From positions 1,888,378 through 1,952,377 of the forward strand of contig NZ_LT800497.1 of the NCBI RefSeq assembly GCF_900166635.1: a DNA stretch of 64,000 bases, given 5' to 3'. Below the pieces are notes generated by a model. That model had not been told where the DNA came from and ran no database searches. It saw only the letters and a list, made by a program, of their open reading frames with translations. This DNA is from Oceanobacillus timonensis (lineage in GTDB: Bacteria; Bacillota; Bacilli; Bacillales; Amphibacillaceae). The translations under genes and the position numbers were made by a program. Positions 1-64,000 of this stretch are shown piece by piece; within the stretch, counting starts at the first letter, position 1, and every line of letters begins with the position of its first letter.

Positions 1-264
1 CAACAAATATTGAGTTTATATGCGTTCATGAGAACGAAGCAGATTTCGTTTCTTTTGGAAGCAAAACGTAAGAAAAAAACATACCGTCAACGTATGATAG
101 AATCATTTGAACAGGACCCTTTGGAATGTCCGTGTTGCCGTAAACAGATGGAGCTCATTGGAATATGGCATGCTGACTATGGGTGGATTTATCATTACAT
201 GGAGGATGTAGAGAAAGAAAGAAGGAGGAGATACGGAATTGACAAACCCAAAAGAGCCGGATAA
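1..264 (+). CDS. IS91-type transposase, C-terminal fragment (5' end outside window)
   Basis: The reading frame is open from base 1, so this is the tail of a longer gene. The visible 87 residues contain a CPCC pair followed by MELIGIWHADYGWIYHYM and a basic tail. This matches my recollection of the C-terminus of IS91-type transposases found in Bacillaceae (DPL-CP-C--MEL--IWH-KYG). The catalytic HUH and tyrosine motifs would lie upstream and cannot be judged. The stop overlaps the start of the next small gene by 26 bp, so the two are probably co-translated. Confidence 0.6.
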   Translation, partial: QQILSLYAFMRTKQISFLLEAKRKKKTYRQRMIESFEQDPLECPCCRKQMELIGIWHADYGWIYHYMEDVEKERRRRYGIDKPKRAG

Positions 265-493
265 ATCAGATGAATTTTTTCCAGACTGGCTGGACGAAGA
301 GGATCCTTTTGGCTTAAAAGAAGAAATGAAGATCATATTATTTCAATGTTTAGATTGCCATGGAACCGATGAAGTCCCGGAGTATATCATTGGTGAATTT
401 AGTGTGGATAAAAATAATAGGGATGAAGTAGAACTTCATTGTCCGCATTGTAATGGCACTATGATTGAAGCGAAAAACGTCCCAAGTGATTAG
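239..493 (+). CDS. Small acidic zinc-ribbon protein paired with the IS91-type transposase
   Basis: An 84-residue protein started by TTG behind a good AGGAGG ribosome binding site. The N-terminal 28 residues are very acidic. The rest holds two C-x2-C pairs (CLDC near residue 37 and CPHC near residue 68), which suggests one zinc ribbon. It overlaps the transposase gene and is followed at once by a hairpin, so it looks like the last gene of the element. No function is known to me; a role in DNA binding or as a transposition accessory is inference. Confidence 0.6.
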   Translation: MTNPKEPDKSDEFFPDWLDEEDPFGLKEEMKIILFQCLDCHGTDEVPEYIIGEFSVDKNNRDEVELHCPHCNGTMIEAKNVPSD

Positions 494-536
494 CATCTAC
501 TTGGGACGTGATTTAGTCGCGTTAGCGATTTTGTTC
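477..536 (+). other. Hairpins behind IS91-type genes: element end (oriIS-like) or terminator
   Basis: A perfect 11-bp inverted repeat, ACGTCCCAAGT (477-487) with ACTTGGGACGT (499-509), begins inside the last codons of the preceding gene. A small TCGC/GCGA hairpin (517-528) and then TTTTGTTC follow. IS91-type elements have a hairpin-bearing origin next to GTTC downstream of the transposase, which fits. A weak rho-independent terminator is the alternative, since the T-tract is short. Confidence 0.4.
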
Positions 537-733
537 TGATATTGTGAAATGTGTTCTATTATAGAAGATAATTAGAAAGTGAAAATGACTTTTCTTTGGC
601 AGTAAATAAGAGGTTATAGATAGCAATGGAATAATTACTTCATAAAACATGAACAGGCATATATAATAAAAACATGCCTTACTTGTAAAAAGGAAAGGAT
701 TTTTATTCGATTTTTAATTGGGAGGAAGTACTC

Positions 734-1174
734 ATGCAATGGAAAAAGCCTAGCAGTGAAGATTATACTGCTCTGATTCAATTATGGGAGAAATCTGTGT
801 TAGCAACACATGATTTTTTGAAATCCAAAGATAGAGAAGAAATGAAAGCAGAAATTCCAACTTATTTCCCGCAACTAGATATGAAATCGTGGTACCATGA
901 TGATACATTGATTGGGTTTTCTGGTGTGAATGAAAGAAATTTGGAAATGTTGTTTTTAGACCCGGACCAAATAGGGAAGGGATTTGGCAGCATTATTATA
1001 AAGGATTTAATAGAAAAAGATGGCATTCAATTCGTAGATGTAAATAAGGACAATACATCAGCTACTGCTTTTTATTTGAAGCATCGATTTCAAGTGATTG
1101 GAGAATCCGAACAAGATGGGCAGGGAAGAGATTATGCCCTGCTGCATTTAGGTTTGGACGGAGTCACGGAATAA
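734..1174 (+). CDS. GNAT-family N-acetyltransferase
   Basis: A 146-residue protein behind a GGGAGGAAG site. It shows the GNAT pattern: an N-terminal strand and helix, a beta-4 strand ending LEMLFLDPDQ, the acetyl-CoA pyrophosphate loop Q-I-G-K-G-F-G near residues 79-85, and the late DVNKDNTSATAFYLKHRF motif (near residues 114-131). Proteins of this type acetylate amino groups of small molecules or proteins with acetyl-CoA in the cytoplasm. The substrate cannot be told. It stands alone, with a strong bidirectional hairpin behind it. Confidence 0.85.
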   Translation: MQWKKPSSEDYTALIQLWEKSVLATHDFLKSKDREEMKAEIPTYFPQLDMKSWYHDDTLIGFSGVNERNLEMLFLDPDQIGKGFGSIIIKDLIEKDGIQFVDVNKDNTSATAFYLKHRFQVIGESEQDGQGRDYALLHLGLDGVTE

Positions 1175-1226
1175 GTGAAACCCGTGTTATGGCAGACAAT
1201 ATCAAATGAAAGCAGATAGGTTACAT

Positions 1227-1267
1227 AAAACCGCCCGTTTCGATCATCATGTGAAACAGGCGGTTTT
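1227..1267. terminator. Bidirectional terminator between convergent genes
   Basis: A 15-bp stem with one mismatch (AAAACCGCC-GTTTC at 1227-1241 against GAAACAGGCGGTTTT at 1253-1267) with flanking A and T tracts. It lies between the acetyltransferase (+) and the MFS transporter (-) and can serve both. Confidence 0.8.
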
Positions 1268-1323
1268 ATATAGGATGAAATAGATTGGTAACCGCATGAT
1301 TATGCTGTAATACAGCTATTATC

Positions 1324-2670
1324 TTATGCGATTCGATGCTTTTTAACTGGTATAACCCGGTCAAAGCTGGCATGTTTTTCCCTGACTGTAATAAAGCAAA
1401 GGGCTCCAATCAGGCTAGGTATCGCAAATGCCATAAATGCATGCTGCGGGTCTAGATTTGTTGACAGTAAGAGGGCAATGGCTACTGGTGCCATAATGCC
1501 GCCGATTCGTCCAACGCCAACTGCGATACTTAACCCAGTTGTCCGAATTTCCCTCGGGTAAAACTCGGAAATATACGGATTTACTAAATTTTGTGTTCCA
1601 ACGGTGCAGGCACCTGTTAATGTAATAATAAAGTATAACAACAGAGAATGTGTGGTAATACTCAATAAAACAAAACATAGTGAACCGATAAAAAACATCA
1701 GGATTAAGACAGAACGATGTCCGAGCCGGTTTACTAACATACCTCCAAAGATAGATCCTGAAATTTGTCCGACAGCAAGCATCAGGTTAAAAGATAAACT
1801 CGATGTTAAGCCATGTCCTGCGTCCACCATGACTTGCGGCAGCCAAGTTGTTAGTCCCGAAATTACCAGCATCGAGCACGTAACAGCAACCCAAAATGCC
1901 AACGTACTGGTTGTCCGATTATTGGAGAAAACCTTTTTAATGGGAACTTCCTTAGTGCTTTCCTTAAACGTTTCATATTCATAGTTATCGGATGCCTGAT
2001 AGTTACCGCCAGGATGGACCTTATTTAGAATTTCCGCAATCTTATCTCCTCTTTTCTTGGAAAGGTAATAGGAAATTGATTCCGGAAACTGTTTTAGGAA
2101 CCATGGCATCGCAAGAAGAGGTATAATACCAACCCAATATAATAATCTCCAGCTGACCATTTCCATTAAATACATTCCAATAAAGGAAGCGATAATAGCT
2201 CCTATGGAATAGCCGCAATACATAGCGGCAATCGTTAGCGCACGTTTCTTTACTGGAGAATATTCTCCCATCATTGCTACAAGGATTGGCATGATTCCGC
2301 CGAGCCCTAATGCTGCAATGATTCGCATCGTCATAAACAGGGTGGGATTTTGTGCAAAACCGGCTAAAAAGGTAAAAAGACTGAATAAGATTAAGCAGAT
2401 AGCTATCGCTTTTTTACGTCCAATCAGATCGGAAATAGAACCTAGCAAAAATGTACCGACCATGGTGCTGATAAGCGTATAACTGCTTATTGCTCCAGCT
2501 TCCACTCTGCTGATATGAAAATCCTCCATCATTAATGGAAGTCCAATTCCATAGATGGCAACGTCAAAGCCATCAAAGCCAATGGCGAAAAAACACCAAA
2601 GAAAAATAAGCAGATGAAATTTATTAAATTTGCTGTTTCCTAATACTTGGGTTGTCTGGACTGTGCGCAT
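1324..2670 (-). CDS. MFS transporter, aromatic acid:H+ symporter (AAHS)-like
   Basis: A 448-residue membrane protein with the 12 hydrophobic segments of the major facilitator superfamily. The first helix carries DGFDVAIYG, close to the DGxD motif of AAHS members such as benzoate, protocatechuate or niacin carriers. The loop between helices 2 and 3 has the MFS signature GSISDLIGRKKAI, and the central cytoplasmic loop is about 60 residues. Proton-coupled uptake of an aromatic or similar acid is therefore likely, but the substrate is not shown. It is monocistronic, with an AAAGGA-type site before ATG, and has no neighbouring catabolic genes. Confidence 0.8.
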   Translation of the reverse strand: MRTVQTTQVLGNSKFNKFHLLIFLWCFFAIGFDGFDVAIYGIGLPLMMEDFHISRVEAGAISSYTLISTMVGTFLLGSISDLIGRKKAIAICLILFSLFTFLAGFAQNPTLFMTMRIIAALGLGGIMPILVAMMGEYSPVKKRALTIAAMYCGYSIGAIIASFIGMYLMEMVSWRLLYWVGIIPLLAMPWFLKQFPESISYYLSKKRGDKIAEILNKVHPGGNYQASDNYEYETFKESTKEVPIKKVFSNNRTTSTLAFWVAVTCSMLVISGLTTWLPQVMVDAGHGLTSSLSFNLMLAVGQISGSIFGGMLVNRLGHRSVLILMFFIGSLCFVLLSITTHSLLLYFIITLTGACTVGTQNLVNPYISEFYPREIRTTGLSIAVGVGRIGGIMAPVAIALLLSTNLDPQHAFMAFAIPSLIGALCFITVREKHASFDRVIPVKKHRIA

Positions 2671-2996
2671 GTTGTTAAAACGTCCTTTCGTTTTTATTTT
2701 CGATTTTTAAGGTTAAGAGCATCTTACCATGAAAGAACAGCTATCAGGTAATTGTAAAAATGTATCGTTTGCTATAGGAAATAACTATATAGGTGAGGGA
2801 GCGGGAGGGCATGGCTATGTATTTGCTTTCATGCAGCTGAAAAATGCGTTTGGATAAATACTGGGTTCCGAGACCGGACGTATGCGAGCAGATAAGAAGT
2901 ATTCTGAAGTCCATTTGTTGATGGAAGTAGAAGTGAATAAGAGGAAAGACAAGATGATGATTGAATGGAAATGACGTGCAGCGTCTTGTTTCAGAA

Positions 2997-3046
2997 CAAG
3001 AGAAGAATCCATTTTAGAAAAATAATCAGAATGAATTCTTCTCTTG
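2997..3046 (-). terminator. Possible terminator of the 3060-3515 gene
   Basis: A 12-bp perfect inverted repeat, CAAGAGAAGAAT (2997-3008) with ATTCTTCTCTTG (3035-3046), lies just downstream of the stop on the minus strand. The following T-tract is weak (TTCTG). The rest of 2671-2996 shows nothing I can support as a gene. Confidence 0.4.
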
Positions 3047-3059
3047 AAAGTTCACTTTA

Positions 3060-3515
3060 TTACATGCGCACAATGACTGCTCCGCCGCCGCTTCCTTGAA
3101 CACATTTGGTATCTTCCTGCTGATGCAACGATTCCAGCAGTTGATTATTTTGTGTAATCAATTGGTTAAGCTGCTCTAATTGGCTCTTTAGATGATACAT
3201 CATCTGCACCATATGTTGCATATCTGGTGAAGCACCATATGATGCATTGACTGGATAGGCTGAAAAGGCATCATATGACCCGTTTTCTGGTCTTTGGTTG
3301 ACAGTAGCCGAAGCAAGGGGGCTGTATCCAGGTACCGTATTTGTTTCATACTTCGTTCCTTGCAATTGTTTCTCCTTGCCAGTGGAATCCTGTACACTGT
3401 TTCTGTTGACAGAAACAGAACCTTGGTAGGCACTTTGCTGGGTATGATTCTCCTGATGCTGTCGATAAGGCTGCCACCCCCAACCAGGCGAATAGGGTGG
3501 ATTGTGAAAAGACAT
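3060..3515 (-). CDS. Hypothetical protein, low complexity, spore-coat-like
   Basis: A 151-residue protein with an AAAGGAGG site 7 bases before ATG. The first half is rich in Pro, Tyr, Gln, Ser and Asn (MSFHNPPYSPGWGWQPY). Residues about 103-136 form a short amphipathic, coiled-coil-like stretch with Gln and Leu repeats. The end reads GSGGGAVIVRM. Composition and layout resemble small spore-coat or forespore proteins of Bacillaceae, but I do not recognise the family. It is monocistronic and convergent to nothing. Confidence 0.65.
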   Translation of the reverse strand: MSFHNPPYSPGWGWQPYRQHQENHTQQSAYQGSVSVNRNSVQDSTGKEKQLQGTKYETNTVPGYSPLASATVNQRPENGSYDAFSAYPVNASYGASPDMQHMVQMMYHLKSQLEQLNQLITQNNQLLESLHQQEDTKCVQGSGGGAVIVRM

Positions 3516-3670
3516 CCGTTAACCTCCTTTCATCCTACACCAGTCTATTCTTCTTTTCTCGCTATGTGTGCGGCTATCCGAAAAAGATAGATGCGCTCAG
3601 TTATACGGCAGTTTGCTTCGAATGTTCATCTCGTTGCTGTTATATGATGATATATGTTTATTTGAAAGCA

Positions 3671-3724
3671 AAAATCACCTGAACCTAATATGAGAAGAAA
3701 CCCATATCAGGTTCAGGTGATTTT
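3671..3724 (-). terminator. Terminator of the ectABC operon
   Basis: A 22-bp stem with one mismatch: positions 3671-3692 pair with 3703-3724 around a 10-base loop. On the minus strand the stem is followed by TTTTTGCTTT. It starts 10 bases past the ectC stop, as expected for a strong rho-independent terminator. Confidence 0.9.
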
Positions 3725-3733
3725 CAAGACAAT

Positions 3734-4120
3734 CTATTCCGTTAACAACGGATAGTATCCTTCTTCATTATGCGTTTCAGTCCCAACTAAAGGAGGATTG
3801 AAAACGCAAACCATACGCATTTGTGTGCGTGCACGAAGCCGGTGCTTATCGTTTTCATTTAAAAGGTACATTGTTCCGGGCTTAATCTGGTATACATCCC
3901 CCGTTGATACCTTTTCAATTTCTCCCTCGCCTTCGATGCAGTAAACTGCTTCAATATGGTTTTTATACCAGAAGAAATTGTCTGTTCCTGCTTTGATGAT
4001 GGTGTCGTTCATACTGAAGCCGACACCTTCCTTTTTTAAAATGAAGCGGCGACTTTCCCAATTTTCGGATTTTGTTTCTGCTTCTGTGCCAAGTAAGTCT
4101 TCCAGTGATTTTACAATCAT
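3734..4120 (-). CDS. ectC: L-ectoine synthase EctC
   Basis: A 128-residue cupin-fold enzyme of typical length (family about 130). It cyclises N-gamma-acetyl-diaminobutyrate to ectoine with loss of water, the last step of ectoine synthesis in the cytoplasm. [15 protein letters not shown] at the start, [19 protein letters not shown] (about 49-67) and [10 protein letters not shown] (about 88-97) match the family, including the cupin metal-site Glu, Tyr and His positions. The site GGAGAATAAAGGA precedes ATG. It is third in the operon, 40 bases after ectB, and is followed by a strong terminator. Confidence 0.97.
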
Positions 4121-4160
4121 TCCTTTATTCTCCTCTCTGCAATCGGTATTTCTTTTATAT

Positions 4161-5447
4161 TTATTGTTTTAGGACATGTTTTATACTATCTTCCAGAATC
4201 TCTAATCCTTTTTCCAATCCTTCCTGATCAATAATCAATGGTGGCAGGAATTTTACCACTTCATCATCTGGACCAGAAGTTTCTACAATCAGCCCGCGAT
4301 TGAATGCCTCCGCACAAATGTCTTCTGCCAATCCTTCTTTGTCGATGGCGATGCCTTGCATCAGACCTCTGCCTTTGGCTTCTCCGTTTAATTCCGGGTA
4401 TTGGTCAATGAGTCGATTGATTTCTGATTTTAGAAATGCACCTTTTTCTTGTATAGCACGGGCAAATGCATCATTTTCCCAATTTTTCAGCGCTTCGGTT
4501 GCGGCGATAAAGGCCATATTGTTACCACGGAAAGTGCCATTATGCTCGCCAGGGCCCCATTGGTCATACTCTGATTTAATGAGCGTAATCGCCATTGGCA
4601 GACCGATGCCGCCAATCGATTTAGACAGGCAAACCACATCCGGTTTAATTCCAGCCGGTTCAAAGCTGAAGAAGGTACCAGTCCGTCCATTTCCAGCCTG
4701 TACATCATCTACAATCAGAAGGATGTCCCAGCGTCTGCATAGTTCTTCCACTTTTTTCAGCCAATCCATACGTGCAGCATTAATTCCGCCTTCACCCTGA
4801 ACGGTTTCCAGAATAATTGCGGCAGGCAGTGCGACACCACTTCCGCTATCTTCTAAAAAGCGGTCCAGATAAGCAATCGAATCATGGTCCTCTACATAGT
4901 TGTCAAATGGCATCGAAACAGCGTGGTGCAACGGTACACCGGCACCATGACGTTTGAAGGAGTTTCCTGTCACAGACAGCGAGCCAATCGTCATTCCATG
5001 AAACGCATTGGTAAAGCTAATAACCGTTTCCCGGCCTGTTATCTTTCTGGCAATTTTCAGTGCGCTTTCCACTGTATTGGTGCCAGTAGGGCCGGGGAAC
5101 ATGATTTTATAATCCAGATTTCGTGGCTTGAGAATAACCTCATTAAAACGCTCCAGGAAATCTTGTCTAGGAATCGTAGCCATATCAAGGCTATGAATCA
5201 CACCATCATTTTTAATATATTCAATTAATTTCTCCTGCATCGCATCATTGTTATGGCCATAATTCAATGTGCCTGCACCTGCGAAGAAATCAATATATTC
5301 TTTTCCATCTGTATCCCACAGCTTGTAGCCTTTTGATTTTTCAAAAACAGTCGGCCAGCCTCTGCTGTAGCTTCTTACTTCCGATTCTAAATTTTCAAAC
5401 GTTTTCATTTTCGCATCATTTAATGTTGCTGTTGTCAATGAAATCAT
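4161..5447 (-). CDS. ectB: Diaminobutyrate--2-oxoglutarate transaminase EctB
   Basis: A PLP-dependent class III aminotransferase of about 428 residues that converts aspartate semialdehyde and glutamate to L-2,4-diaminobutyrate and 2-oxoglutarate, the first ectoine step. Recognisable parts are [20 protein letters not shown], the [15 protein letters not shown] loop, [10 protein letters not shown], the PLP-binding [11 protein letters not shown] and the lysine context [14 protein letters not shown]. The start is uncertain: the AAAAGGA site abuts ATG 5447, whereas TTG 5438 has a better 9-base spacing. The ectA stop is 9 bases upstream, so the genes are coupled. Confidence 0.96.
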
Positions 5448-5456
5448 TCCTTTTAA

Positions 5457-6005
5457 TTATTTATTTTCTGTCGCAATCGGCCCAATCGTAAATAGTAACT
5501 CATCTTCATGTTCTTCCTCTTCATCCGGAAAGTCTTCTGATATGAAATAATCACTGATGTGACAATCCGTATCAAGCTTTTTAGCAAGACCCTTAAATAA
5601 AGATTGGGAAGGTTGATTGGATGGAGAAACGGTTGCTTCTACATAATCAATCTCATTACAAGCTTCACGTTTTAATAATTGGCGCAGCATTTTCGTTGCT
5701 AATCCGTTACCTCGAGCAGAAGCATCTACAGCAACTTGCCAGATAAATAGTTTATTCGGATTATTCGGATTTTTATACCCGGAAATAAATCCGAGGGTAT
5801 CTCCGTCTTTTTCTGCAACGATGGAGGTTTCTGAAAAGATATCACACCACATTAAATAGCTGTATGAAGAATTGAGGTCAAGCACCTTGGTATCTTTGAT
5901 CAGTTCCCAAACGGCTGCTCCATCACCTTTTGCAGGTTCGCGAAAATAAAAATCATTTTCTTTTTCAATTGTTAATGTCGTGTCTTTTGTTGTGTTTGTA
6001 TTAAT
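5457..6005 (-). CDS. ectA: Diaminobutyrate acetyltransferase EctA, probable ATT start
   Basis: A GNAT-fold enzyme that acetylates L-2,4-diaminobutyrate to N-gamma-acetyl-diaminobutyrate with acetyl-CoA. The conserved region runs from REPAKGDGAAVWELIKDTKV through LDLNSSYSYLMWCDIF to the acetyl-CoA loop RGNGLATKML. The first ordinary start codon (GTG 5885) would remove about 40 conserved N-terminal residues. The frame stays open upstream to an in-frame TAA, and the only well-spaced start behind AGGAGGTGAGAGC is ATT at 6005. That gives 182 residues, the usual EctA size. ATT use is inferred from spacing and homology; a base error there is the alternative. Confidence 0.9.
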   Translation of the reverse strand: MNTNTTKDTTLTIEKENDFYFREPAKGDGAAVWELIKDTKVLDLNSSYSYLMWCDIFSETSIVAEKDGDTLGFISGYKNPNNPNKLFIWQVAVDASARGNGLATKMLRQLLKREACNEIDYVEATVSPSNQPSQSLFKGLAKKLDTDCHISDYFISEDFPDEEEEHEDELLFTIGPIATENK

Positions 6006-6040
6006 GCTCTCACCTCCTGCGTGGATTTTTTACTTACCTA

Positions 6041-6072
6041 TATAAGATTAACATAAGCAGAAATAACGTCAA
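6041..6072 (-). promoter_or_regulatory. ectA: Possible ectA promoter
   Basis: TTGACG on the minus strand (6072-6067) could be a -35 box, followed after 16-22 bases by AT-rich TAATCTTATATA (6050-6039). The -10 match is poor, so the assignment is weak. Osmotic control cannot be read from it. Confidence 0.3.
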
Positions 6073-6501
6073 AACGTATAAAGTGGTGAATAACGTGATT
6101 ATTGATGATGAGAAGGGGTGAGTGTAAAATGATTGCCATTGGCTATAAATAGCTTTGAATATAATAGAAATAATCCGTTTTATACAATTATGAAGGAAAA
6201 CAGATTAAAAAATAATAATGTTCTTCTTTAATTGGAAATTTTCATTTTCGGAAATGGACTGGATGTTACGTTAAATCATTGCGCTTACTCGTTCCATCGA
6301 AAGGCTTTTGTAATATTCCCGCTTTAAAATGAAGAAAACTTGTTATTACTAAGTGAGAGGCAGGGCAGCCAGTAACGGCCCAATTCGTTCCGGCCTGCAG
6401 GATGTAGGTGACAAAGGTATTGCTGCGCGACGTCACGAACTTAGCCTTTGTTCCTCTTCATTCAGTGGGGTGGAAAGATCCCCACTGAATGAAGTTTCAC
6501 T
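6073..6501. repeat. Gene-free stretch ending in a perfect hairpin of a dispersed repeat
   Basis: No supportable gene. The last part holds a perfect 14-bp inverted repeat, TTCATTCAGTGGGG (6457-6470) and CCCCACTGAATGAA (6480-6493), followed by GTTTCACTTTATTTTT. Very similar sequence occurs at about 9431-9455 (GCTGAGTGAAGTTTCGTTTT) and 38674-38696 (CACTGCGTTAAGTTTCGTTT), so this is probably a dispersed intergenic element. The 6357-6456 part is GC-richer than its surroundings. The hairpin may also terminate the deacetylase gene. Confidence 0.5.
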
Positions 6502-7218
6502 TTATTTTTCATCCAGCTCTTTCATTTCAGAAAGTGTCACGGTTTCGTATCCATGTTCCGTTAGATAATCAAGAATAAGTGGAAGTGCCTTCACGGTTTC
6601 TTCTCTATTACCACCTGCATCATGGAAAAGAACAACATCTCCAGGAGATACATTGCTGATGACATCATCAGCAATCGATTGATAGTCTACGTCGCTCCAA
6701 TCTTTTGTATCCTGATCCCAGGACCATAAAACAACGGATAGTTGGTTCTTTTTCGCTTTATCAACAATTGCATTATTATATTCACCGCCGACGGGCCGGA
6801 AAAGCTTTGGCCGGGTCCCTGTTATGGCGTATATGATATCTGAGGTTTCCTTCATTTCTTGATTAAGTCGAGATAACTTTGTGGTGTGGTCATAAGTATG
6901 ATTACCAATTTCATGTCCTTCTGAAAATTGCCGGTAAAGAATATCTGGAAATTTTTCTGCATGAGCACCGAGGACAAAAAAAGTAGCTTTTGCCTCGTAA
7001 TCCGCTAAAATATCGAGAACAGCTGGAGTATAAATCGAATGTGGGCCATCATCAAATGTCAGAGCGATCACTTTTTCCTCTGTTTCAGCATCCCAAAAGA
7101 TATCTCCATCTTTTTCATAGTCGAATCTATCTTTTGCATGTATTGGATCTTGGGCTAATAAGAAAAAACAAACAGTTAGCAGTAAATAAGGGACGGTATG
7201 TTGTATTTTTTTCTTCAT
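6502..7218 (-). CDS. Secreted polysaccharide deacetylase (NodB domain)
   Basis: A 238-residue protein with an N-terminal signal peptide (MKKKIQ, then a hydrophobic run to about residue 28). The carbohydrate esterase 4 motifs appear in order: TFDDGPH (motif 1, near residue 54), HEIGNHTYDH (motif 2, metal-binding His pair), RPVGGEYN (motif 3, divergent from RPPYG), WSWDQDTKDW (motif 4) and VLFHDAGGN (motif 5). It should remove N-acetyl groups from peptidoglycan or another N-acetylated glycan outside the membrane. It is monocistronic. The exact substrate is open. Confidence 0.9.
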   Translation of the reverse strand: MKKKIQHTVPYLLLTVCFFLLAQDPIHAKDRFDYEKDGDIFWDAETEEKVIALTFDDGPHSIYTPAVLDILADYEAKATFFVLGAHAEKFPDILYRQFSEGHEIGNHTYDHTTKLSRLNQEMKETSDIIYAITGTRPKLFRPVGGEYNNAIVDKAKKNQLSVVLWSWDQDTKDWSDVDYQSIADDVISNVSPGDVVLFHDAGGNREETVKALPLILDYLTEHGYETVTLSEMKELDEK

Positions 7219-7613
7219 TTAACACCTCTAAATGCCAATCAATAAATTTATGGCTATAATCAATGATTCGTTGTTTTATTATTATTTGTTGGATGTGATT
7301 TTTTCATTCTGCAGGAATACTTGAAAAATTTGGGGGAGAAGGTTACGTTAACCTAAAAGAAATATTTTATAAAAGTAGCCGGAATAAAACGTATAACCTC
7401 CTATTTGTGCTTTTATTTTTTTCATTGGCAGCCAACTTATGTGAACGTATTGATAATAAAAAAATAAATATGATTCCTGATAATAATATAGGAACTTAAG
7501 GAACATTCGAAAGTGATTCAAATGAAAAATCATCCCTTCTTTAAAGTGCAAGAGACAATTTTTCATTTGAAATATTCTCTTTCAGTGATTTCTTACTTTA
7601 GAGCATCTTATAC
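7219..7613. other. Intergenic region without a supportable gene
   Basis: About 395 bases, AT-rich. A 72-codon minus-strand frame (7348-7566) has no ribosome binding site and a biased Tyr/Phe composition, so I do not call it. No clear terminator for hmp is visible. Confidence 0.5.
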
Positions 7614-8828
7614 CTAATCGATTGTGCTAACTGGACTGAACAACTCGTAGGTACGGTTTTCTTCAGAGACTCCCCATTCTTTAAGCGCATCGTTTATGGC
7701 TTTTAAGAAGGGAAGAGGTCCGCAAAAATAAAAATCTTTCTTGTTATCAGATAAAACAGTTTTTAGCCAGTCCAAGTCAATAAAACCTTCTTTATCATAA
7801 CGATTTTCTATTCGGTCTTGTTTAGTAGGGGCAGCATAGCATATAAAAGCATTTATATGCTTATGTTTTTTGGTTAATGCTTCTACATGCTCTCTCATTG
7901 CATGCACTTTGCTGTTTTCGGTTGCATGGATAAATGTGATTTCACGTTGAGGGTGACTTTCTGCCAAGGAATTGAACATACTCATTATTGGCGTTATACC
8001 TACTCCTCCACTAAGTAAAACAATCGGCTGCTTTTCCGTAGAAAGTGTGAAATCACCAGCAGGTGCGGCGATAGATAGTGTATCACCTACTGAAACATCA
8101 TGATGAAGATAATTCGAAACAATCCCGGCTGGATAACCGTTTTGGGGACCTTCACGTTTGACACTAATCCTGAAATACAGATTATTAGGAGCATCTGACA
8201 AGCTATAGTGTCTCATATGAAAATATTTTTCACCTTTGATATCTGCCTGAATGGTAAGGTATTGACCGGGTTTATAAGCAGGGATACGTTTGCCGTCTTC
8301 AGGTTTTAAATAGAAAGAAGTAATCACTTCACTTTCTTTTACTTTTTGATCTACAAGGAAGGTGCGGAACCCGGTCCAACCGCCTGGTTGCTGCTCTGCC
8401 TGCTGATAAAGTTTTTTCTCAATATCAATAAAAATATCTGCAATGGCTTGATATGCTTCTTCCCAGGCTTCAATAACCTCATTTGTTGCTGCATCACCGA
8501 GAACGTCTTTCACAGCTTCAAGCAGCGTTTCCCCAACAATTGGATATTGTTCAGCCTGTACGCCTAATGCCCGGTGTTTTTCAGTCACTCTCCTTACCAT
8601 TGTTTCGATAGCTTCTAAATTGTCAATATTGGCACCAGCTAAATACACACCGTAAGCCAATGCTCCCTGCTGAACACCGCTTTTTTGATTTGTTTGGTTA
8701 AACATGTTGTACAAATCAGGTACGCGGGAGAATAGCAATTCGTAAAATCTTTCACCAATTTCTTGACTATGCTCCTGCAATACTGGAGCAGTTGATTTCA
8801 CTATCTTAATTGTGTTTTCTTCAAGCAT
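7614..8828 (-). CDS. hmp: Flavohaemoglobin (nitric oxide dioxygenase)
   Basis: 404 residues, the normal Hmp length. The N-terminal globin domain (about 1-140) has the proximal haem His in TEKHRALGVQAEQYPIVGE. It is followed by an FAD-binding domain with MRHYSLSD and an NAD(P)H domain with LLSGGVGITPIMSM and YFCGPLPFLKAI. The enzyme oxidises NO to nitrate with O2 and NAD(P)H. ATG 8828 is chosen because GGGGTAAT precedes it and the family begins at this point; the longer frame adds 27 unrelated residues. Expression is probably NO- or oxygen-controlled, and a palindrome lies just upstream. Confidence 0.95.
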   Translation of the reverse strand: MLEENTIKIVKSTAPVLQEHSQEIGERFYELLFSRVPDLYNMFNQTNQKSGVQQGALAYGVYLAGANIDNLEAIETMVRRVTEKHRALGVQAEQYPIVGETLLEAVKDVLGDAATNEVIEAWEEAYQAIADIFIDIEKKLYQQAEQQPGGWTGFRTFLVDQKVKESEVITSFYLKPEDGKRIPAYKPGQYLTIQADIKGEKYFHMRHYSLSDAPNNLYFRISVKREGPQNGYPAGIVSNYLHHDVSVGDTLSIAAPAGDFTLSTEKQPIVLLSGGVGITPIMSMFNSLAESHPQREITFIHATENSKVHAMREHVEALTKKHKHINAFICYAAPTKQDRIENRYDKEGFIDLDWLKTVLSDNKKDFYFCGPLPFLKAINDALKEWGVSEENRTYELFSPVSTID

Positions 8829-8855
8829 TATATTACCCCTTTCAGGTTCCATGTT

Positions 8856-8886
8856 AATCGTTGTTAGTATATACTTATTAACGATT
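8856..8886 (-). promoter_or_regulatory. Palindromic candidate operator upstream of hmp
   Basis: AATCGTT (8856-8862) and AACGATT (8880-8886) form an inverted repeat around a GTATATAC core, 28-58 bases before the hmp start. It does not match the NsrR or Fnr consensus as I remember them. The regulator is unknown. Confidence 0.4.
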
Positions 8887-8919
8887 TTTAATAGCGCATC
8901 CAGGTACACTGCGACAAAA

Positions 8920-8967
8920 AAGATACCTGAATCAGGGATTTTTAGTCCGCGATGATTCAGGTATCTT
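8920..8967 (-). terminator. Terminator of the 8983-9165 gene
   Basis: A perfect 15-bp stem, AAGATACCTGAATCA (8920-8934) with TGATTCAGGTATCTT (8953-8967). On the minus strand it is followed by a run of six T, starting 16 bases past the stop. Confidence 0.85.
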
Positions 8968-8982
8968 AAAAATAAGGATCAA

Positions 8983-9165
8983 CTATTTGCGATGACGGTT
9001 ATTGCGTCGCTCGTTGTTACGATTATTATTTTCCTCGAAAGCATTTTCATCCATAAACTCATTCTCATTTGCAAACTCCACGTTACTGATTTCTTGATTG
9101 TGGCGGTCCTCATTATTGCGTTTTCTTCGTTCATTGCGGTCAAAACGACGTTTATTAGTATCCAT
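8983..9165 (-). CDS. Small, highly charged hypothetical protein
   Basis: 60 residues with a GGGAGGG site 9 bases before ATG and a perfect terminator behind it, which support a real gene. The ends are rich in Arg, Asn and Lys (NNNRNNERRNNRHRK) and the centre is acidic (EFANENEFMDENAFEENN). No domain is recognisable. The composition is that of disordered spore-coat or nucleic-acid-binding micro-proteins. Confidence 0.65.
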   Translation of the reverse strand: MDTNKRRFDRNERRKRNNEDRHNQEISNVEFANENEFMDENAFEENNNRNNERRNNRHRK

Positions 9166-9548
9166 TGAAAGCCCTCCCAGTATGCTTTATGAGAATAACA
9201 TTTATTTTTGGAACTTTGCCTTAAACGAAAGCTGCCAGTACAAATGTCGCCCTCGAATTATATCTTATCCCGTTTTCCAAAAATCACTCGTTATTTTGAG
9301 AATCCATATTTTGTTATTTGAAAAAGTGCCGATTCAGGCTCTAATCTTGAGAAGACCCAAAGTAGTCCTGCCATTTGGTATGTTGCCTGCTTTGGACAAT
9401 TTAACACGGAGAACGGTCCGTAAAATTCCCGCTGAGTGAAGTTTCGTTTTATTTTTAATTAGAGATTGTTTCATGGATCTTGTCATTGTAATATACACGT
9501 TAGGGGTAGGGATTAGAAAAATGCCGTTATCTAAAATGGCTGATACAT
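9166..9548. other. Intergenic region, no gene seen
   Basis: About 380 bases without a start, site and frame that agree. It carries the dispersed motif GCTGAGTGAAGTTTCGTTTT at 9431-9450. A minus-strand frame covering 9334-9603 overlaps the real small gene at 9549-9698 in another phase and has no ribosome binding site. Confidence 0.45.
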
Positions 9549-9698
9549 TTAATTTTGATGATGTTCCGCTTCCTGTTGCGGTTCCTCTGAACATGTAAAA
9601 CAATACAGGTTCCCTTGATCATGTACACCATCTAAGAAACCGTCTTTACAATAAATCGTCTTACCGCATTTTACACATGTCCCTATATATTCTTTCAT
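9549..9698 (-). CDS. Small zinc-ribbon protein
   Basis: 49 residues, short enough to be missed. ATG 9698 has GAGGAG 6 bases upstream. The protein begins MKEYIGTCVKCGKTIYCKDG and has C8-x2-C11, C17 and C33-x2-C36, a one-zinc ribbon layout, with an acidic, His-rich tail. Its stop lies 149 bases from the start, and its start is 24 bases downstream of the racemase stop on the same strand, so it may be a cotranscript. Function unknown. Confidence 0.6.
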   Translation of the reverse strand: MKEYIGTCVKCGKTIYCKDGFLDGVHDQGNLYCFTCSEEPQQEAEHHQN

Positions 9699-9721
9699 TC
9701 GGATTCTCCTCATTTCTTCCT

Positions 9722-10435
9722 TTAACTAATTCCTTCATTTTCAAACATGAAATCCACTACTTTGTTTACGTGGATGTCCATGGTATCTAAAAGGGGAATG
9801 TCAAAATCTTCTTCAGAAAAAATCATTGGCAACTCTGTACAGCCGAGAATTAGGCTGTCAATCTGCTTCTGTTCAATCATCTCATCGACAATTTGCTTAA
9901 ATGCTTTTTTTGTTTCAGGATTGACAATCCCATTTTCTAATTCATTGACAATTTTTTCGTGCAAGTATTGCTGGGTAACTTCTTCTGGAACATCAATACG
10001 TTTCCCATTTTCTTCAAATGGTGTTTTGAAAAAATCTCGTTCCATCGTAAACTTTGTGCCAAGGAGACCAATCTGCTCTACTCCCTGATTTTTAGCCTCT
10101 TCAACCGTTGCGTCTACGATACTTATCATTGGAACGTTCACCTGTTTTTGTACTTCGTCAAAAACAAGGTGCGGCGTATTTGCAGCAATAATCATGCCGT
10201 CTACTTCCAAGTGTTCCAGTTTGCGTGCAGCATTCCCAACGTACGTAATCAGATCATCTAAACGCCATTCCGTAATGTACCTGAAAATATGATACATATT
10301 AATACTGTTAATAAATATCTCTGGCAGTACCTGACGGGTCCCTTTCTTTTCTTGAAACCGCCTGATAATGGACTGATAATATTGAACCGTGGATTCTGGA
10401 CCTAAACCACCAATAATCCCAATTTGTTTCATCAT
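9722..10435 (-). CDS. Aspartate/glutamate racemase family protein
   Basis: 237 residues with the family opening IGIIGGLGPESTVQYY and the second active-site motif LILGCTELPMIF (Cys near residue 198). The first active-site segment reads IIAANTPH, with Ala where two-cysteine racemases have Cys. A PLP-independent racemase using only one cysteine, or a different reaction, is possible. Two ATG codons follow AAGGAGGAAC; the second has better spacing. The family makes D-amino acids for cell wall or signalling, but the substrate is not shown here. Confidence 0.85.
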   Translation of the reverse strand: MMKQIGIIGGLGPESTVQYYQSIIRRFQEKKGTRQVLPEIFINSINMYHIFRYITEWRLDDLITYVGNAARKLEHLEVDGMIIAANTPHLVFDEVQKQVNVPMISIVDATVEEAKNQGVEQIGLLGTKFTMERDFFKTPFEENGKRIDVPEEVTQQYLHEKIVNELENGIVNPETKKAFKQIVDEMIEQKQIDSLILGCTELPMIFSEEDFDIPLLDTMDIHVNKVVDFMFENEGIS

Positions 10436-10629
10436 GTTCCTCCTTCTTTATATTAATTCCTAGTTATATTATAAGAATTACGAATCTAATTAACAATATA
10501 AAATCAAATACAGAATGAATTAGTTGCTAATATTTTGTGATTTTTGGGAACAGTAATATGTATACATTCATAAAAAAGCCCAATACTACTTTTTAACGTG
10601 AATAATAAATATAGGGAGGTTATGTGCTA

Positions 10630-11613
10630 ATGCCCGATAAATCTAAAATGACTGCATCTGAACTCGGTGCTCTATGGATGACGTACCAGAAGAAAACATT
10701 GATTCTGCGATATTTGGAATACTTTATAGAAACAGCAGAGGATGAAAAGGCTCAAAATCTAATGGCAGGATTATGGGAGGCACTTCATCCCAAAGTCGAA
10801 GAAATGCAAATAATGATTCAAGCGGAAGGCGCAGCAGCTCCCAAAGGATTTACGCATGAAGATGTATACCTGGAAGCACCAAGGTTATATGAGAATGGTT
10901 TTGATATTATGTTTTGCCGGATATTAAAAAAGCTCAGTCTGTCTATGTATGCTCTCCATATAACCGTTTCTTACCGAGAAGATATTATTAAGCTTTATAT
11001 GGATATCATTCATATTTCGCAGACCTATTATAATCATTTCACTCAATATTTACTGGAAGAAGGGCTGCTTCCTCGTCCAAACTACATCTCCATGCCAAAG
11101 TCGGTGGATTACATCACGGACAAGAATTATATGAAAGGAACAAACCTTTTGGGGAATAAACGAACTCTAAATACGGTTGAGTTTTCATATCTTTATCAAA
11201 GTATTGAAGTTAACATTACCGGTATGCAATTAATGGCAGGTTTCGCCCAATGTGCGAAGGATAAAGAGGTACAAAAATATTTTACAAAAGGGAAGGAACT
11301 TTCGAAAGAAATTTTAAATGAAACTGGAGAAATCCTTCTTCGGGATGACATCCAATCACCAGCTACCCCGGGAGGCACTGTGACAAGTTCCACAACTGCA
11401 CCTTTTTCAGATAAACTCATGATGATGACAACCTTCTTTTTTTGTAACGTATCTCTTGGATCCCAAAGCTTTGGTGCTAATTTCAGTATGCGTAATGATT
11501 TGAATGCAAGTCTTGGGATAAAAGCTAAAGATATCTACCAATATGCAAGAGAAGGGTTAACCATTATGCTCAATAATGGCTGGATGGAAGAACCGCCAAA
11601 AATGGATGTTTGA
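10630..11613 (+). CDS. DUF3231 family protein (two ferritin-like repeats)
   Basis: About 328 residues made of two related alpha-helical halves, each opening with a segment like TASELGALWMTYQ (residue 7) or TLNTVEFSYLYQ (about residue 180). This matches the DUF3231 family common in spore formers. The ATG at 10630 lies 10 bases after GGGAGG; the GTG at 10624 is too close. Function is unknown; a four-helix ferritin-like fold in each half is what is known of the family. It stands alone, followed by a dead transposon. Confidence 0.8.
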   Translation: MPDKSKMTASELGALWMTYQKKTLILRYLEYFIETAEDEKAQNLMAGLWEALHPKVEEMQIMIQAEGAAAPKGFTHEDVYLEAPRLYENGFDIMFCRILKKLSLSMYALHITVSYREDIIKLYMDIIHISQTYYNHFTQYLLEEGLLPRPNYISMPKSVDYITDKNYMKGTNLLGNKRTLNTVEFSYLYQSIEVNITGMQLMAGFAQCAKDKEVQKYFTKGKELSKEILNETGEILLRDDIQSPATPGGTVTSSTTAPFSDKLMMMTTFFFCNVSLGSQSFGANFSMRNDLNASLGIKAKDIYQYAREGLTIMLNNGWMEEPPKMDV

Positions 11614-11629
11614 ATAACTAAATAGCATT

Positions 11630-12147
11630 ACAGCAAGAAAAGAAACGGCAGCAGCTTCAAATGATGGCTGTTGATTTAGGTATTGATAATTTTGCAGCCA
11701 CAGTCACGAACACTGGCAATAGAGTCGTTTTAGCGGAAGGCAAAACCGTCTTATACGTTAATCAACAACAAAGCCGGCTAAAATTTTACGTTGAGCAACC
11801 TACAATGAAAACATCCAAACGAAGATCCGTTTACATCTAAACGTTTGAAGAAAATCATCCAAAAAAGATTACTTCAAATCAAAGCCTGTTTATAAGGCCA
11901 GTTTTCAAATCATAAAACCTCTCTGGAAGTGGATATTGATTCCCTCATTAATTAATCAACATAAAGAGTCGGAACAACACACTAAGATGGATAAAGAAAT
12001 GACCAATCTTTTACAGCCTGCTTATTCAGATGTACACATACAAAGCAGAAAAGCACGGAGTAACCGTGGTGTTGGCAGAAGAATCTTATACGTCAAAGGC
12101 AATCAAAGAAGAATTTAAACAACGAAAGGCAATCGAATCAAATAGTT
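11630..12147 (+). pseudogene. Decayed IS200/IS605-family tnpB
   Basis: Broken frames contain pieces of TnpB: a segment opening MMAVDLGIDNFAATV (RuvC-type first Asp region), a middle piece with KESEQHTKMDKEMTNLL, and QMYTYKAEKHGVTVVLAEES followed by YTSKA, the conserved stretch before the zinc finger. Frameshifts and stops lie between them, and the N-terminus and zinc finger are missing. No tnpA is near. It cannot make an active nuclease. Confidence 0.8.
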
Positions 12148-12152
12148 AATTG

Positions 12153-12188
12153 AAGGGGCGGGCTCCATTTTGTAGGAGTCTGCCCTTT
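12153..12188 (+). terminator. Hairpin at the end of the dead tnpB
   Basis: A 14-pair stem with three G-U pairs (12153-12166 with 12175-12188), loop 12167-12174, just behind the tnpB remnant. It could be the right-end hairpin of the IS605-type element or a terminator. Confidence 0.5.
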
Positions 12189-12327
12189 GAGTCTATTTAA
12201 ACAGATAAGAATATATCTGATACATAAAATGAAACCAATTTTGATAAAGATAAAACTACAAAACAGGCAACAAAAAGAATTCTTATAATGGTTGCTTTGC
12301 TGACATCACACTGAATTCATTTTTTAA

Positions 12328-12666
12328 CTACAATGAATAAATTCCTTCAAAAATAGACTTTACCGTAGCCAGTTCAAGTCTGGTATTTAAAACATCCTCT
12401 TCTTTCGCTGCTGCGATTAGGTTACTGATACTCTCATCCAGCCCCTCATACTCGTCTTCATCCCCAACTAACTGGATTTTCCATTTATCTTCTTTGTACA
12501 TTTTCTTTAATTCCTCAGCTTGTGATGTTACCGTATCCCATTCAGACTGCCCAATTGTCTGTTCGAGTTCATCAATATGTTCAAAAAAATGGTCGCCTCC
12601 TACTTGATTGCTGCACCCGGGAAGGGTGATAAACAGCAGTACGAAAAAAATGATTACCTTCTTCAT
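12328..12666 (-). CDS. DUF4363-like lipoprotein
   Basis: 112 residues from ATG 12666, preceded by GGAAGGG. It opens MKKVIIFFVLLFITLPGC, a lipoprotein signal peptide with the lipidated Cys at 18. The rest is acidic and helical (HIDELEQTIGQSEWDTVTSQ and on), like DUF4363 proteins that often accompany DUF421 membrane proteins in Bacillaceae. Here it is divergent from the DUF421 gene, sharing 93 bases of upstream DNA. A longer frame upstream runs across the DUF421 start and is rejected. Role unknown. Confidence 0.75.
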   Translation of the reverse strand: MKKVIIFFVLLFITLPGCSNQVGGDHFFEHIDELEQTIGQSEWDTVTSQAEELKKMYKEDKWKIQLVGDEDEYEGLDESISNLIAAAKEEDVLNTRLELATVKSIFEGIYSL

Positions 12667-12759
12667 TTCTAATCCCTTCCTAATGTTATGCATGGTTATA
12701 CATAGATTGCCCCATAATACGAATATATTATGTATTTTAGAAAGGTTGGGAATGAAATC

Positions 12760-13442
12760 ATGCCAGAGATTGTATTGATCCTCATCCGATCGATAACGGC
12801 ATTTTTTTATTATTCTTAATGGCGCGGATGATGGGAAAAAAGCAAATTTCACAGCTTACTTTTTTTGATTATTGTGTAGGAATTACTATCGGTTCCATAG
12901 CTGCTACGTTGTCAGTGGACCAAAACGTTAAAATTGTAAATGGATTAGTATCGTTAACGATTTGGGGATTTTTTCCGATTATGCTGGCTTATCTCGGATT
13001 GAAATCATTGGTTTTTTCAAGAATAACAGATGGGAAAGCTACCATCGTCATACGAAACGGCGAAGTGCTGGACAAGAATTTGAGAAAGAACCTGCTGACT
13101 ATTAATGAATTATTAATGCTATTAAGAGAGAAGGGGGCATTTAACGTTTCGGATGTAGAAATGGCTGTTTGGGAGACAAATGGGGAGTTAAGTATTATGT
13201 TGAAAACAGATCAACAGCCGGCTACTCCGCAAACATTAGGCATCTCGATGGAGCAGGGGCATGGACCTGCGATCTTGATTATGGACGGAAAAATAATGAA
13301 AAAAAGCCTGGAGCATCTTGGTTATTCAAAAGAATGGCTTGCAGGTGAAATACAGAAGCAGGGGGCGGAAGATATTAAGGATGTTTTCCTAGCTCAAATG
13401 AATTCTCGCGGCAGTATCTATGTTGATTTGTATGAGGATTAA
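12760..13442 (+). pseudogene. DUF421 (YetF-type) membrane protein gene, frameshifted at a T7 run
   Basis: From ATG 12760 the frame gives MPEIVLILIRSITAFF and then stops just after a run of seven T (12802-12808). The C-terminal frame from about 12809 gives LLFLMARMMGKKQISQLTFF, then two more membrane segments and the soluble DUF421 domain with RNGEVLDKNL, MLLREKGAF and DVEMAVWE. Eight T would restore one 228-residue protein of normal family length. It may be a true null allele, a slippage or phase switch, or a sequencing error. A shorter product from ATG 12819 would lack the first helix. Confidence 0.8.
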
Positions 13443-13455
13443 TATACCAAAACTA

Positions 13456-13618
13456 AAATAGAAGAAAAACTGCTGTTAGCTGCATCGCTAAAAAAATACA
13501 AGCCGATTTGGAGGGATTTTCACTTCAGACAGAGAATCCAGAAGTTAAAGATTTATATGCCAGGCAGGCAACAGAAGTTCAAAAAGTGCTGAATACCACC
13601 CTGCCTTATTTAAAGTAA
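13456..13618 (+). pseudogene. DUF1657 remnant
   Basis: The frame reading ADLEGFSLQTENPEVKDLYA and then QATEVQKVLNTTLPYL matches the middle and end of DUF1657 proteins, but no start codon exists in frame and the usual N-terminus is missing. DUF1657 and DUF421 genes occur together in spoVA2mob-type sporulation operons, so this pair may be the relic of one. The next 120 bases hold another short frame (VKEAEYFYSNPVARW) that may be further debris. Confidence 0.55.
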
Positions 13619-13750
13619 AAGAAGCGGAATATTTTTATTCAAATCCGGTTGCCAGATGGGTCGCTAATCCAGATATGCTTGTTTACGCTGCTTTAAAATG
13701 TGTTTTAATTGTTGTAAGAGAGTGGTTTTTCTATGTTGAATAGATAAAAG

Positions 13751-13793
13751 AAAAGGTATTACATATCTAATATAAATATATGTAATACCTTTT
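13751..13793. terminator. Bidirectional terminator
   Basis: A perfect 16-bp stem, AAAAGGTATTACATAT (13751-13766) with ATATGTAATACCTTTT (13778-13793), followed by T. It lies between the DUF421/DUF1657 debris and the small minus-strand gene. Confidence 0.85.
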
Positions 13794-13849
13794 TGTCTTC
13801 TCCAATACATTCATTGTTCTTATATGCTGGTTCTATCGATAGGAAACTG

Positions 13850-14014
13850 TCATTCTACGTTAGGATAAAAAGGCTCATATACAGGTTTAGTATAATATGG
13901 CGGTCTAATCTTAATTGTTGGCGTCGTCCAACTATAGTTTAAATAATGCATTTCCAGCTTTTCTTCATTGTTTTCTAATAAGCGTTTAACGTGAGGGTAA
14001 AATTCAAATTCCAA
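13850..14014 (-). CDS. Small hypothetical protein, Tyr/Pro-rich tail
   Basis: 54 residues from TTG 14014, which lies 6 bases after GAAGGAGG. The first part (MEFEFYPHVKRLLENNEEK) is helical and charged. The tail IRPPYYTKPVYEPFYPNVE is rich in Tyr and Pro, as in small spore-coat proteins. A convergent terminator at 13751-13793 lies 57 bases past the stop. I do not recognise the family; the site and terminator argue for a real gene. Confidence 0.6.
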   Translation of the reverse strand: MEFEFYPHVKRLLENNEEKLEMHYLNYSWTTPTIKIRPPYYTKPVYEPFYPNVE

Positions 14015-14161
14015 CTTATTGCCTCCTTCTGTAAAACTCTATGTTATTTAAGGGGCGGGTTTTACACATGCATGTGAAACGAAAGTGGTCTATATAATGC
14101 CATATTGCTTCACATCTGCATTCGCCTAATCATAGCCTATGAAAAGGAGGGGGAAATCGTT

Positions 14162-15163
14162 ATGAAAAACCAAAATAATGACCGTGATCCATCATTATCA
14201 GAGGAAGAAGCGTTGAAACAAATTCGAGCGTACCACCAATGGTTTGAAGAAAATAAAATAGAAGATCCTTATCCGTATTACCCGATATACGGTAAAATTA
14301 CCCAGTACGAAGAGGTGCCTCTTACACAACCGGAACAACGCCAGCTGGTTCAGCCGGGAGTCGAAAGATTAATGGTTCCAAAACCGATTATTGAGAATCC
14401 AAACTATAAAGGAAGCGGAAAATTAAAAGGGAAAGTCGCGCTGATAACGGGTGGAGACAGCGGAATGGGAGCTGCTGCGGCAATTGCTTTTGCGAAAGAA
14501 GGCGCTGACGTTGCGATTGCCTATTTAAATGAGCATGAAGATGCTAATCGGACAAAAAGAAGGATAGAGGAACTTGGGCAAGAATGTCTATTATTACCCG
14601 GAGATCTTCGTGAAAAAAAGCAGTGTGAACATATTGTTTTGGAAACGATTAAACATTTTAATAAATTGGATATATTATGTAATCATGTTGGCGTTCAATT
14701 TCAGCAAAATGATGTGACGGAAATTACCGATGAACAATTTGATCAAACTTTTAAAATGAATATTTATTCTCACTTTTATACAACGAGAGCAGCGCTGCCA
14801 CATTTAAAAGCAGGAAGCTCCATTATTGGAACGTCCTCTGTAGTTACTTATGCGGGAGAACCTTTATTAATGGATTATGCAGCTACCAAAGGAGCCATTG
14901 TCGGATGGACACGTTCTTTAGCCAAAAACATTGCTAAACGTCAGATTCGCGTAAATGCGATTGCTCCAGGCCGAATTTGGACACCACTTATCCCGGCAAG
15001 CTTTTCTGCAGATGAAAACGCCTTGACTGGAGGGAATTTATTTGGCCGCATGGCTCAACCATTTGAAGTAGCACCGACTTTTGTTTATCTGGCATCGGAT
15101 GATTCCAGACATGTTACGGGTCAGGTGCTTCATGTAGATGGAGGAGAATCAACTAATTCTTAA
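14162..15163 (+). CDS. Short-chain dehydrogenase/reductase, general-stress type with N-terminal extension
   Basis: 333 residues from ATG 14162, 6 bases after AAGGAGGGGGAAA. Residues 1-85 form the Pro/Tyr-rich extension ([20 protein letters not shown]) found in Bacillus YhdF/YhxC-like SDRs. Then come the Rossmann motif [11 protein letters not shown], the structural NHVG (usually NNAG), [20 protein letters not shown] with catalytic Ser, Tyr and Lys, and DGGESTNS at the end. Such enzymes reduce small carbonyl compounds with NAD(P)H and are often induced by general stress. The substrate is unknown. Confidence 0.88.
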
Positions 15164-15177
15164 AAGTAGTTGATTCT
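15145..15177 (+). terminator. Hairpin overlapping the SDR stop codon
   Basis: A perfect 11-bp repeat, AGAATCAACTA (15145-15155) with TAGTTGATTCT (15167-15177). The stop lies in the loop. There is no T-tract, so it may protect the 3' end or only attenuate. Confidence 0.4.
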
Positions 15178-15205
15178 GGTAAAAAGCCCGTAAAGATTCC
15201 CCGAA

Positions 15206-15258
15206 CCATGAAGCCATCATATCTAAAATGAAGGCTTCATGGATATTCATTATTGATT
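15206..15258. repeat. Dispersed 50-bp repeat, copy 1 (second copy near 18575-18624)
   Basis: Contains the perfect inverted repeat CCATGAAGCC (15206-15215) and GGCTTCATGG (15233-15242) around ATCATATCTAAAATG. The same block, about 80% identical by eye (GAAGC-ATCATATCTAAAATGAAG-CTTCATG then AATGATT), recurs near 18575-18624. Confidence 0.6.
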
Positions 15259-15402
15259 GCCTTTTCCGCCCCAATCGTCCCGCTGTGGATTTTCAAATGG
15301 TTTATCTTGTTCCTGTTCATCCTGACCTGTACCACACCCGACCAGCAAACTGGCAGAAATAATGGAAGCAATCATACATAAAGTTATCTTTTTTAATTTC
15401 AT
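15250..15402 (-). CDS. Small lipoprotein
   Basis: 50 residues from ATG 15402, with GAGGTGATAGCA in front. The sequence opens MKLKKITLCMIASIISASLL and then VGC, a lipobox with the lipidated Cys at 23. The mature part is a short acidic, Gln-rich peptide ending GGKGNQ. It would be anchored outside the membrane. The 3' end overlaps the 15.2-kb repeat. No homologous function is known to me. Confidence 0.65.
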   Translation of the reverse strand: MKLKKITLCMIASIISASLLVGCGTGQDEQEQDKPFENPQRDDWGGKGNQ

Positions 15403-16108
15403 TGCTATCACCTCAGTTAAGTAAAACGTACTTCACTTTATTGATTACCTTTTTCTTGAAACTTATTCTTAAAGGAAACTCTTCAAAAATACAATGATTA
15501 TGAAAAATACGGACTCTCTACGAAACATGTGCGAAGTCATTATTTTTCATTTTTTTTGGTTTTTGCCCAGCCCTTTATGCTGAGAAAACGATATTGTAAT
15601 GAATGTGTACAATCTAACGAATGAATAAAAACATAAATTATTTTATATCTAAATGAAGGGAGTGTTATTTATAACATGAAATAGACGTTGTTCTGATAAA
15701 GCCGATTCCTCTGAATGCAGCTTTACTAATAAAGAAGGGAGAGGGGCTTGAAGGATTTTGCCAGAATAACTAGCAATAACGATTCTAAATACTGGGACAA
15801 ACACTATGATATAACTGCCATAGTAGATGGAGCACAACCTATCCCCGGCAAGTAAATATCAACGTAATAGGATACCATTAAATCTTCAGAATACGTCAAA
15901 ATTCCACGCGTAGATACGCATATTACGGATTCCTTGCAAAGTAGTATCCCGATGGCGATAACAGCCAGTCCGGGATAGACTCCAAAAGGAATAAGTGACA
16001 AGGGATATTAGCTGTCAGTGAGGGGCAGTTGATTTCTCAATTATTTTGTGGGTCTTCTTGTTAGTAAAAAGGCGACTCCAAAAACATTAAGGAAAGGAAT
16101 GAACAAGC
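15403..16108. other. Gene-poor region, perhaps gene debris
   Basis: About 700 bases. Two minus-strand frames (15804-16001, hydrophobic, and 15649-15837) lie end to end but lack ribosome binding sites, overlap in different frames and match nothing I recognise, so they may be remnants of one lost gene. The promoter of the DUF2642 pair presumably lies in 16000-16100 but is not clear. Confidence 0.4.
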
Positions 16109-16510
16109 TTGGCTAATTTAACAGAACGGCAAAGAAAGTTAGTGAATTTATTAAACCAGTTGTCTCAAAACGTAGTTACAGCTAATAGCGCCAATGATAC
16201 CAGTAATGATAGCACGCTAAGTAATAATTTATCTCTGAATCTGCCCGGGTTCAGTTTAGACGCTAATAATAATTTAAATTTAGGTTTCGGTAATAGGGGG
16301 GGAGGCACACCAACGCCTCCAAGCACTCCGACAAGCATTAGAGAAGTCCTCCAGGGTTTAGTAAATGAACAAGTGCAGGTTACAACTCCTTTTGATACAA
16401 TATCTGGAACACTGCTTACTGTCCAAGATGACTATGTTGTGATTATTGAAGCTTCTGGTGCTCAAGTGCTAGTCCAAATTGACAAAATTGAATTTGTCAG
16501 TAATTCGTAA
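16109..16510 (+). CDS. DUF2642 protein, spore-coat-like
   Basis: 133 residues from TTG 16109 behind AAGGAAAGGA. Residues 1-78 are low complexity, rich in Asn, Leu and Ser, ending GGGTPTPPSTPTS. Residues 79-133 (REVLQGLVNEQVQVTTPFDT, then SGTLLTVQDDYVVIIEASG) form the small beta-barrel of DUF2642 proteins, several of which are spore or exosporium components. It is followed 13 bases later by a second protein of the same fold, so the two form an operon. Confidence 0.75.
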   Translation: MANLTERQRKLVNLLNQLSQNVVTANSANDTSNDSTLSNNLSLNLPGFSLDANNNLNLGFGNRGGGTPTPPSTPTSIREVLQGLVNEQVQVTTPFDTISGTLLTVQDDYVVIIEASGAQVLVQIDKIEFVSNS

Positions 16511-16523
16511 AGGAGGAGTTTAC

Positions 16524-16736
16524 ATGTTTGAAGCAACGTTTGCTGCTGAATTAGCTAATCGGCTTGGATCAAGGGTCGAAGTAGCTACCGATAATAATTT
16601 GATTGAAGGTATTCTTTCAACAGTCACAGCAGATTTAGCCCTGGTTATCGATGTGACAAGCGGTTATGGAGATAATGTCAAATTATATATTTCAGTAGAT
16701 GCGATTAACTTTGCCCGTTTTCCTGTAGCGGCGTAA
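16524..16736 (+). CDS. Small DUF2642-like protein
   Basis: 70 residues from ATG 16524, 6 bases after AAAGGAGGAG. The pattern of FAAELANRLGSRVEVATDNN and then EGILSTVTADLALVIDV repeats the beta-barrel of its neighbour, without the low-complexity arm. A longer frame upstream overlaps the first gene and has no site. The two are likely made together and might interact, probably on the spore surface (inference). Confidence 0.7.
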   Translation: MFEATFAAELANRLGSRVEVATDNNLIEGILSTVTADLALVIDVTSGYGDNVKLYISVDAINFARFPVAA

Positions 16737-16766
16737 AACAAATATGAATCATGGTGAATCATCCGT

Positions 16767-16836
16767 AACATGCTCATCTCAGACCAACAACACTTTTGCT
16801 GGGGGATAGTTAATCGCTCCTCCTAGCATGTTGGTC
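16767..16836 (+). other. Two mutually exclusive hairpins behind the DUF2642 pair
   Basis: AACATGCT (16767-16774) can pair with AGCATGTT (16825-16832), and GACCAACA (16782-16789) can pair with TGTTGGTC (16829-16836). The right arms share 4 bases, so only one stem can form at a time. Neither has a T-tract. Confidence 0.4.
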
Positions 16837-16961
16837 ACAGCAGCGTTTTATAGGACATGAAGATGTTACCTTGCATTCGTTTCCATTTAGGAGGGAGAAA
16901 ACGACCTTACTGTAGTGAGTTTTGTTTATAGATTTCCATTTTAAAAAAATAAAAGGATGAA

Positions 16962-16993
16962 AAATACCCTGGTGTTTGTTAGCCAGGGTATTT
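16962..16993. terminator. Terminator-like hairpin between convergent genes
   Basis: A perfect 11-bp stem, AAATACCCTGG (16962-16972) with CCAGGGTATTT (16983-16993), with an A-rich left flank and TTTGG on the right. It can serve either side. Confidence 0.65.
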
Positions 16994-17186
16994 GGTTAGT
17001 CCAATAAGAACTGAATGGACGAAAGTAAAAATCTTTTAAGATAACGGAAAATTGTTGAATAGTTGATGAAACAGTGTTTTTGGGGAGGCAGGTATAAATG
17101 TGTTATATGTGTTTGGTAAATTTAAGAATCCTGTATAATACATAGATTTTTGATGGAAAAATAAAATATAACATCCACCAGTCTTT

Positions 17187-18464
17187 TTATTTTAACGATT
17201 TCAAAAATTCATTCCAGTCTGGACGGTTTGTTTTAGTGATACTTTCGTTATGCTCTCGTACATTATATACAGTAAAATCATGATATTGGAAACGATTGTT
17301 TTGGATTAATTGGTTTAACACACTAACGTCTTCATAAAGCATCCCATCTTCAAATGCAATTACCGGAAACCCTCCGACGCTTTTTAAAGCCGAGGCACGG
17401 TATATCCTTGGACCAAGAGGAAAACGATAGGAAAGCAAATCTCCTCTTCCGTTGATCATATTTCCTTTCGATATCCCTTTAAAGAGAACGTCTCCTGCTA
17501 ATTGTTTCCACTTTCGGAGGTTACCATACAATACTGATACATCCTCAGGGAGACTTGCCAGAAGTCTTTTAATAACAGTAATAGCATCTGGGTCCAGCCA
17601 ATCATCTGCATCAAGTTCTAATATAAAATCTGACGTAACATGTGGCAATAAATGGTTAAAAGCTATAGCCTTTCCTTCATTCTTTTTTTCAAAAACGCTT
17701 ATACGTTTTCCATCCTCCCATTGTTTGAGTTTATTATAGGAGTTATCTGTTGATCCATCATCCATGATTAGTACTTGTTCTGGCATTTCGTTTTGGAAGA
17801 GGCAGGAAGCGACGGCCGTCTCTGCATACTGTTCCATGTTATAATTCGAAATCAAGATGGAAAGACTTGGGTGTGCTGTCTGAATTTTATTTAGCCGATA
17901 CTTCTGCATAAATTTTTGCTTTTCCAGTGTGTTAGCAGAACGATTCTTTCTTGATTGCATCACCAGGTTTTCTCTACATAGCTTCTTTGAATTCGGTTTA
18001 TTGGAGAGCCAGGCAGGAAAAAACGCTTCCTTAAACGGCAACTGGAAGGCTGATAAGAATTTTTGCTTTTTAAGAAAAGAAGTAGACACCAAGAATGGAC
18101 GATGGACAGCAATATTTTGATTACGGTATAAAGTATTTATAAATGGTTCCGATTGAGAAAGATGAAGGGATTCCGTTTGAAGAGCGGGGGAAAGGTAATC
18201 TGTCTCTTGAAGAAATAATACATATGAACTGTTAACCATATGAATGGTATCATTCAATGTTTTCCCTAGATCATTCTCTTTCAATGCCATACATTGAATT
18301 TTCTTGAAGTTAATATCGTCCTGAATGATGCTTAAAGACATATCCTGTTCATGAAGTAATATAATAGAATGTAATCTGGAATTTATTTGTTTTAAAGATA
18401 CTAAAGCTTTACGAAGTGCTGCTGGGTTAGAATAATGGACTAGGATTGCGGTTATATCTTTCAA
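17187..18464 (-). CDS. Glycosyltransferase family 2 with N-terminal GT-like extension
   Basis: 425 residues from TTG 18464, which has GGAGG 7 bases upstream; the ATG at 18482 overlaps that site. The C-terminal half (from about residue 200) is a GT-A domain: SILISNYNMEQYAETAVASC, MDDGSTDNS, ELDADDWLDPDA (the metal-binding DxD) and late YEDVSVLNQLIQNN. The N-terminal half (DITAILVHYSNPAALRKALV) begins like another GT-A domain but has no DxD. It should transfer a sugar from a nucleotide donor to a surface glycan in the cytoplasm. It lies at the edge of the glycan island. Confidence 0.85.
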   Translation of the reverse strand: MKDITAILVHYSNPAALRKALVSLKQINSRLHSIILLHEQDMSLSIIQDDINFKKIQCMALKENDLGKTLNDTIHMVNSSYVLFLQETDYLSPALQTESLHLSQSEPFINTLYRNQNIAVHRPFLVSTSFLKKQKFLSAFQLPFKEAFFPAWLSNKPNSKKLCRENLVMQSRKNRSANTLEKQKFMQKYRLNKIQTAHPSLSILISNYNMEQYAETAVASCLFQNEMPEQVLIMDDGSTDNSYNKLKQWEDGKRISVFEKKNEGKAIAFNHLLPHVTSDFILELDADDWLDPDAITVIKRLLASLPEDVSVLYGNLRKWKQLAGDVLFKGISKGNMINGRGDLLSYRFPLGPRIYRASALKSVGGFPVIAFEDGMLYEDVSVLNQLIQNNRFQYHDFTVYNVREHNESITKTNRPDWNEFLKSLK

Positions 18465-19226
18465 TAGAAAGCCTCCATTCATTTACATTATTCACTTTAT
18501 ATATATGAGATTTTTAAATTATTATCCCATTTGAATGGTCTGTTTGAAAGAGCAATTAGATCGCTTCATCGAATTTTAGAAGCTATCATATCTAAAATGA
18601 AGACTTCATGAGTATTAAATAATGATTACGATTTACGTTTTGGTTGTTCTGAGGATTCTTTGGGTGGGTCTGGTTTCTGCTTATTTATCTTTTAAATCAG
18701 CGTATCTGTCCCCCTTGATTATTGGTACTGAAAAACTTGCTCAGGAAGTGCTGTCTATAAAAGAATTTCAACAGATGGCAGAGCATTTGGGCCAATCCGT
18801 GCAAACTTATACGAAGCAAACCGAATTGAGTTAAAAGCAAAGAAAGAAAAAAGCTGTTTTTCGGGATAAAAGCAGTTCAAACAAGTCTTGAAAAAGTTAA
18901 AGATTTTATTGACTGTAAAGAAAAAAGGATTTCACATCAAAAATGAATGTGGAATCCTTTTTTCTTTATTTTTGGCTAACTATGCCCTAGCTTATTATAA
19001 AAATGTTTTGTAATTGGAAGATATAATCTTATTATCTGACTTACTGGAGATCCGTTACCCTAATAATTTAGCTTCGTTACATAATACACATTTATAATAA
19101 TATAAATCCATCTTAAATATTGCAAAAATGCTATACATCGTTATAAATTTCTAAAATTCATGTTGTTGAAAAGTAGAAAGTAGTTCTGCTCATTTAGGAT
19201 AGATTGTTGATGAATGTATTTTGGAG
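18465..19226. other. Gene-poor region with repeat copy 2 and a doubtful 70-codon frame
   Basis: Copy 2 of the 50-bp repeat is near 18575-18624. A plus frame at 18622-18834 encodes a hydrophobic start and LAQEVLSIKEFQQMAEHLGQ but has no ribosome binding site and starts inside the repeat, so I treat it as debris. A long terminator follows at 18920-18964. Nothing is seen in 18965-19226. Confidence 0.45.
18920..18964 (+). terminator. Strong rho-independent terminator
   Basis: An 18-bp stem with one G-U pair (18920-18937 with 18947-18964) ending in TTTTTTC and TTTATTTTT. What transcript it ends is unclear, because only the doubtful 18622-18834 frame lies upstream on this strand. On the other strand the flank is also T-rich. 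Confidence 0.75.
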
Positions 19227-20165
19227 TTAAGTTCGCTGGTTTACGAACCAATTTACTGTGCTCGTAAGTCCATCATGGAACGAAACAGATGGGCGATAGC
19301 CAATTAACTTTTCAGCAAGTTGAATATCGGCCAGCGAATGTTTTACATCGCCCTGACGCTCAGCCATGTATGTTGGCGGGATATTTTTACCTAAAATGGT
19401 ATTGATATATTTAACCAGCTCGTTTAAATCGGTACGTGATCCACTACCGATGTTTATAACTTCTCCTTGCAATTTAGGAGCTTCGGCTGCTAATAAATTT
19501 GCCAAAACAACGTTGTCAATATAGGTGAAGTCTCGAGACTGTGTCCCGTCACCATAAATTAATGGAGATTGATCATTTAAAATGGACGCAATAAATGCAG
19601 GGATAACTGCTGCATACTCAGAATAAGGGTCTTGACGAGGTCCAAAGACATTAAAATATCTAAGTGATATCGTTTCAAGACCATATAAATGATGAAAGAC
19701 TTTACAGTAATGTTCTCCAGTATACTTACTGACGGCATAAGGAGACATGGGTCTTCCAGGCATATTTTCACGTTTAGGAAGTGTCTCATTAAATCCATAT
19801 GCTGATGAGGATGCTGCATAAATGAACCGGTTTACGTTCGCTTCAACTGCTGCATGCAATAGTTGAAGCGTCCCATTTACATTCGCGTGATTTGTCTTAA
19901 CGGGATCTATTATCGATTTGGGGACGGAGGGAATAGCCCCTTGATGAAATATAATATCAACATCTTTAACGGCTTCTTTGACAGTTTGGTTATTGGTAAA
20001 ATCACCTTCAATGACATGAATATGATTCATCAACTCATGTATATTTTCCTTATTCCCAGTATGAAAGTTATCAAGTACCTTAACATTTTCTCCTCTTTCG
20101 ATTAATTTACGAACAATATTTGAGCCTATAAAACCTCCGCCGCCAGTTACAAGATACGTTTTCAC
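19227..20165 (-). CDS. NAD-dependent UDP-sugar 4-epimerase (WbpP/GalE type)
   Basis: 312 residues from GTG 20165, 7 bases after AAAGGGGG. Extended SDR motifs are clear: YLVTGGGGFIGSNIV (NAD binding), LDNFHTGNKENI, catalytic Ser region AASSSAYG and YAVSKYTGEHY with Tyr and Lys, then RYFNVFGPRQDP. These match UDP-GlcNAc/UDP-Glc 4-epimerases and B. subtilis YtcB-like proteins. With the dehydrogenase at 21081 it could make a UDP-hexuronic acid such as UDP-GalNAcA. The exact sugar is inference. Confidence 0.88.
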   Translation of the reverse strand: MKTYLVTGGGGFIGSNIVRKLIERGENVKVLDNFHTGNKENIHELMNHIHVIEGDFTNNQTVKEAVKDVDIIFHQGAIPSVPKSIIDPVKTNHANVNGTLQLLHAAVEANVNRFIYAASSSAYGFNETLPKRENMPGRPMSPYAVSKYTGEHYCKVFHHLYGLETISLRYFNVFGPRQDPYSEYAAVIPAFIASILNDQSPLIYGDGTQSRDFTYIDNVVLANLLAAEAPKLQGEVINIGSGSRTDLNELVKYINTILGKNIPPTYMAERQGDVKHSLADIQLAEKLIGYRPSVSFHDGLTSTVNWFVNQRT

Positions 20166-20335
20166 TGAAAAACCCCCTTTAATCATATTACGTTTATTTT
20201 ATGTCGACTGATAGGGAGTGCTTGGACAATAACATAGAGTAAAGAAGTTGGGTGTTACGTTATGTGACTGTCTATTTCTGATTTACCATTGATCATTTGA
20301 AAATGAGGAACCAATTCAGCTCCCTTTTAAACAAG

Positions 20336-20373
20336 ATAGGCGATGTTTTGGATGGATCCAAAACATCGCCTAT
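20336..20373 (-). terminator. Terminator of the 20374-21057 gene
   Basis: An 18-bp inverted repeat (20336-20353 with 20356-20373) with almost no loop, directly after the stop codon. Downstream on the minus strand is CTTGTTT. Confidence 0.7.
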
Positions 20374-21057
20374 TTACGCTGTAACTAGAGACTGGTAATC
20401 ATCCGTGTAAACAATATCACTGCACATTGCAATTATTTTTTGTTCGTTTATTTTCCACGTATGATTTCGATACTTGCTTCTAATTATAGCGTGGTTATAT
20501 CTATCTGTTGCAAAAATTTTATAACCTTTCCTTTTACATTCCCGTTGAAACTTTTTATCTGAACCAACTTTCTGTTTTGGAAAGCGTACATGGTGAAAGA
20601 TACTCTTCTTGAATACCAATGTTGAATCAGCAACGTTGTCTGTCCATGTGCATTCTGTTAAAGATGGAAATAAGCAGAGAAGTTTACTTTCTTGAAAGTA
20701 GTAGTAGACGCTGCTTTTTCCGACAATATCTGCTTTTTTATGTCTTGTGAAAGCCGCCCAGGCGGATTGCAGATAGGAAGGAGCATAATAATCATCATCA
20801 TCGAATTTTGCTATATGGTCATACCTTGCTTTTTGAACCGCAAAATTCTTACAATCACTAACTGTCATTTTTTCAGGCATTTGATAAACGGATACGTAAG
20901 GATATTTCTTTGCTTCCATTCTCCAAACATTAAGGTCCATGGTATCGTTGTTTAAGACGATGATCAGTTCCTTGTTTTTCATCGTCTGTATGGAATAGTT
21001 AAGGAAAATATTTTCCATCATCCTGTTTCTATTTGTACAAGTGATTACAGAAATCAT
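20374..21057 (-). CDS. Glycosyltransferase family 2-like protein
   Basis: 227 residues. ISVITCTNRNRMMENIFLNY opens a GT-A fold, VSDCKNFAVQKARYDHIAKF leads to DDDDYYAPSYLQ (metal-binding Asp cluster near residues 92-95), and a second conserved part reads VADSTLVFKKSIFHHVRFP. It should use a nucleotide sugar on a surface glycan. The ATG follows GAAAGGATTATTCAA. It sits 23 bases downstream of the nucleotide-sugar dehydrogenase on the same strand, so both are probably one operon. Confidence 0.82.
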   Translation of the reverse strand: MISVITCTNRNRMMENIFLNYSIQTMKNKELIIVLNNDTMDLNVWRMEAKKYPYVSVYQMPEKMTVSDCKNFAVQKARYDHIAKFDDDDYYAPSYLQSAWAAFTRHKKADIVGKSSVYYYFQESKLLCLFPSLTECTWTDNVADSTLVFKKSIFHHVRFPKQKVGSDKKFQRECKRKGYKIFATDRYNHAIIRSKYRNHTWKINEQKIIAMCSDIVYTDDYQSLVTA

Positions 21058-21080
21058 TTGAATAATCCTTTCATACAGAA

Positions 21081-22388
21081 TTAGCCATTCCCGCCGCCCA
21101 GGACAATAATCTGAGCTTTACCCTGTAAGCCCTTGGTAATATTTTTGGTATCATAAACGAGCTTTGAATGATGAATTATTTTTTCTAACTGCAAGTCAGA
21201 ATGGTCTGCTAAAATGACAACAATGTCCATTTCGTTTAATACTTCGGGGGAGAGAGAGAGACTGTTATACATTTTATGGTTGATTTCAATATCTGGTACA
21301 TGGGAATCATGATATATTACATCTGCACCGAGTTGTAAAAGACGTTGCATGATGCGAACAGGTGGAGAACTTCTTACATCGTTGGAATCTTTTTTGTAAG
21401 TGATACCACATAATAATATGTTGGCATCTTTCATTTCTTTATTTTTTTCAACTAAATTTACCACCTGGGTAATGATATAGGATGCAATATCATTGTTTGT
21501 GCTCTCAGCCAGGGATAGGAATTGGTTATGGAACCCGTGTTTTTGTCCAACCCAATACAAATACAAAGGATCGATTGGAATACAGTGTCCGCCAATCCCG
21601 GGGCCTGGGTAAAAGGGTTGGAACCCATACGGCTTTGAACTTGCAGAGGAAATAGCTTCCCATAAGTTAATATTTAATTTGTCACAAAGCATGGCCATTT
21701 CATTGATAAAAGAAATATTGATAAAACGGTAGCTGTTCTCTAAAAGTTTGGATAACTCTGCGACTTCAACAGAAGTTGCAGGTACGACTTTCTTAAATAT
21801 ACGATTATAAAAATCGGAAGCATATGTTAAGCATTCGGTCGTAATTCCACTTACTACTTTAGGTATTTCTTCTACTTTCATTGTTTTATTTCCTGGATCA
21901 ATACGTTCAGGCGAGTAGGCCAAGTGAACGTCAGTTCCGATATGAAACTGGCTTTTTTCTAAAATTGGTTGAATAACATCACGGGTGGTTCCAGGATAGG
22001 TAGAACTCTCCAATATGACTAATTGTTTTTTTTGCAGTCTAGGATAAAGCTCTTCACTGACACCTTTTAAATAGCGTAAGTCAGGATTTTGGTTGCCTGT
22101 TAAGGGAGTTGGTACACAAATGACGATAATATTTAAAGATTCGATAGAAGTATAATCTGTTGCTAGTGTTAATTGACCTGATGATAAAGCTGACTTAATA
22201 TCGGAATCTTTAATATCGGGAATATAACTAGCGTATTTTTGCAATCGGGCTATTTTATCCTTATCAATATCAATGCCTGTCACCTGATAACCTTTCTGCA
22301 CAAATAATAAAGCCAAAGGGAGCCCTACATACCCTAAACCAATTACACCGATTTTTGTGGTTTCTGGTGCCGTATTATAAAAATTCAA
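21081..22388 (-). CDS. Nucleotide-sugar dehydrogenase (UDP-glucose/GlcNAc-type)
   Basis: 435 residues of the UDP-Glc/GDP-Man dehydrogenase family. The N-terminal NAD domain has IGVIGLGYVGLPLAL. The middle domain has PERIDPGN and LSKLLENSYRFINISFINE. The catalytic Cys is in GPGIGGHCIPIDP (near residue 268). The C-terminal domain has GITYKKDSNDVRSSP. It oxidises the C6 alcohol of a UDP-sugar to a uronic acid in two NAD-dependent steps. Among B. subtilis proteins YtcA and TuaD are of this kind. The site AAAGGAGA precedes ATG. Confidence 0.92.
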   Translation of the reverse strand: MNFYNTAPETTKIGVIGLGYVGLPLALLFVQKGYQVTGIDIDKDKIARLQKYASYIPDIKDSDIKSALSSGQLTLATDYTSIESLNIIVICVPTPLTGNQNPDLRYLKGVSEELYPRLQKKQLVILESSTYPGTTRDVIQPILEKSQFHIGTDVHLAYSPERIDPGNKTMKVEEIPKVVSGITTECLTYASDFYNRIFKKVVPATSVEVAELSKLLENSYRFINISFINEMAMLCDKLNINLWEAISSASSKPYGFQPFYPGPGIGGHCIPIDPLYLYWVGQKHGFHNQFLSLAESTNNDIASYIITQVVNLVEKNKEMKDANILLCGITYKKDSNDVRSSPPVRIMQRLLQLGADVIYHDSHVPDIEINHKMYNSLSLSPEVLNEMDIVVILADHSDLQLEKIIHHSKLVYDTKNITKGLQGKAQIIVLGGGNG

Positions 22389-22500
22389 TTTGTATCTCCT
22401 TTCCGTATAAATGTTTATTGTTACTGTAATATCTCTTTATCATATTAAAGTTATTATTAATAGAAACGGCACTTGTCCAATAATTAAAAGAAGTAGTTAT

Positions 22501-22587
22501 TTGATAGATACTTGCACCAAAGGGCTATATATAAAGTTTTTACCTATAAAGGCAACTATATCGGTTGTCTTTTTTTGAATAGACAAC
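22501..22587 (+). promoter_or_regulatory. Promoter and alternative hairpins ahead of the glycosyltransferase operon
   Basis: TTGATA (22501-22506) and TATATA (22526-22531) could be a promoter with a long 19-base spacer. Just after it, AAAGGCAAC (22548-22556) pairs with GTTGTCTTT (22564-22572) followed by T5, a terminator-like hairpin. The same GTTGTCT (22564-22570) can instead pair with AGACAAC (22581-22587). The two stems exclude each other, as in attenuators, but the leader is very short. Confidence 0.4.
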
Positions 22588-22656
22588 GATGGAAATCTTG
22601 TATATTTTGGAACACAAAAAAAGAGACAGCATAATTTGAAAAAAGGAGGGTTCAGC

Positions 22657-23607
22657 ATGACCAGACATTTGTTGGTGTATGATTATAGCTGGTGGATTTT
22701 AGGACAAAAAGCAAAAATTATTCAACGATATCATCCGGATTTGCATATTATGTCAATACAAGAGCTGGAAAAGATAATCAAACAGAATGGTTCGGCTTAT
22801 GTGAATTCTTCTTATGAAATAATTTCGACGCTTGGTTTGGGACTAGCGGATTGTCTTTTGCGCTTTGGTGTCAGGGTCGATTCTTCACAAGTAGGCTCGT
22901 ATAATTATCTCGCGAAAAATCATCTTTCATATCGGGAATGGGATGGTTTTGTGAAACCTAATCGTTCTTTTCTAAAAAAAATGATGAAACTCGATCACTA
23001 CGGTGTTATCAGTCCAAAACTGAAAGAAGAAACGGAGAAATTGTTCCCACACAAGAAAGTAAACTTCATTCGCCCCTTCGTAGATACTCAACGTTTTTAC
23101 CCTCCCTCTAAGCGGCTGGCTGAAGCTAAATTTGTAGTTGGATGGGTAGGAAATAATCAAAGGAAAGTAAAGAATTATGATACACTGTATCGGCCTATTG
23201 AGAAAGCATTTAGGAAAGATTCACAAATCCAGTTTGTAGAAGCTTCGCGCTCCTCTCCCAAAACAGTTAAAGAAATGCCGCATTTTTATAAAGCGCTAGA
23301 CTTGCTACTCATTACTTCTTCGAATGAAGGCGGACCTGCCCCGGCTTTGGAGGCGCTGGCAAGTGGTGTACCTGTGCTTTCGACAAATGTGGGTTATGTG
23401 AAACACATTGCCGGACAAGAAGGGAAATCGTTGGTGTTAAACAGCCTTCAACCAGCTCTTTTTGTTGAAAAAATCAACATGCTAAAAAAAGATAAGGAAT
23501 TCCACAGAGCTTTGCAAAAAGAAGGAAGAGAACGCGTTTTGTCACGCTTTACGGTGGATAAGGCGATGGGGGAGTGGCTAGAAACATTATTTCACATCAA
23601 GCGTTGA
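22657..23607 (+). CDS. Glycosyltransferase family 4 (GT-B)
   Basis: 316 residues from ATG 22657, 7 bases after AAAGGAGGG. The C-terminal half has the GT-B signature VGWVGNNQRKVKNYDTL (about residue 160), LLITSSNEGGPAPALEALAS and GVPVLSTNVGYVKHI, where the Glu pair binds the donor nucleotide sugar. The N-terminal half is shortened relative to standard GT4 enzymes (about 370 residues), like B. subtilis YtcC. It is first in a four-gene operon (22657-26194) divergent from the nucleotide-sugar genes, ending at a terminator. Confidence 0.87.
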   Translation: MTRHLLVYDYSWWILGQKAKIIQRYHPDLHIMSIQELEKIIKQNGSAYVNSSYEIISTLGLGLADCLLRFGVRVDSSQVGSYNYLAKNHLSYREWDGFVKPNRSFLKKMMKLDHYGVISPKLKEETEKLFPHKKVNFIRPFVDTQRFYPPSKRLAEAKFVVGWVGNNQRKVKNYDTLYRPIEKAFRKDSQIQFVEASRSSPKTVKEMPHFYKALDLLLITSSNEGGPAPALEALASGVPVLSTNVGYVKHIAGQEGKSLVLNSLQPALFVEKINMLKKDKEFHRALQKEGRERVLSRFTVDKAMGEWLETLFHIKR

Positions 23608-23697
23608 AGACTCGCTTGCTTTTGGACCATAGGAAAAACAGCATTTCCCAAATTGGGAAAATCACCATTTATTATAGAGCGAGAAAGGATCGAAAAA

Positions 23698-24525
23698 ATG
23701 AAACGAATGCCACTATGTATTTCTACTTTTGTCTTTGGAAGTTACAAAAAATATATTCCTTATTATATTTATAGCATACTGAAGAGTTATCCGGATTATT
23801 ACGTCAAAATATTCCTGAGAGATACACTCTCTCCGCAGGAAAAGAAAAGCTTGCAACTAATCCGTAAGCATTTATCCAAGAACTTTGAAGTCAAGGAAAA
23901 TTATTTTACGAATCAAAAATTTAACCGTTTATCCGGAAAAGCCATAAGATTTCTAGTCCCTTCTTATGAATTTAAAGATTTTGAAAATGTTTATATCGGA
24001 GACATCGATTTTTTGGTTGTGAATGAACATCCTTCCCTTTTGGATTCACATCTTGATCATTGCAATCAAATCAGCCTTCCATATAGCAACCAAATTCGTC
24101 CTGGATCAAAAAGATTAACCGGGCTGCATTTTTATCAAGTCGATGAATATTACAAAAAAATGGATCCGGCAATTCAGCACTATTTAGATGATCCGGACAA
24201 AATCGTGAAAGTGTTTCAAAACATAAAAAGGGATGAAGAATTTTTATATCAGATGGTCGAAAAGAATATCGGATTTCGTGATATTAAGAAATACCACTAT
24301 CGCCCTCATCATGGTTTCCATTTAGGAATCTTGCGAAAAGGATCTGCTAGATTTAAAGATTATGTTAGAGAGGGGCCAAAAAACCCATTTCATCGCCTTC
24401 CTGAATACCCGGTTTTGCGAAAACAGCTTCTAGAGTACTACGATGACCCGCTATTCCAAAGTATAGAAAACACACTTCAAATCCAGGAAGTTCAGCTCTT
24501 ACGAAAATTAATCGTACAAAATTGA
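23698..24525 (+). CDS. Putative glycosyltransferase with GDIDF motif
   Basis: 275 residues from ATG 23698 after AAAGGATCG. It opens CISTFVFGSYKKYIPYYIYS, has SGKAIRFLVPSYEFKDFENV followed by YIGDIDFLVV (DxD-like, near residue 104), then LTGLHFYQVDEYY and a charged C-terminus with YHYRPHHGFHLGILRKG. This order (a short GT-A fold with a DxD) resembles GT8-like or capsule-type transferases, but I cannot assign a family firmly. Its place between clear glycosyltransferases supports a sugar-transfer role. Confidence 0.7.
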   Translation: MKRMPLCISTFVFGSYKKYIPYYIYSILKSYPDYYVKIFLRDTLSPQEKKSLQLIRKHLSKNFEVKENYFTNQKFNRLSGKAIRFLVPSYEFKDFENVYIGDIDFLVVNEHPSLLDSHLDHCNQISLPYSNQIRPGSKRLTGLHFYQVDEYYKKMDPAIQHYLDDPDKIVKVFQNIKRDEEFLYQMVEKNIGFRDIKKYHYRPHHGFHLGILRKGSARFKDYVREGPKNPFHRLPEYPVLRKQLLEYYDDPLFQSIENTLQIQEVQLLRKLIVQN

Positions 24526-24549
24526 AACGAAAAGAAGGTGGCGACCATC

Positions 24550-25260
24550 ATGATCAACATAGGAATGGCTACCGTTCCTTCACGATTTAAACATTTAAAG
24601 AAAATTGTCCCTCCATTACTAAAGCAATGTGATACCATGTTTATTCATGTAAATGGATCGCAGCAATGTCCTGAATTTTTGAAAAAGGAACCAAAAATTA
24701 AGCTTTCCTTTTCCAATGTTAACAAGGGGGGACAAATGGCTTTTAAAGGAATACAGCAAACCCATGGTTATTATTTTTGTGTCGATGATGACCTAGTTTA
24801 TCCTGAGGATTACGTTGAGAAAATGATAGAACTCATGAAAATGTATCAGAATCAGGTGATTGCTTGTGTTCATGGATCGAGTTTTGATCCGTTCGTTCCT
24901 GTCCACAAAGTATTCAAAAATAAAAAGAAGCCTTATCTCTCTTATAAAGGATTGGATAAGAACCGCCCTGTTATGATTCCCGGTGTTGGTACATCCTGTA
25001 TGCATACAGATGTTTTTGCAGTGACACCAGGCGAATTTAAGCAAAAGAATATGAGAGATGCGGTTGTCTCATGCAAAGCAGCAAAAGCAGGAATCCCAAT
25101 CATTGCAATTAAAAGAAGGGAGAATTGGATTCAAAAAATCCCTGTGAAAACAGAAATCAACAAAAATAAAGCTTATGATGATCATATTGATGCATTATTC
25201 TCGAAGCATATTGCGTATTTCCAGGAAGGAGCCGTTGATTTAGGTGAGGAGGAAACGTGA
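24550..25260 (+). CDS. Glycosyltransferase family 2-like protein
   Basis: 236 residues from ATG 24550 (AGAAGGTGG upstream). MINIGMATVPSRFKHLKKIV opens the fold, GGQMAFKGIQQTHGYYFCVD leads to VDDDLVYPEDYV (DxD near residue 81), then PGVGTSCMHTDVF. It keeps the nucleotide-sugar part of GT-A enzymes and is short. It is third in the operon, 24 bases after its predecessor and 40 before the next, so it is co-transcribed. Confidence 0.78.
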   Translation: MINIGMATVPSRFKHLKKIVPPLLKQCDTMFIHVNGSQQCPEFLKKEPKIKLSFSNVNKGGQMAFKGIQQTHGYYFCVDDDLVYPEDYVEKMIELMKMYQNQVIACVHGSSFDPFVPVHKVFKNKKKPYLSYKGLDKNRPVMIPGVGTSCMHTDVFAVTPGEFKQKNMRDAVVSCKAAKAGIPIIAIKRRENWIQKIPVKTEINKNKAYDDHIDALFSKHIAYFQEGAVDLGEEET

Positions 25261-25300
25261 TTTTTCCCTCAAACTTGTTTAAAAGGAGAAGAAGAATATC

Positions 25301-26194
25301 ATGAAAATACTTCTGGTTCCAGGAGGCCCTGGATGGGCTTTTGATCATCGGGCAAAAGATCTGTTATCACTCCGTTTTTCAGAGGTCCAATTCAAATTGA
25401 AATATGTCAACAAGGTTAAAACAGCTGACCAGTTTGCTTACGATGTCATCTACCCCATGTCTATAAACATTGCAAAAAAGTTACATGAAAAAACAGGTAT
25501 ACCTTATAAACAAATGGCTACAGGGATTACTTCTGTTCGGGTAATGGAGAAATATATGCTGGAAGGAAAGAAAATACCTCCCTTTATCCATGAGTTCCGC
25601 GGAATAAATACAGCATCAGATGAAATCGTACAGCAATTTAAAGACGAATTGTCTATTTTTAAAACAAGAGTCGGAATTAATGAAAAACAATTTAAGCCGT
25701 CAACTACGAAAAAGAATACAGAAGAATTTGTTGTTGGCTGGGTGGGAAGAAACGACCAAAGCGATTATCGAAAATTAAAAGGTTATGATATCGTTTTAGA
25801 TGCATTAGAAGATTTACCTGTTACTTTTCAATTCAGAACTTATAAAGATAAAGTTCCAAGAGAAGAGATGGTAAATTTTTATCAAGGCCTTGACTGCTTT
25901 ATTTGTTCCAGTTCCTCTGAACACATTCCATTGCCTGTATTGGAAGCCGCTTCCTGCGGCATTCCAGTTATTTCAACGAAAGTAGGCATTGTTCCTGAAT
26001 TAATCACAAATAAAAAGAATGGGCTTATCGTTTCTAGAAATGCAGCTGCATTTAGGAATGCTGTAAAAAAGCTGATCAACAATCCTGAAATGAAAATGAA
26101 TATGTCAAAAAATAGTAGAGAAACAATATTATCCGCCTGGACATTGGAAAAATGTAAAAGTGATTGGGAACGTTTTTTCTTATCTTTAAAATAA
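25301..26194 (+). CDS. Glycosyltransferase family 4 (GT-B)
   Basis: 297 residues from ATG 25301 (AAAAGGAGAAG upstream). The same shortened GT-B type as the first operon gene: VVGWVGRNDQSDYRKLKGYD near residue 144, then FICSSSSEHIPLPVLEAASC and GIPVISTKVGIVPELI with the donor-binding Glu residues. The N-terminus KILLVPGGPGWAFDHRAKDL is unlike the first gene, so the acceptor probably differs. It is last in the operon before a strong terminator. Confidence 0.86.
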   Translation: MKILLVPGGPGWAFDHRAKDLLSLRFSEVQFKLKYVNKVKTADQFAYDVIYPMSINIAKKLHEKTGIPYKQMATGITSVRVMEKYMLEGKKIPPFIHEFRGINTASDEIVQQFKDELSIFKTRVGINEKQFKPSTTKKNTEEFVVGWVGRNDQSDYRKLKGYDIVLDALEDLPVTFQFRTYKDKVPREEMVNFYQGLDCFICSSSSEHIPLPVLEAASCGIPVISTKVGIVPELITNKKNGLIVSRNAAAFRNAVKKLINNPEMKMNMSKNSRETILSAWTLEKCKSDWERFFLSLK

Positions 26195-26252
26195 ACAAGC
26201 AAAAAGTTGTATGGAGGGAGGCTTTCTTTTATTTGATGAAGACCTGCCTCTC

Positions 26253-26293
26253 AAATTAAACGGCCGCCTGCTATTCAGGTGGCCGTTTAATTT
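26253..26293 (+). terminator. Terminator of the glycosyltransferase operon
   Basis: An 18-bp stem with one G-U pair (26253-26270 with 26276-26293), loop of 5, followed by a weak tract. It starts 59 bases after the last stop. Confidence 0.8.
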
Positions 26294-26298
26294 GCCCC

Positions 26299-26825
26299 AA
26301 TACGCTTAAAACATATGATGGTTTCTATTCTGTGTATCAGCCAGCCGGTACAGGGTATTCTACAATTGGTGTTACACAGAAAGTAACAGTCTGGTGTGAT
26401 GGAATGAATGAAAAAGGCTTAGCGACGGAGTATACGTTTATTCGTCGTAAGCGGCTCAAGGATGGATTTATCTGTAACTTGATTGGGAGACTTATTTTAG
26501 AAACTTGTGCAAATATAGAGGGAGATGTTTCTTTCTTAAAGAATATTCCACATTATGGCTTGTTCAGCTATGTACTAAAGGATACGAATCAGACGAAAGC
26601 AGCTTTTGTCGAAGCTTCACGGAAAAATATTGAGGTGAGGAGTGGAGCAGCTTATACGAACCATTATCAAATAATGAAAAAAGAAAATCACCATTATATA
26701 AAGGAATCCAAAAGACGTTTAGAAGTTATGGAAAAGCCAATCATGTTCTTACAACGGGGAAGACAGCTTTGCATTTATTAAATGGTACCAAAAGTTGTTT
26801 TCATATTGCTTTCTCTTTGGAATGA
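26299..26825 (+). pseudogene. Truncated, frameshifted copy of a C45-type Ntn hydrolase
   Basis: The translated piece from KTYDGFYSVYQPAGTGYSTI through CDGMNEKGLATEYTF to YTNHYQIMKKENHHYIKESK is a close relative of residues about 117-260 of the complete gene at 30017. About 116 N-terminal residues including the active-site Cys are absent, and a frameshift after RRLEVME moves the match (ALHLLNGTKSCF) to another frame, ending at 26825. It directly abuts the operon terminator. It cannot encode an active enzyme. Confidence 0.9.
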
Positions 26826-26940
26826 AATATAGCTCAATCACTAATCATGAAAGAACCGAAGATTTACCGGCAATTGACCGGAAGTACCTTCGGATTTGCA
26901 TGTGGTAAAAGTAATATTTCCATTTAAGTGCCTTCCTTAG

Positions 26941-28420
<1,480 letters not shown>

Positions 28421-28483
28421 AGGAACATTACATTCCCCTATAGAATATTCATATGCATAGAGAGTCCATAGTAGGAGAGTGGA

Positions 28484-29581
28484 ATGATGGTTAGTATTAG
28501 CCTTTGTATGATTGTAAAGAATGAAGAAGATGTTATTGGACGTTGCCTGGGTTCAGTGAAGAACCTGGTTGACGAAATCAATATTATTGACACTGGATCG
28601 ACGGATCAAACGAAAAATATTGTAATGGACTATACAAACCGAATATATGATTTTAAGTGGGTAGATGATTTTGCAGCGGCAAGAAATTTTGCTTTGGAAC
28701 ACGCGACAAAAGATTATATTTTTTGGCTTGATGCTGATGATGTATTGCTAGAAAAGGATCAGGAAAAATTAGCAAGTCTTAAAAATAATCTTGATTCAGA
28801 AATAGACGTAGTCACCATGGATTACCACCTTGCATTTGACGAATATAAAAATGTGACATTTAGCGTAAGACGTAACCGCCTTGTGAAAAGAGAAAGAAAC
28901 TTCCGCTGGATTGGGGCTGTTCACGAATACCTGGAAGTTGGGGGCAATATATTCACCAGTAATATAGCTGTGACCCACCATAAATTACACCATGATTCAG
29001 ATAGAAATCTGCAAATCTATGAAAACCGATTAGCAAAAGGGGAGGAATTTACCCCGCGCGATTTATTTTACTTTGCAAATGAGTTAACTGATCATCGTAT
29101 GTTTGAACGGGCAGTCTATTTTTATGAGCAATTCCTGGCAACAGGGCAAGGGTGGTTGGAAGACAACATAGCTGCTTGCGGAAAACTGGCGGATTGTTAT
29201 TCAGAATTGGGTCAACCGAAAAATGAGCTGCAATCCGTGTTCAGGTCATTTTCATACGATCGTCCCCGTGCAGAATTCTGCTGCCGGTTGGGCTATTATT
29301 TTTTACAAAAAAATGATTTTCCAACCGCAATATTTTGGTATGACATCGCAGCAGAAACAGACCAATCTAAAGATGGAATGGGATTTGTTAATATTTCTTG
29401 TTCGACGTGGCTTCCTCATTTACAACTTTGTGTTTGTTATGATCGATTGGGGGATTACGAGTCTGCCTATTACCATAATGAAATTGCCCGGAAATATCGC
29501 CCGAAAGATAAGAATGTTCTACACAACAAGCAGTATTTGGAGGAAACATTGCAGAGGAGTGGTAAAGGTGATTACCAATAA
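28484..29581 (+). CDS. Family 2 glycosyltransferase with C-terminal TPR-like repeats
   Basis: 365 residues from ATG 28484 after GGAGAG. Residues 1-200 are a GT2 domain: SISLCMIVKNEEDVIGRCLG, IDTGSTDQTKNIV, FAAARNFALEHATKDYIFWL and DADDVLL (DxD near residue 90), then FRWIGAVHEYLEV. Residues 205-360 are TPR-like helices (DLFYFANELTDHRMFERAVY, LADCYSELGQPKNEL). This layout is common in glycosyltransferases beside exosporium collagen genes and in SunS-like protein glycosyltransferases. It lies divergent from the collagen gene, so it may modify that protein (inference). Confidence 0.85.
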   Translation: MMVSISLCMIVKNEEDVIGRCLGSVKNLVDEINIIDTGSTDQTKNIVMDYTNRIYDFKWVDDFAAARNFALEHATKDYIFWLDADDVLLEKDQEKLASLKNNLDSEIDVVTMDYHLAFDEYKNVTFSVRRNRLVKRERNFRWIGAVHEYLEVGGNIFTSNIAVTHHKLHHDSDRNLQIYENRLAKGEEFTPRDLFYFANELTDHRMFERAVYFYEQFLATGQGWLEDNIAACGKLADCYSELGQPKNELQSVFRSFSYDRPRAEFCCRLGYYFLQKNDFPTAIFWYDIAAETDQSKDGMGFVNISCSTWLPHLQLCVCYDRLGDYESAYYHNEIARKYRPKDKNVLHNKQYLEETLQRSGKGDYQ

Positions 29582-30016
29582 CGTTATAACTTCTTTTGCA
29601 ATTTTACCAATAATATTTGATTGATTGTTATCTCTTATCCCCCATCTTGAAATAGTCGTCCAGAATCTATCAATTTCTTGGAGTCAACACCATTATATTC
29701 TGCTGGTCGTCATACGATTTGACAACGCTGGGATAGAGCCCCTTACGTCTGAGAAATAACATCTAGACAACCCATTATATTAATGGCTGCAGGCTACAGA
29801 AAATGGTGTATGTCTAATGGAACTAACTGCAATCGTTCTTTTATTATGCGGTATTGTATTAAATATCATTTCATTATAAGTACATGCTTTTCAAGACGCT
29901 TCTGTTTGATTAGTGTCCGCTCAAAAAGAATCAGATTATTTCCTAATCAAATGTGTTTCATTTGCCGGTGATATTTAGTACGCTAAGAATGATATAGGAA
30001 ATACAAGGGGGTTCTT
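29582..30016. other. Intergenic region, no gene seen
   Basis: About 435 bases with only short broken frames. Some look like debris, but nothing is recognisable. The promoter of the next gene should lie close to 29950-30000. Confidence 0.4.
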
Positions 30017-31093
30017 ATGAAAAGGGTCAGTACAAATGTTATTCAATTTCGAGGTACGCATTATGAATTTGGCTACCATCAAGGTACTTTAGTAAAAAAT
30101 CATATCTTAATAAAAAATCGTGAAAATCAATGGAAGGTAAGAACGCCGTTATTTTCGATTAATATCCAAGAAACAAAAAGGATTTTTCAAGAAATCGCAC
30201 CGGCAATTTGGGAAGAATTATTAGGCTTTGCAGAAGCGCTTGAATGGCCAATGGAAAGAGTTTTGCTTGAATTTGGAGGATATCGTGTGAAATTGAACCG
30301 TTCTGGATGTTCCATTTTAACGGGAAAGGATTATTTAATCCGTAATTATGATTATCATCCTAAAACTTATGACGGTTTTTTTTCGGCGTTTCAGCCTGCG
30401 GATACAGGCTATGCGGTGATAGGCGTTACGCAGAAAGTAACGGGACGTTGTGACGGAATGAATGAAAAAGGTTTAGCAATGGGGTATACCTTTATGCATC
30501 GCAAACGTCCAAAAGACGGTTTTGTCTGCTATATGATTGGAAGAATGATTTTAGAAACATGTGCCGATATAGACGAAGCTGTTTCGTTACTAAAGCAAAT
30601 CCCGCATCGTGGTTCATTTAGTTATGTATTATTTGATCATAAACATACGGAAGCAACTATCGTAGAAGCTTCGCCAAGAAATGTCGAAGTTAGAAAGGGA
30701 ACAGCATGTACAAATCATTTTCAAATAATGAAGGAGGAAAACCGCCATTATTTGAAGGATTCGAAAAGACGTTTAGAAATGATGGAAAACCATCAATCAA
30801 GTTTGCTAAATAAAGAAGAAGCATTTCAACTGTTAAACGGAACAGAAAACGGTGTATTTTCTAAACTATATGGTCAGTGGGCAGGTACGATACATACTTC
30901 TGCATATTTCCCATCAACATTAGAAGCATGGCTTGCTCTGGGCGGTGATCAGCAGCCTGTTATATTTGACTTTGCTTCATGGTTAAAAGGGAATGATTTT
31001 CCCATATCTGCCGTCACAGGAACGATTGACACAGATATTCCATTCGTACATATGGAAAAAGCAGATTGGTTTAAAGAAGCGTCTAAAAAGTAA
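30017..31093 (+). CDS. C45-type Ntn hydrolase (acyl-CoA:6-APA acyltransferase-like)
   Basis: 358 residues from ATG 30017 after AAGGGGG. Family features are FRGTHYEFGYHQG near the start, the LNRSGCSIL site where Gly-Cys98 would be cleaved to leave an N-terminal nucleophile Cys, LIRNYDYHP, GVTQKVTGRCDGMNEKGLAM and ACTNHFQ. Such proteins hydrolyse or form amide bonds of acyl-amino compounds, from penicillin precursors to bile salts and acyl-homoserine lactones. The substrate is unknown. A dead copy lies at 26.3 kb. Confidence 0.85.
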   Translation: MKRVSTNVIQFRGTHYEFGYHQGTLVKNHILIKNRENQWKVRTPLFSINIQETKRIFQEIAPAIWEELLGFAEALEWPMERVLLEFGGYRVKLNRSGCSILTGKDYLIRNYDYHPKTYDGFFSAFQPADTGYAVIGVTQKVTGRCDGMNEKGLAMGYTFMHRKRPKDGFVCYMIGRMILETCADIDEAVSLLKQIPHRGSFSYVLFDHKHTEATIVEASPRNVEVRKGTACTNHFQIMKEENRHYLKDSKRRLEMMENHQSSLLNKEEAFQLLNGTENGVFSKLYGQWAGTIHTSAYFPSTLEAWLALGGDQQPVIFDFASWLKGNDFPISAVTGTIDTDIPFVHMEKADWFKEASKK

Positions 31094-31110
31094 GCAATTT
31101 TGTCGGATGA

Positions 31111-31156
31111 ATAAAATAAGAAGGGATGTCATTTTGGGCAAAACTTCTTATTTTAT
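31111..31156 (+). terminator. Terminator of the C45-type gene
   Basis: A perfect 13-bp stem, ATAAAATAAGAAG (31111-31123) with CTTCTTATTTTAT (31144-31156), 17 bases after the stop. Confidence 0.75.
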
Positions 31157-31272
31157 TAAAATAATATCATTAAACCTAGTTGACAACTCAGTTTAATATG
31201 CTTTATGATTAATTAATATTTCGAAAATAGAATGAAAGTTTCTAAAAAAATGATTAAACGGAGGGTTTTGAA

Positions 31273-32466
31273 ATGGGAGACACAAAAGATAAAATCATTG
31301 ATTCGATTCATGCACAATTGGAACAGTCCTTTGAAGAAGTGCAAGGCTGGAGAAGATACATGCACCAGCACCCGGAATTATCCTTTCAAGAAGTACATAC
31401 AGCAGCATATATTGAAGAAAAATTAAAAAGTTTTGGGCTTGAGGTGCAGAAAAATATTGGTGGTAATGGTCTCATAAGTGTTTTAGAAGGCAGTGAGCCC
31501 GGAAAGAAAATTGCATTGCGTGCGGACTTTGATGCATTGCCAATTGAAGATGAGAAGGAAACACCTTATAAATCTACAAAACCTGGAGTCATGCATGCGT
31601 GCGGACATGATGGACATACGGCAGCTTTACTTGGAGTGGCGAAAGTGATCAGTCAACATAAAGAAAAACTAAAAGGAAGTATTGTATTTGTCTTTCAACC
31701 AGCGGAAGAAACACCGCCAGGCGGAGCAAAATTTATGATTGAAGAAGGTATTTTGGATGATGTGGATTATGTATTTGGTGCACATCTGGCTTCGGATATT
31801 CCGCTTGGAAAGGCAGCAGTCGGAGAAGGACGCCGGATGGCGGCGGTAGATAAGTTTGCAATTGATATTAAAGGCCGGGGCGGCCATGGTGCCCGTCCGC
31901 ATGAATCGACGGATACCCTTGTCATCGGAACCAGTGTCGTAGAGGCTTTGCAGAAAATTGTGAGCCGTCAAATCGATCCTTTGCAATCAGCAGTCGTCAC
32001 TATTGGTGTTTTTCAAGCGGGAAATGCGTTTAATGTGATACCGGATACAGTCAGAATTGAAGGAACAGTTCGAACCTTTGAGCCTGAGGTACGGGATAAA
32101 GTAGAAAACGAGATTCGTTCTATTCTTGATGGGATTACAACGGCTTTCCATGCAACTTATGAGTTAGACTTTTTAAGGGGATATCCTGCACTGTTTAATC
32201 ATAAAGCAGAAACAGACGTTGCCAGAGAGTTATTTAAAGAAACATTTGATGAAGAGAATGTCGTAGAATTAGCTACGGTAATGGGAGCAGAGGACTTTTC
32301 TTATTTCTTGGAAGAGAAACCGGGAACGTATTTTCGAATTGGTTCAAGAAATGAGGATGAAGCTACGCATTACCCACATCATCATCCACGGTTTGACATT
32401 GATGAACGAGCATTAGTAAATATAGAAAAGGCATTTGCATCTATCATTCACCATTATTTATTTTAA
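31273..32466 (+). CDS. M20-family amidohydrolase (N-acyl amino acid hydrolase type)
   Basis: 397 residues from ATG 31273 after GGAGGGTTTTGAA. The metal-binding pattern of the peptidase M20D group is present: RRYMHQHPELSFQE, LRADFDALPIEDE, MHACGHDGHTAALLG (Cys/His metal ligands near residue 109), FQPAEETPPGG, and TVMGAEDFSYFLEEKPGTYF with the late His motif YPHHHPRFD. It hydrolyses the amide of N-acyl amino acids or similar. It is the first gene of a block followed by a peptide importer, so it probably processes the imported substrate. Confidence 0.92.
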   Translation: MGDTKDKIIDSIHAQLEQSFEEVQGWRRYMHQHPELSFQEVHTAAYIEEKLKSFGLEVQKNIGGNGLISVLEGSEPGKKIALRADFDALPIEDEKETPYKSTKPGVMHACGHDGHTAALLGVAKVISQHKEKLKGSIVFVFQPAEETPPGGAKFMIEEGILDDVDYVFGAHLASDIPLGKAAVGEGRRMAAVDKFAIDIKGRGGHGARPHESTDTLVIGTSVVEALQKIVSRQIDPLQSAVVTIGVFQAGNAFNVIPDTVRIEGTVRTFEPEVRDKVENEIRSILDGITTAFHATYELDFLRGYPALFNHKAETDVARELFKETFDEENVVELATVMGAEDFSYFLEEKPGTYFRIGSRNEDEATHYPHHHPRFDIDERALVNIEKAFASIIHHYLF

Positions 32467-32521
32467 GATAAAATGCCTGGATGAAAAGGCGAATATAACT
32501 TTTTAAAAGGGGATATACAGG

Positions 32522-34120
32522 ATGAACAAACGCTTTCGTTTTATTATAATTTCGATTTTCTCCGTATTTTGGCTGGCTGCATGCGGAAGTCAGGAAGAAT
32601 CTGCTGACGGAACTGAAAATACGGAACCAGAAGGAGAACCGGTAGAAGGAGGAACATTAAACGTTGCTTACCCTTCGGAGCCGGATACGCTCGATTGGAT
32701 GGCAACCAGTGCTACGCCAACGAGAGATATTGCCTGGCATATTTTTGAACCGCTGCTGGGACCGGATAGTGACTATCAAGTACAGCCAGTTGTAGCAGAA
32801 GATTTCACAGTTAGTGAAGATGAAACGCTTTATACTATCACTTTAAGAGACGATGTGACCTTTCATGATGGTTCCGATGTAACTGCAGAAGATGTGGTTG
32901 CTTCACTGGACAGATGGAGAACGGTTTCTTCCGTAGGGCAAGAATCAGATAAATACATAGATTCTGTCACCATCGTGGATGATCAAACGATTGAAATTCA
33001 ATTGACGGAAGTATACAACGCTTTTTTATCTGATATGAGTGCACCTAAAAGTGCTTTGATGATTATTCCAGAAGAAATTGCTGAAGAAGCAGGGGAGCAG
33101 CCGTTAACGCCGGAACAGTTGGTAGGAACAGGTCCTTACCAATTTGATGAATGGAACCGGGGAAGCGACATTCTCTTATCGAAATATGAAGATTATTCAC
33201 CGCGGGAAGAAGAAGACCTTGGCGGGTTAGCAGGTCAAAAAAACGCCTACTTTGATGCATTAAATTTTGAGATTGTGAAAGATCCGCAAGTTGCCATTAA
33301 TGGTATTAAAACAGATTTATATGACTACGCCTTGAGTATACCGAATGATTTATATGATGTTGCAGAGTCTGACCCTTCCATTGATTCTGTCAGCTATATT
33401 AATGGTTACTCAACGATTACGCCGGATAAATCAGAAGCACCATTTGATGATATTCAAGTAAGAGAAGCTTTAAATCTGGCATTAGATAAAGAAGCAATGG
33501 CGGAGGCAACGTACGGAAATAGTGATTTTTATTCCTTTGACGGAGCGTTGTTTGATCCGGAACAGACACAGCTTTATTCAGAGGAAGGAACGGAAGAATA
33601 TTTAAACTATGACCCGGAACGGGCTAAGGAATTATTAGAGGAATCCGATTATAATGGCGAGACGTTAAAAGTATTACATTCTAATGATTCGGAAATTTAT
33701 AAGCGAATCTCCCAAGTGATGCAACAGCAGTTAGAAGAAGTTGGATTTTCCATTGAACTTGTTCCGCTGGAATGGGCAACGTACTTAGAGCAATGGAGCG
33801 ATCCATCTAATTGGGATTTGGTTGTTGTTGGATGGTCAACAAGGTTCTCTCCAAATGAACTTGGTCAGCTTGTTAATGATACAAACAGCAGCGGCTGGTA
33901 TGACAGTGAACGTTGGCGAGACTTAGTAGATGACTGGGCTGTCGCTTCAGATGACGATGAGAGAGCAGATATATTATCGGAAATGAATCAAACAGTTTGG
34001 GATGAACTTCCGTTTATTAAAGTGGCTAATGAAACACGGCTTGATATTAAAGGAGAACAGGTTCAATTAGAGGAAAATTGGGTTGGACCGAAATTCTGGG
34101 GATCCTGGAAGAATCAATAG
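32522..34120 (+). CDS. Peptide ABC transporter substrate-binding lipoprotein
   Basis: 532 residues of the family 5 extracellular solute-binding proteins. A lipoprotein signal ends FWLAAC with Cys at 21, followed by an acidic linker. The family signature is seen in PVVAEDFTVSEDETLYTITL, LRDDVTFHDGSDVTAEDVVA and VREALNLALDKEAMAE. It binds peptides or amides outside the membrane and delivers them to the permeases encoded next. AAAAGGGGA lies before ATG. The surplus of acidic residues fits a salt-tolerant organism. Specificity cannot be told. Confidence 0.93.
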   Translation: MNKRFRFIIISIFSVFWLAACGSQEESADGTENTEPEGEPVEGGTLNVAYPSEPDTLDWMATSATPTRDIAWHIFEPLLGPDSDYQVQPVVAEDFTVSEDETLYTITLRDDVTFHDGSDVTAEDVVASLDRWRTVSSVGQESDKYIDSVTIVDDQTIEIQLTEVYNAFLSDMSAPKSALMIIPEEIAEEAGEQPLTPEQLVGTGPYQFDEWNRGSDILLSKYEDYSPREEEDLGGLAGQKNAYFDALNFEIVKDPQVAINGIKTDLYDYALSIPNDLYDVAESDPSIDSVSYINGYSTITPDKSEAPFDDIQVREALNLALDKEAMAEATYGNSDFYSFDGALFDPEQTQLYSEEGTEEYLNYDPERAKELLEESDYNGETLKVLHSNDSEIYKRISQVMQQQLEEVGFSIELVPLEWATYLEQWSDPSNWDLVVVGWSTRFSPNELGQLVNDTNSSGWYDSERWRDLVDDWAVASDDDERADILSEMNQTVWDELPFIKVANETRLDIKGEQVQLEENWVGPKFWGSWKNQ

Positions 34121-34271
34121 AAAATGTTGAAGAAGCCATGTTCTTTGTCTATATTGACGTGGCTTCTTTCCTATTCTTAGAATCATTTTTTACTTAAATA
34201 AATTATATGTTGCCGGTAGTATCCGTTTAAAAGGAGCAGAACGGTAAAACAGCAAATGAGGTGAATACGGT

Positions 34272-35216
34272 TTGTTACAATATACCATACGTCGGCTGAT
34301 ATCTATTATTCCAGTTTTGCTGATTGTCAGTATTATAGTTTTTATGATTGTTCATTTAACTCCAGGTAATCCGGCTTACCTGATTCTTGGGGAAGACAGC
34401 TCGGAGGAGGCAGTCCAACAGCTGGAAGAACAATTGGGATTAAACCAGCCGGCAGTCATGCAGTTTTTTGACTGGGGTACGAATGTACTTACAGGAGATT
34501 TAGGAGAATCTGTGTATTCTTCCGAACCAGTTCTATCTATTATATTGGACAGAATTGGTCCAACCTTCAGTGTGATGGTGATTTCCATGATTTTTACGCT
34601 AGTTATTGCTATCCCTGTAGCGATTTTCGTTGTCTGGAAGCGACAAACGGTATTAGACCCATTATTTATTTCCGCATCTTTGTTAGGAGCTTCCATTCCG
34701 GAATTCTGGTTTGCTATGCTGCTGGTTCTGGGATTGGGTGTCAGCATACCGATTTTTCCGGTTGCAGGATATATCCCGATTGCAGAAGGGTTTATACCAT
34801 GGCTGCACCATTTAATATTGCCGGCATTTGTGCTGGCGACTGTGGAAATAGGTTTAATTTCCAGAATGTTACGAGATGGAATGTTGGAAGCGGTAAATCA
34901 AGATTATACCAAAACAGCGCGTGCGAAAGGCATTAAAGAAAGCATGGTGCTGATGAAACATGTTTTTTCGAATGCATTAATCCCGACAACTACGGTGATT
35001 GGTGTGACGATAGCAGGGTTATTAGGCGGCACTGTCATTATTGAAACGATATTTACAATACCGGGAATTGGACAGCTGCTGATTGACTCTATCCATCGGA
35101 GAGATTATCCCGTCATTCAAGGGGTTGTTTTATTCATTGCTGTAGTCTACGTGATTATCAATTTACTCGTTGATTTGCTTTATGGATTGCTTGATCCACG
35201 AATCCGATATGATTAA
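34272..35216 (+). CDS. Peptide ABC transporter permease (DppB/OppB type)
   Basis: 314 residues from TTG 34272 with GAGGTG 8 bases upstream. Six hydrophobic segments; HLTPGNPAYLILGEDSS is the N-terminal family block, and the EAA loop reads YTKTARAKGIKESMVLMKHV (about residues 216-235), which contacts the ATPases. The protein ends LLDPRIRYD, the classical DppB/OppB tail. It forms half of the inner-membrane channel with the next gene. About 150 bases separate it from the binding protein; no strong terminator was seen there. Confidence 0.94.
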   Translation: MLQYTIRRLISIIPVLLIVSIIVFMIVHLTPGNPAYLILGEDSSEEAVQQLEEQLGLNQPAVMQFFDWGTNVLTGDLGESVYSSEPVLSIILDRIGPTFSVMVISMIFTLVIAIPVAIFVVWKRQTVLDPLFISASLLGASIPEFWFAMLLVLGLGVSIPIFPVAGYIPIAEGFIPWLHHLILPAFVLATVEIGLISRMLRDGMLEAVNQDYTKTARAKGIKESMVLMKHVFSNALIPTTTVIGVTIAGLLGGTVIIETIFTIPGIGQLLIDSIHRRDYPVIQGVVLFIAVVYVIINLLVDLLYGLLDPRIRYD

Positions 35217-35271
35217 AGGAGTTACGGATACTTTCAAACATGTATGTATATAGAAAAAAGGGGATATCTCT

Positions 35272-36123
35272 ATGCTGAAGAAAAAAAGAAATGTAATTGC
35301 TTTTTCCACCTTGGCAATTTTAACCATCGCAACGATAACAGCTAATTATTGGCTCCCTGTTTCTCCAGGTTTTATAGATGCCACGCAGCGATTGCTTTCT
35401 CCGTCCGGAGCTCATTGGTTTGGTACGGATCACTTTGGAAGAGATGTATTTGCATTAACCGTGGTAGCGGCAAGAGTCTCTTTAACAGTTGGTGTGACAG
35501 TGGCTGTATTAGCAACGGTTTTAGGGACAATAACCGGACTGATAGCAGGTTATTATAAAAAAGCTGATTTTATTATTATGCGCGTTATTGACGGAATGCT
35601 GGCTTTTCCTTCTTTGCTTCTGGCGTTGGCACTGGTTGCAGCGTTGGGAGGGAGTGTGACCAATATCATTATTGCGTTAACCTTTTCCTTTTGGCCGGTG
35701 ATGACAAGAATTGTGCGTTCGGCAGTATTACAAATTAATGCTGTGCAATACATTGAAGCAGCAAAAACTTCCGGGGTCAGTGATCCGGTGATTCTATCCA
35801 AATATGTATTGCCAAATGTCCTGTCTCCGATTATCGTGCAGGGTACGTTTATTTTTGCCAAAGCCATTCTTGCTGAAGCTGCGCTAAGTTTCTTGGGAGT
35901 TGGTGTAGAACCTTCCACGCCAACTTGGGGAAATATGCTGCAAGAATCGCAAATATATATTTCTACAGCTCCTTGGATTTCGATTTTTCCAGGACTGGCC
36001 ATTGTCGTTACCGTCCTTGCTTTAAACATGCTTGGTGATGGGATGCGTGATGCATTTGATCCACATGCAAAAAGGACGAAAAAAAGGAAAAAACGGATGA
36101 CGGAAGCAAAAATGGCTTCTTAA
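35272..36123 (+). CDS. Peptide ABC transporter permease (DppC/OppC type)
   Basis: 283 residues from ATG 35272 after AAAAAGGGGA. SPSGAHWFGTDHFGRDVFAL is the typical N-terminal block, and the EAA loop is YIEAAKTSGVSDPVILSKYV. SFLGVGVEPSTPTWGNMLQE near residue 205 is the usual DppC motif. It pairs with the DppB-type permease. The C-terminus is very basic (KRTKKRKKR), longer than usual. It ends 17 bases before the next gene. Confidence 0.94.
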   Translation: MLKKKRNVIAFSTLAILTIATITANYWLPVSPGFIDATQRLLSPSGAHWFGTDHFGRDVFALTVVAARVSLTVGVTVAVLATVLGTITGLIAGYYKKADFIIMRVIDGMLAFPSLLLALALVAALGGSVTNIIIALTFSFWPVMTRIVRSAVLQINAVQYIEAAKTSGVSDPVILSKYVLPNVLSPIIVQGTFIFAKAILAEAALSFLGVGVEPSTPTWGNMLQESQIYISTAPWISIFPGLAIVVTVLALNMLGDGMRDAFDPHAKRTKKRKKRMTEAKMAS

Positions 36124-36140
36124 GAAAGGAGCGGTATGTA

Positions 36141-37160
36141 ATGCTTGAAGTAAAAAATCTAAAAAGCTACATTGATACAGAAGGCGGAATAGTGAAAGCA
36201 GTAGACGATGTTTCTTTCCAGATTCAAGCGGGGGAAACCGTATGTATTGTAGGAGAGTCAGGAAGCGGGAAAAGTGTTTTAGCACATTCTATCATGCAGT
36301 TAAACCCTTCTCCTCCTGTTTTCTATCCTGAAGGAGAAATTTCGTTTGAAGAAAAAAATATACTTGATATGAGTGAAAAAGAAATTCGCAAAATGAGAGG
36401 TCATGACATCGCGATGATTTTTCAAGACCCGATGTCCAGTTTGAATCCTGTTTTCAAGATTGGAGATCAATTAATCGAAGCGATTCGGTCTCACGAAAAA
36501 AAATCTAAAAAAGATGCAAAAAAGCGTGCATTAGAGTTATTGACCGACGTTGGTATACCTGATCCGGAAAGGAGATTGCAAGATTATCCACATCAGTTTT
36601 CCGGAGGGATGCGTCAGCGTGTTTTAATTGCAATCGCGCTGGCAGGTCGCCCAAAAGTTTTAATTGCTGATGAACCTACGACAGCGCTTGATGTAACCAT
36701 ACAGGCTCAAATTTTGGAATTAATGCGGACGATTCAAAAAAAGTATGGAACCGCCATTATTCTAATCACGCATGATCTGGGTGTGGTTGCACAGGTTGCA
36801 GACAGAGTACTTGTGATGTATGCAGGCAGGATTGTAGAAGAAGGAAGCGTGTCAGATATATTCTATCGCTCTACTATGCCATATACATGGTCTTTATTAC
36901 GGTCCATGCCACGCATTGATACGGAATCATCCGGCCGGTTAATACCAATTCAAGGACAGCCCAGCAATTTGATTGAACGGCCACAAGGCTGTCATTTTCA
37001 TCCAAGATGTCCATTTGCGAAAGAGGCATGTTTAGAAATAGACCCTTCCTTAACAGAACGCGGAGAAGGGCATTGGGCTGCATGTATCTTATCAGAAGGA
37101 GAATTCAATCAAGCGAAACAGGAATTGGAAGAAAATGCGCAGAAAGGAGCTGTCAAATAA
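36141..37160 (+). CDS. Peptide ABC transporter ATPase (DppD type)
   Basis: 339 residues. Walker A GESGSGKSVLAHSIM (near residues 38-46), Q-loop DPMSSLNPVF, signature FSGGMRQRVLIAIAL, Walker B VLIADEPTTALD and the H-loop THD. The C-terminal oligopeptide block has GCHFHPRCPFAKEACLE, whose cysteines may bind an iron-sulfur cluster in related proteins. It powers import by ATP hydrolysis on the inner face. AGAAAGGAG precedes ATG, and its stop overlaps the next start by one base. Confidence 0.95.
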   Translation: MLEVKNLKSYIDTEGGIVKAVDDVSFQIQAGETVCIVGESGSGKSVLAHSIMQLNPSPPVFYPEGEISFEEKNILDMSEKEIRKMRGHDIAMIFQDPMSSLNPVFKIGDQLIEAIRSHEKKSKKDAKKRALELLTDVGIPDPERRLQDYPHQFSGGMRQRVLIAIALAGRPKVLIADEPTTALDVTIQAQILELMRTIQKKYGTAIILITHDLGVVAQVADRVLVMYAGRIVEEGSVSDIFYRSTMPYTWSLLRSMPRIDTESSGRLIPIQGQPSNLIERPQGCHFHPRCPFAKEACLEIDPSLTERGEGHWAACILSEGEFNQAKQELEENAQKGAVK

Positions 37161-38158
37161 TGTCTGAGCCGTTACTGGAATTAAATGATGTAAAAATGTA
37201 TTTTCCAATAAAAGAAAAATTATTAAAGAAGCCAACCAAACATGTGAAAGCAGTTAATGGTGTCAGTTTAACTGTGCAACGAGGGGAAACCTTAGGAATT
37301 GTAGGCGAATCAGGATGCGGGAAAAGTACATTGGCACGAACAATCGTAGGCCTTTTGGAGCCGACATCTGGTGATATTTACTTTGAAGGGGAAAGTATCC
37401 CGGGGTACAATAGAAAGCAGATGCATGCATTACGCAAAGATATCCAAATCGTATATCAAGACCCTTACACCAGTTTAAATCCACGAATGAAAACCGGCGA
37501 AATTATTGCAGCACCGCTAAAAGCATTTAAAATGACAGAGAATTTACAAGAACGGGTTGATGAATTATTGGAACTTGTCGGTTTAAAGAAAGAAGATGCA
37601 GATAAATTTCCGCATCAATTTTCCGGTGGTCAACGTCAGCGGATTGGTATTGCCAGGGCGTTGGCATTAAAACCAAAGTTATTAATTCTGGATGAACCGG
37701 TAAGTGCATTGGATGTATCTGTGCAGGCTCAAGTAATCAATTTGCTGGAAGATTTGCAGGAAGAGCTGGGACTGACATATGTATTTATTGCGCATGACCT
37801 TTCGGTGATTAAACATATCGCCGATAAAGTTGCTGTTATGTATCTTGGAAAAGTAATGGAATTAACGGACAGTGACACGCTGTATCATCATGCGGAGCAT
37901 CCATATACCAATGCGCTGTTGTCCGCCATTCCGTTGCCTGATCCGGAAAAAGAAAGACAACGTCAACGCATCACGCTCCAAGGAGATCTACCGTCTCCTG
38001 CCAATCCGCCATCGGGTTGTATCTTCCATACGAGATGCCCGATTGCTCAAGCGTCTTGTAAACAAGCTGTTCCTGAACTGGAAGAGAAGGATAGGAAGAA
38101 TCATCGAGTTGCTTGTTTTTACCCGCAAGAAACCAAAGAAATGGTTCTTAACCAATAA
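37160..38158 (+). CDS. Peptide ABC transporter ATPase (DppF type)
   Basis: 332 residues from ATG 37160, overlapping the stop of the previous gene (TAATG) and preceded by AAAGGAGCTGTC. Walker A GESGCGKSTLARTIVG, Q-loop YQDPYTSLNPRMK, signature FSGGQRQRIGIARAL, Walker B LLILDEPVSALD and H-loop AHDLSV. The C-terminal block has GCIFHTRCPIAQASC. With DppD it makes the heterodimeric ATPase pair. A longer frame running back to 37007 is spurious. Confidence 0.95.
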   Translation: MSEPLLELNDVKMYFPIKEKLLKKPTKHVKAVNGVSLTVQRGETLGIVGESGCGKSTLARTIVGLLEPTSGDIYFEGESIPGYNRKQMHALRKDIQIVYQDPYTSLNPRMKTGEIIAAPLKAFKMTENLQERVDELLELVGLKKEDADKFPHQFSGGQRQRIGIARALALKPKLLILDEPVSALDVSVQAQVINLLEDLQEELGLTYVFIAHDLSVIKHIADKVAVMYLGKVMELTDSDTLYHHAEHPYTNALLSAIPLPDPEKERQRQRITLQGDLPSPANPPSGCIFHTRCPIAQASCKQAVPELEEKDRKNHRVACFYPQETKEMVLNQ

Positions 38159-38187
38159 CAAAATACGAAGCAGAAAGGAACTTACGA

Positions 38188-38622
38188 ATGAGTAGACCAA
38201 AAATTTCACAAATGGACGCTTATATGATTGAAACATTGCGTACAAATAACGTAACAAATGAGGAAATGATTCAGGCTGTCAAAGAAAAAGATGTGTCAAA
38301 ATGGCAGAAATTAAACGAGAAATTTGATTTTGAACAGTTAATTACATTGGCGGAGAAAGATTTTGCATCTTTTGAACAAGTGATTCATGAAGGTTACGCG
38401 GTTAAATTCGTGACAGTTGGCGGATTGGAAAGGTTATTGAGGTTGAAGTTTGGGAAGGAACCTGAGAAAGATTATCAGAAGCAGCAAACGGGAGCTGTGA
38501 GCTTAAATATAGATGCGTCTTCTTTGGAAGAGTTAAAGCAGATGCTTTCTCTGAATTGGAAAGTAGAGGAGGATGAGAGCGGCGTTTCTATATTGTTGAA
38601 AGAGCAGAAGGATTTTGGGTAA
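38188..38622 (+). CDS. Hypothetical protein at the end of the peptide-import block
   Basis: 144 residues from ATG 38188 after GAAAGGAACTTAC, 29 bases behind the ATPase, so probably in the same transcript. Mostly helical: MSRPKISQMDAYMIETLRTN, EEMIQAVKEKDVSKWQKLNE, then TVGGLERLLRLKFGKEPE and a final beta-like part (VSLNIDASSLEELKQML). No domain is recognised. The operon position suggests a role tied to the amidohydrolase or importer. Confidence 0.7.
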   Translation: MSRPKISQMDAYMIETLRTNNVTNEEMIQAVKEKDVSKWQKLNEKFDFEQLITLAEKDFASFEQVIHEGYAVKFVTVGGLERLLRLKFGKEPEKDYQKQQTGAVSLNIDASSLEELKQMLSLNWKVEEDESGVSILLKEQKDFG

Positions 38623-38643
38623 TCGTTCTCTGAATCATTTTAG

Positions 38644-38684
38644 TTAACGCAGTGGGAGAAGCATAAAAACGCTCACTGCGTTAA
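38644..38684 (+). terminator. Terminator of the M20/peptide-import block
   Basis: TTAACGCAGTGGG (38644-38656) with CTCACTGCGTTAA (38672-38684), 13 pairs with one G-U, followed by GTTTCGTTTTAT. The right flank matches the dispersed motif at 6493 and 9440. Confidence 0.75.
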
Positions 38685-38726
38685 GTTTCGTTTTATCTGA
38701 AATGAGTTTGGAATGTATAAGTATTA

Positions 38727-38763
38727 CAAAGGTCGACATCGCAAGTATCGATGACGACCTTTG
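38727..38763 (-). terminator. Terminator-like hairpin below the PTS gene
   Basis: A 15-bp stem with one mismatch (38727-38741 with 38749-38763), 55 bases past the minus-strand stop. The loop is 7 bases. T-tract weak. Confidence 0.55.
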
Positions 38764-38817
38764 CTTTCTAGTGGATTTTTTCACCATGGAATCTATTTCT
38801 TTCATACTACTAAACGC

Positions 38818-40389
38818 TTAAGCACTTACGCCCTCCTCTTCTACTTTCTTTTTCTTATTTGCAATCAAAGTAACTGCAAAAGACAGCGCAAATGAAGCAA
38901 GCATGGCAATAACAAAGCCCAAAGGATGATCCGATAAAAATGGTGTAGTAAATGTTGGTACATAAGCTGTTCCGCGAATGTCAAACAGACCGACTAGTGC
39001 GCCGCCGACTCCAGCTGATAGAATGGCACCGGTAAAAACAATTTTATTAGAGAACATGAACGGATAAGCCGCTTCCACAAATGTTCCGAATCCCATATTA
39101 ATCAAGAACCCTGGAGTTGCAGCTGCTGCTTCCCCTTTCTCTCTTGGAGCAACCATGTTTGCTAAGTTGATTCCAGCAGATACCATAACTAAACCAACCA
39201 TATCGATGGCTCCTAAGAAACTTACTCCTGTTTGTTCCATTTCCAATAATACGATGGGCAGAATAGCTGCATGATATATCCCGCCTAAAATGGCTGGCCA
39301 AATGAGCAGACCACCTAATAGTCCAGCCAGAATAGGGTTAAATGCAATGGCTGACTCGATTGCAATTTTAATTCCATCGCCGATAAACAATGCAACGGGT
39401 GCGAATAAAAAGTAGACTAATAACCCTGCGAGTAAACCGGCTAATCCTCCCGTGACGATATTGACGGTTGTCATCGGGAATTTCCAGCGAATGCACTTTT
39501 GAAAGAAATAATGTACGAAAACCCCGGCTAAAATACCGCCGATAAGACCGCCGATAATGCCGCCATCTACGGATAATACGCCGGCTACAACACCAGCAAC
39601 AATTGATACTTCATCTAAATTAGATACTTGTTTTGCTGCAATTGCTGCAATAATAATCGGTAGTGCTCCAATCATCACATCAAAAATATCTTGCAGACCG
39701 CTGAATATTGGAATCTTACTTAGTGCGAGAACGAGTGCCATCGCTATAAAGCCTGGTAACGCAGAAACCATGATGCCGCGAATATTAATATTTTTCCAAA
39801 TGCTTCCGCTGTTTTCCGTATCCATTTTATTGGCAGTACCAATAATTGGTTTATATTTCACATCCCAATAGGTTGCAAGGGAGGTAATGAACGAGATTGC
39901 TCGTGTTCGATTAGTGGTCCCCGTCGTTCCTGATTGAGCAATAACATTGGCACCTTTTGTACTGATGGTTGCCATCGATGTTCCACCTGTTCCAACGATA
40001 GGAATGTTCTTTTCAACGGCTGCGTCAATGGTTTGTTGATTCGCGCTCTTTGCATCTGCGCTCATAACGATTAACCCATCGACTGTTTGATTACGTATCA
40101 GAGCAGCTATTTGCTCGTCGATCGTTTTTGCTTGTTCATTTATTTTTTCTAATGTATTGGTAGCAGTTTGTGTTATCTGTTCTTCTTCATCCATACGAAA
40201 CAGGCTTGTTTTTGAGTCCGCTTTTGCCTGATCCATGGAAACTTCCGTAGCAATAAATTGAATGGCAGCAATGTTAAAATCTGCGGCATGACATTGATTT
40301 TTAATCTCATCTAATAATTTCCTTGGATTTTTCCCTCCTAAATTAAACAAGTTGCCGCCCGAGCTACCAATGATAGCAATATTTTTCAA
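38818..40389 (-). CDS. PTS EIIC-like sugar permease fused to an N-terminal Rossmann-like domain
   Basis: 523 residues. Residues 1-190 are soluble: MKNIAIIGSSGGNLFNLGGK opens a Rossmann-like fold, then LIVMSADAKSANQQTIDAAV and TGGTSMATISTKGANVIAQS. No typical EIIB phosphorylation Cys or His motif is visible. Residues about 205-515 hold at least nine hydrophobic segments with GIYHAAILPIVLLE, ANMVAPREKGEAAAATPG and GFGTFVEAAYPFMF, like the second EIIC family of PTS permeases. No EIIA or EIIB gene is adjacent, so donors must come from elsewhere, or it is not a classical PTS. Substrate unknown. Confidence 0.8.
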   Translation of the reverse strand: MKNIAIIGSSGGNLFNLGGKNPRKLLDEIKNQCHAADFNIAAIQFIATEVSMDQAKADSKTSLFRMDEEEQITQTATNTLEKINEQAKTIDEQIAALIRNQTVDGLIVMSADAKSANQQTIDAAVEKNIPIVGTGGTSMATISTKGANVIAQSGTTGTTNRTRAISFITSLATYWDVKYKPIIGTANKMDTENSGSIWKNINIRGIMVSALPGFIAMALVLALSKIPIFSGLQDIFDVMIGALPIIIAAIAAKQVSNLDEVSIVAGVVAGVLSVDGGIIGGLIGGILAGVFVHYFFQKCIRWKFPMTTVNIVTGGLAGLLAGLLVYFLFAPVALFIGDGIKIAIESAIAFNPILAGLLGGLLIWPAILGGIYHAAILPIVLLEMEQTGVSFLGAIDMVGLVMVSAGINLANMVAPREKGEAAAATPGFLINMGFGTFVEAAYPFMFSNKIVFTGAILSAGVGGALVGLFDIRGTAYVPTFTTPFLSDHPLGFVIAMLASFALSFAVTLIANKKKKVEEEGVSA

Positions 40390-40415
40390 GATAATTCCCC
40401 CACGTAGTTAGTTTC

Positions 40416-40455
40416 AGTATGATAAAATTTTAACGTATTAATAGTTTATCATACT
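40416..40455 (-). promoter_or_regulatory. Inverted repeat, candidate operator of the PTS gene
   Basis: A perfect 11-bp inverted repeat, AGTATGATAAA (40416-40426) with TTTATCATACT (40445-40455), spaced by 18 bases, 27-66 bases before the start codon. It likely binds an unlinked regulator. A second short pair (TTTAACG/CGTTAAA) overlaps it. Confidence 0.55.
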
Positions 40456-40547
40456 AAAGCGTTAAAGTCTTTCGGAATTAATCATAAAATAATGGGTTGG
40501 CCTGGGTCGTTTTTTGAATATGCACTTATATTCGAATCTGTTCTTAT

Positions 40548-40576
40548 TTTACTTTGTATTTCCCTTTTGATATAAT
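40548..40576 (+). promoter_or_regulatory. Sigma-A-type promoter of the MscS gene
   Basis: TTTACT (40548-40553), 17-base spacer, perfect TATAAT (40571-40576), 36 bases before the start. Confidence 0.7.
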
Positions 40577-40612
40577 CATCCATTATTAGGAAGCAATAAA
40601 GGAGAGATTAGG

Positions 40613-41440
40613 TTGGCTTGGGTAGAAAACATAAATTGGGAGCAATTCCTATTAGACACCGGAATGACCATCTTAAAACTGGTTGTAACCTTGCTTGTTT
40701 TTTGGATTGTCCGTGCGGTTGGAAAAAAATTGATTAAGAAATCTTTTACAAAAGCGCAGGTTAGTCGAAAAATGTCTGCCGGCAGAACGAAAACATTACA
40801 ATCTCTGTCAATAAGCGTGTATTCATATGTTTTAATATTTATTACGCTAGTGATTATTCTGGGCATATTTAACATTAACGCAGCAGGACTGATTGCCGGA
40901 GCAGGTGTTGTAGGCCTGGCAATCGGGTTTGGTGCACAAGGTTTGGTCAGCGATGTTGTTACTGGATTTTTCCTTCTTTTAGAAAAGCAGGTGGATGTCG
41001 GTGATTATGTGACTGTTGCCGGATTTGATGGTGTTGTAGAGGATGTCGGTTTGCGTACGATGCAAATCCGCAGCTTTGATGGGACATTAAATTATGTGCC
41101 AAACAGAGAAATCGGTTCGTTAAGTAATCACTCCCGCGGAAGTATGGAGGCGTTAGTAGATATTGCCATCCCATACGCAGATAATATTGATGAAGCGGTG
41201 AATACGATTCAAGCAGCATGTGATGCTATCAAGGAAGACAATCCGAAAATCGTAGAAGGCCCGGATGTACTGGGTGTACAGACCTTTGGTTCTGCAGAAA
41301 TTACTTTACGTGTGATTGCTAAAACAGAGGCAATGGCACAGTGGAAAGTAGAACGTGATTTGCGGAAAGCGATTAAAGAAGCACTGGATGCAAAACAGGA
41401 AGATCCTGAAAATACGTATGCTGAAAGATTACAGGAGTAG
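40613..41440 (+). CDS. Small-conductance mechanosensitive channel (MscS/YkuT type)
   Basis: 275 residues from TTG 40613, 8 bases after AAAGGAGAG. Two or three N-terminal membrane helices; the pore helix AGLIAGAGVVGLAIGFGAQG has the Gly/Ala pattern of MscS TM3, followed by LVSDVVTGFFLLLEKQVDVG and the beta domain (GVVEDVGLRTMQIRSFDGTL, YVPN). It opens on membrane tension to release solutes after osmotic downshift, complementing ectoine accumulation. The C-terminus is charged and helical. Confidence 0.92.
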   Translation: MAWVENINWEQFLLDTGMTILKLVVTLLVFWIVRAVGKKLIKKSFTKAQVSRKMSAGRTKTLQSLSISVYSYVLIFITLVIILGIFNINAAGLIAGAGVVGLAIGFGAQGLVSDVVTGFFLLLEKQVDVGDYVTVAGFDGVVEDVGLRTMQIRSFDGTLNYVPNREIGSLSNHSRGSMEALVDIAIPYADNIDEAVNTIQAACDAIKEDNPKIVEGPDVLGVQTFGSAEITLRVIAKTEAMAQWKVERDLRKAIKEALDAKQEDPENTYAERLQE

Positions 41441-41487
41441 TTAGAACAAAAGGTGAAGATGATGATTTGAATAGGATTTAAAGAAGA

Positions 41488-41516
41488 GGGGCGCTGGGTT
41501 TCGGTGCCCTTTTTAT
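41488..41516 (+). terminator. Terminator of the MscS gene
   Basis: A short stem (41488-41494 with 41504-41510, with G-U pairs), followed by T5ATTT, 48 bases after the stop. Confidence 0.65.
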
Positions 41517-41772
41517 TTGCTGTATAAAGAGGGGTATGTTGTAAAACAATTTTTTCTGTACCAAAGTATCATTTCTTCCATTTTCTGACCCTATATCAGC
41601 GTATATCCTGTATAATGGCAGGGAGACAAACGAATAAGTTTGACTTCGTAATGAGTACAAATAAACAATGGATTCCCACTAAACTATAACATCCGTTTTT
41701 TTAGGGCTTTTCATTGAATGAACATAGATAAATAAGAATTAATTTACCATACAAATAGCAGGAGTGATTTGG

Positions 41773-43065
41773 TTGAAAAGTATTTTTCGAAAAGATGAGC
41801 GTGAAGCAAATTTATTGGAACGAAGTAAAGCAGAACACGTGGTTTTAGAAAATCTGCATCAAACAGATTTGGCGTTGCAACTGCAAATATCAAAAATAAC
41901 GAAACAAGATTTGGCTATTGCTAAATTATTAAAGCCGATAATCAAAGATAATATCAACATCATTATCGATGCTTTCTATGATAATTTAGCCCTTTCTCCA
42001 AAATTAATGAGAATTATTGAAAATAACAGTTCCATTCACCGTTTAAAACAAACATTGCAAACCCATATGATTGAAATGTTTTCCGGCGAAGTAAATCAAG
42101 CATTTATTGATAAGCGTCGAAGGATTGCCAGGGTGCATGTACATATTGGTCTGGAGCCTAAATGGTATATTGCCTCCTTTCAAGAGCTTTTCTTTCAAAT
42201 ATCCAAGTTACTATCCGATACATATAAGGACAGGGAAAATTTTTTGAGTGCTGTTCAGGTAACGAATAAGTTATTAAATTTTGAACAGCAGATTGTTTTA
42301 GAAGCGTATGAAGCAGATATCGCTGAAAAAAGAAATGCGATGGATGACAAAAACCGGAATCTGATTACTTCCATGAAGGAAACGGCAGAACGGTTGAACA
42401 CCCTATCTGTGGAAACGAATCAGGCTGTAGCAAAAATGGTAGAGCAGGCAGATCGAATTCGTCACATTTCCAAACAAGGAGAAGAGGTTGCAGCGACGAC
42501 AAGTGCTTCTGCGCAACAGGGAGTAGAACAGACACAGAGCACGAATGCGGGCATGTCGCACTTGGATAATCATATGACACGTGTTATGGAAAGGTTAGAA
42601 CAGCTGACGAATAGTGCGGAGGAAATAAAATCGGTGATTTCCATTGTAGAATCGATTGCAGGACAGACGAATTTGTTAGCTTTGAATGCGTCTATTGAAG
42701 CAGCCAGAGTCGGAGAACAGGGAAAAGGTTTTGCTGTGGTAGCGGATGAAGTGCGCAAACTTGCAGAGCAATCTCAAAATGCTGTTGCAGAAGTAAGCAA
42801 CCTGATTCTAGAGACAAATGAACAGGTTTCAAACAGCCATGAAGCTATCAAAGAAACACAAGAGGAAGTCAAAAAAGTCCGTGAACAAACAGCGGATACA
42901 GAAGCCATCCTAAGCCGGGTTTCTGAATCCATGACACTTATCTCAGAGAATAGCAGCAACATTCAGCAGTCCCTGGAAGAAAATCAGCAGAGTATCCATG
43001 AAATAGAATCCTCCATGCGGGAGATTGAGAACTGTTCATTGGAATTCCATACGATAGAAGATTAG
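41773..43065 (+). CDS. hemAT: Haem-based aerotactic transducer HemAT
   Basis: 430 residues from TTG 41773, 8 bases after CAGGAG. The N-terminal globin sensor (to about residue 180) aligns with B. subtilis HemAT: a distal-side Tyr in [21 protein letters not shown], and the proximal His in [20 protein letters not shown]. The C-terminal half is a soluble methyl-accepting signalling domain with [20 protein letters not shown] and the hairpin tip [12 protein letters not shown]. It senses oxygen and signals to CheA. There are no membrane segments, as expected. It stands alone with its own promoter region. Confidence 0.93.
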
Positions 43066-43110
43066 TATGACCTTATCGCAGCAAAAAAATAATGGAATGA
43101 GGCGCAGGAA

Positions 43111-43941
43111 ATGAGACAATCCTATTTTTATTTAAAACTGGAAACACATGAACTTCCCATGGCTTATAAAAAGGAGAAACGCCGCGTACGGGTGCTATTA
43201 CCAAAGGATTATGGAAAAGAAGAAAATCGGCATTATCCTGTTGTTTATATGCATGATGGGCAGAATGTCTTTTACAGCAGTGAAGCATTCAGCGGTTACT
43301 CCTGGAAAGTTATTCCTGCGATCAAGCGGAATCCGGATCTCCCGAAAATGATTGTTGTTGGTATCGACAACGGAGAACAGGATCGTATCCATGAATATAC
43401 GCCCTGGAAAATCACGGAAAGTCCGCTGCCGGAAGATATTGAGCTTGGCGGGAGAGGTACGGAATTTGCGGAATTTATAATGAAAATTGTTAAGCCCTTT
43501 GTTGATGAAAACTATCGGACCAAATCGGATAAATATCATACGGCTATGATTGGCAGTTCCTTAGGTGGAAATATTTCTGCATTTATGGGAATCGAATACA
43601 AGAACCAAATTGGCTGCCTGGGTATTTTCTCGCTTGCAAACTGGATTACCAGCCAAGCATTTGATCATTATATAGAAAGAGAAACATTAGATCCGGAACA
43701 GCGTATCTATATCCAAGTCGGAACAGAAGAAGGGGATGATACGGATCGGAAATTAATGTATGGGAATATGAAGCAGGCGTATATCGATTGTTCCCTGAAA
43801 TATTATCAGCAGCTGATCAAAGGCCATGTTCCTATTGAACAAATTGATTTAAATATTTTTTCGGATGAGGAACATAATGAAGTATTCTGGTCGAAACATC
43901 TTCCGGAATGTTTGCGTTTTTTAAGTGCCGATTGGTCATGA
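43111..43941 (+). CDS. Alpha/beta hydrolase, esterase D/Fes-like
   Basis: 276 residues from ATG 43111 with a weak AGGCGCAGGAA site. RVRVLLPKDYGKEENRHYPV and VYMHDGQNVFY open the fold, the nucleophile elbow is AMIGSSLGGNISAFMG (Ser near residue 151), and the late His is in SDEEHNEVFW. It belongs with putative esterases such as YieL or Fes. It is the first of three genes, followed 250 bases on by an ATP-grasp protein and a second esterase. Substrate unknown. Confidence 0.86.
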   Translation: MRQSYFYLKLETHELPMAYKKEKRRVRVLLPKDYGKEENRHYPVVYMHDGQNVFYSSEAFSGYSWKVIPAIKRNPDLPKMIVVGIDNGEQDRIHEYTPWKITESPLPEDIELGGRGTEFAEFIMKIVKPFVDENYRTKSDKYHTAMIGSSLGGNISAFMGIEYKNQIGCLGIFSLANWITSQAFDHYIERETLDPEQRIYIQVGTEEGDDTDRKLMYGNMKQAYIDCSLKYYQQLIKGHVPIEQIDLNIFSDEEHNEVFWSKHLPECLRFLSADWS

Positions 43942-44193
43942 ATAGTATATGTTGCAGATGGAAAGAAGCATCTGTCAGAAGTATTTAGAAATAGAGCTGG
44001 CATTTTCGCCGGCTTTATTGTTTTTGGTTTCTTCCTGGCAGTTGTTTCTTTTCAAAAGGGAAAGGCGAATATCTTAAATGGACGTTTCACCTTTTTGGTA
44101 ATTTTCGAAAATTTAGATTGATTTTTATAGAGATAAATGGTATTTTAACAGAAATCTAATGATTTTTGCCCAGTTTAGGAAAGGAGTTTTAAG

Positions 44194-45363
44194 ATGAATT
44201 ATATTCTAATTTCGCCATATTATCCCAAAAATTTTCAAAATTTTGCGTATCGATTGAAAGATGCAGGTGTGCATGTTTTCGGAATTGGAGAAGAGCCCTA
44301 TGAGCAATTAGGCTCGAAATTACAGAAATCTTTAAGCGAATATTATCGTGTGAAAAGTTTAAAGAATCTGGATGAAGTAAAACGCGCTGTGGCATTTTTA
44401 TTTTTTAAACATGGCCCTATTGACCGGATTGAATCGCATAATGAACATTGGTTAGAGCTTGATGCACAACTCCGGGAACAATTTCATGTGTATGGAAATA
44501 AACCAGCGGATTTAAAAAAGGTAAAATTGAAATCAGAAATGAAAAAACTGTTCCGAAAAGCCGGTGTTCCGGTAGTAGAGGGAAGTGTTGTTAAAAATAA
44601 ACAGGAACTGACGGAAGCTGTAGCACAATTAGGTCTTCCGGTGATTGCAAAACCGGATAATGGTGTTGGCTCTGCCGCGACGTTTAAATTAAGCTCAGAG
44701 GAAGATGTACATCAATTTGAGGCAGAATGGGCGGAAAAAACTGCGTATTTCCTGGAACCTTATATTGAGGGAGGAAAACTTTGTACGTTTGATGGCTTAA
44801 CGGATCAGGAAGGGAATATTGTTTTTCAGACAAGCTTCACATATAATGTGCCGACATTAGAGCTTGTTCAGGAGCAGCTGGATTTATTTTATGTCATCCA
44901 AAAAGAAATCGAACCCAAATTGGAGGCTTATGGAAAAGCCATCGTGAAAACGTTTGGCATGAAAGAACGTTTTTTCCATATTGAATTTTTCCAATTAGAA
45001 ACTGGAGATTACGTCGCGCTGGAATATAATAATCGTCTGGCAGGAGGCTATACGATTGATATGTATAACTATGCTTATTCAATAGATTTATTTGCGCAAT
45101 ATGCAACGCTAGTGACAGGAGGGAAATTTAAGGAGCCAGATGTACCTAATCAGTTCTGTATCGGCGTGACACAACGTGATGCGTATCAGTATCAAAACGA
45201 TACCAAGGCAATCCGTGACAAATTTGGTGATAAGGTAAAGTTTGCCGAGCGTATGCCGGAAGCGTTTGCCCACCTGCAGGGGAATCAATTTTATGCGATT
45301 AATGCAGAAACAGAAGATGAAGTGAACCAGATCACCCGTTTTGTACATGAACGAAAAAAATAG
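44194..45363 (+). CDS. ATP-grasp domain carboxylate ligase
   Basis: 389 residues from ATG 44194 after GGAAAGGAG. The N-terminal part (MNYILISPYYPKNFQNFAYR, EEPYEQLGSKLQ) is a PreATP-grasp fold. The central ATP-grasp domain has RKAGVPVVEGSVV, LPVIAKPDNGVGSAATFKLS (P-loop-like, phosphate-binding) and FFHIEFFQLETGDYVALEYN for Mg-ATP (E near residue 278). Such enzymes activate a carboxylate as acyl-phosphate and join it to an amine. Its substrate is not known. It lies between two hydrolases and is 27 bases before the second, so they are likely co-transcribed. Confidence 0.86.
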   Translation: MNYILISPYYPKNFQNFAYRLKDAGVHVFGIGEEPYEQLGSKLQKSLSEYYRVKSLKNLDEVKRAVAFLFFKHGPIDRIESHNEHWLELDAQLREQFHVYGNKPADLKKVKLKSEMKKLFRKAGVPVVEGSVVKNKQELTEAVAQLGLPVIAKPDNGVGSAATFKLSSEEDVHQFEAEWAEKTAYFLEPYIEGGKLCTFDGLTDQEGNIVFQTSFTYNVPTLELVQEQLDLFYVIQKEIEPKLEAYGKAIVKTFGMKERFFHIEFFQLETGDYVALEYNNRLAGGYTIDMYNYAYSIDLFAQYATLVTGGKFKEPDVPNQFCIGVTQRDAYQYQNDTKAIRDKFGDKVKFAERMPEAFAHLQGNQFYAINAETEDEVNQITRFVHERKK

Positions 45364-45389
45364 AAAAGTAGAGACAGGAGACGTCTATC

Positions 45390-46130
45390 ATGCATATGGA
45401 ACAATTAAGCCATTGGAGCGGAGAATTAGGCAGGGAGATGCCTCTAAATAGATATGGACACAGCGGTATGCCAATTGTTGTTTTTCCCTCATCCGGCGGA
45501 TCGCACTTTGAATACAACGATTTTGGAATGATTGATGCATCCCAGGAATTTATAGAATCTGGAAAAGTACAGTTTTTTGCATTAGCCAGTATAGATAGTG
45601 AAAGCTGGCTGCATGACTCCAAGCCGGCGCACGACCGGGCATTGGCGCATGAGGCATATGACCGTTATGTGATTGGAGAAGCCATTCCTTTTATCAAACA
45701 TCAGACAAATTGGTTTGATCCGATGATGGCAACTGGCTGCAGCATGGGTGCTTATCATGCGCTGAATTTTTTCTTGCGGCACCCGGATGTTTTTCAGACA
45801 ACCGTTGCACTTAGCGGCGTGTATGATGCCCGTTTCTTTTTTGGAGATTATAGAGATGATCCGCTGGTATATGAAAATTCACCAAGTGATTATATCTGGA
45901 ATCAGAATGATGGCTGGTTTATGGACCGTTACCGCTCTGCAAAAACCATTATCTGTACAGGGCTTGGCGACTGGGAACAGGACGGACTGCCTTCTTTCTA
46001 TACATTGAAAGAAGCGTTTGCAGAGAAACAGATTCCCGCCTGGTTTGATGAGTGGGGAGATGATGTATCTCATGACTGGATCTGGTGGAGAAAACAGATG
46101 CCTTATTATCTGAAAAAACTATTTTCCTGA
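45390..46130 (+). CDS. Alpha/beta hydrolase, putative esterase
   Basis: 246 residues from ATG 45390 after GACAGGAGACG. PIVVFPSSGGSHFEYNDFGM gives the oxyanion side, GCSMGAYHALNFFLRHPDVF holds the nucleophile Ser (near residue 118), and DEWGDDVSHDW the late His. It is a compact putative esterase of the YqiA/Esterase_phd kind. It differs from the first esterase of the cluster, so two distinct ester or thioester steps around an ATP-grasp ligase are suggested. A terminator follows at once. Confidence 0.85.
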   Translation: MHMEQLSHWSGELGREMPLNRYGHSGMPIVVFPSSGGSHFEYNDFGMIDASQEFIESGKVQFFALASIDSESWLHDSKPAHDRALAHEAYDRYVIGEAIPFIKHQTNWFDPMMATGCSMGAYHALNFFLRHPDVFQTTVALSGVYDARFFFGDYRDDPLVYENSPSDYIWNQNDGWFMDRYRSAKTIICTGLGDWEQDGLPSFYTLKEAFAEKQIPAWFDEWGDDVSHDWIWWRKQMPYYLKKLFS

Positions 46131-46135
46131 AGGGG

Positions 46136-46170
46136 AAACACCAGTATACTAAAGGTACTGGTGTTTTTAA
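46136..46170 (+). terminator. Terminator of the esterase/ATP-grasp/esterase cluster
   Basis: A perfect 11-bp stem, AAACACCAGTA (46136-46146) with TACTGGTGTTT (46156-46166), followed by TT and A. It starts 6 bases after the stop. Confidence 0.8.
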
Positions 46171-46230
46171 ATGATGGCTGGAATGAAGATTTCTGTCCGG
46201 AAAATAGAAGAAAGATAAAGAGGTCCAAAA

Positions 46231-47082
46231 ATGAAGCATACGACAAAATCAAAGAGCAGAATTAAAAGAAGAATTATTTTCATCATCTTATTACTGATGA
46301 TGCTATCCTTCATGATGAAAGTGTATTTTGATACCAACGTATTTAAAGTGAATAAAGAGCAGTTTTCCAGTACAAAGCTGGAGGCAGGTTCCGAATTAAC
46401 GATATTGCAGATAACCGATGTACATAGTGGTTCATTTGGGGAAGATAATTCAGAGATACTGGAAAAGGTGAAGGACCTTGATGCCGACATCATTGTAATG
46501 ACAGGTGATTTAATTGACCGGAAAACAAAAGATTTGGACATAGCTTTGCATCTTGCCGAAGCATTAGCGGAAGTCAACCCGGATACGTATTTTGTTACTG
46601 GCAATCATGAGCATGAAAACCCCGAAAAAGATGCATTCCTGACAGGATTAGAGAATAGAGGTGTTCAGATTCTGCGTAATGAAAATACAAAAGTGGAAAA
46701 AGCCGGACAGCTGTTTAACCTGGTTGGTGTGAATGATGTATCAACAGCACATGAAGATATGTCTTTGGCATTTGCAGGTGCAGATCCGCAGAATTATACC
46801 GTTTTACTTTCTCATGCACCATCCGTTGTTCAAAAATATCCGGATGTGAGAGCAGATCTCGTATTGAGCGGACATACGCACGGCGGACAGGTGAGAATGC
46901 CGTTTATTGGAGCATTGATTGCCCCTGATGAAGGGCTATTTCCCGAATTACAAGAAGGCGTATATCCATTAGGAACCGAACGTTATTTATATATTGACAG
47001 TGGTCTTGGAACGAGCGGACTGCCAATAAGATTTTTGAATCAGAGTCAGATAAGCCTGGTTACGATTCAGGGAGAAGGATAG
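46231..47082 (+). CDS. Membrane-anchored metallophosphoesterase (YkuE-like)
   Basis: 283 residues from ATG 46231 after GATAAAGAGG. A basic start and one hydrophobic segment (about 13-30) anchor it. Calcineurin-type motifs follow: LQITDVHSG (D-x-H), VMTGDLIDR (GDxxDR), TGNHEH (GNHE), LLSHAP and SGHTHGGQ. The two-metal site hydrolyses phosphoesters outside the membrane; B. subtilis YkuE and YpbG relatives have this form. The role may be in cell-wall or lipid phosphate removal. It stands alone. Confidence 0.88.
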   Translation: MKHTTKSKSRIKRRIIFIILLLMMLSFMMKVYFDTNVFKVNKEQFSSTKLEAGSELTILQITDVHSGSFGEDNSEILEKVKDLDADIIVMTGDLIDRKTKDLDIALHLAEALAEVNPDTYFVTGNHEHENPEKDAFLTGLENRGVQILRNENTKVEKAGQLFNLVGVNDVSTAHEDMSLAFAGADPQNYTVLLSHAPSVVQKYPDVRADLVLSGHTHGGQVRMPFIGALIAPDEGLFPELQEGVYPLGTERYLYIDSGLGTSGLPIRFLNQSQISLVTIQGEG

Positions 47083-47086
47083 AAGG

Positions 47087-47126
47087 AACAAGCAGCACCT
47101 TGTTGGGGGAAGGGGTGTTGCTTGTT
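47087..47126 (+). terminator. Terminator of the phosphoesterase gene
   Basis: A 13-bp stem with one G-U pair (47087-47099 with 47114-47126), followed by TTAG. It begins 5 bases after the stop. Confidence 0.7.
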
Positions 47127-47208
47127 TTAGTCAAATATAATATTAATATACGGTATGTTCCTTTAATAAATTTAGAGATTTTTTAGCACAAGTACAATAA
47201 AAAATATA

Positions 47209-47265
47209 ATAAAACGTTTACAAAAATAAAAAATCATGCTACCATCTGTATATGTTGTATACAAC
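47209..47265 (+). promoter_or_regulatory. Promoter, GntR-type operator and cre-like site of the sugar-acid operon
   Basis: TTTACA (47217-47222), 17-base spacer and TACCAT (47240-47245) form a sigma-A-like promoter. Just past it lies the perfect 12-bp palindrome GTTGTATACAAC (47254-47265), matching the TTGTATACAA type bound by FadR-subfamily GntR repressors. ATAAAACGTTTACA (47209-47222) matches the CcpA cre consensus TGWAANCGNTNWCA at 12 of 14 and overlaps the -35 box. Autorepression and carbon catabolite control are inferred. Confidence 0.6.
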
Positions 47266-47284
47266 GTATGTAAGAGGTGAAAAT

Positions 47285-47959
47285 ATGAGTTTTCCAATCG
47301 ATAGATTACCTTCTTCTTCAAAAGGAGAAGAAGTAGCAAACTTAATTAGATTTGAAATTATTTCAGGAAAATTGAAGAAAGGGGACAAAATTTCTGAGAA
47401 TTATATAGCTTCTACTTATGATACAAGTAGATCTCCTGCTAGGGAGGCATTACGTATTCTTCAAAACGAGGGCTTAATTACCCTAGAAAGGATGGGAGCA
47501 GTAATCCATGGTGTTACCAAAGAAGATTTAGAAGAAATTAATGATGTACGTTTCCTGTTAGAAGGATTCTGTATGAAAAAATGTGCAGAAGAGGCTGATG
47601 AATCACTTTTTGCTTTTCTTCATTTTTCAATAGAACAGATGAAAATTTCTGCAAAGCGAAATGACTTTATAGAATTTTCTATTCAAGATATTGCCTTTCA
47701 TGAAGCAATTATTGAAGCAAGTCAACATAAGAGATTTATGTACGTATGGAAAAGTATAAAAAATATTGTAGTAACAGCTTTATTAATTGCAACTGAAAAA
47801 AGAATTAATATGGAAAAAGAAAAAGTAGATTTCCTAATCAAGAAGCATGCGGATATTGTAAAAGCTATGCAAGATAAGAAGATGACTGGTATTGATGAAA
47901 CACTTAGTGTTCATTTTGAAGACACTAGAAAAACGGTATTAGGTATTCTCTTTAAATAA
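47285..47959 (+). CDS. GntR-family transcriptional regulator (FadR/FCD subfamily)
   Basis: 224 residues from ATG 47285 after AGAGGTGAAA; the frame opens earlier but lacks a site. The N-terminal winged helix (VANLIRFEIISGKLKKGDKI, SRSPAREALRILQNEGLITL) binds DNA. The C-terminal FCD helical domain (DVRFLLEGFCMKKCAEEADE, then FHEAIIEASQHKRF with likely metal-binding His) binds a carboxylate ligand. It probably represses its own operon, whose genes degrade a sugar acid, and is released by an intermediate. Confidence 0.9.
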   Translation: MSFPIDRLPSSSKGEEVANLIRFEIISGKLKKGDKISENYIASTYDTSRSPAREALRILQNEGLITLERMGAVIHGVTKEDLEEINDVRFLLEGFCMKKCAEEADESLFAFLHFSIEQMKISAKRNDFIEFSIQDIAFHEAIIEASQHKRFMYVWKSIKNIVVTALLIATEKRINMEKEKVDFLIKKHADIVKAMQDKKMTGIDETLSVHFEDTRKTVLGILFK

Positions 47960-47987
47960 AGGTATTTGAAAGAAAGGGTTGAAATAA

Positions 47988-48998
47988 ATGAAAGCAATTA
48001 CTTATGCAGGTAAAGAGAAACTAATATTAGAAGAGAGAAATGTTCCTCAGATTAATGTTGGGGAGGCATTAGTCAAAGTAAATTATGGAGGTATATGTGG
48101 AACAGACATGATGATTTATGCGGGCGTTCATCCACGGGCACAATCTGGCTTAGTAATGGGACATGAATTTTCTGGTGAAATTAGTGAGATTAAAGGACAA
48201 TCATCATTTGAAAAAGGTGATAGAGTGGCTATTAATCCTATTAGATATTGTGGTGAATGTGAGCCTTGTAAATCAGGAAACTATCATATCTGTGAGAATT
48301 TAAAGTATATTGGCATAGACTTAGATGGAGGATTTGCAGAATATGCTAAAATCCCCATTGAAAATTTACACATTCTTTCTAATCACGTGAGGGAAGACGA
48401 GGCAGCTGTAATAGAACCTTTAGCAGTAGCTATACACACAGTTAGAAGATCAAAATTTAAAGTAGGTGATGTAGTTACTATATTGGGTGCTGGGCCAATT
48501 GGAATTTTAATTGGAATTATCGCTAAGCTTGCTGGTGCAGCGAAGGTCATTATTTCTGACATCAGTAGTTATCGTTTAGAAGTTGCAGCATCCTATGGTC
48601 TTCATACCGTTAATTCGACGGAAAAGGACTTAATTGAAGAAGTAAAATCAATAACAAAAGGAATTGGCTCCGATGTCGTTTTTGAAGCTGCTGGAAACCA
48701 AATTACTGCAGATCAAATGATATCTGCGATTAAGACTCAAGGCGAAATTATGGTAGTAAGTGTATTTAAAAATTCGCCAACGATTGACTTAGCAAAAATG
48801 CACTTTAGAGAATTATCTCTATCTACAACGAGATGTTTTTCACCAAGGGATTTTGAAGCAGCAATTCAATTTATAGAAGAAGGGAGAATAAATATTGAGG
48901 GGCTGATAAGTCATCGTTTACCAGTGGAATCTTTTGAAGAAGGATTTCAGTTAGTAAAGAAATCTGCAGAATCATTGAAGGTTTTATTCAAATTGTAA
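47988..48998 (+). CDS. Zinc-dependent alcohol/polyol dehydrogenase (MDR)
   Basis: 336 residues from ATG 47988 after GAAAGGG. Medium-chain signatures: catalytic zinc ligands in YGGICGTDMMIYAG and GHEFSGE, structural zinc cysteines in RYCGECEPCKSGNYHIC, and NAD-binding TILGAGPIGILIGI. It resembles L-idonate, sorbitol or galactitol-type dehydrogenases. In this operon it should oxidise the C2 or C5 hydroxyl of a sugar acid to a keto acid with NAD. The exact substrate is open. It lies 29 bases behind the regulator. Confidence 0.9.
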   Translation: MKAITYAGKEKLILEERNVPQINVGEALVKVNYGGICGTDMMIYAGVHPRAQSGLVMGHEFSGEISEIKGQSSFEKGDRVAINPIRYCGECEPCKSGNYHICENLKYIGIDLDGGFAEYAKIPIENLHILSNHVREDEAAVIEPLAVAIHTVRRSKFKVGDVVTILGAGPIGILIGIIAKLAGAAKVIISDISSYRLEVAASYGLHTVNSTEKDLIEEVKSITKGIGSDVVFEAAGNQITADQMISAIKTQGEIMVVSVFKNSPTIDLAKMHFRELSLSTTRCFSPRDFEAAIQFIEEGRINIEGLISHRLPVESFEEGFQLVKKSAESLKVLFKL

Positions 48999-49012
48999 AG
49001 GAGGAACGACTA

Positions 49013-49768
49013 TTGAGTATCAATATTAATTTGGAAAATAAAGTAGCAATTGTAACAGGGGCAACAAGAGGCATTGGGAAAGCTATAGCCATTGGGCTGG
49101 CTGAAGCAGGTGCTGATATTGCACTGGTGCAACGGTCCAAGGATACAGCTGTTCAAGAAGAAATTAAAGCGTTGGGAAGAAACTGTGAAATTATCGAGTG
49201 TGATTTAAGTGATTTAAAACGAGTAAGAGAAGTGGTTTCTGAAGTTAACGAGAAAATGAATTCAGTAGATATCTTAGTAAATAGTGCAGGAATTCAACGA
49301 AGATATCCAGCAGTAGAATTTCCAGAAAATGAGTGGGATGCAGTAATTGATGTCAATTTAAAATCTGTATGGATTCTTTGTCAAGAGGCTGGAAAGGTCA
49401 TGACAGTTCATAAAAGTGGGAAGATTATAAATATAGCTTCTTTAGTTTCGTTTCAAGGTGGAATTTTAGTTCCTGCTTATACTGCAGCAAAAGGAGCAGT
49501 TGGTCAATTGACGAAAGAATTAGCTAATGAATGGTCTTCATTAGGAGTAAATGTGAATGCACTTGTACCGGGTTATTTTGCAACTGAAATGAATACAGCA
49601 CTTATTAATGACTCTGATCGGAGTAAACAAATTTTAGATAGAATACCTGCTGGAAGATGGGGAGATCCAAGTGATATGAAAGGAGCAGCGGTATTTTTAG
49701 CGTCATCTTTAGCTGATTACATTCATGGGCATTTACTGGCAGTTGATGGTGGTTGGCTAGGCCGATAG
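49013..49768 (+). CDS. Short-chain dehydrogenase (KduD/gluconate 5-dehydrogenase type)
   Basis: 251 residues from TTG 49013, 7 bases after AAAGGAGGA. Classical SDR motifs: AIVTGATRGIGKAIAIGLAE, LVNSAGIQRRYPAVEF (NNAG variant), ASLVSFQGGILVPAYTAAKG with catalytic Ser, Tyr and Lys, and VDGGWLGR at the end. This pattern is shared with 2-deoxy-gluconate/5-keto-gluconate dehydrogenases of pectin and hexonate pathways. It would interconvert a keto and hydroxy sugar acid. It follows the MDR gene closely, as do the others. Confidence 0.9.
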   Translation: MSININLENKVAIVTGATRGIGKAIAIGLAEAGADIALVQRSKDTAVQEEIKALGRNCEIIECDLSDLKRVREVVSEVNEKMNSVDILVNSAGIQRRYPAVEFPENEWDAVIDVNLKSVWILCQEAGKVMTVHKSGKIINIASLVSFQGGILVPAYTAAKGAVGQLTKELANEWSSLGVNVNALVPGYFATEMNTALINDSDRSKQILDRIPAGRWGDPSDMKGAAVFLASSLADYIHGHLLAVDGGWLGR

Positions 49769-49795
49769 ACAACAAAGAAATGGGGGAAATGATTG

Positions 49796-51049
49796 ATGAG
49801 CAAACTTGAGATTAAAGATGTAAAGGTATTTATTACAGCACCAAATAATATTAATTTGGTGGTAGTAAAAATAATCACTAATAAAGAGGGGCTATATGGA
49901 TTAGGATGTGCCACTTTTACACAAAAGGCGTTTACCGTTAAAAACGCTATCGAAAATTATTTAAAACCATTCCTAATTGGTAAGGACCCTGCTAATATTG
50001 AAGACATTTGGCAATCCGCAAATGTAAACGGTTACTGGAGGAATGGACCTGTAGTTAATAATGCTATTTCAGGAATTGATATGGCTTTATGGGATATTAA
50101 AGGGAAAATAGCTGATTTACCGGTTTATTCTTTGCTCGGTGGCAAGTCAAGAGATGGAATTGCTTTATATCGCCATGTTGATGGAGGGACTTTAGAAGAG
50201 GTCGAAGCAAACGTTAAAGTAGCGTTAGAAGAGGGATACCAGCATGTCCGCTGTCAATTGGGAATGTACGGTGGGGCAGGAACAAATGATACAGGCTTAA
50301 TTTCTAAGAAGATGAAAAAAGCGGAAAATTTTGAATTAAAAAGGTCTCCTGAGAATAGAAGAGCTGGGGAATATTTTGATCCTGAATTTTATGCGAAAAA
50401 TGTCGAAGCTTTATTTGAGCATTTACGCAATAATTTAGGTAATCATTTTGAAATCATTCATGATATTCACGAACGTATTCCACCAATTGAAGCCATTCGT
50501 TTAGCTAAAAAATTAGAAAAATATGATTTGTTTTATCTTGAAGATCCTTTTTCGCCTGAAAACGCTGATTGGTTAAAACTTTTACGCGAACAAGTATCTA
50601 CGCCAATTGCAATGGGGGAATTATTTAGTCATCCTAATGATTGGAAAGAATTAATTATGAACAAACGTATTGATTTTATTAGAGCACATATTAGTGCAAT
50701 CGGTGGGATAACACCAGCGAGAAAACTGGCTAATTTTGGTGAAATGTTTGGTGTGCGGACGGCTTGGCATGGTCCTGGTGACCTTTCACCAGTTGGAGTG
50801 TTGGCTAACTTCCATTTAGATTATGCAGTGAACAATTTTGGGATACAAGAGTGGACACCTATGAATGAGGCACTTAATCATGTATTTCCTAACGAATTAA
50901 TAATAAAAGAAGGGTATGCGTATGTAGGGGAAGCGCCAGGTCTCGGTATAGATTTTAACGAAGAAATGGCAGCAGAATACCCCGCTCTTAATACATTGCC
51001 GGAGTGGACCTTAGCAAGGACACCAGATGGGACTTCGGTAAAGCCATAA
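49796..51049 (+). CDS. Mannonate dehydratase-like enolase-superfamily enzyme (ManD/RspA type)
   Basis: 417 residues from ATG 49796, 9 bases after GGGGGA. NYLKPFLIGKDPANIEDIWQ and NAISGIDMALWDIKGKIADL form the capping domain. VALYRHVDGGT-like part and HVRCQLGMYGG are followed by metal ligands in IIHDIHERIPP, YLEDPFSPEN and MGELFSHPNDW, and the late TAWHGPGDLSPVG. These match the ManD family, which dehydrates D-mannonate or D-gluconate to 2-keto-3-deoxygluconate. It is the key catabolic enzyme of this operon. Substrate is inferred from the family, whose members vary. Confidence 0.92.
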   Translation: MSKLEIKDVKVFITAPNNINLVVVKIITNKEGLYGLGCATFTQKAFTVKNAIENYLKPFLIGKDPANIEDIWQSANVNGYWRNGPVVNNAISGIDMALWDIKGKIADLPVYSLLGGKSRDGIALYRHVDGGTLEEVEANVKVALEEGYQHVRCQLGMYGGAGTNDTGLISKKMKKAENFELKRSPENRRAGEYFDPEFYAKNVEALFEHLRNNLGNHFEIIHDIHERIPPIEAIRLAKKLEKYDLFYLEDPFSPENADWLKLLREQVSTPIAMGELFSHPNDWKELIMNKRIDFIRAHISAIGGITPARKLANFGEMFGVRTAWHGPGDLSPVGVLANFHLDYAVNNFGIQEWTPMNEALNHVFPNELIIKEGYAYVGEAPGLGIDFNEEMAAEYPALNTLPEWTLARTPDGTSVKP

Positions 51050-51066
51050 TTAAAGGGGAGAAAGAA

Positions 51067-52059
51067 ATGAAAAACAAATTTTTAATTATAGGTATTTTAT
51101 GTATAATTCTTTTACTAACTGCTTGCGGTTCTAAAAGTAGTGAAGCAGAGGACAATGAAGACTATACGTTGAGGATTGGAGTAACTCAGAATGATCAAAA
51201 TGCAGAGTTTATTGGAGTTGAATCTTTTAAGGAAGGAGTAGAAGAAAGAACGAACGGAGAGGTTTCTGTTGAACTGTATCATAGTGACCAGCTGTCAAGT
51301 GTACCGGATTTAATTGAACAAGCAGCTATGGGGAATGGCGTTGGCACCATATCGGATGCGGCAATGCTGGGAGATATAAAAAAAGAATTTTATATTTTGC
51401 AATCTCCTTATATGTTTGATGATTATAGCCAAGTGGACGATTTGACAGAATCGGAACTCTATCAAGGATGGGTTGAGGATTTTACGGATGAAGGTATTCG
51501 CATCCTATCTTTTAATTTTTATCTGGGGGAAAGAAATTTAGCAACAACAGATGAGATTACATCTGCTGCGGATGTAAAAGGAAGTGTGATTCGGACAAGC
51601 GGGGCGCAGATTGTTGATGAAACAGTCTCAGAAATGGGAGGAGCGCCTAGTGGGATGCCTTGGTCAGAAGCGTATCCAGGTTTAGAGCAGGGAGTTATTA
51701 ACGGTGTAGAAGCTCATAATTTAGCAATTTATGAATCAAGTATGTATGAAGTAATTGATTATATAGCCAAAACAAATCATTATCAGCTCGTTTCGGCATT
51801 AGTAGTTAGTGAAGATTGGTTTAATGATTTACCAGAAGAATATCAGGAAATTGTTTTAGAAGAAGCTGATAAAGGAGGAAAAGTAGCTTCAGAATTAGCG
51901 TTAGAGGAATCAGAAGAGTACGAAGAACAGATGAAAGAATATGGGGTTACTTTTCATGAAGTCAATCGTGAAGAATTTAAAGAATTAACAGAACCAGTGT
52001 ATGATAACCTCGATATGATAGAGATTAGAGAGGAAGTACTTGAGGTGTTAGATCAATGA
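51067..52059 (+). CDS. TRAP transporter substrate-binding protein DctP-type
   Basis: 330 residues from ATG 51067 after GGGGAGAAAG. A lipoprotein signal (KFLIIGILCIILLLTAC, Cys20) anchors it. DctP features are SFKEGVEERTNGEVSVELYH, LIEQAAMGNGVGTISDAAML and RTSGAQIVDETVSEMGGAPS, then AYPGLEQGVINGVEAHNLAI with the carboxylate-binding Arg and Asn. It binds an organic or sugar acid outside the cell. It overlaps the 3' end of the dehydratase frame only out of frame. The stop overlaps the next start by 4 bases. Confidence 0.93.
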   Translation: MKNKFLIIGILCIILLLTACGSKSSEAEDNEDYTLRIGVTQNDQNAEFIGVESFKEGVEERTNGEVSVELYHSDQLSSVPDLIEQAAMGNGVGTISDAAMLGDIKKEFYILQSPYMFDDYSQVDDLTESELYQGWVEDFTDEGIRILSFNFYLGERNLATTDEITSAADVKGSVIRTSGAQIVDETVSEMGGAPSGMPWSEAYPGLEQGVINGVEAHNLAIYESSMYEVIDYIAKTNHYQLVSALVVSEDWFNDLPEEYQEIVLEEADKGGKVASELALEESEEYEEQMKEYGVTFHEVNREEFKELTEPVYDNLDMIEIREEVLEVLDQ

Positions 52060-52538
52060 TTATAGAGAAGATAAAAACTGGTTGGATAAAAACGGAAGAG
52101 AATGTGACGACATGGTTGCTGCTTATATTAGTAGGTTTGGTTTTTATGGAAGTGGTAGTACGAGCATTTGGCAATCCTACAACTTGGTCGGTAGGAATAG
52201 CTCAATTGATTTTTATTTGGGTTATTTTTCTTGGAGCTAACCAAGCTTTAAGAAAACATGCTCATGTAGGCATAGATGTAATAAACTACTTTTTATGGCC
52301 AAAACTAAGACTTTTAATTGAAATGATTATGAACATCTTGATGATATTCTTTTTACTTTATCTTATTTATTATGGAAGCGATATGGTTATATCGTCAACG
52401 AGTCGTCTTATTTCAGGTACGAATGTCCCTTATTGGACAGTTACTCTAGCTATTCCGGTTGGTAGTATTTTAATGCTATTAACTACAATAAGCCAAATTT
52501 TGGGGAAGTGGAGACAGATTCGAAGTAATAATGAATAG
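52056..52538 (+). CDS. TRAP transporter small permease DctQ-type
   Basis: 160 residues. Four hydrophobic segments with WLLLILVGLVFMEVVVRAFG and the conserved SVGIAQLIFIWVIFLGANQA, RKHAHVGIDVINYFL. DctQ pairs with DctM in the membrane as the small subunit of a sodium- or proton-driven uptake system. ATG overlaps the DctP stop (ATGA), so the two are translationally coupled. Confidence 0.92.
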   Translation: MIIEKIKTGWIKTEENVTTWLLLILVGLVFMEVVVRAFGNPTTWSVGIAQLIFIWVIFLGANQALRKHAHVGIDVINYFLWPKLRLLIEMIMNILMIFFLLYLIYYGSDMVISSTSRLISGTNVPYWTVTLAIPVGSILMLLTTISQILGKWRQIRSNNE

Positions 52539-52564
52539 AGATATAGGATAAAGGAGTTAATCAT

Positions 52565-53848
52565 ATGACTATTATGTTAATTGTGTTTTTTGTTTTACTA
52601 TTTTTAAATATGCCAGTTGCATTTGCAATAGGAATTTCAGGTATCTCTTACTTCTTTTTTGCAGAGATTCCTAACTCCCTAGCAGTTCAACAGTTTGCTA
52701 CTGGCACTCAATCATTTCCGTTGTTAGCGGTTCCATTTTTTGTTTTAGCTGGTCATATATTAAATGCTTCAGGTATAACTAACAGATTGATAACATTTGC
52801 TAATGTTCTGACTGGACATATGATTGGAGGATTAGCACAAGCTTCTGTTTTGCTCAGTGCAATGATGGGTGGTATATCGGGATCTGCTACAGCAGATGCA
52901 GCTATGCAAAGCAGAATAATGACGAATGATATGTTACGAAGAGGATATTCAAAAGGTTTTTCAACAGGGTTAATTTCTGTTAGTTCGATTATTACAGCAA
53001 CGTTTCCTCCAAGTATTGGGTTAATTTTATATGGTTTTATTGGAGGAGTATCAATTAACAAACTTTTTATTGGGGGAATTATACCAGGTATACTTTTAAT
53101 AACAGTATTAATGATAAGTGTGTATTTTGTTGCTAAGAAAAATAATTACGACCAAAATAATGAATTTAATCCCCCAACAATGAAGGAAGTGATAATTAGT
53201 TTTAAAAATTGTATGTGGGCAATTTTATTTCCTATATTGTTGATTGTTGGAATTCGATTCGGTATATTTTCTGCTTCAGAAGGTGGAGCAGTAGCAGTTG
53301 TTTATGCGATAATTGTTGGTTTTATATTTCATAGAGAGTTAACTTGGAAAAAATTAAAAGTATGTTTAAAAGATGCGGTTACAGATAACAGTATGATTAT
53401 GTTAATTATAGCATCTGCATCTATTTTTAGTTATGTTATTGCTTTTGAAAATTTCCCAAGAACAATGTCTCAATTTGTAACAGGCATTACTGAAAATCCA
53501 CAGTTATTGTTTCTATTATTCTTATTATTTATATTTATGGCTGGACTGTTTATGGAAGCTACTGCAAATAATTTAATGTTAACACCGATATTTCTTCCAA
53601 TTGTAGAAATGGCAGGAATTGACCCAGTTCATTTTGGAGTAGTAATGGTTATTCTGATTACATTTGGAGGTATGACACCGCCTTTAGGGGTTACAATGTT
53701 TGCTGTATTATCTATTACAAAGACCAGCGTTGTAGAATATACTAAAGGAGCTTTGCCTTTTATAATAACAGTACTTGCTATTATTGTTATTATAGCAATG
53801 TTTCCTAGCATCGTATTGTTTTTACCAGATTTACTATTGGGATCATAG
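52565..53848 (+). CDS. TRAP transporter large permease DctM-type
   Basis: 427 residues from ATG 52565, 7 bases after AAAGGAG. Twelve or so hydrophobic segments; PVAFAIGISGISYFFFAEIP, FFVLAGHILNASGITNRLI, MMGGISGSATADAAMQSRIM and FPPSIGLILYG are diagnostic. It is the transport subunit, using an ion gradient to import the acid bound by DctP. It is the last intact transport gene, followed by receptor debris. Confidence 0.93.
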   Translation: MTIMLIVFFVLLFLNMPVAFAIGISGISYFFFAEIPNSLAVQQFATGTQSFPLLAVPFFVLAGHILNASGITNRLITFANVLTGHMIGGLAQASVLLSAMMGGISGSATADAAMQSRIMTNDMLRRGYSKGFSTGLISVSSIITATFPPSIGLILYGFIGGVSINKLFIGGIIPGILLITVLMISVYFVAKKNNYDQNNEFNPPTMKEVIISFKNCMWAILFPILLIVGIRFGIFSASEGGAVAVVYAIIVGFIFHRELTWKKLKVCLKDAVTDNSMIMLIIASASIFSYVIAFENFPRTMSQFVTGITENPQLLFLLFLLFIFMAGLFMEATANNLMLTPIFLPIVEMAGIDPVHFGVVMVILITFGGMTPPLGVTMFAVLSITKTSVVEYTKGALPFIITVLAIIVIIAMFPSIVLFLPDLLLGS

Positions 53849-53998
53849 ATGAAAAGTACTTTATTATAAGAGTGGAAGGAACTTAGTCTATACCATTTAT
53901 TGATGATTTTAGCGGAACTGCAATAAGACTAATGGGGATGAAATTGTAAACGTCATCATATTATCAATTAGTCTTAATCTTAATTGTTAGTGAAGAGT

Positions 53999-54211
53999 AG
54001 TTTGATCGTTTACCAGAAGAGAACTAGTAAATAGTCCTTCAAGAAGTAAGGCAAGCAGGAGAAACGTCTTCTGAAATAAGTATAGAATCTTCTAATGAGT
54101 ATAATTGATGGAAGAAGTTGTATTGAATTTCATCAAGTGAATCGTGAGGAATTTAAAGAATTGACTAACATAGTGTATGAAATACTGCATTTATTAGAAA
54201 TCAAGTATTAA
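53999..54211 (+). pseudogene. Dead tail of a second DctP-type receptor
   Basis: Translated pieces FDRLPEEN, IVLQEVRQAGETSSEISIES and then FHQVNREEFKELTNIVYEIL match the last 75 residues of the DctP protein (FNDLPEEYQEIVLEEADKGG and FHEVNREEFKELTEPVYDNL). Stops and a frameshift separate the pieces. It is a C-terminal remnant of a diverged duplicate. The rest of 53849-54240 shows no gene. Confidence 0.8.
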
Positions 54212-54252
54212 GAAAATAAGTTGAATAAAAGATTTTAATAGGAGGAATTAGC

Positions 54253-55203
54253 TTGAAAATACTAACATCTGCTGAATTACCACAAGAAAATCAATCAAAC
54301 CTAGAAAGAATGTTTCCAGAAGATCATTTTACTTTTTGTAATAACATGGAGGATGCAGAAGACCATCTCTTAGATACGGAGATATTAATAACTTATGGTA
54401 ATGATTTAACCGAAGCAGTGATTCAAAAGGCTTCTAAGTTAAAATGGATAATGGTTATTGCTGCTGGAGTAGATAAACTTCCGTTTCAGGAATTAAAGAA
54501 AAGAGATATTTTGGTTACTAGTGCTAAAGGTATTCATAAAGCACCAATGTCTGAATACGTATTTTTTGTATTAATGTTAGTTTATAGAAAAGGAAAAGTG
54601 TTAATAGAAAATGAGAAAAACAAGGTTTGGACAAGAGATATTCAAATGGAAGAGATAACGAACAAAACAATGCTAATTGCAGGGACTGGTATATTAGGAA
54701 GAGAAATTGCAAAAATAGCAAAAGCTTTTCAGATGAAAACAATTGGAGTTTCAAAAAGTGGTAGACAAGTTGATTATTTTGATAAAAATATTACTTTTAA
54801 AGAAATGGATATGTATTTGAATGAGGCAGATTTTGTGATTTCTATACTTCCAAGTACTCCTGGAACTAAGGGATTCTTTCAGTATAAGCACTTCGAAACA
54901 ATGCCTGAACATGGAGTGTTTGTTAATATCGGAAGAGGTGATGCGGTTAGTGGAGAGGTCGTTTTAAAAGCTATACACGAGAAAGAAATATTTCATGCTG
55001 TATTAGATGTGTTTGAAGAAGAGCCTCTTCCGAAAGATCATCCATTTTGGGAAGAAGAAAATATTACTGTGACTACTCATTTATCGGGAGTTTCTCCACA
55101 TTATTTTGATAGAGCATTAGATATATTTTCTGATAACCTGGAAAAATACAAAAACGGCAAAAAAAATATATTGAATATTGTTGATGTAAAACAAGGCTAT
55201 TAA
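54253..55203 (+). CDS. D-2-hydroxyacid dehydrogenase
   Basis: 316 residues from TTG 54253, 7 bases after AGGAGGAATT. The NAD domain has TMLIAGTGILGREIAKIAKA (GxGxxG near residue 143). Conserved parts include ILPSTPGTKGFFQYKHFE, NIGRGDAVSGEVV with the catalytic Arg region, FEEEPLPKDHPFWEEEN with the active Glu, and TTHLSGVSP with the His. It reduces a 2-keto acid or oxidises a 2-hydroxy acid. In this operon it probably acts on a product of the sugar-acid route. About 400 bases separate it from dctM. Confidence 0.9.
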   Translation: MKILTSAELPQENQSNLERMFPEDHFTFCNNMEDAEDHLLDTEILITYGNDLTEAVIQKASKLKWIMVIAAGVDKLPFQELKKRDILVTSAKGIHKAPMSEYVFFVLMLVYRKGKVLIENEKNKVWTRDIQMEEITNKTMLIAGTGILGREIAKIAKAFQMKTIGVSKSGRQVDYFDKNITFKEMDMYLNEADFVISILPSTPGTKGFFQYKHFETMPEHGVFVNIGRGDAVSGEVVLKAIHEKEIFHAVLDVFEEEPLPKDHPFWEEENITVTTHLSGVSPHYFDRALDIFSDNLEKYKNGKKNILNIVDVKQGY

Positions 55204-55224
55204 TATAGTTAAATGATTCAAGCT

Positions 55225-55264
55225 AAAATTCCTATTGTCTAAATTTTTAACAATAGGAATTTTT
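55225..55264 (+). terminator. Terminator of the sugar-acid operon
   Basis: A 13-bp stem, AAAATTCCTATTG (55225-55237) with CAATAGGAATTTT (55251-55263), followed by a T before the TA at which the IS630 element is inserted. Confidence 0.75.
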
Positions 55265-55290
55265 ATATAAGTTGAATTTATGATTCTAAC

Positions 55291-55779
55291 CTATGCTCTA
55301 ACACAAAGCCGATCGATAATCGTATCCTTATACTGGTTGATATCATCAATAAATTCTCTGACCTTGAGCGCAATTTTTCGGACATCTGGAAAAAAGACAT
55401 TGTTAATGACAGATTCTTTCAGCCATTTCCATAATCCTTCAATGAGGTTGAGCTCTGGACTATAGGGCGGTAAATACACAAGTTCCAGCCGGTCCTTGTT
55501 TTCATCCAAAAAAGGGCGGAGGAGTTTTGCGTGGTGAATCCGAGCATTGTCTAATATCATAACAATTTTACCGGCAGGGTAATGTTCGAGTGTCGCTGTT
55601 AAAAACTTTAGAAAAGCAGCTGCATCAAACTTTTCTTCTTCGATGCAGAATACTTCGCCGTTTTCATAGTTCAATGTGCCAACCAATTTTACACCCTTGT
55701 GTTGTCCGTGCGTCGGGATGATTCGCTGCTTTCCTTTTAAAAACCATGTGCGCTGTATCGCTTGGTAGTCTCGTATCAT
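55291..55779 (-). CDS. IS630 transposase, C-terminal (DDE) part
   Basis: The second half of the transposase. In frame from about 55837 it reads KKLVNEEIHHILFEDESMIR with the first catalytic Asp, followed by WFLKGKQRIIPTHGQHKGVK, VMILDNARIHH (second Asp) and YLPPYSPELNLIEGLW (catalytic Glu). The ATG at 55779 lies inside the domain, so the piece is only active if joined to the upstream half by slippage. Confidence 0.85.
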   Translation of the reverse strand: MIRDYQAIQRTWFLKGKQRIIPTHGQHKGVKLVGTLNYENGEVFCIEEEKFDAAAFLKFLTATLEHYPAGKIVMILDNARIHHAKLLRPFLDENKDRLELVYLPPYSPELNLIEGLWKWLKESVINNVFFPDVRKIALKVREFIDDINQYKDTIIDRLCVRA

Positions 55780-55813
55780 CGATTCATCTTCAAAGAGAAT
55801 ATGATGTATCTCT

Positions 55814-56329
55814 TCATTTACCAGTTTTTTTTAAAGCGGGAAAGGTTGTGTCTGTGAATTCTTTTTGTTTTTCTGGATCTGCTTTCTCAAGCGTATAAGT
55901 TGGACGGGTGTAGCTTAATCCAAGCGAATGTAAAAGACGTGACATCCCACGCAAACTATAGTCAATGTCCCATTCGTTTTTAACAAATTGCGTAATAAGA
56001 GATAATGTCCAATTATATCTGGCAGTAAAACCGACATCTGCCGGAACTTTAATAGAAACAGTTTCTAAAAGAATAGCTTGTTTTTCTTTTGATAGTTTGG
56101 AGGGCTTTCCTGGTGAATAACCTAGTTTCAAACCTTCAAGAGAGTTATTTCTGTACATGGACACATAAGCACCAACGGTTTCACGACGGCGGTGGATAAT
56201 ATTCGCAATCTCTTTCATCTTATAACCGCTTAGGTATAGGTACACAGCTTGATAGCGTTCATAGTGACGAGAATCAGTAGCAGTTTTCATCGCTTCTTTC
56301 AGTTCTTCTATCTGACTTTGAACGTTCAT
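55814..56329 (-). CDS. IS630 transposase, N-terminal (helix-turn-helix) part
   Basis: About 171 residues from ATG 56329 after AAAGGATTTGAGA. MNVQSQIEELKEAMKTATDS opens the protein. DNA-binding helices follow (YLSGYKMKEIANIIHRRRET, then VGAYVSMYRNNSLEGLKLGY), and then the winged-helix part VPADVGFTARYNWTLSLITQ and YSLRGMSRLLHSLGLSYTRP. It stops soon after a run of eight A (minus strand, 55824-55831). A change of frame by +1 (or -2) there joins it to the DDE part. Confidence 0.85.
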   Translation of the reverse strand: MNVQSQIEELKEAMKTATDSRHYERYQAVYLYLSGYKMKEIANIIHRRRETVGAYVSMYRNNSLEGLKLGYSPGKPSKLSKEKQAILLETVSIKVPADVGFTARYNWTLSLITQFVKNEWDIDYSLRGMSRLLHSLGLSYTRPTYTLEKADPEKQKEFTDTTFPALKKTGK

Positions 56330-56525
56330 AGCTCTCAAATCCTTTCAAGGTATTTTATAATCTATACCCTATTTGAAGGAAGTTGGAACCTTTAATTCAA
56401 CTTATATAGTTTGAATTTTATTAAAACCCTCCAAGTTAAATTCCATCCATCAAAATGATATAATTCTAACGGAGGGGTATTATCGTTTACATATAAGATA
56501 GATTAGTAGAGGGGGATTTTTTAAT

Positions 56526-58268
56526 ATGCATCATCTGCAACATACGAAAACATTCAAAAGTGTCGATGAAAGAAGAGAGGATTTCATCAAAGCTTATCCG
56601 GTTTGGAACAGAAATACGATTGCATCGCATATTCAAACAAGTGTGAAAGCCTATGCAAATCAGGCTTTTATGCATATTGACGGGAAAACTTATACCTATC
56701 AGGATGTATGGAATAAGGCTGTACAAATCGCAAAAGCTTTTATCCACAGCGGCGTAAAAAGGCGGGAGCATGTTGCTATTTTAATGGATAATGATGCAAC
56801 TTATCCAGCTTTGATGATTGCGTCATCTATGGTGGGAGCCGTATTTCTCCCTTTGAATTCGATGTTGTCAAAAGAAGAATTAAAATATATTTTGATGCAA
56901 TCGGATACCAATTACCTTTTTGTACATGATTCTGTAAAGGGGAAAAAGCACGCTCAGGCTGTACAGGAAATAGGGCAAGAGAAAGCTTTTCAAGAAAATG
57001 CTTCATTGAAAAAAGTAATTTGTATGCAAACAAAAGGAGATACGAATATTCCACCTTTTTTTATAAAATGGGAGGATTTTTTGCAAGGTGCTGAAAACGT
57101 GACGGAAGCGGAATGGATGAATCGATGGGAGGCTTCCCTTTATGCAGATGAAGTAGCTATTATTATGTATACTTCTGGTTCAACTGGAAGTCCGAAAGGT
57201 GTCATGCTTACCCATGACATGCTGCTTCGCTGTGCGTATAGTACGTGCTACAGCCGTGCGATTGAGAAGGGGCGGGTAACCTTTGCTCCTTTACCGTTCT
57301 ATCATTGCTTTGCCATCGTAGAAGCGATACTTGCGATGTCTTTTGTCGGCGGTTCTTTTATTGCTGCGCTTGGCGCTTCTCCGTTAAAATCGCTGGAATT
57401 AATGGAAACGTATCATGCGAATGATTATTTATGTGTTCCGTCTACTCTTGTTCCATTATTAAATCATCCGCAAGTGGATACATTTGATTTATCTGCTTTA
57501 TTTGCAATGTGGTGTGGTGCTGCGCCAGCGCCTGTTCCCGTGTGGAAAAAGGCTATGGAGACGCTTGGTCTGACGGAAATTGTTACTGGTTATGGACAGA
57601 CAGAGGTTAGTTCTTCCGGTGTTACAACGGAAATAGGGGACGATTTAGAGACAATAGCTACCAGAGTCGGGCGTCCCAAATTGGCTGGGGCGAGCGGACG
57701 TTCCGAATTCACAGGTCATGCGACAGAATATAAAACAGTTGATCCGGAAAATGGACAAACGTTGGAAGCGGGGGCAATTGGAGAATTAACGGTTCGCGGG
57801 CCATCTGTGACAACAGGATATTATAACAAACCGGAAGAGACAGCGGCAGCGATTGATAAGGACGGCTGGCTGCGTACAGGTGATGTCGGCAGAGTGGATG
57901 AAAATGGCTATGTGCAGCTTTTGGGCCGCAGTAAAGAAATGTTTAAAGTTTCTGGGGAGTTAGTTGCCCCAAGAGAAGTGGAGACAGTAATCTCGGAGCA
58001 TCCCGCAGTGTCCCAGGTAGGTGTTATTGGTGTTTCCGATTCTATGACAACGGAAATTGGGGCAGCTTTTATCGAAGTTTATGAAGGAGAATCCATAACC
58101 AGAAAAGAAATCGTTCAATGGTGTTCGGAAAAATTGGCACGTTTTAAAATACCGAGATATGTTTGGGTTATACAGACTGCAGATTGGCCACTTACCAGCA
58201 CGGGGAAAATTCAAAAATTCCGTCTGCAGGAACTAGCAGAAGAAAAATTAAAACGTTCCAGAGAGTAG
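56526..58268 (+). CDS. Acyl-CoA synthetase / AMP-binding ligase
   Basis: 580 residues from ATG 56526 after AGAGGGGG. The adenylate-forming superfamily motifs are: YTSGSTGSPKGVMLTHDMLL (ATP binding, near residue 222), GYGQTEVSSSG, GWLRTGDVGRVDENGYVQLL, and the C-terminal STGKIQKF lysine. Size and motifs fit a fatty-acid or related acyl-CoA ligase that makes acyl-AMP and then acyl-CoA. The substrate is uncertain. It is followed at 28 bases by a thioesterase and then an oxidase, making a three-gene operon. Confidence 0.9.
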   Translation: MHHLQHTKTFKSVDERREDFIKAYPVWNRNTIASHIQTSVKAYANQAFMHIDGKTYTYQDVWNKAVQIAKAFIHSGVKRREHVAILMDNDATYPALMIASSMVGAVFLPLNSMLSKEELKYILMQSDTNYLFVHDSVKGKKHAQAVQEIGQEKAFQENASLKKVICMQTKGDTNIPPFFIKWEDFLQGAENVTEAEWMNRWEASLYADEVAIIMYTSGSTGSPKGVMLTHDMLLRCAYSTCYSRAIEKGRVTFAPLPFYHCFAIVEAILAMSFVGGSFIAALGASPLKSLELMETYHANDYLCVPSTLVPLLNHPQVDTFDLSALFAMWCGAAPAPVPVWKKAMETLGLTEIVTGYGQTEVSSSGVTTEIGDDLETIATRVGRPKLAGASGRSEFTGHATEYKTVDPENGQTLEAGAIGELTVRGPSVTTGYYNKPEETAAAIDKDGWLRTGDVGRVDENGYVQLLGRSKEMFKVSGELVAPREVETVISEHPAVSQVGVIGVSDSMTTEIGAAFIEVYEGESITRKEIVQWCSEKLARFKIPRYVWVIQTADWPLTSTGKIQKFRLQELAEEKLKRSRE

Positions 58269-58296
58269 GGAATGAAAAAAACAGGAGGAAATGTAA

Positions 58297-58770
58297 ATGA
58301 CACAAGCGTGGCATCAGCACCGAATGCGTGTGCAATACAAAGATACAGATCAAATGGGAGTAGTCCATCACGGAAACTATATTACATGGTTTGAAGTAGC
58401 GCGGACAGAGTGGATGAGACATTTTAATTTGTCTTATCATGCCTTGGAAGAGCAAGGTTTGCTTTTACCGGTATTGGATGTGAATGCGACATATAAACGT
58501 TCTGCAAGATTTGATGATTTAGTCGTGTTATTTACACGTATCGAAGCATATTCACCGATTCGGTTGGTGTTTGAATATGAAGCGAGAAGAATCACACAAG
58601 CGGACTGGGAGGCAAATGGATTGGAAAGTGCTACAACAGAAGCACCTTATGGAGAATTATTGACGACAGGAAAAACAACCCATATGTGGGTGAATAAAGC
58701 CTGGAAACCTGTCAAACTGCGTAAGACACACCCGGAATTGTATGAACAATTGCAACAGATTGCTGAATAA
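58297..58770 (+). CDS. Acyl-CoA thioesterase (YbgC/4HBT hot-dog type)
   Basis: 157 residues from ATG 58297 after AACAGGAGGAAATG. RVQYKDTDQMGVVHHGNYIT gives the catalytic Asp and His region of the 4-hydroxybenzoyl-CoA thioesterase family, and WFEVARTEWMR is typical. The fold is a single hot-dog domain, probably a dimer or tetramer, that hydrolyses acyl-CoA. It could act opposite to the ligase or on a side product. Confidence 0.9.
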   Translation: MTQAWHQHRMRVQYKDTDQMGVVHHGNYITWFEVARTEWMRHFNLSYHALEEQGLLLPVLDVNATYKRSARFDDLVVLFTRIEAYSPIRLVFEYEARRITQADWEANGLESATTEAPYGELLTTGKTTHMWVNKAWKPVKLRKTHPELYEQLQQIAE

Positions 58771-58792
58771 ATGAGAAAAGGAGCAGTGGAAA

Positions 58793-59932
58793 ATGACGTA
58801 TGATGTGATTATTATAGGGGCAGGTTCCATGGGGATGGCTGCCGGATATTATTTAACAGAGTCAGGGCAGAAAGTTGCCTTGATTGATGCTTATGACCCT
58901 CCGCATGAATCAGGTTCTCATCATGGGGGAACAAGGCTGATTCGCCATGCTTATGGAGAAGGCGGTAATTATGTCCCTTTGGCATTACACGCACAAAAAT
59001 TATGGGAAGCATTGGATGAGAAAACAGAGGAGCGAATATTTGCCAAGACAGGTGTTCTTAATTTTGGTCCAAAAGGTAATACGTTTTTAGATACCGTTGA
59101 ACAATCGGCAAAAGAATATCATCTGCCTTTGGAAGTCATGACAGCAGAAGAGATTAATGCACGCTGGCCGGGATTTCAATTAGATAAAGAATCGATTGGT
59201 TATTTTGAAAAAACCTCTGGCGTTGTGTTCAGTGAAAATGCGGTTCGGACATATCGGACATTAGCAGAAAAAAATGGAGCAGATTTATACACAAACAGCT
59301 ATGTTCAAGCAATCGAAACAACAGCTGATGACGTAACTGTGCAATTAGAAAATGAAGAAGTAACCGGGAAGAAGTTGCTTATCACTGCTGGAAAAGGGAC
59401 GAATCAAGTGGCAAAGCTGCTTGATATAACATTGCCGCTTACGCCAGTACGTAAGACATTTTCATGGTTTACAACAGCCGAAGAAGCGAACTATAAAGAA
59501 GGCGCTTTTCCCGGCTTTGGACACATTGGGAAGGACAGTACATATTATGGCTTCCCAAGTATCGATGGTGCGGGGTTAAAAATCGGCAGACATGACGGAG
59601 GACAGCCTTTAATTGACCCAGGAGAGCTGGATCCTTTTGGAACATTTCCGGAAGATGAGCAGGAGACGCTGGACTTTGCGCATGAGCATTTCTCGAAGGA
59701 TATAGAATTAAAAGAAGGAAGGGTATGTACGTACACCAATACCCCTGATGAGGATTTTATTATTGATTACCTGCCGGGATATGCAAATGTTGTTGTTGCT
59801 TGCGGATTTTCCGGACATGGTTTTAAATTTGCAAGTGGTATTGGTGACAGTTTGGCTAGCATACTAATGGGGGAAGAACCGGCTGTTAGCTTGGAAGGTT
59901 TCCGGTTAAGCCGATTTGATGAATCATCATAA
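58793..59932 (+). CDS. FAD-dependent sarcosine/N-methyl amino acid oxidase
   Basis: 379 residues from ATG 58793, 9 bases after AAAGGAG. The FAD fold starts YDVIIIGAGSMGMAAGYYLT. Conserved marks of the monomeric sarcosine oxidase/N-methyltryptophan oxidase group are HHGGTRLIRHAYGEGGNYVP, RVCTYTNTPDEDFIIDYLPG with the Cys that covalently holds FAD (near residue 311), and GFSGHGFKFASGIG. It oxidises N-methyl amino acids with O2, giving H2O2 and formaldehyde. Substrate not certain; it ends the operon. Confidence 0.92.
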   Translation: MTYDVIIIGAGSMGMAAGYYLTESGQKVALIDAYDPPHESGSHHGGTRLIRHAYGEGGNYVPLALHAQKLWEALDEKTEERIFAKTGVLNFGPKGNTFLDTVEQSAKEYHLPLEVMTAEEINARWPGFQLDKESIGYFEKTSGVVFSENAVRTYRTLAEKNGADLYTNSYVQAIETTADDVTVQLENEEVTGKKLLITAGKGTNQVAKLLDITLPLTPVRKTFSWFTTAEEANYKEGAFPGFGHIGKDSTYYGFPSIDGAGLKIGRHDGGQPLIDPGELDPFGTFPEDEQETLDFAHEHFSKDIELKEGRVCTYTNTPDEDFIIDYLPGYANVVVACGFSGHGFKFASGIGDSLASILMGEEPAVSLEGFRLSRFDESS

Positions 59933-60047
59933 AAATGCATCTGCCGGGAAAAGGGTTGCTAAAGATATTGAATTATATTCCATAGCGGATATTTACTGTA
60001 CTGGTTTTCTTCCTAGCAACATTAGGAGGGGAAGTTACTAGTCAATT

Positions 60048-60075
60048 AAAAAAGAGAGGGCGTCCTCTCTTTTTT
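60048..60075. terminator. Bidirectional terminator
   Basis: A perfect 12-bp stem, AAAAAAGAGAGG (60048-60059) with CCTCTCTTTTTT (60064-60075), loop of 4, between the oxidase operon and the DUF4064 gene. Confidence 0.85.
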
Positions 60076-60077
60076 GA

Positions 60078-60413
60078 TTAACTAGCAACTTTGTTGTTGC
60101 TCGCATTATTTGGTTTGATTCTGAATGATAAAATCCCTGCAATAAGTAAAAATACAAAAGCGAAAATAAAAAATAATCCATTAGAGATAAAACCATAAAT
60201 ACTGATAACAAGAAGACCAACGCCGGCTGTTTTGCTAAACTTCCATGATACAAAACCTAAAATAATTGCCAGAAAGGATACCCAGAATACGGAAGCCCCG
60301 CTATCAGCCATAGCCTCTTCGCCAAAAATACTTCCACTAAACGTTACAATCAACCCGCTAACAACCCCGGCTAAACCTCCAAGGATGGATAAAACGGCAA
60401 CCCATGTCTTCAT
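60078..60413 (-). CDS. DUF4064 membrane protein
   Basis: 111 residues with four hydrophobic segments (about 5-27, 40-60, 63-80 and 82-99), starting MKTWVAVLSILGGLAGVVSG. The pattern agrees with the small DUF4064 family of Firmicutes membrane proteins. The ATG follows AGAGGAGGTAATGA. Function unknown. The 60414-60740 stretch upstream shows no gene, only possible promoters. Confidence 0.75.
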   Translation of the reverse strand: MKTWVAVLSILGGLAGVVSGLIVTFSGSIFGEEAMADSGASVFWVSFLAIILGFVSWKFSKTAGVGLLVISIYGFISNGLFFIFAFVFLLIAGILSFRIKPNNASNNKVAS

Positions 60414-60740
60414 ATATCATTACCTCCTCTAACATTACGCAATGCAAATATACCATAATATACAAATGAAGGAAATATATGCAACTTATGTTTTCTATAA
60501 TTTCTCTTTTTACAGAGTAAATAGACATGTGATAGAGAGGTGGTTCTCTTTTTTTACATTTTGTCTGGACGTTATTATTTGATTTTTGGTATGATAAAGA
60601 AACATCTTTTATTTCACAATAAAAAGATAGAAACGCAATGTGGCTTCTATTGCTTTCTTCTTTTAGAAATAACAGATTGAATTGTCTGAATTTTTGGTTG
60701 GAGAAGCCATGAACGAATGTATTTTTGGGAGGATTGGAAA

Positions 60741-61688
60741 GTGAAGATGTTAGAAAGAATCAGCGCCTTTGCAGGAAATACTTTTGCACTTTGGGTTATT
60801 TTGTTTGCGATAATCAGTTTTCTGTTTCCGGGCGCATTTACCTGGATTTCACCGCATGTAGGTATATTATTGGGAATTATCATGTTTGGTATGGGGTTAA
60901 CACTTACGCCGAAAGATTTTAAGGATGTATTAAAAACTCCAAAAAGTGTACTTATTACTGTCATTGCGCAGTATATTATTATGTCGCTTATAGCATATGG
61001 TTTAGCTGTTGCTTTTCAATTGCCGCCAGAGATTGCCGTTGGCGTTATTCTGGTAGGGTGTTCACCAGGCGGAACAGCATCCAACGTTATTACTTACTTA
61101 GCAAAAGGAAATACAGCTTTGTCTGTATCAGCAACCACGGTATCTACCTTATTGGCACCAGTGTTAACGCCGGCGTTAACACTTTTATTAGCGAATCAGT
61201 GGATGCCTGTTTCCTTTAAAGATATGTTTATTGAAATATTGCAGGTTGTTCTTATCCCGATTATTTTAGGGTTTGTAATCCGTTTATTATTTAATAAACA
61301 AGTCGAGAAAAGTATTTCTGTACTTCCGCTTGTTTCGGTTGTAGGTATTGTTGCAGTTGCTACGGCAGTTGTTTCCGTCAATAAAGATGCGGTTGCCACA
61401 TCGGGGCTGCTTATTTTTGGTGTTGTGATACTGCATAATTTATTAGGCTTATTATTAGGTTTTGTTATTGCCAGACTGTTTAAATTAAGTTTTTCGGATC
61501 AAAAGGCAGTCTCTATCGAGGTTGGTATGCAGAACTCGGGATTGGCCTCTACATTAGCATTAACCTTCTTTTCTGCTACGCCAATTGCCGCCGTACCAAG
61601 CGTTATCTTCAGTATTTGGCATAATATTTCCGGACCGGTTCTAGCGACTTTTTGGTCAAAATATGATGAGAAAAAAGAAAATATGTGA
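60741..61688 (+). CDS. Bile acid:sodium symporter family (BASS/YocS-like) transporter
   Basis: 315 residues from GTG 60741, 7 bases after GGGAGGATT. About nine or ten hydrophobic segments; key motifs are FGMGLTLTPKDFKDVLKTPK, VGCSPGGTASNVITYLAKGN (conserved in BASS proteins for Na and substrate) and VEVGMQNSGLASTLALTFFS. It should import an organic anion, such as pantoate or a keto acid, with sodium. The substrate is not shown. It is monocistronic. Confidence 0.9.
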   Translation: MKMLERISAFAGNTFALWVILFAIISFLFPGAFTWISPHVGILLGIIMFGMGLTLTPKDFKDVLKTPKSVLITVIAQYIIMSLIAYGLAVAFQLPPEIAVGVILVGCSPGGTASNVITYLAKGNTALSVSATTVSTLLAPVLTPALTLLLANQWMPVSFKDMFIEILQVVLIPIILGFVIRLLFNKQVEKSISVLPLVSVVGIVAVATAVVSVNKDAVATSGLLIFGVVILHNLLGLLLGFVIARLFKLSFSDQKAVSIEVGMQNSGLASTLALTFFSATPIAAVPSVIFSIWHNISGPVLATFWSKYDEKKENM

Positions 61689-61732
61689 GAGTCTAGTCTT
61701 TAGAGAAAAAATAGGCTCGTTAGCTTGATTAG

Positions 61733-61762
61733 AAAAAGCCGTCTGTTTGTTGACGGCTTTTT
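61733..61762. terminator. Bidirectional terminator
   Basis: A perfect 11-bp stem, AAAAAGCCGTC (61733-61743) with GACGGCTTTTT (61752-61762), between the convergent symporter and the minus-strand hypothetical gene. Confidence 0.85.
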
Positions 61763-61764
61763 CG

Positions 61765-62106
61765 TTAATTTTCAGACTGATTTAATGCGTTTAAGTCATG
61801 TTTGGATAATCGTTCTCCGAAAAAAGTTACTTTTCCTTCTGAGATAGCTCTTCGTTCAATTTGTCCATCTATAAATGCATTGCTTGGAATAATGGAAGGG
61901 ACAGGATTTGTTATTTGTTTTCCTTCACTGTCGTAAAATAAATAACCTTCTTTTTCATCTAAAATAAACGAGTGAACTTTCATGTTCGGTGTGATAAGCA
62001 ATGTTAATCTATCGGTGTCATTCCAGATTACTTTTACAACCATTTTCTTTTTTTGTTTATTTTCAACAAAAGCTTTCCACTCCAGAATAGAGATACTATC
62101 TTCCAT
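61765..62106 (-). CDS. Hypothetical protein
   Basis: 113 residues with GGAGGT 10 bases before ATG. It opens MEDSISILEWKAFVENKQKK, has a beta-rich middle (VKVIWNDTDRLTLLI, SFILDEKEGYLFYDSEGK) and ends with a charged helix, SKHDLNALNQSEN. No domain recognised. It shares the terminator with the symporter. 62107-62359 holds no gene; a promoter follows on the plus strand. Confidence 0.6.
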   Translation of the reverse strand: MEDSISILEWKAFVENKQKKKMVVKVIWNDTDRLTLLITPNMKVHSFILDEKEGYLFYDSEGKQITNPVPSIIPSNAFIDGQIERRAISEGKVTFFGERLSKHDLNALNQSEN

Positions 62107-62359
62107 ATTGATACAGACCTCCAGCCTATGTGATTCATTGTCTCATCACAAATTATTGGTAAATTTTAGAACACATTGTTACAGGAACAGTTTAACAGAT
62201 TCAACTGATTTGTGCTTAGAAAAGTTGTTTTTGGGTATATTTAAGCGAAAAAGAAAGGATTCTCGATGATTTAAGAGTTTAAAGAATGTAAACAATGGGT
62301 GAAGCGTTAAAATCAAAGAATTTGGTTTTATTTTCAGAAATATGAATGAATAAAGAATT

Positions 62360-62387
62360 TTGAATAAAAACAGATTTTTGGTATAAT
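62360..62387 (+). promoter_or_regulatory. Sigma-A-type promoter of the amino-acid ABC operon
   Basis: TTGAAT (62360-62365), 16-base spacer, perfect TATAAT (62382-62387), about 60 bases before the start. Confidence 0.75.
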
Positions 62388-62450
62388 TTCATTTAAGGTA
62401 CTTTATTTTTATTCATATCAACCAAAATAACGATTAGGGGGCAAATGAAG

Positions 62451-63266
62451 ATGGGGAGTAAGAAAAGAATTTGGATTTTCATGCTGGTATTTATTTCATT
62501 CCTTTTTTTAGCTGCATGCGGCGGCGGAGATGACGCTTCAGGGGACGATGGGGAAGCAGAGGCAGAAAACGGTGGCTATGATTTGAATGATTCATACACG
62601 GTAGTAAGCGATAATTCGTTTGTACCATTTGAATTTATGGAAGATGGGGAGTTAGTTGGTTTTGATATTGAATTAATTACAGCAATTGCGGAAGAAGCGG
62701 GATTTGAAATTGATGGAGAAATCCAAACCACAAATTTCGATGGAATTATCCCGGGTTTACAAACGGGACAATTTGAAATTGCGGTAGCCGGCATAAGTAT
62801 TACGGAAGAAAGAAAAGGTACCGTTGATTTCAGTGACCCTTATTATGAATCTGGTATTACTATTGCTGTTCCGGAGGATAATGAAGATATTAATAGTTTA
62901 GAAGACTTGGAAGGAAAAACGGTTGCAACACGATTAGGATCTACAAGCGCACAATTTTTGGAGGAAAACCTGGAAGATAAGACCCTTGATACGTATGAAC
63001 AGCTGGATCAGGTATATATGTCCGTTGAAAATGGCAGTGCTGACGCAGCAGTATATGACCTGCCTAACGTAGAGTACTATATTGCAACAACTGGCGATGG
63101 ATTAAAAGCAGTTGGAGAAACCTACCAGGCTGAAGATTACGGGATAGCGATATCAAAAGGAAATGAGGATTTAGTAGCTGCCATCAATGATGCACTGGCT
63201 ACATTACACGAAAATGGAACATATGATGAGATTTATGATAAATGGTTTGATGAATCAGAATCATAA
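62451..63266 (+). CDS. Polar amino-acid ABC transporter substrate-binding lipoprotein
   Basis: 271 residues from ATG 62451, 9 bases after AGGGGG; ATG 62445 is too near the site. A lipoprotein signal ends LAAC (Cys23). The family 3 binding-protein pattern follows: YTVVSDNSFVPFEFMEDGEL, FDIELITAIAEEAGFEIDGE, FDGIIPGLQTGQFEIAVAGI, SITEERKGTVDFSDPYYESG and TVATRLGSTSA. It delivers glutamine or a similar amino acid to the permease behind. Acidic residues are abundant, as in salt-adapted surface proteins. Confidence 0.93.
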   Translation: MGSKKRIWIFMLVFISFLFLAACGGGDDASGDDGEAEAENGGYDLNDSYTVVSDNSFVPFEFMEDGELVGFDIELITAIAEEAGFEIDGEIQTTNFDGIIPGLQTGQFEIAVAGISITEERKGTVDFSDPYYESGITIAVPEDNEDINSLEDLEGKTVATRLGSTSAQFLEENLEDKTLDTYEQLDQVYMSVENGSADAAVYDLPNVEYYIATTGDGLKAVGETYQAEDYGIAISKGNEDLVAAINDALATLHENGTYDEIYDKWFDESES

Positions 63267-63455
63267 AATGAAACGCTATTCTGGAAGTTTTTTGATGCTC
63301 CGCTCTTCATGTTATAACAAGTAATCGAGTAACAATGTTTTCGATGGGCGATGACCGATGATTAAAATGATTTACTTGGTTGCAAAAAAATAAAGAAAGC
63401 TGAGACGAGCAACAAAATATAACCCAAAATCATTAGTGCAGTTAACTTGGCAGGG

Positions 63456-63499
63456 ATAAAATAAGGAGCTGGCAATCTATGCACGGCTCCTTATTTTAT
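63456..63499 (+). terminator. Intra-operon terminator or attenuator
   Basis: A perfect 14-bp stem, ATAAAATAAGGAGC (63456-63469) with GCTCCTTATTTTAT (63486-63499), between the binding-protein and permease genes. It ends only 20 bases before the permease start. It may lower permease expression relative to the binding protein. Confidence 0.75.
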
Positions 63500-63518
63500 T
63501 GCCTAGAGAGGTGAGGGA

Positions 63519-64000
63519 ATGTTTGATTTTACACAGGTCATTGATTTTTTACCACAATTAGGTAAAGGTTTATATTATACATTATTAATTTCTATTATTG
63601 GCTTATTAATCGGGTTTGTTTTAGGAGCTATATTCGGTTTAGGAAGAATTTCCAAGAATAAGTTCTTTTTTATTATTGCGTCCATTTATGTGGAGGTTAT
63701 CCGGGGTACGCCGGTGCTTGTGCAAGCCATATGGATTTTCTTCGCATTACCTATTATTACACAATATAATATGGATTCCATTACTGCCGGTATTGCCGTT
63801 ATTGCAATAAACTCCGGAGCGTATATTGCAGAGATTGTTCGTGGCGCTGTTGATTCGATTGATAAAGGACAAATGGAAGCAGGACGTTCTTTAGGTTTAA
63901 ATAAACATCAGGCAATGCGATATATTATCTGGCCGCAGGCTTTCAAGCGGATGATTCCGCCACTGGGGAATCAATTTATTATCAGTATTAAAGATACCTC
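63519..64000 (+). CDS. Polar amino-acid ABC transporter permease (GlnP type), 3' truncated by window
   Basis: ATG 63519 after GAGGTGAGGG; 160 complete codons lie in the window. MFDFTQVIDFLPQLGKGLYY opens it, TLLISIIGLLIGFVLGAIFG is the first membrane segment, VEVIRGTPVLVQAIWIFFAL is diagnostic of the His/Glu/Gln/Arg permease family, and AGRSLGLNKHQAMRYIIWPQ is the EAA loop touching the ATPase. An ATPase gene is expected just past the end. Confidence 0.93.
   Translation, partial: MFDFTQVIDFLPQLGKGLYYTLLISIIGLLIGFVLGAIFGLGRISKNKFFFIIASIYVEVIRGTPVLVQAIWIFFALPIITQYNMDSITAGIAVIAINSGAYIAEIVRGAVDSIDKGQMEAGRSLGLNKHQAMRYIIWPQAFKRMIPPLGNQFIISIKDT

Follow-up and report, generated by a model that had tools for sequence, protein, structure and literature searches.

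A conserved ATT/ATC start codon at ectA of Oceanobacillus timonensis and its relatives as a probable brake on EctA synthesis

Non-canonical starts in described systems

The textbook example of an ATT-start gene is infC, which in Escherichia coli is repressed by its own product through its start; in the same species the AUU start of pcnB limits expression. The ectA gene described here shares its AUU start with pcnB, but the latter is a single gene from another phylum. It differs from infC in that the infC product is the codon-sensing factor itself, whereas ectA is an unrelated biosynthetic gene. Streptomyces sigR has a GTC start and is repressed by IF3, as established by experiment (PMC5472188). 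Like ectA, sigR is a stress gene standing first in its operon, with a genus-conserved non-canonical start that is misannotated in databases and a very extensive Shine-Dalgarno (SD) sequence, AGGAGGTG; unlike ectA, it uses GTC instead of ATT or ATC and encodes a sigma factor rather than an enzyme (PMC5472188). In Staphylococcus aureus, non-canonical starts are described for cvfC1 (AUU), ccpN (AUA) and infC (AUA), that of ccpN also being kept in B. subtilis; in reporters, AUU and AUA starts with an extended SD give about 10% of the AUG level when the medium is poor, and the ccpN start gives up to 30% of it in rich medium (PMC13009471). These cases resemble ectA in being conserved, extended-SD-directed starts of the Bacillota, and differ in the genes concerned (PMC13009471). 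In vitro, IF3 disfavours weak third-base pairs (PMC10158994).

The route from osmotic stress to ectoine synthesis has been described as far from understood, and the discussion of osmotic control in the consulted part of that source concerns transcription (PMC5924519). A search of open-licence papers by title and abstract found no report of a non-canonical ectA start, and the accessible text of a Marinococcus paper gives ATG for its ect genes.

The ectA locus and its start region

The window, a 64,000-nucleotide stretch of Oceanobacillus timonensis DNA, carries ectA, ectB and ectC in that order on its minus strand. The gene ectA (5457..6005) encodes L-2,4-diaminobutyrate acetyltransferase, 182 aa when read from ATT. 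Its open frame of 190 aa matches TIGR02406 with 198.4 bits (cut-off 120.6) over model positions 1-156 of 157, and the gene is otherwise intact; over the best segment, EctA of O. jeddahense is 95% identical, that of Oceanobacillus sp. CFH 90083 91% and that of O. sojae 90%. The following ORFs are ectB (4161..5447; 5447-4161 as read) and ectC (3734..4120; 4120-3734 as read), the latter with an ATG start and named from its sequence and operon position. The ORF list starts ectB at ATG 5447, which abuts its SD; a likelier start, chosen by eye, is TTG 5438-5436, spaced from AAAGGA.

An in-frame TAA (6030..6032, minus strand) closes the EctA frame upstream, and from there the minus strand reads AAA ATC CAC GCA GGA GGT GAG AGC ATT AAT ACA. 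The original prediction held that the conserved N-terminus of EctA is encoded ahead of the first usual start codon, in an open frame lacking ATG, GTG and TTG, and that translation begins at ATT 6005; the sequence bears out the first two points and strongly supports the third. Back to the TAA at 6032-6030, the frame holds none of the three codons ahead of GTG 5885 (5883..5885, minus strand), the first usual start codon, which falls at residue 48 of that frame and lies within the conserved region. Solved EctA structures, representing three distinct sequences, align from residues 10, 18 and 22 onward, and alignment residues P11, D15 and G16, all upstream of this GTG, are invariant in 19 of 19 relatives; the true start must therefore lie further upstream. 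In that region the extended SD AGGAGGTG (6011..6018, minus strand; -19.7 on an approximate stacking scale) precedes the proposed start codon ATT (6003..6005, minus strand), which is 7 nt after GGAGG. A variable N-terminal tail of 19 codons (5946..6002, minus strand) then leads to the conserved FREP; in relatives this tail varies in a codon-like pattern. Judged from sequence comparison, it is near certain that ATT is the ectA start of this Oceanobacillus, in view of its conservation, its spacing from the SD, the coding signal that begins there and the lack of a usable alternative.

Further upstream, Rfam places a Bacillaceae-1 RNA (RF01690; 6394-6460, minus strand, 46.6 bits against a gathering threshold of 35) 390 nt from ectA, between ectA and a polysaccharide deacetylase-like ORF (6502-7218), on the same strand. 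An RNA switch in the leader was considered and set aside, Rfam having given this RNA only and the ectA loci of 20 relatives lacking it. The RNA structure predicted over the ectA start (-9.7 kcal/mol, z -0.16) is nothing unusual, a promoter scan of the minus strand from 5950 to 6500 found none, and no plasmid records with similar DNA were found. Frameshifting from the GTG inside AGGAGGTG was also rejected, because the SDs of many relatives contain no GTG.

Conservation and distribution of the start codon

EctA was present in 119 of 159 genomes of the host's family (f1), and all 123 matching loci were read. The start call was codon-blind, in that the best SD register on an approximate scale was picked first and only then were the codons that follow it in frame noted; the class with ATT/ATC alone comprises loci with ATT or ATC 5-10 nt after GGAGG and no canonical codon 5 to 16 nt after it. 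The original prediction had proposed an alignment of EctA N-termini among relatives; comparison of their starts found ATT/ATC kept, alone at the SD-spaced position, in 101 of the 123 family loci. Of these, 99 were called by the program and two (L063 and L079) were set by hand because the program took the wrong SD; the two are less clear, since a TTG, itself too near the SD, stands two codons ahead of their ATT. The other family loci have GTG followed by ATT (11), GTT (4), ATG (3), GTG (2), CTG (1) and TTG (1), while a twelfth GTG-ATT locus, L106, was put in the ATT/ATC class on account of the short distance, 4 nt, between its GTG and the SD. Canonical codons are absent within 24 nt upstream in 82 of the 101 loci, back to the upstream stop in 57, and from that stop to the conserved core in 30. 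The distance from GGAGG to ATT/ATC is 7 or 8 nt in 135 of 147 loci, and the same layout recurs in the independently sequenced O. jeddahense, O. sojae, O. polygoni, Lentibacillus persicus and Virgibacillus alimentarius. An odd start kept across so many salt-tolerant relatives has the look of a selected brake, not of a sequencing error.

Several variants occur within the family. Gracilibacillus-like loci (g4; L061, L062, L074, L080, L081 and others) read GTG-ATT-AAT at the ectA start. In another group (g55; L092, L094, L097, L113) ectA has GGAGGTGA with GTT at 9 nt instead of ATT/ATC, and this GTT is a possible start, like the GTC of sigR. Genomes with two ectA copies also occur, with ATT at the SD-spaced start of one copy and either CTG (G067; L048 and L060) or TTG (G065; L075 and L066) at that of the other.

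The codon itself varies in a restricted manner. When loci with GTG-ATT are counted in, 112 family loci have ATT/ATC, as ATT in 67 and ATC in 45, and T and C have interchanged at least 16 times among them on the EctA tree (22 overall). These 112 were chosen for having ATT or ATC, and the other 11 of the 123 were checked separately; there the matching codon is CTG, TTG, GTT (4 loci), ACT or ACA after a GTG, or ATT directly after ATG (3 loci). ATG or ATA thus occupies the position in none of the 123 family loci. Fourfold sites in these genes have T, C, A and G at frequencies of 0.27, 0.12, 0.43 and 0.18 (61% purine), all 18 fourfold columns hold both A and G, and ATA makes up 160 of the 986 Ile codons. 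Interchange of T and C without ATG or ATA, despite purine-rich fourfold sites and the use of ATA elsewhere in these genes, shows that the position behaves neither as a free site nor as a plain Ile codon.

Substitution patterns were compared in 39 locus pairs, each locus used once, drawn from 113 eligible pairs. Between the start and the conserved core, substitutions at codon positions 1, 2 and 3 number 56, 53 and 142, and synonymous changes make up 98 of the 169 single-base codon changes, where about 22% would be expected. In the stretch lying 60 to 18 nt ahead of the start, the three positions are even (242, 246 and 232). Protein-like substitution downstream of ATT/ATC and not upstream of it lends indirect support to translation from that codon. 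The median length from start to core is 17 codons at ATT/ATC loci and 14 at ATG loci.

Three controls bear on the start rule. The EctB frame, used as a query, was found at 265 of 268 distinct ectA loci, 121 of them in the family. The same rule gave ATT/ATC alone at 0 of 265 ectB loci against 134 of 268 ectA loci before the hand settings, and a looser rule ignoring canonical codons beyond 10 nt gave 14 of 265 against 141 of 268, ectB being an imperfect control because it was searched over a different region and has another start context than ectA. The host genome was sampled over 464 kb (20 stretches of 20 kb besides the window) containing 373 long ORFs, 188 of which have a strong SD on the approximate scale; the SD-spaced codon is ATG in 104, GTG or TTG in 37, ATT or ATC in 7 and ATA in 1, with none in 39. 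Among the seven ORFs with only ATT/ATC at the SD-spaced positions, ectA alone has no canonical codon in the scanned stretch; each of the other six has at least one, within two codons after the ATT/ATC in four cases. For infC, 30 loci were fetched of 43 matches, and all 30 have ATT after GGAGG, at 9 nt in 29 and at 8 nt in one, so that ectA has its layout in common with infC of the same genomes. Both genes show a conserved start behind an extended SD, although infC has ATT at 8-9 nt whereas ectA has ATT or ATC, mostly at 7-8 nt.

SD strength was ranked with an approximate stacking table of our own, and on this scale, suited to ranking only, the median over the same 110 family loci is -17.6 for ectA (the stronger) against -11.5 for ectB. 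The SD is also stronger at the 147 ATT/ATC loci than at the 79 ATG loci (p about 2e-13, kinship ignored), a difference that fits partial compensation for a weak codon. In 106 of 147 loci the start codon is directly followed by A, which may assist base pairing to the tRNA loop.

Scoring of all 268 distinct ectA loci, those of the family among them, gave 134 with ATT/ATC, plus the two set by hand, and 79 with ATG. Outside the family, ATT/ATC starts were found in f2 (13/13), f3 (5/11), f7 (3/7) and f35 (1/9), at single loci of f14, f15 and f32, in both Thermoactinomycetaceae loci (2/2) and in 8 of 29 further named Bacillaceae loci; they were absent from f25 (0/16), f6 (0/8) and f28 (0/4). ATG starts prevail in f25 (13/16), f35 (8/9) and f6 (7/8). 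The 58 named Bacillota loci comprise 26 ATT/ATC, 23 ATG, 4 TTG, 1 GTG-ATT, 1 CTG and 1 ACG, with 2 lacking a call, and none of the 22 named non-Bacillota loci scored as ATT/ATC, although the SD pipeline performs poorly there and 18 of these 22 gave no usable call. Both EctA subfamilies (FRKP...LDLNSSYSY and FEKP...LDQNSxYKY) include ATT/ATC starts. On a FastTree tree of 243 rows, from which 25 rows without a clear start were excluded, ATG and non-ATG starts require at least 15 changes, gain and loss not being separable in direction. As many other lineages use ATG, the ATT/ATC start is unnecessary for ectoine synthesis.

Of 13 database EctA proteins, two (P0073 and P0104) appear to start at the ATT, the others beginning upstream of the SD or downstream. 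The N-termini of P0003, P0020, P0023, P0037, P0047, P0071, P0073, P0095 and P0104 are variously placed, and the starts chosen in databases include a canonical codon further upstream, an ATG or TTG inside the gene, ATA and the ATT codon. Starts placed in so many ways indicate that ectA N-termini and 5' regions are often wrong in databases; the ATT start may already be present, uncommented, in individual records.

Alternative readings and the proposed role of the start

Three readings would deny that ATT/ATC is the start at some or all of these loci. A true ATG at 6005-6003 might be masked by sequencing error, assembly error or gene decay, and this strain is represented by a single assembly; the recurrence of the layout in 101 of 123 family loci and in independently sequenced named species, together with an otherwise intact gene, makes such an error very unlikely. 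Translation from GTG 5885 into a shortened enzyme is scarcely credible either: it would use the first usual start codon of the frame, but at residue 48 this codon comes after the residues (10-22) from which structures align and after the invariant P11, D15 and G16, and no SD is visible by eye in the bases before it. A less remote, though still improbable, proposal concerns some of the relatives, in which a GTG or TTG near or within the SD would be the real start and ATT/ATC an internal Ile codon. A canonical codon does lie within 24 nt upstream in 31 of the 136 ATT/ATC loci, an in-frame GTG that is a possible start overlaps the SD in Halobacillus (L145, L147, L277), the Gracilibacillus GTG one codon before ATT may be a start, and several database EctA entries begin upstream of the SD. 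In most such loci, however, the canonical codon overlaps or precedes the SD; four Gracilibacillus loci (L069, L070, L090, L114) have GTT in place of the GTG and retain ATT, and this proposal is excluded for the window and for the 75 of 136 loci with no canonical codon upstream at all.

It could also be that ATT/ATC is the true start but a historical relic without regulatory meaning, its low efficiency being offset by a strong SD. The stronger SDs of the ATT/ATC loci would suit this explanation, as would the fact that ATG lineages produce the same enzyme, and that only 15 changes between ATG and non-ATG are needed among the 243 tree rows speaks against it. A relic should, moreover, sometimes become ATG or ATA, which happened at none of the 123 family loci despite the repeated interchange of T and C, and we regard a mere relic as unlikely. 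The best reading is that the ectA start is a selected weak start, probably sensitive to IF3, that throttles EctA. A role as a brake of interest for osmoregulation, as the original prediction had it, is consistent with the avoidance of ATG over many lineages, the unusually strong SD and the infC-like layout. Taken as a whole, we put at about 0.9 the probability that AUU/AUC is the genuine ectA start in this Oceanobacillus and in most of its family, a start selected by a strong SD that should be slow and held down by IF3, with a low dose of EctA as the likely effect.

In the mechanism we propose, the strong extended SD would position the 30S subunit on the ectA start, where fMet-tRNA would pair with the A and U of the codon and mismatch its third base. 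Through this mismatch initiation would be slow and should be held down by IF3 as for infC; IF3 tends to reject initiation complexes mismatched at the third base. We infer that initiation at the ATT would be weak and limited by IF3, the likely outcome being that a single ectABC message yields EctA in a low and tunable amount compared with EctB and EctC.

The simplest view of its purpose is that the start would fix a low EctA dose relative to EctB and EctC. An osmotic role may also be inferred. In halophilic Bacillota the fidelity of start selection could control osmolyte synthesis, with EctA tracking the IF3-to-ribosome ratio, and perhaps cytoplasmic ions, and rising with slow growth or salt; we offer this tentatively and consider it doubtful. 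Transcription is certainly also involved, since ectABC of V. pantothenticus responds transcriptionally to salt and cold (PMC5924519). Halobacillus halophilus accumulates ectoine under high salt and during stationary phase, with a lag between ect transcripts and ectoine (PMC2412884). Its ectA (L147) has ATT as well, although its SD is overlapped by a GTG. If the osmotic proposal is true, an AUU/AUC start would place ectA in one IF3-gated set with infC, and such gating could help to explain the late, stationary-phase ectoine of H. halophilus. The gene would join the few known lineage-wide non-canonical starts, here in a metabolic enzyme, and where a Bacillota operon serves for ectoine production, EctA may be limited by its native start. 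An ectA start kept weak throughout the family would suggest that ectoine synthesis is also controlled at a second point, translation.
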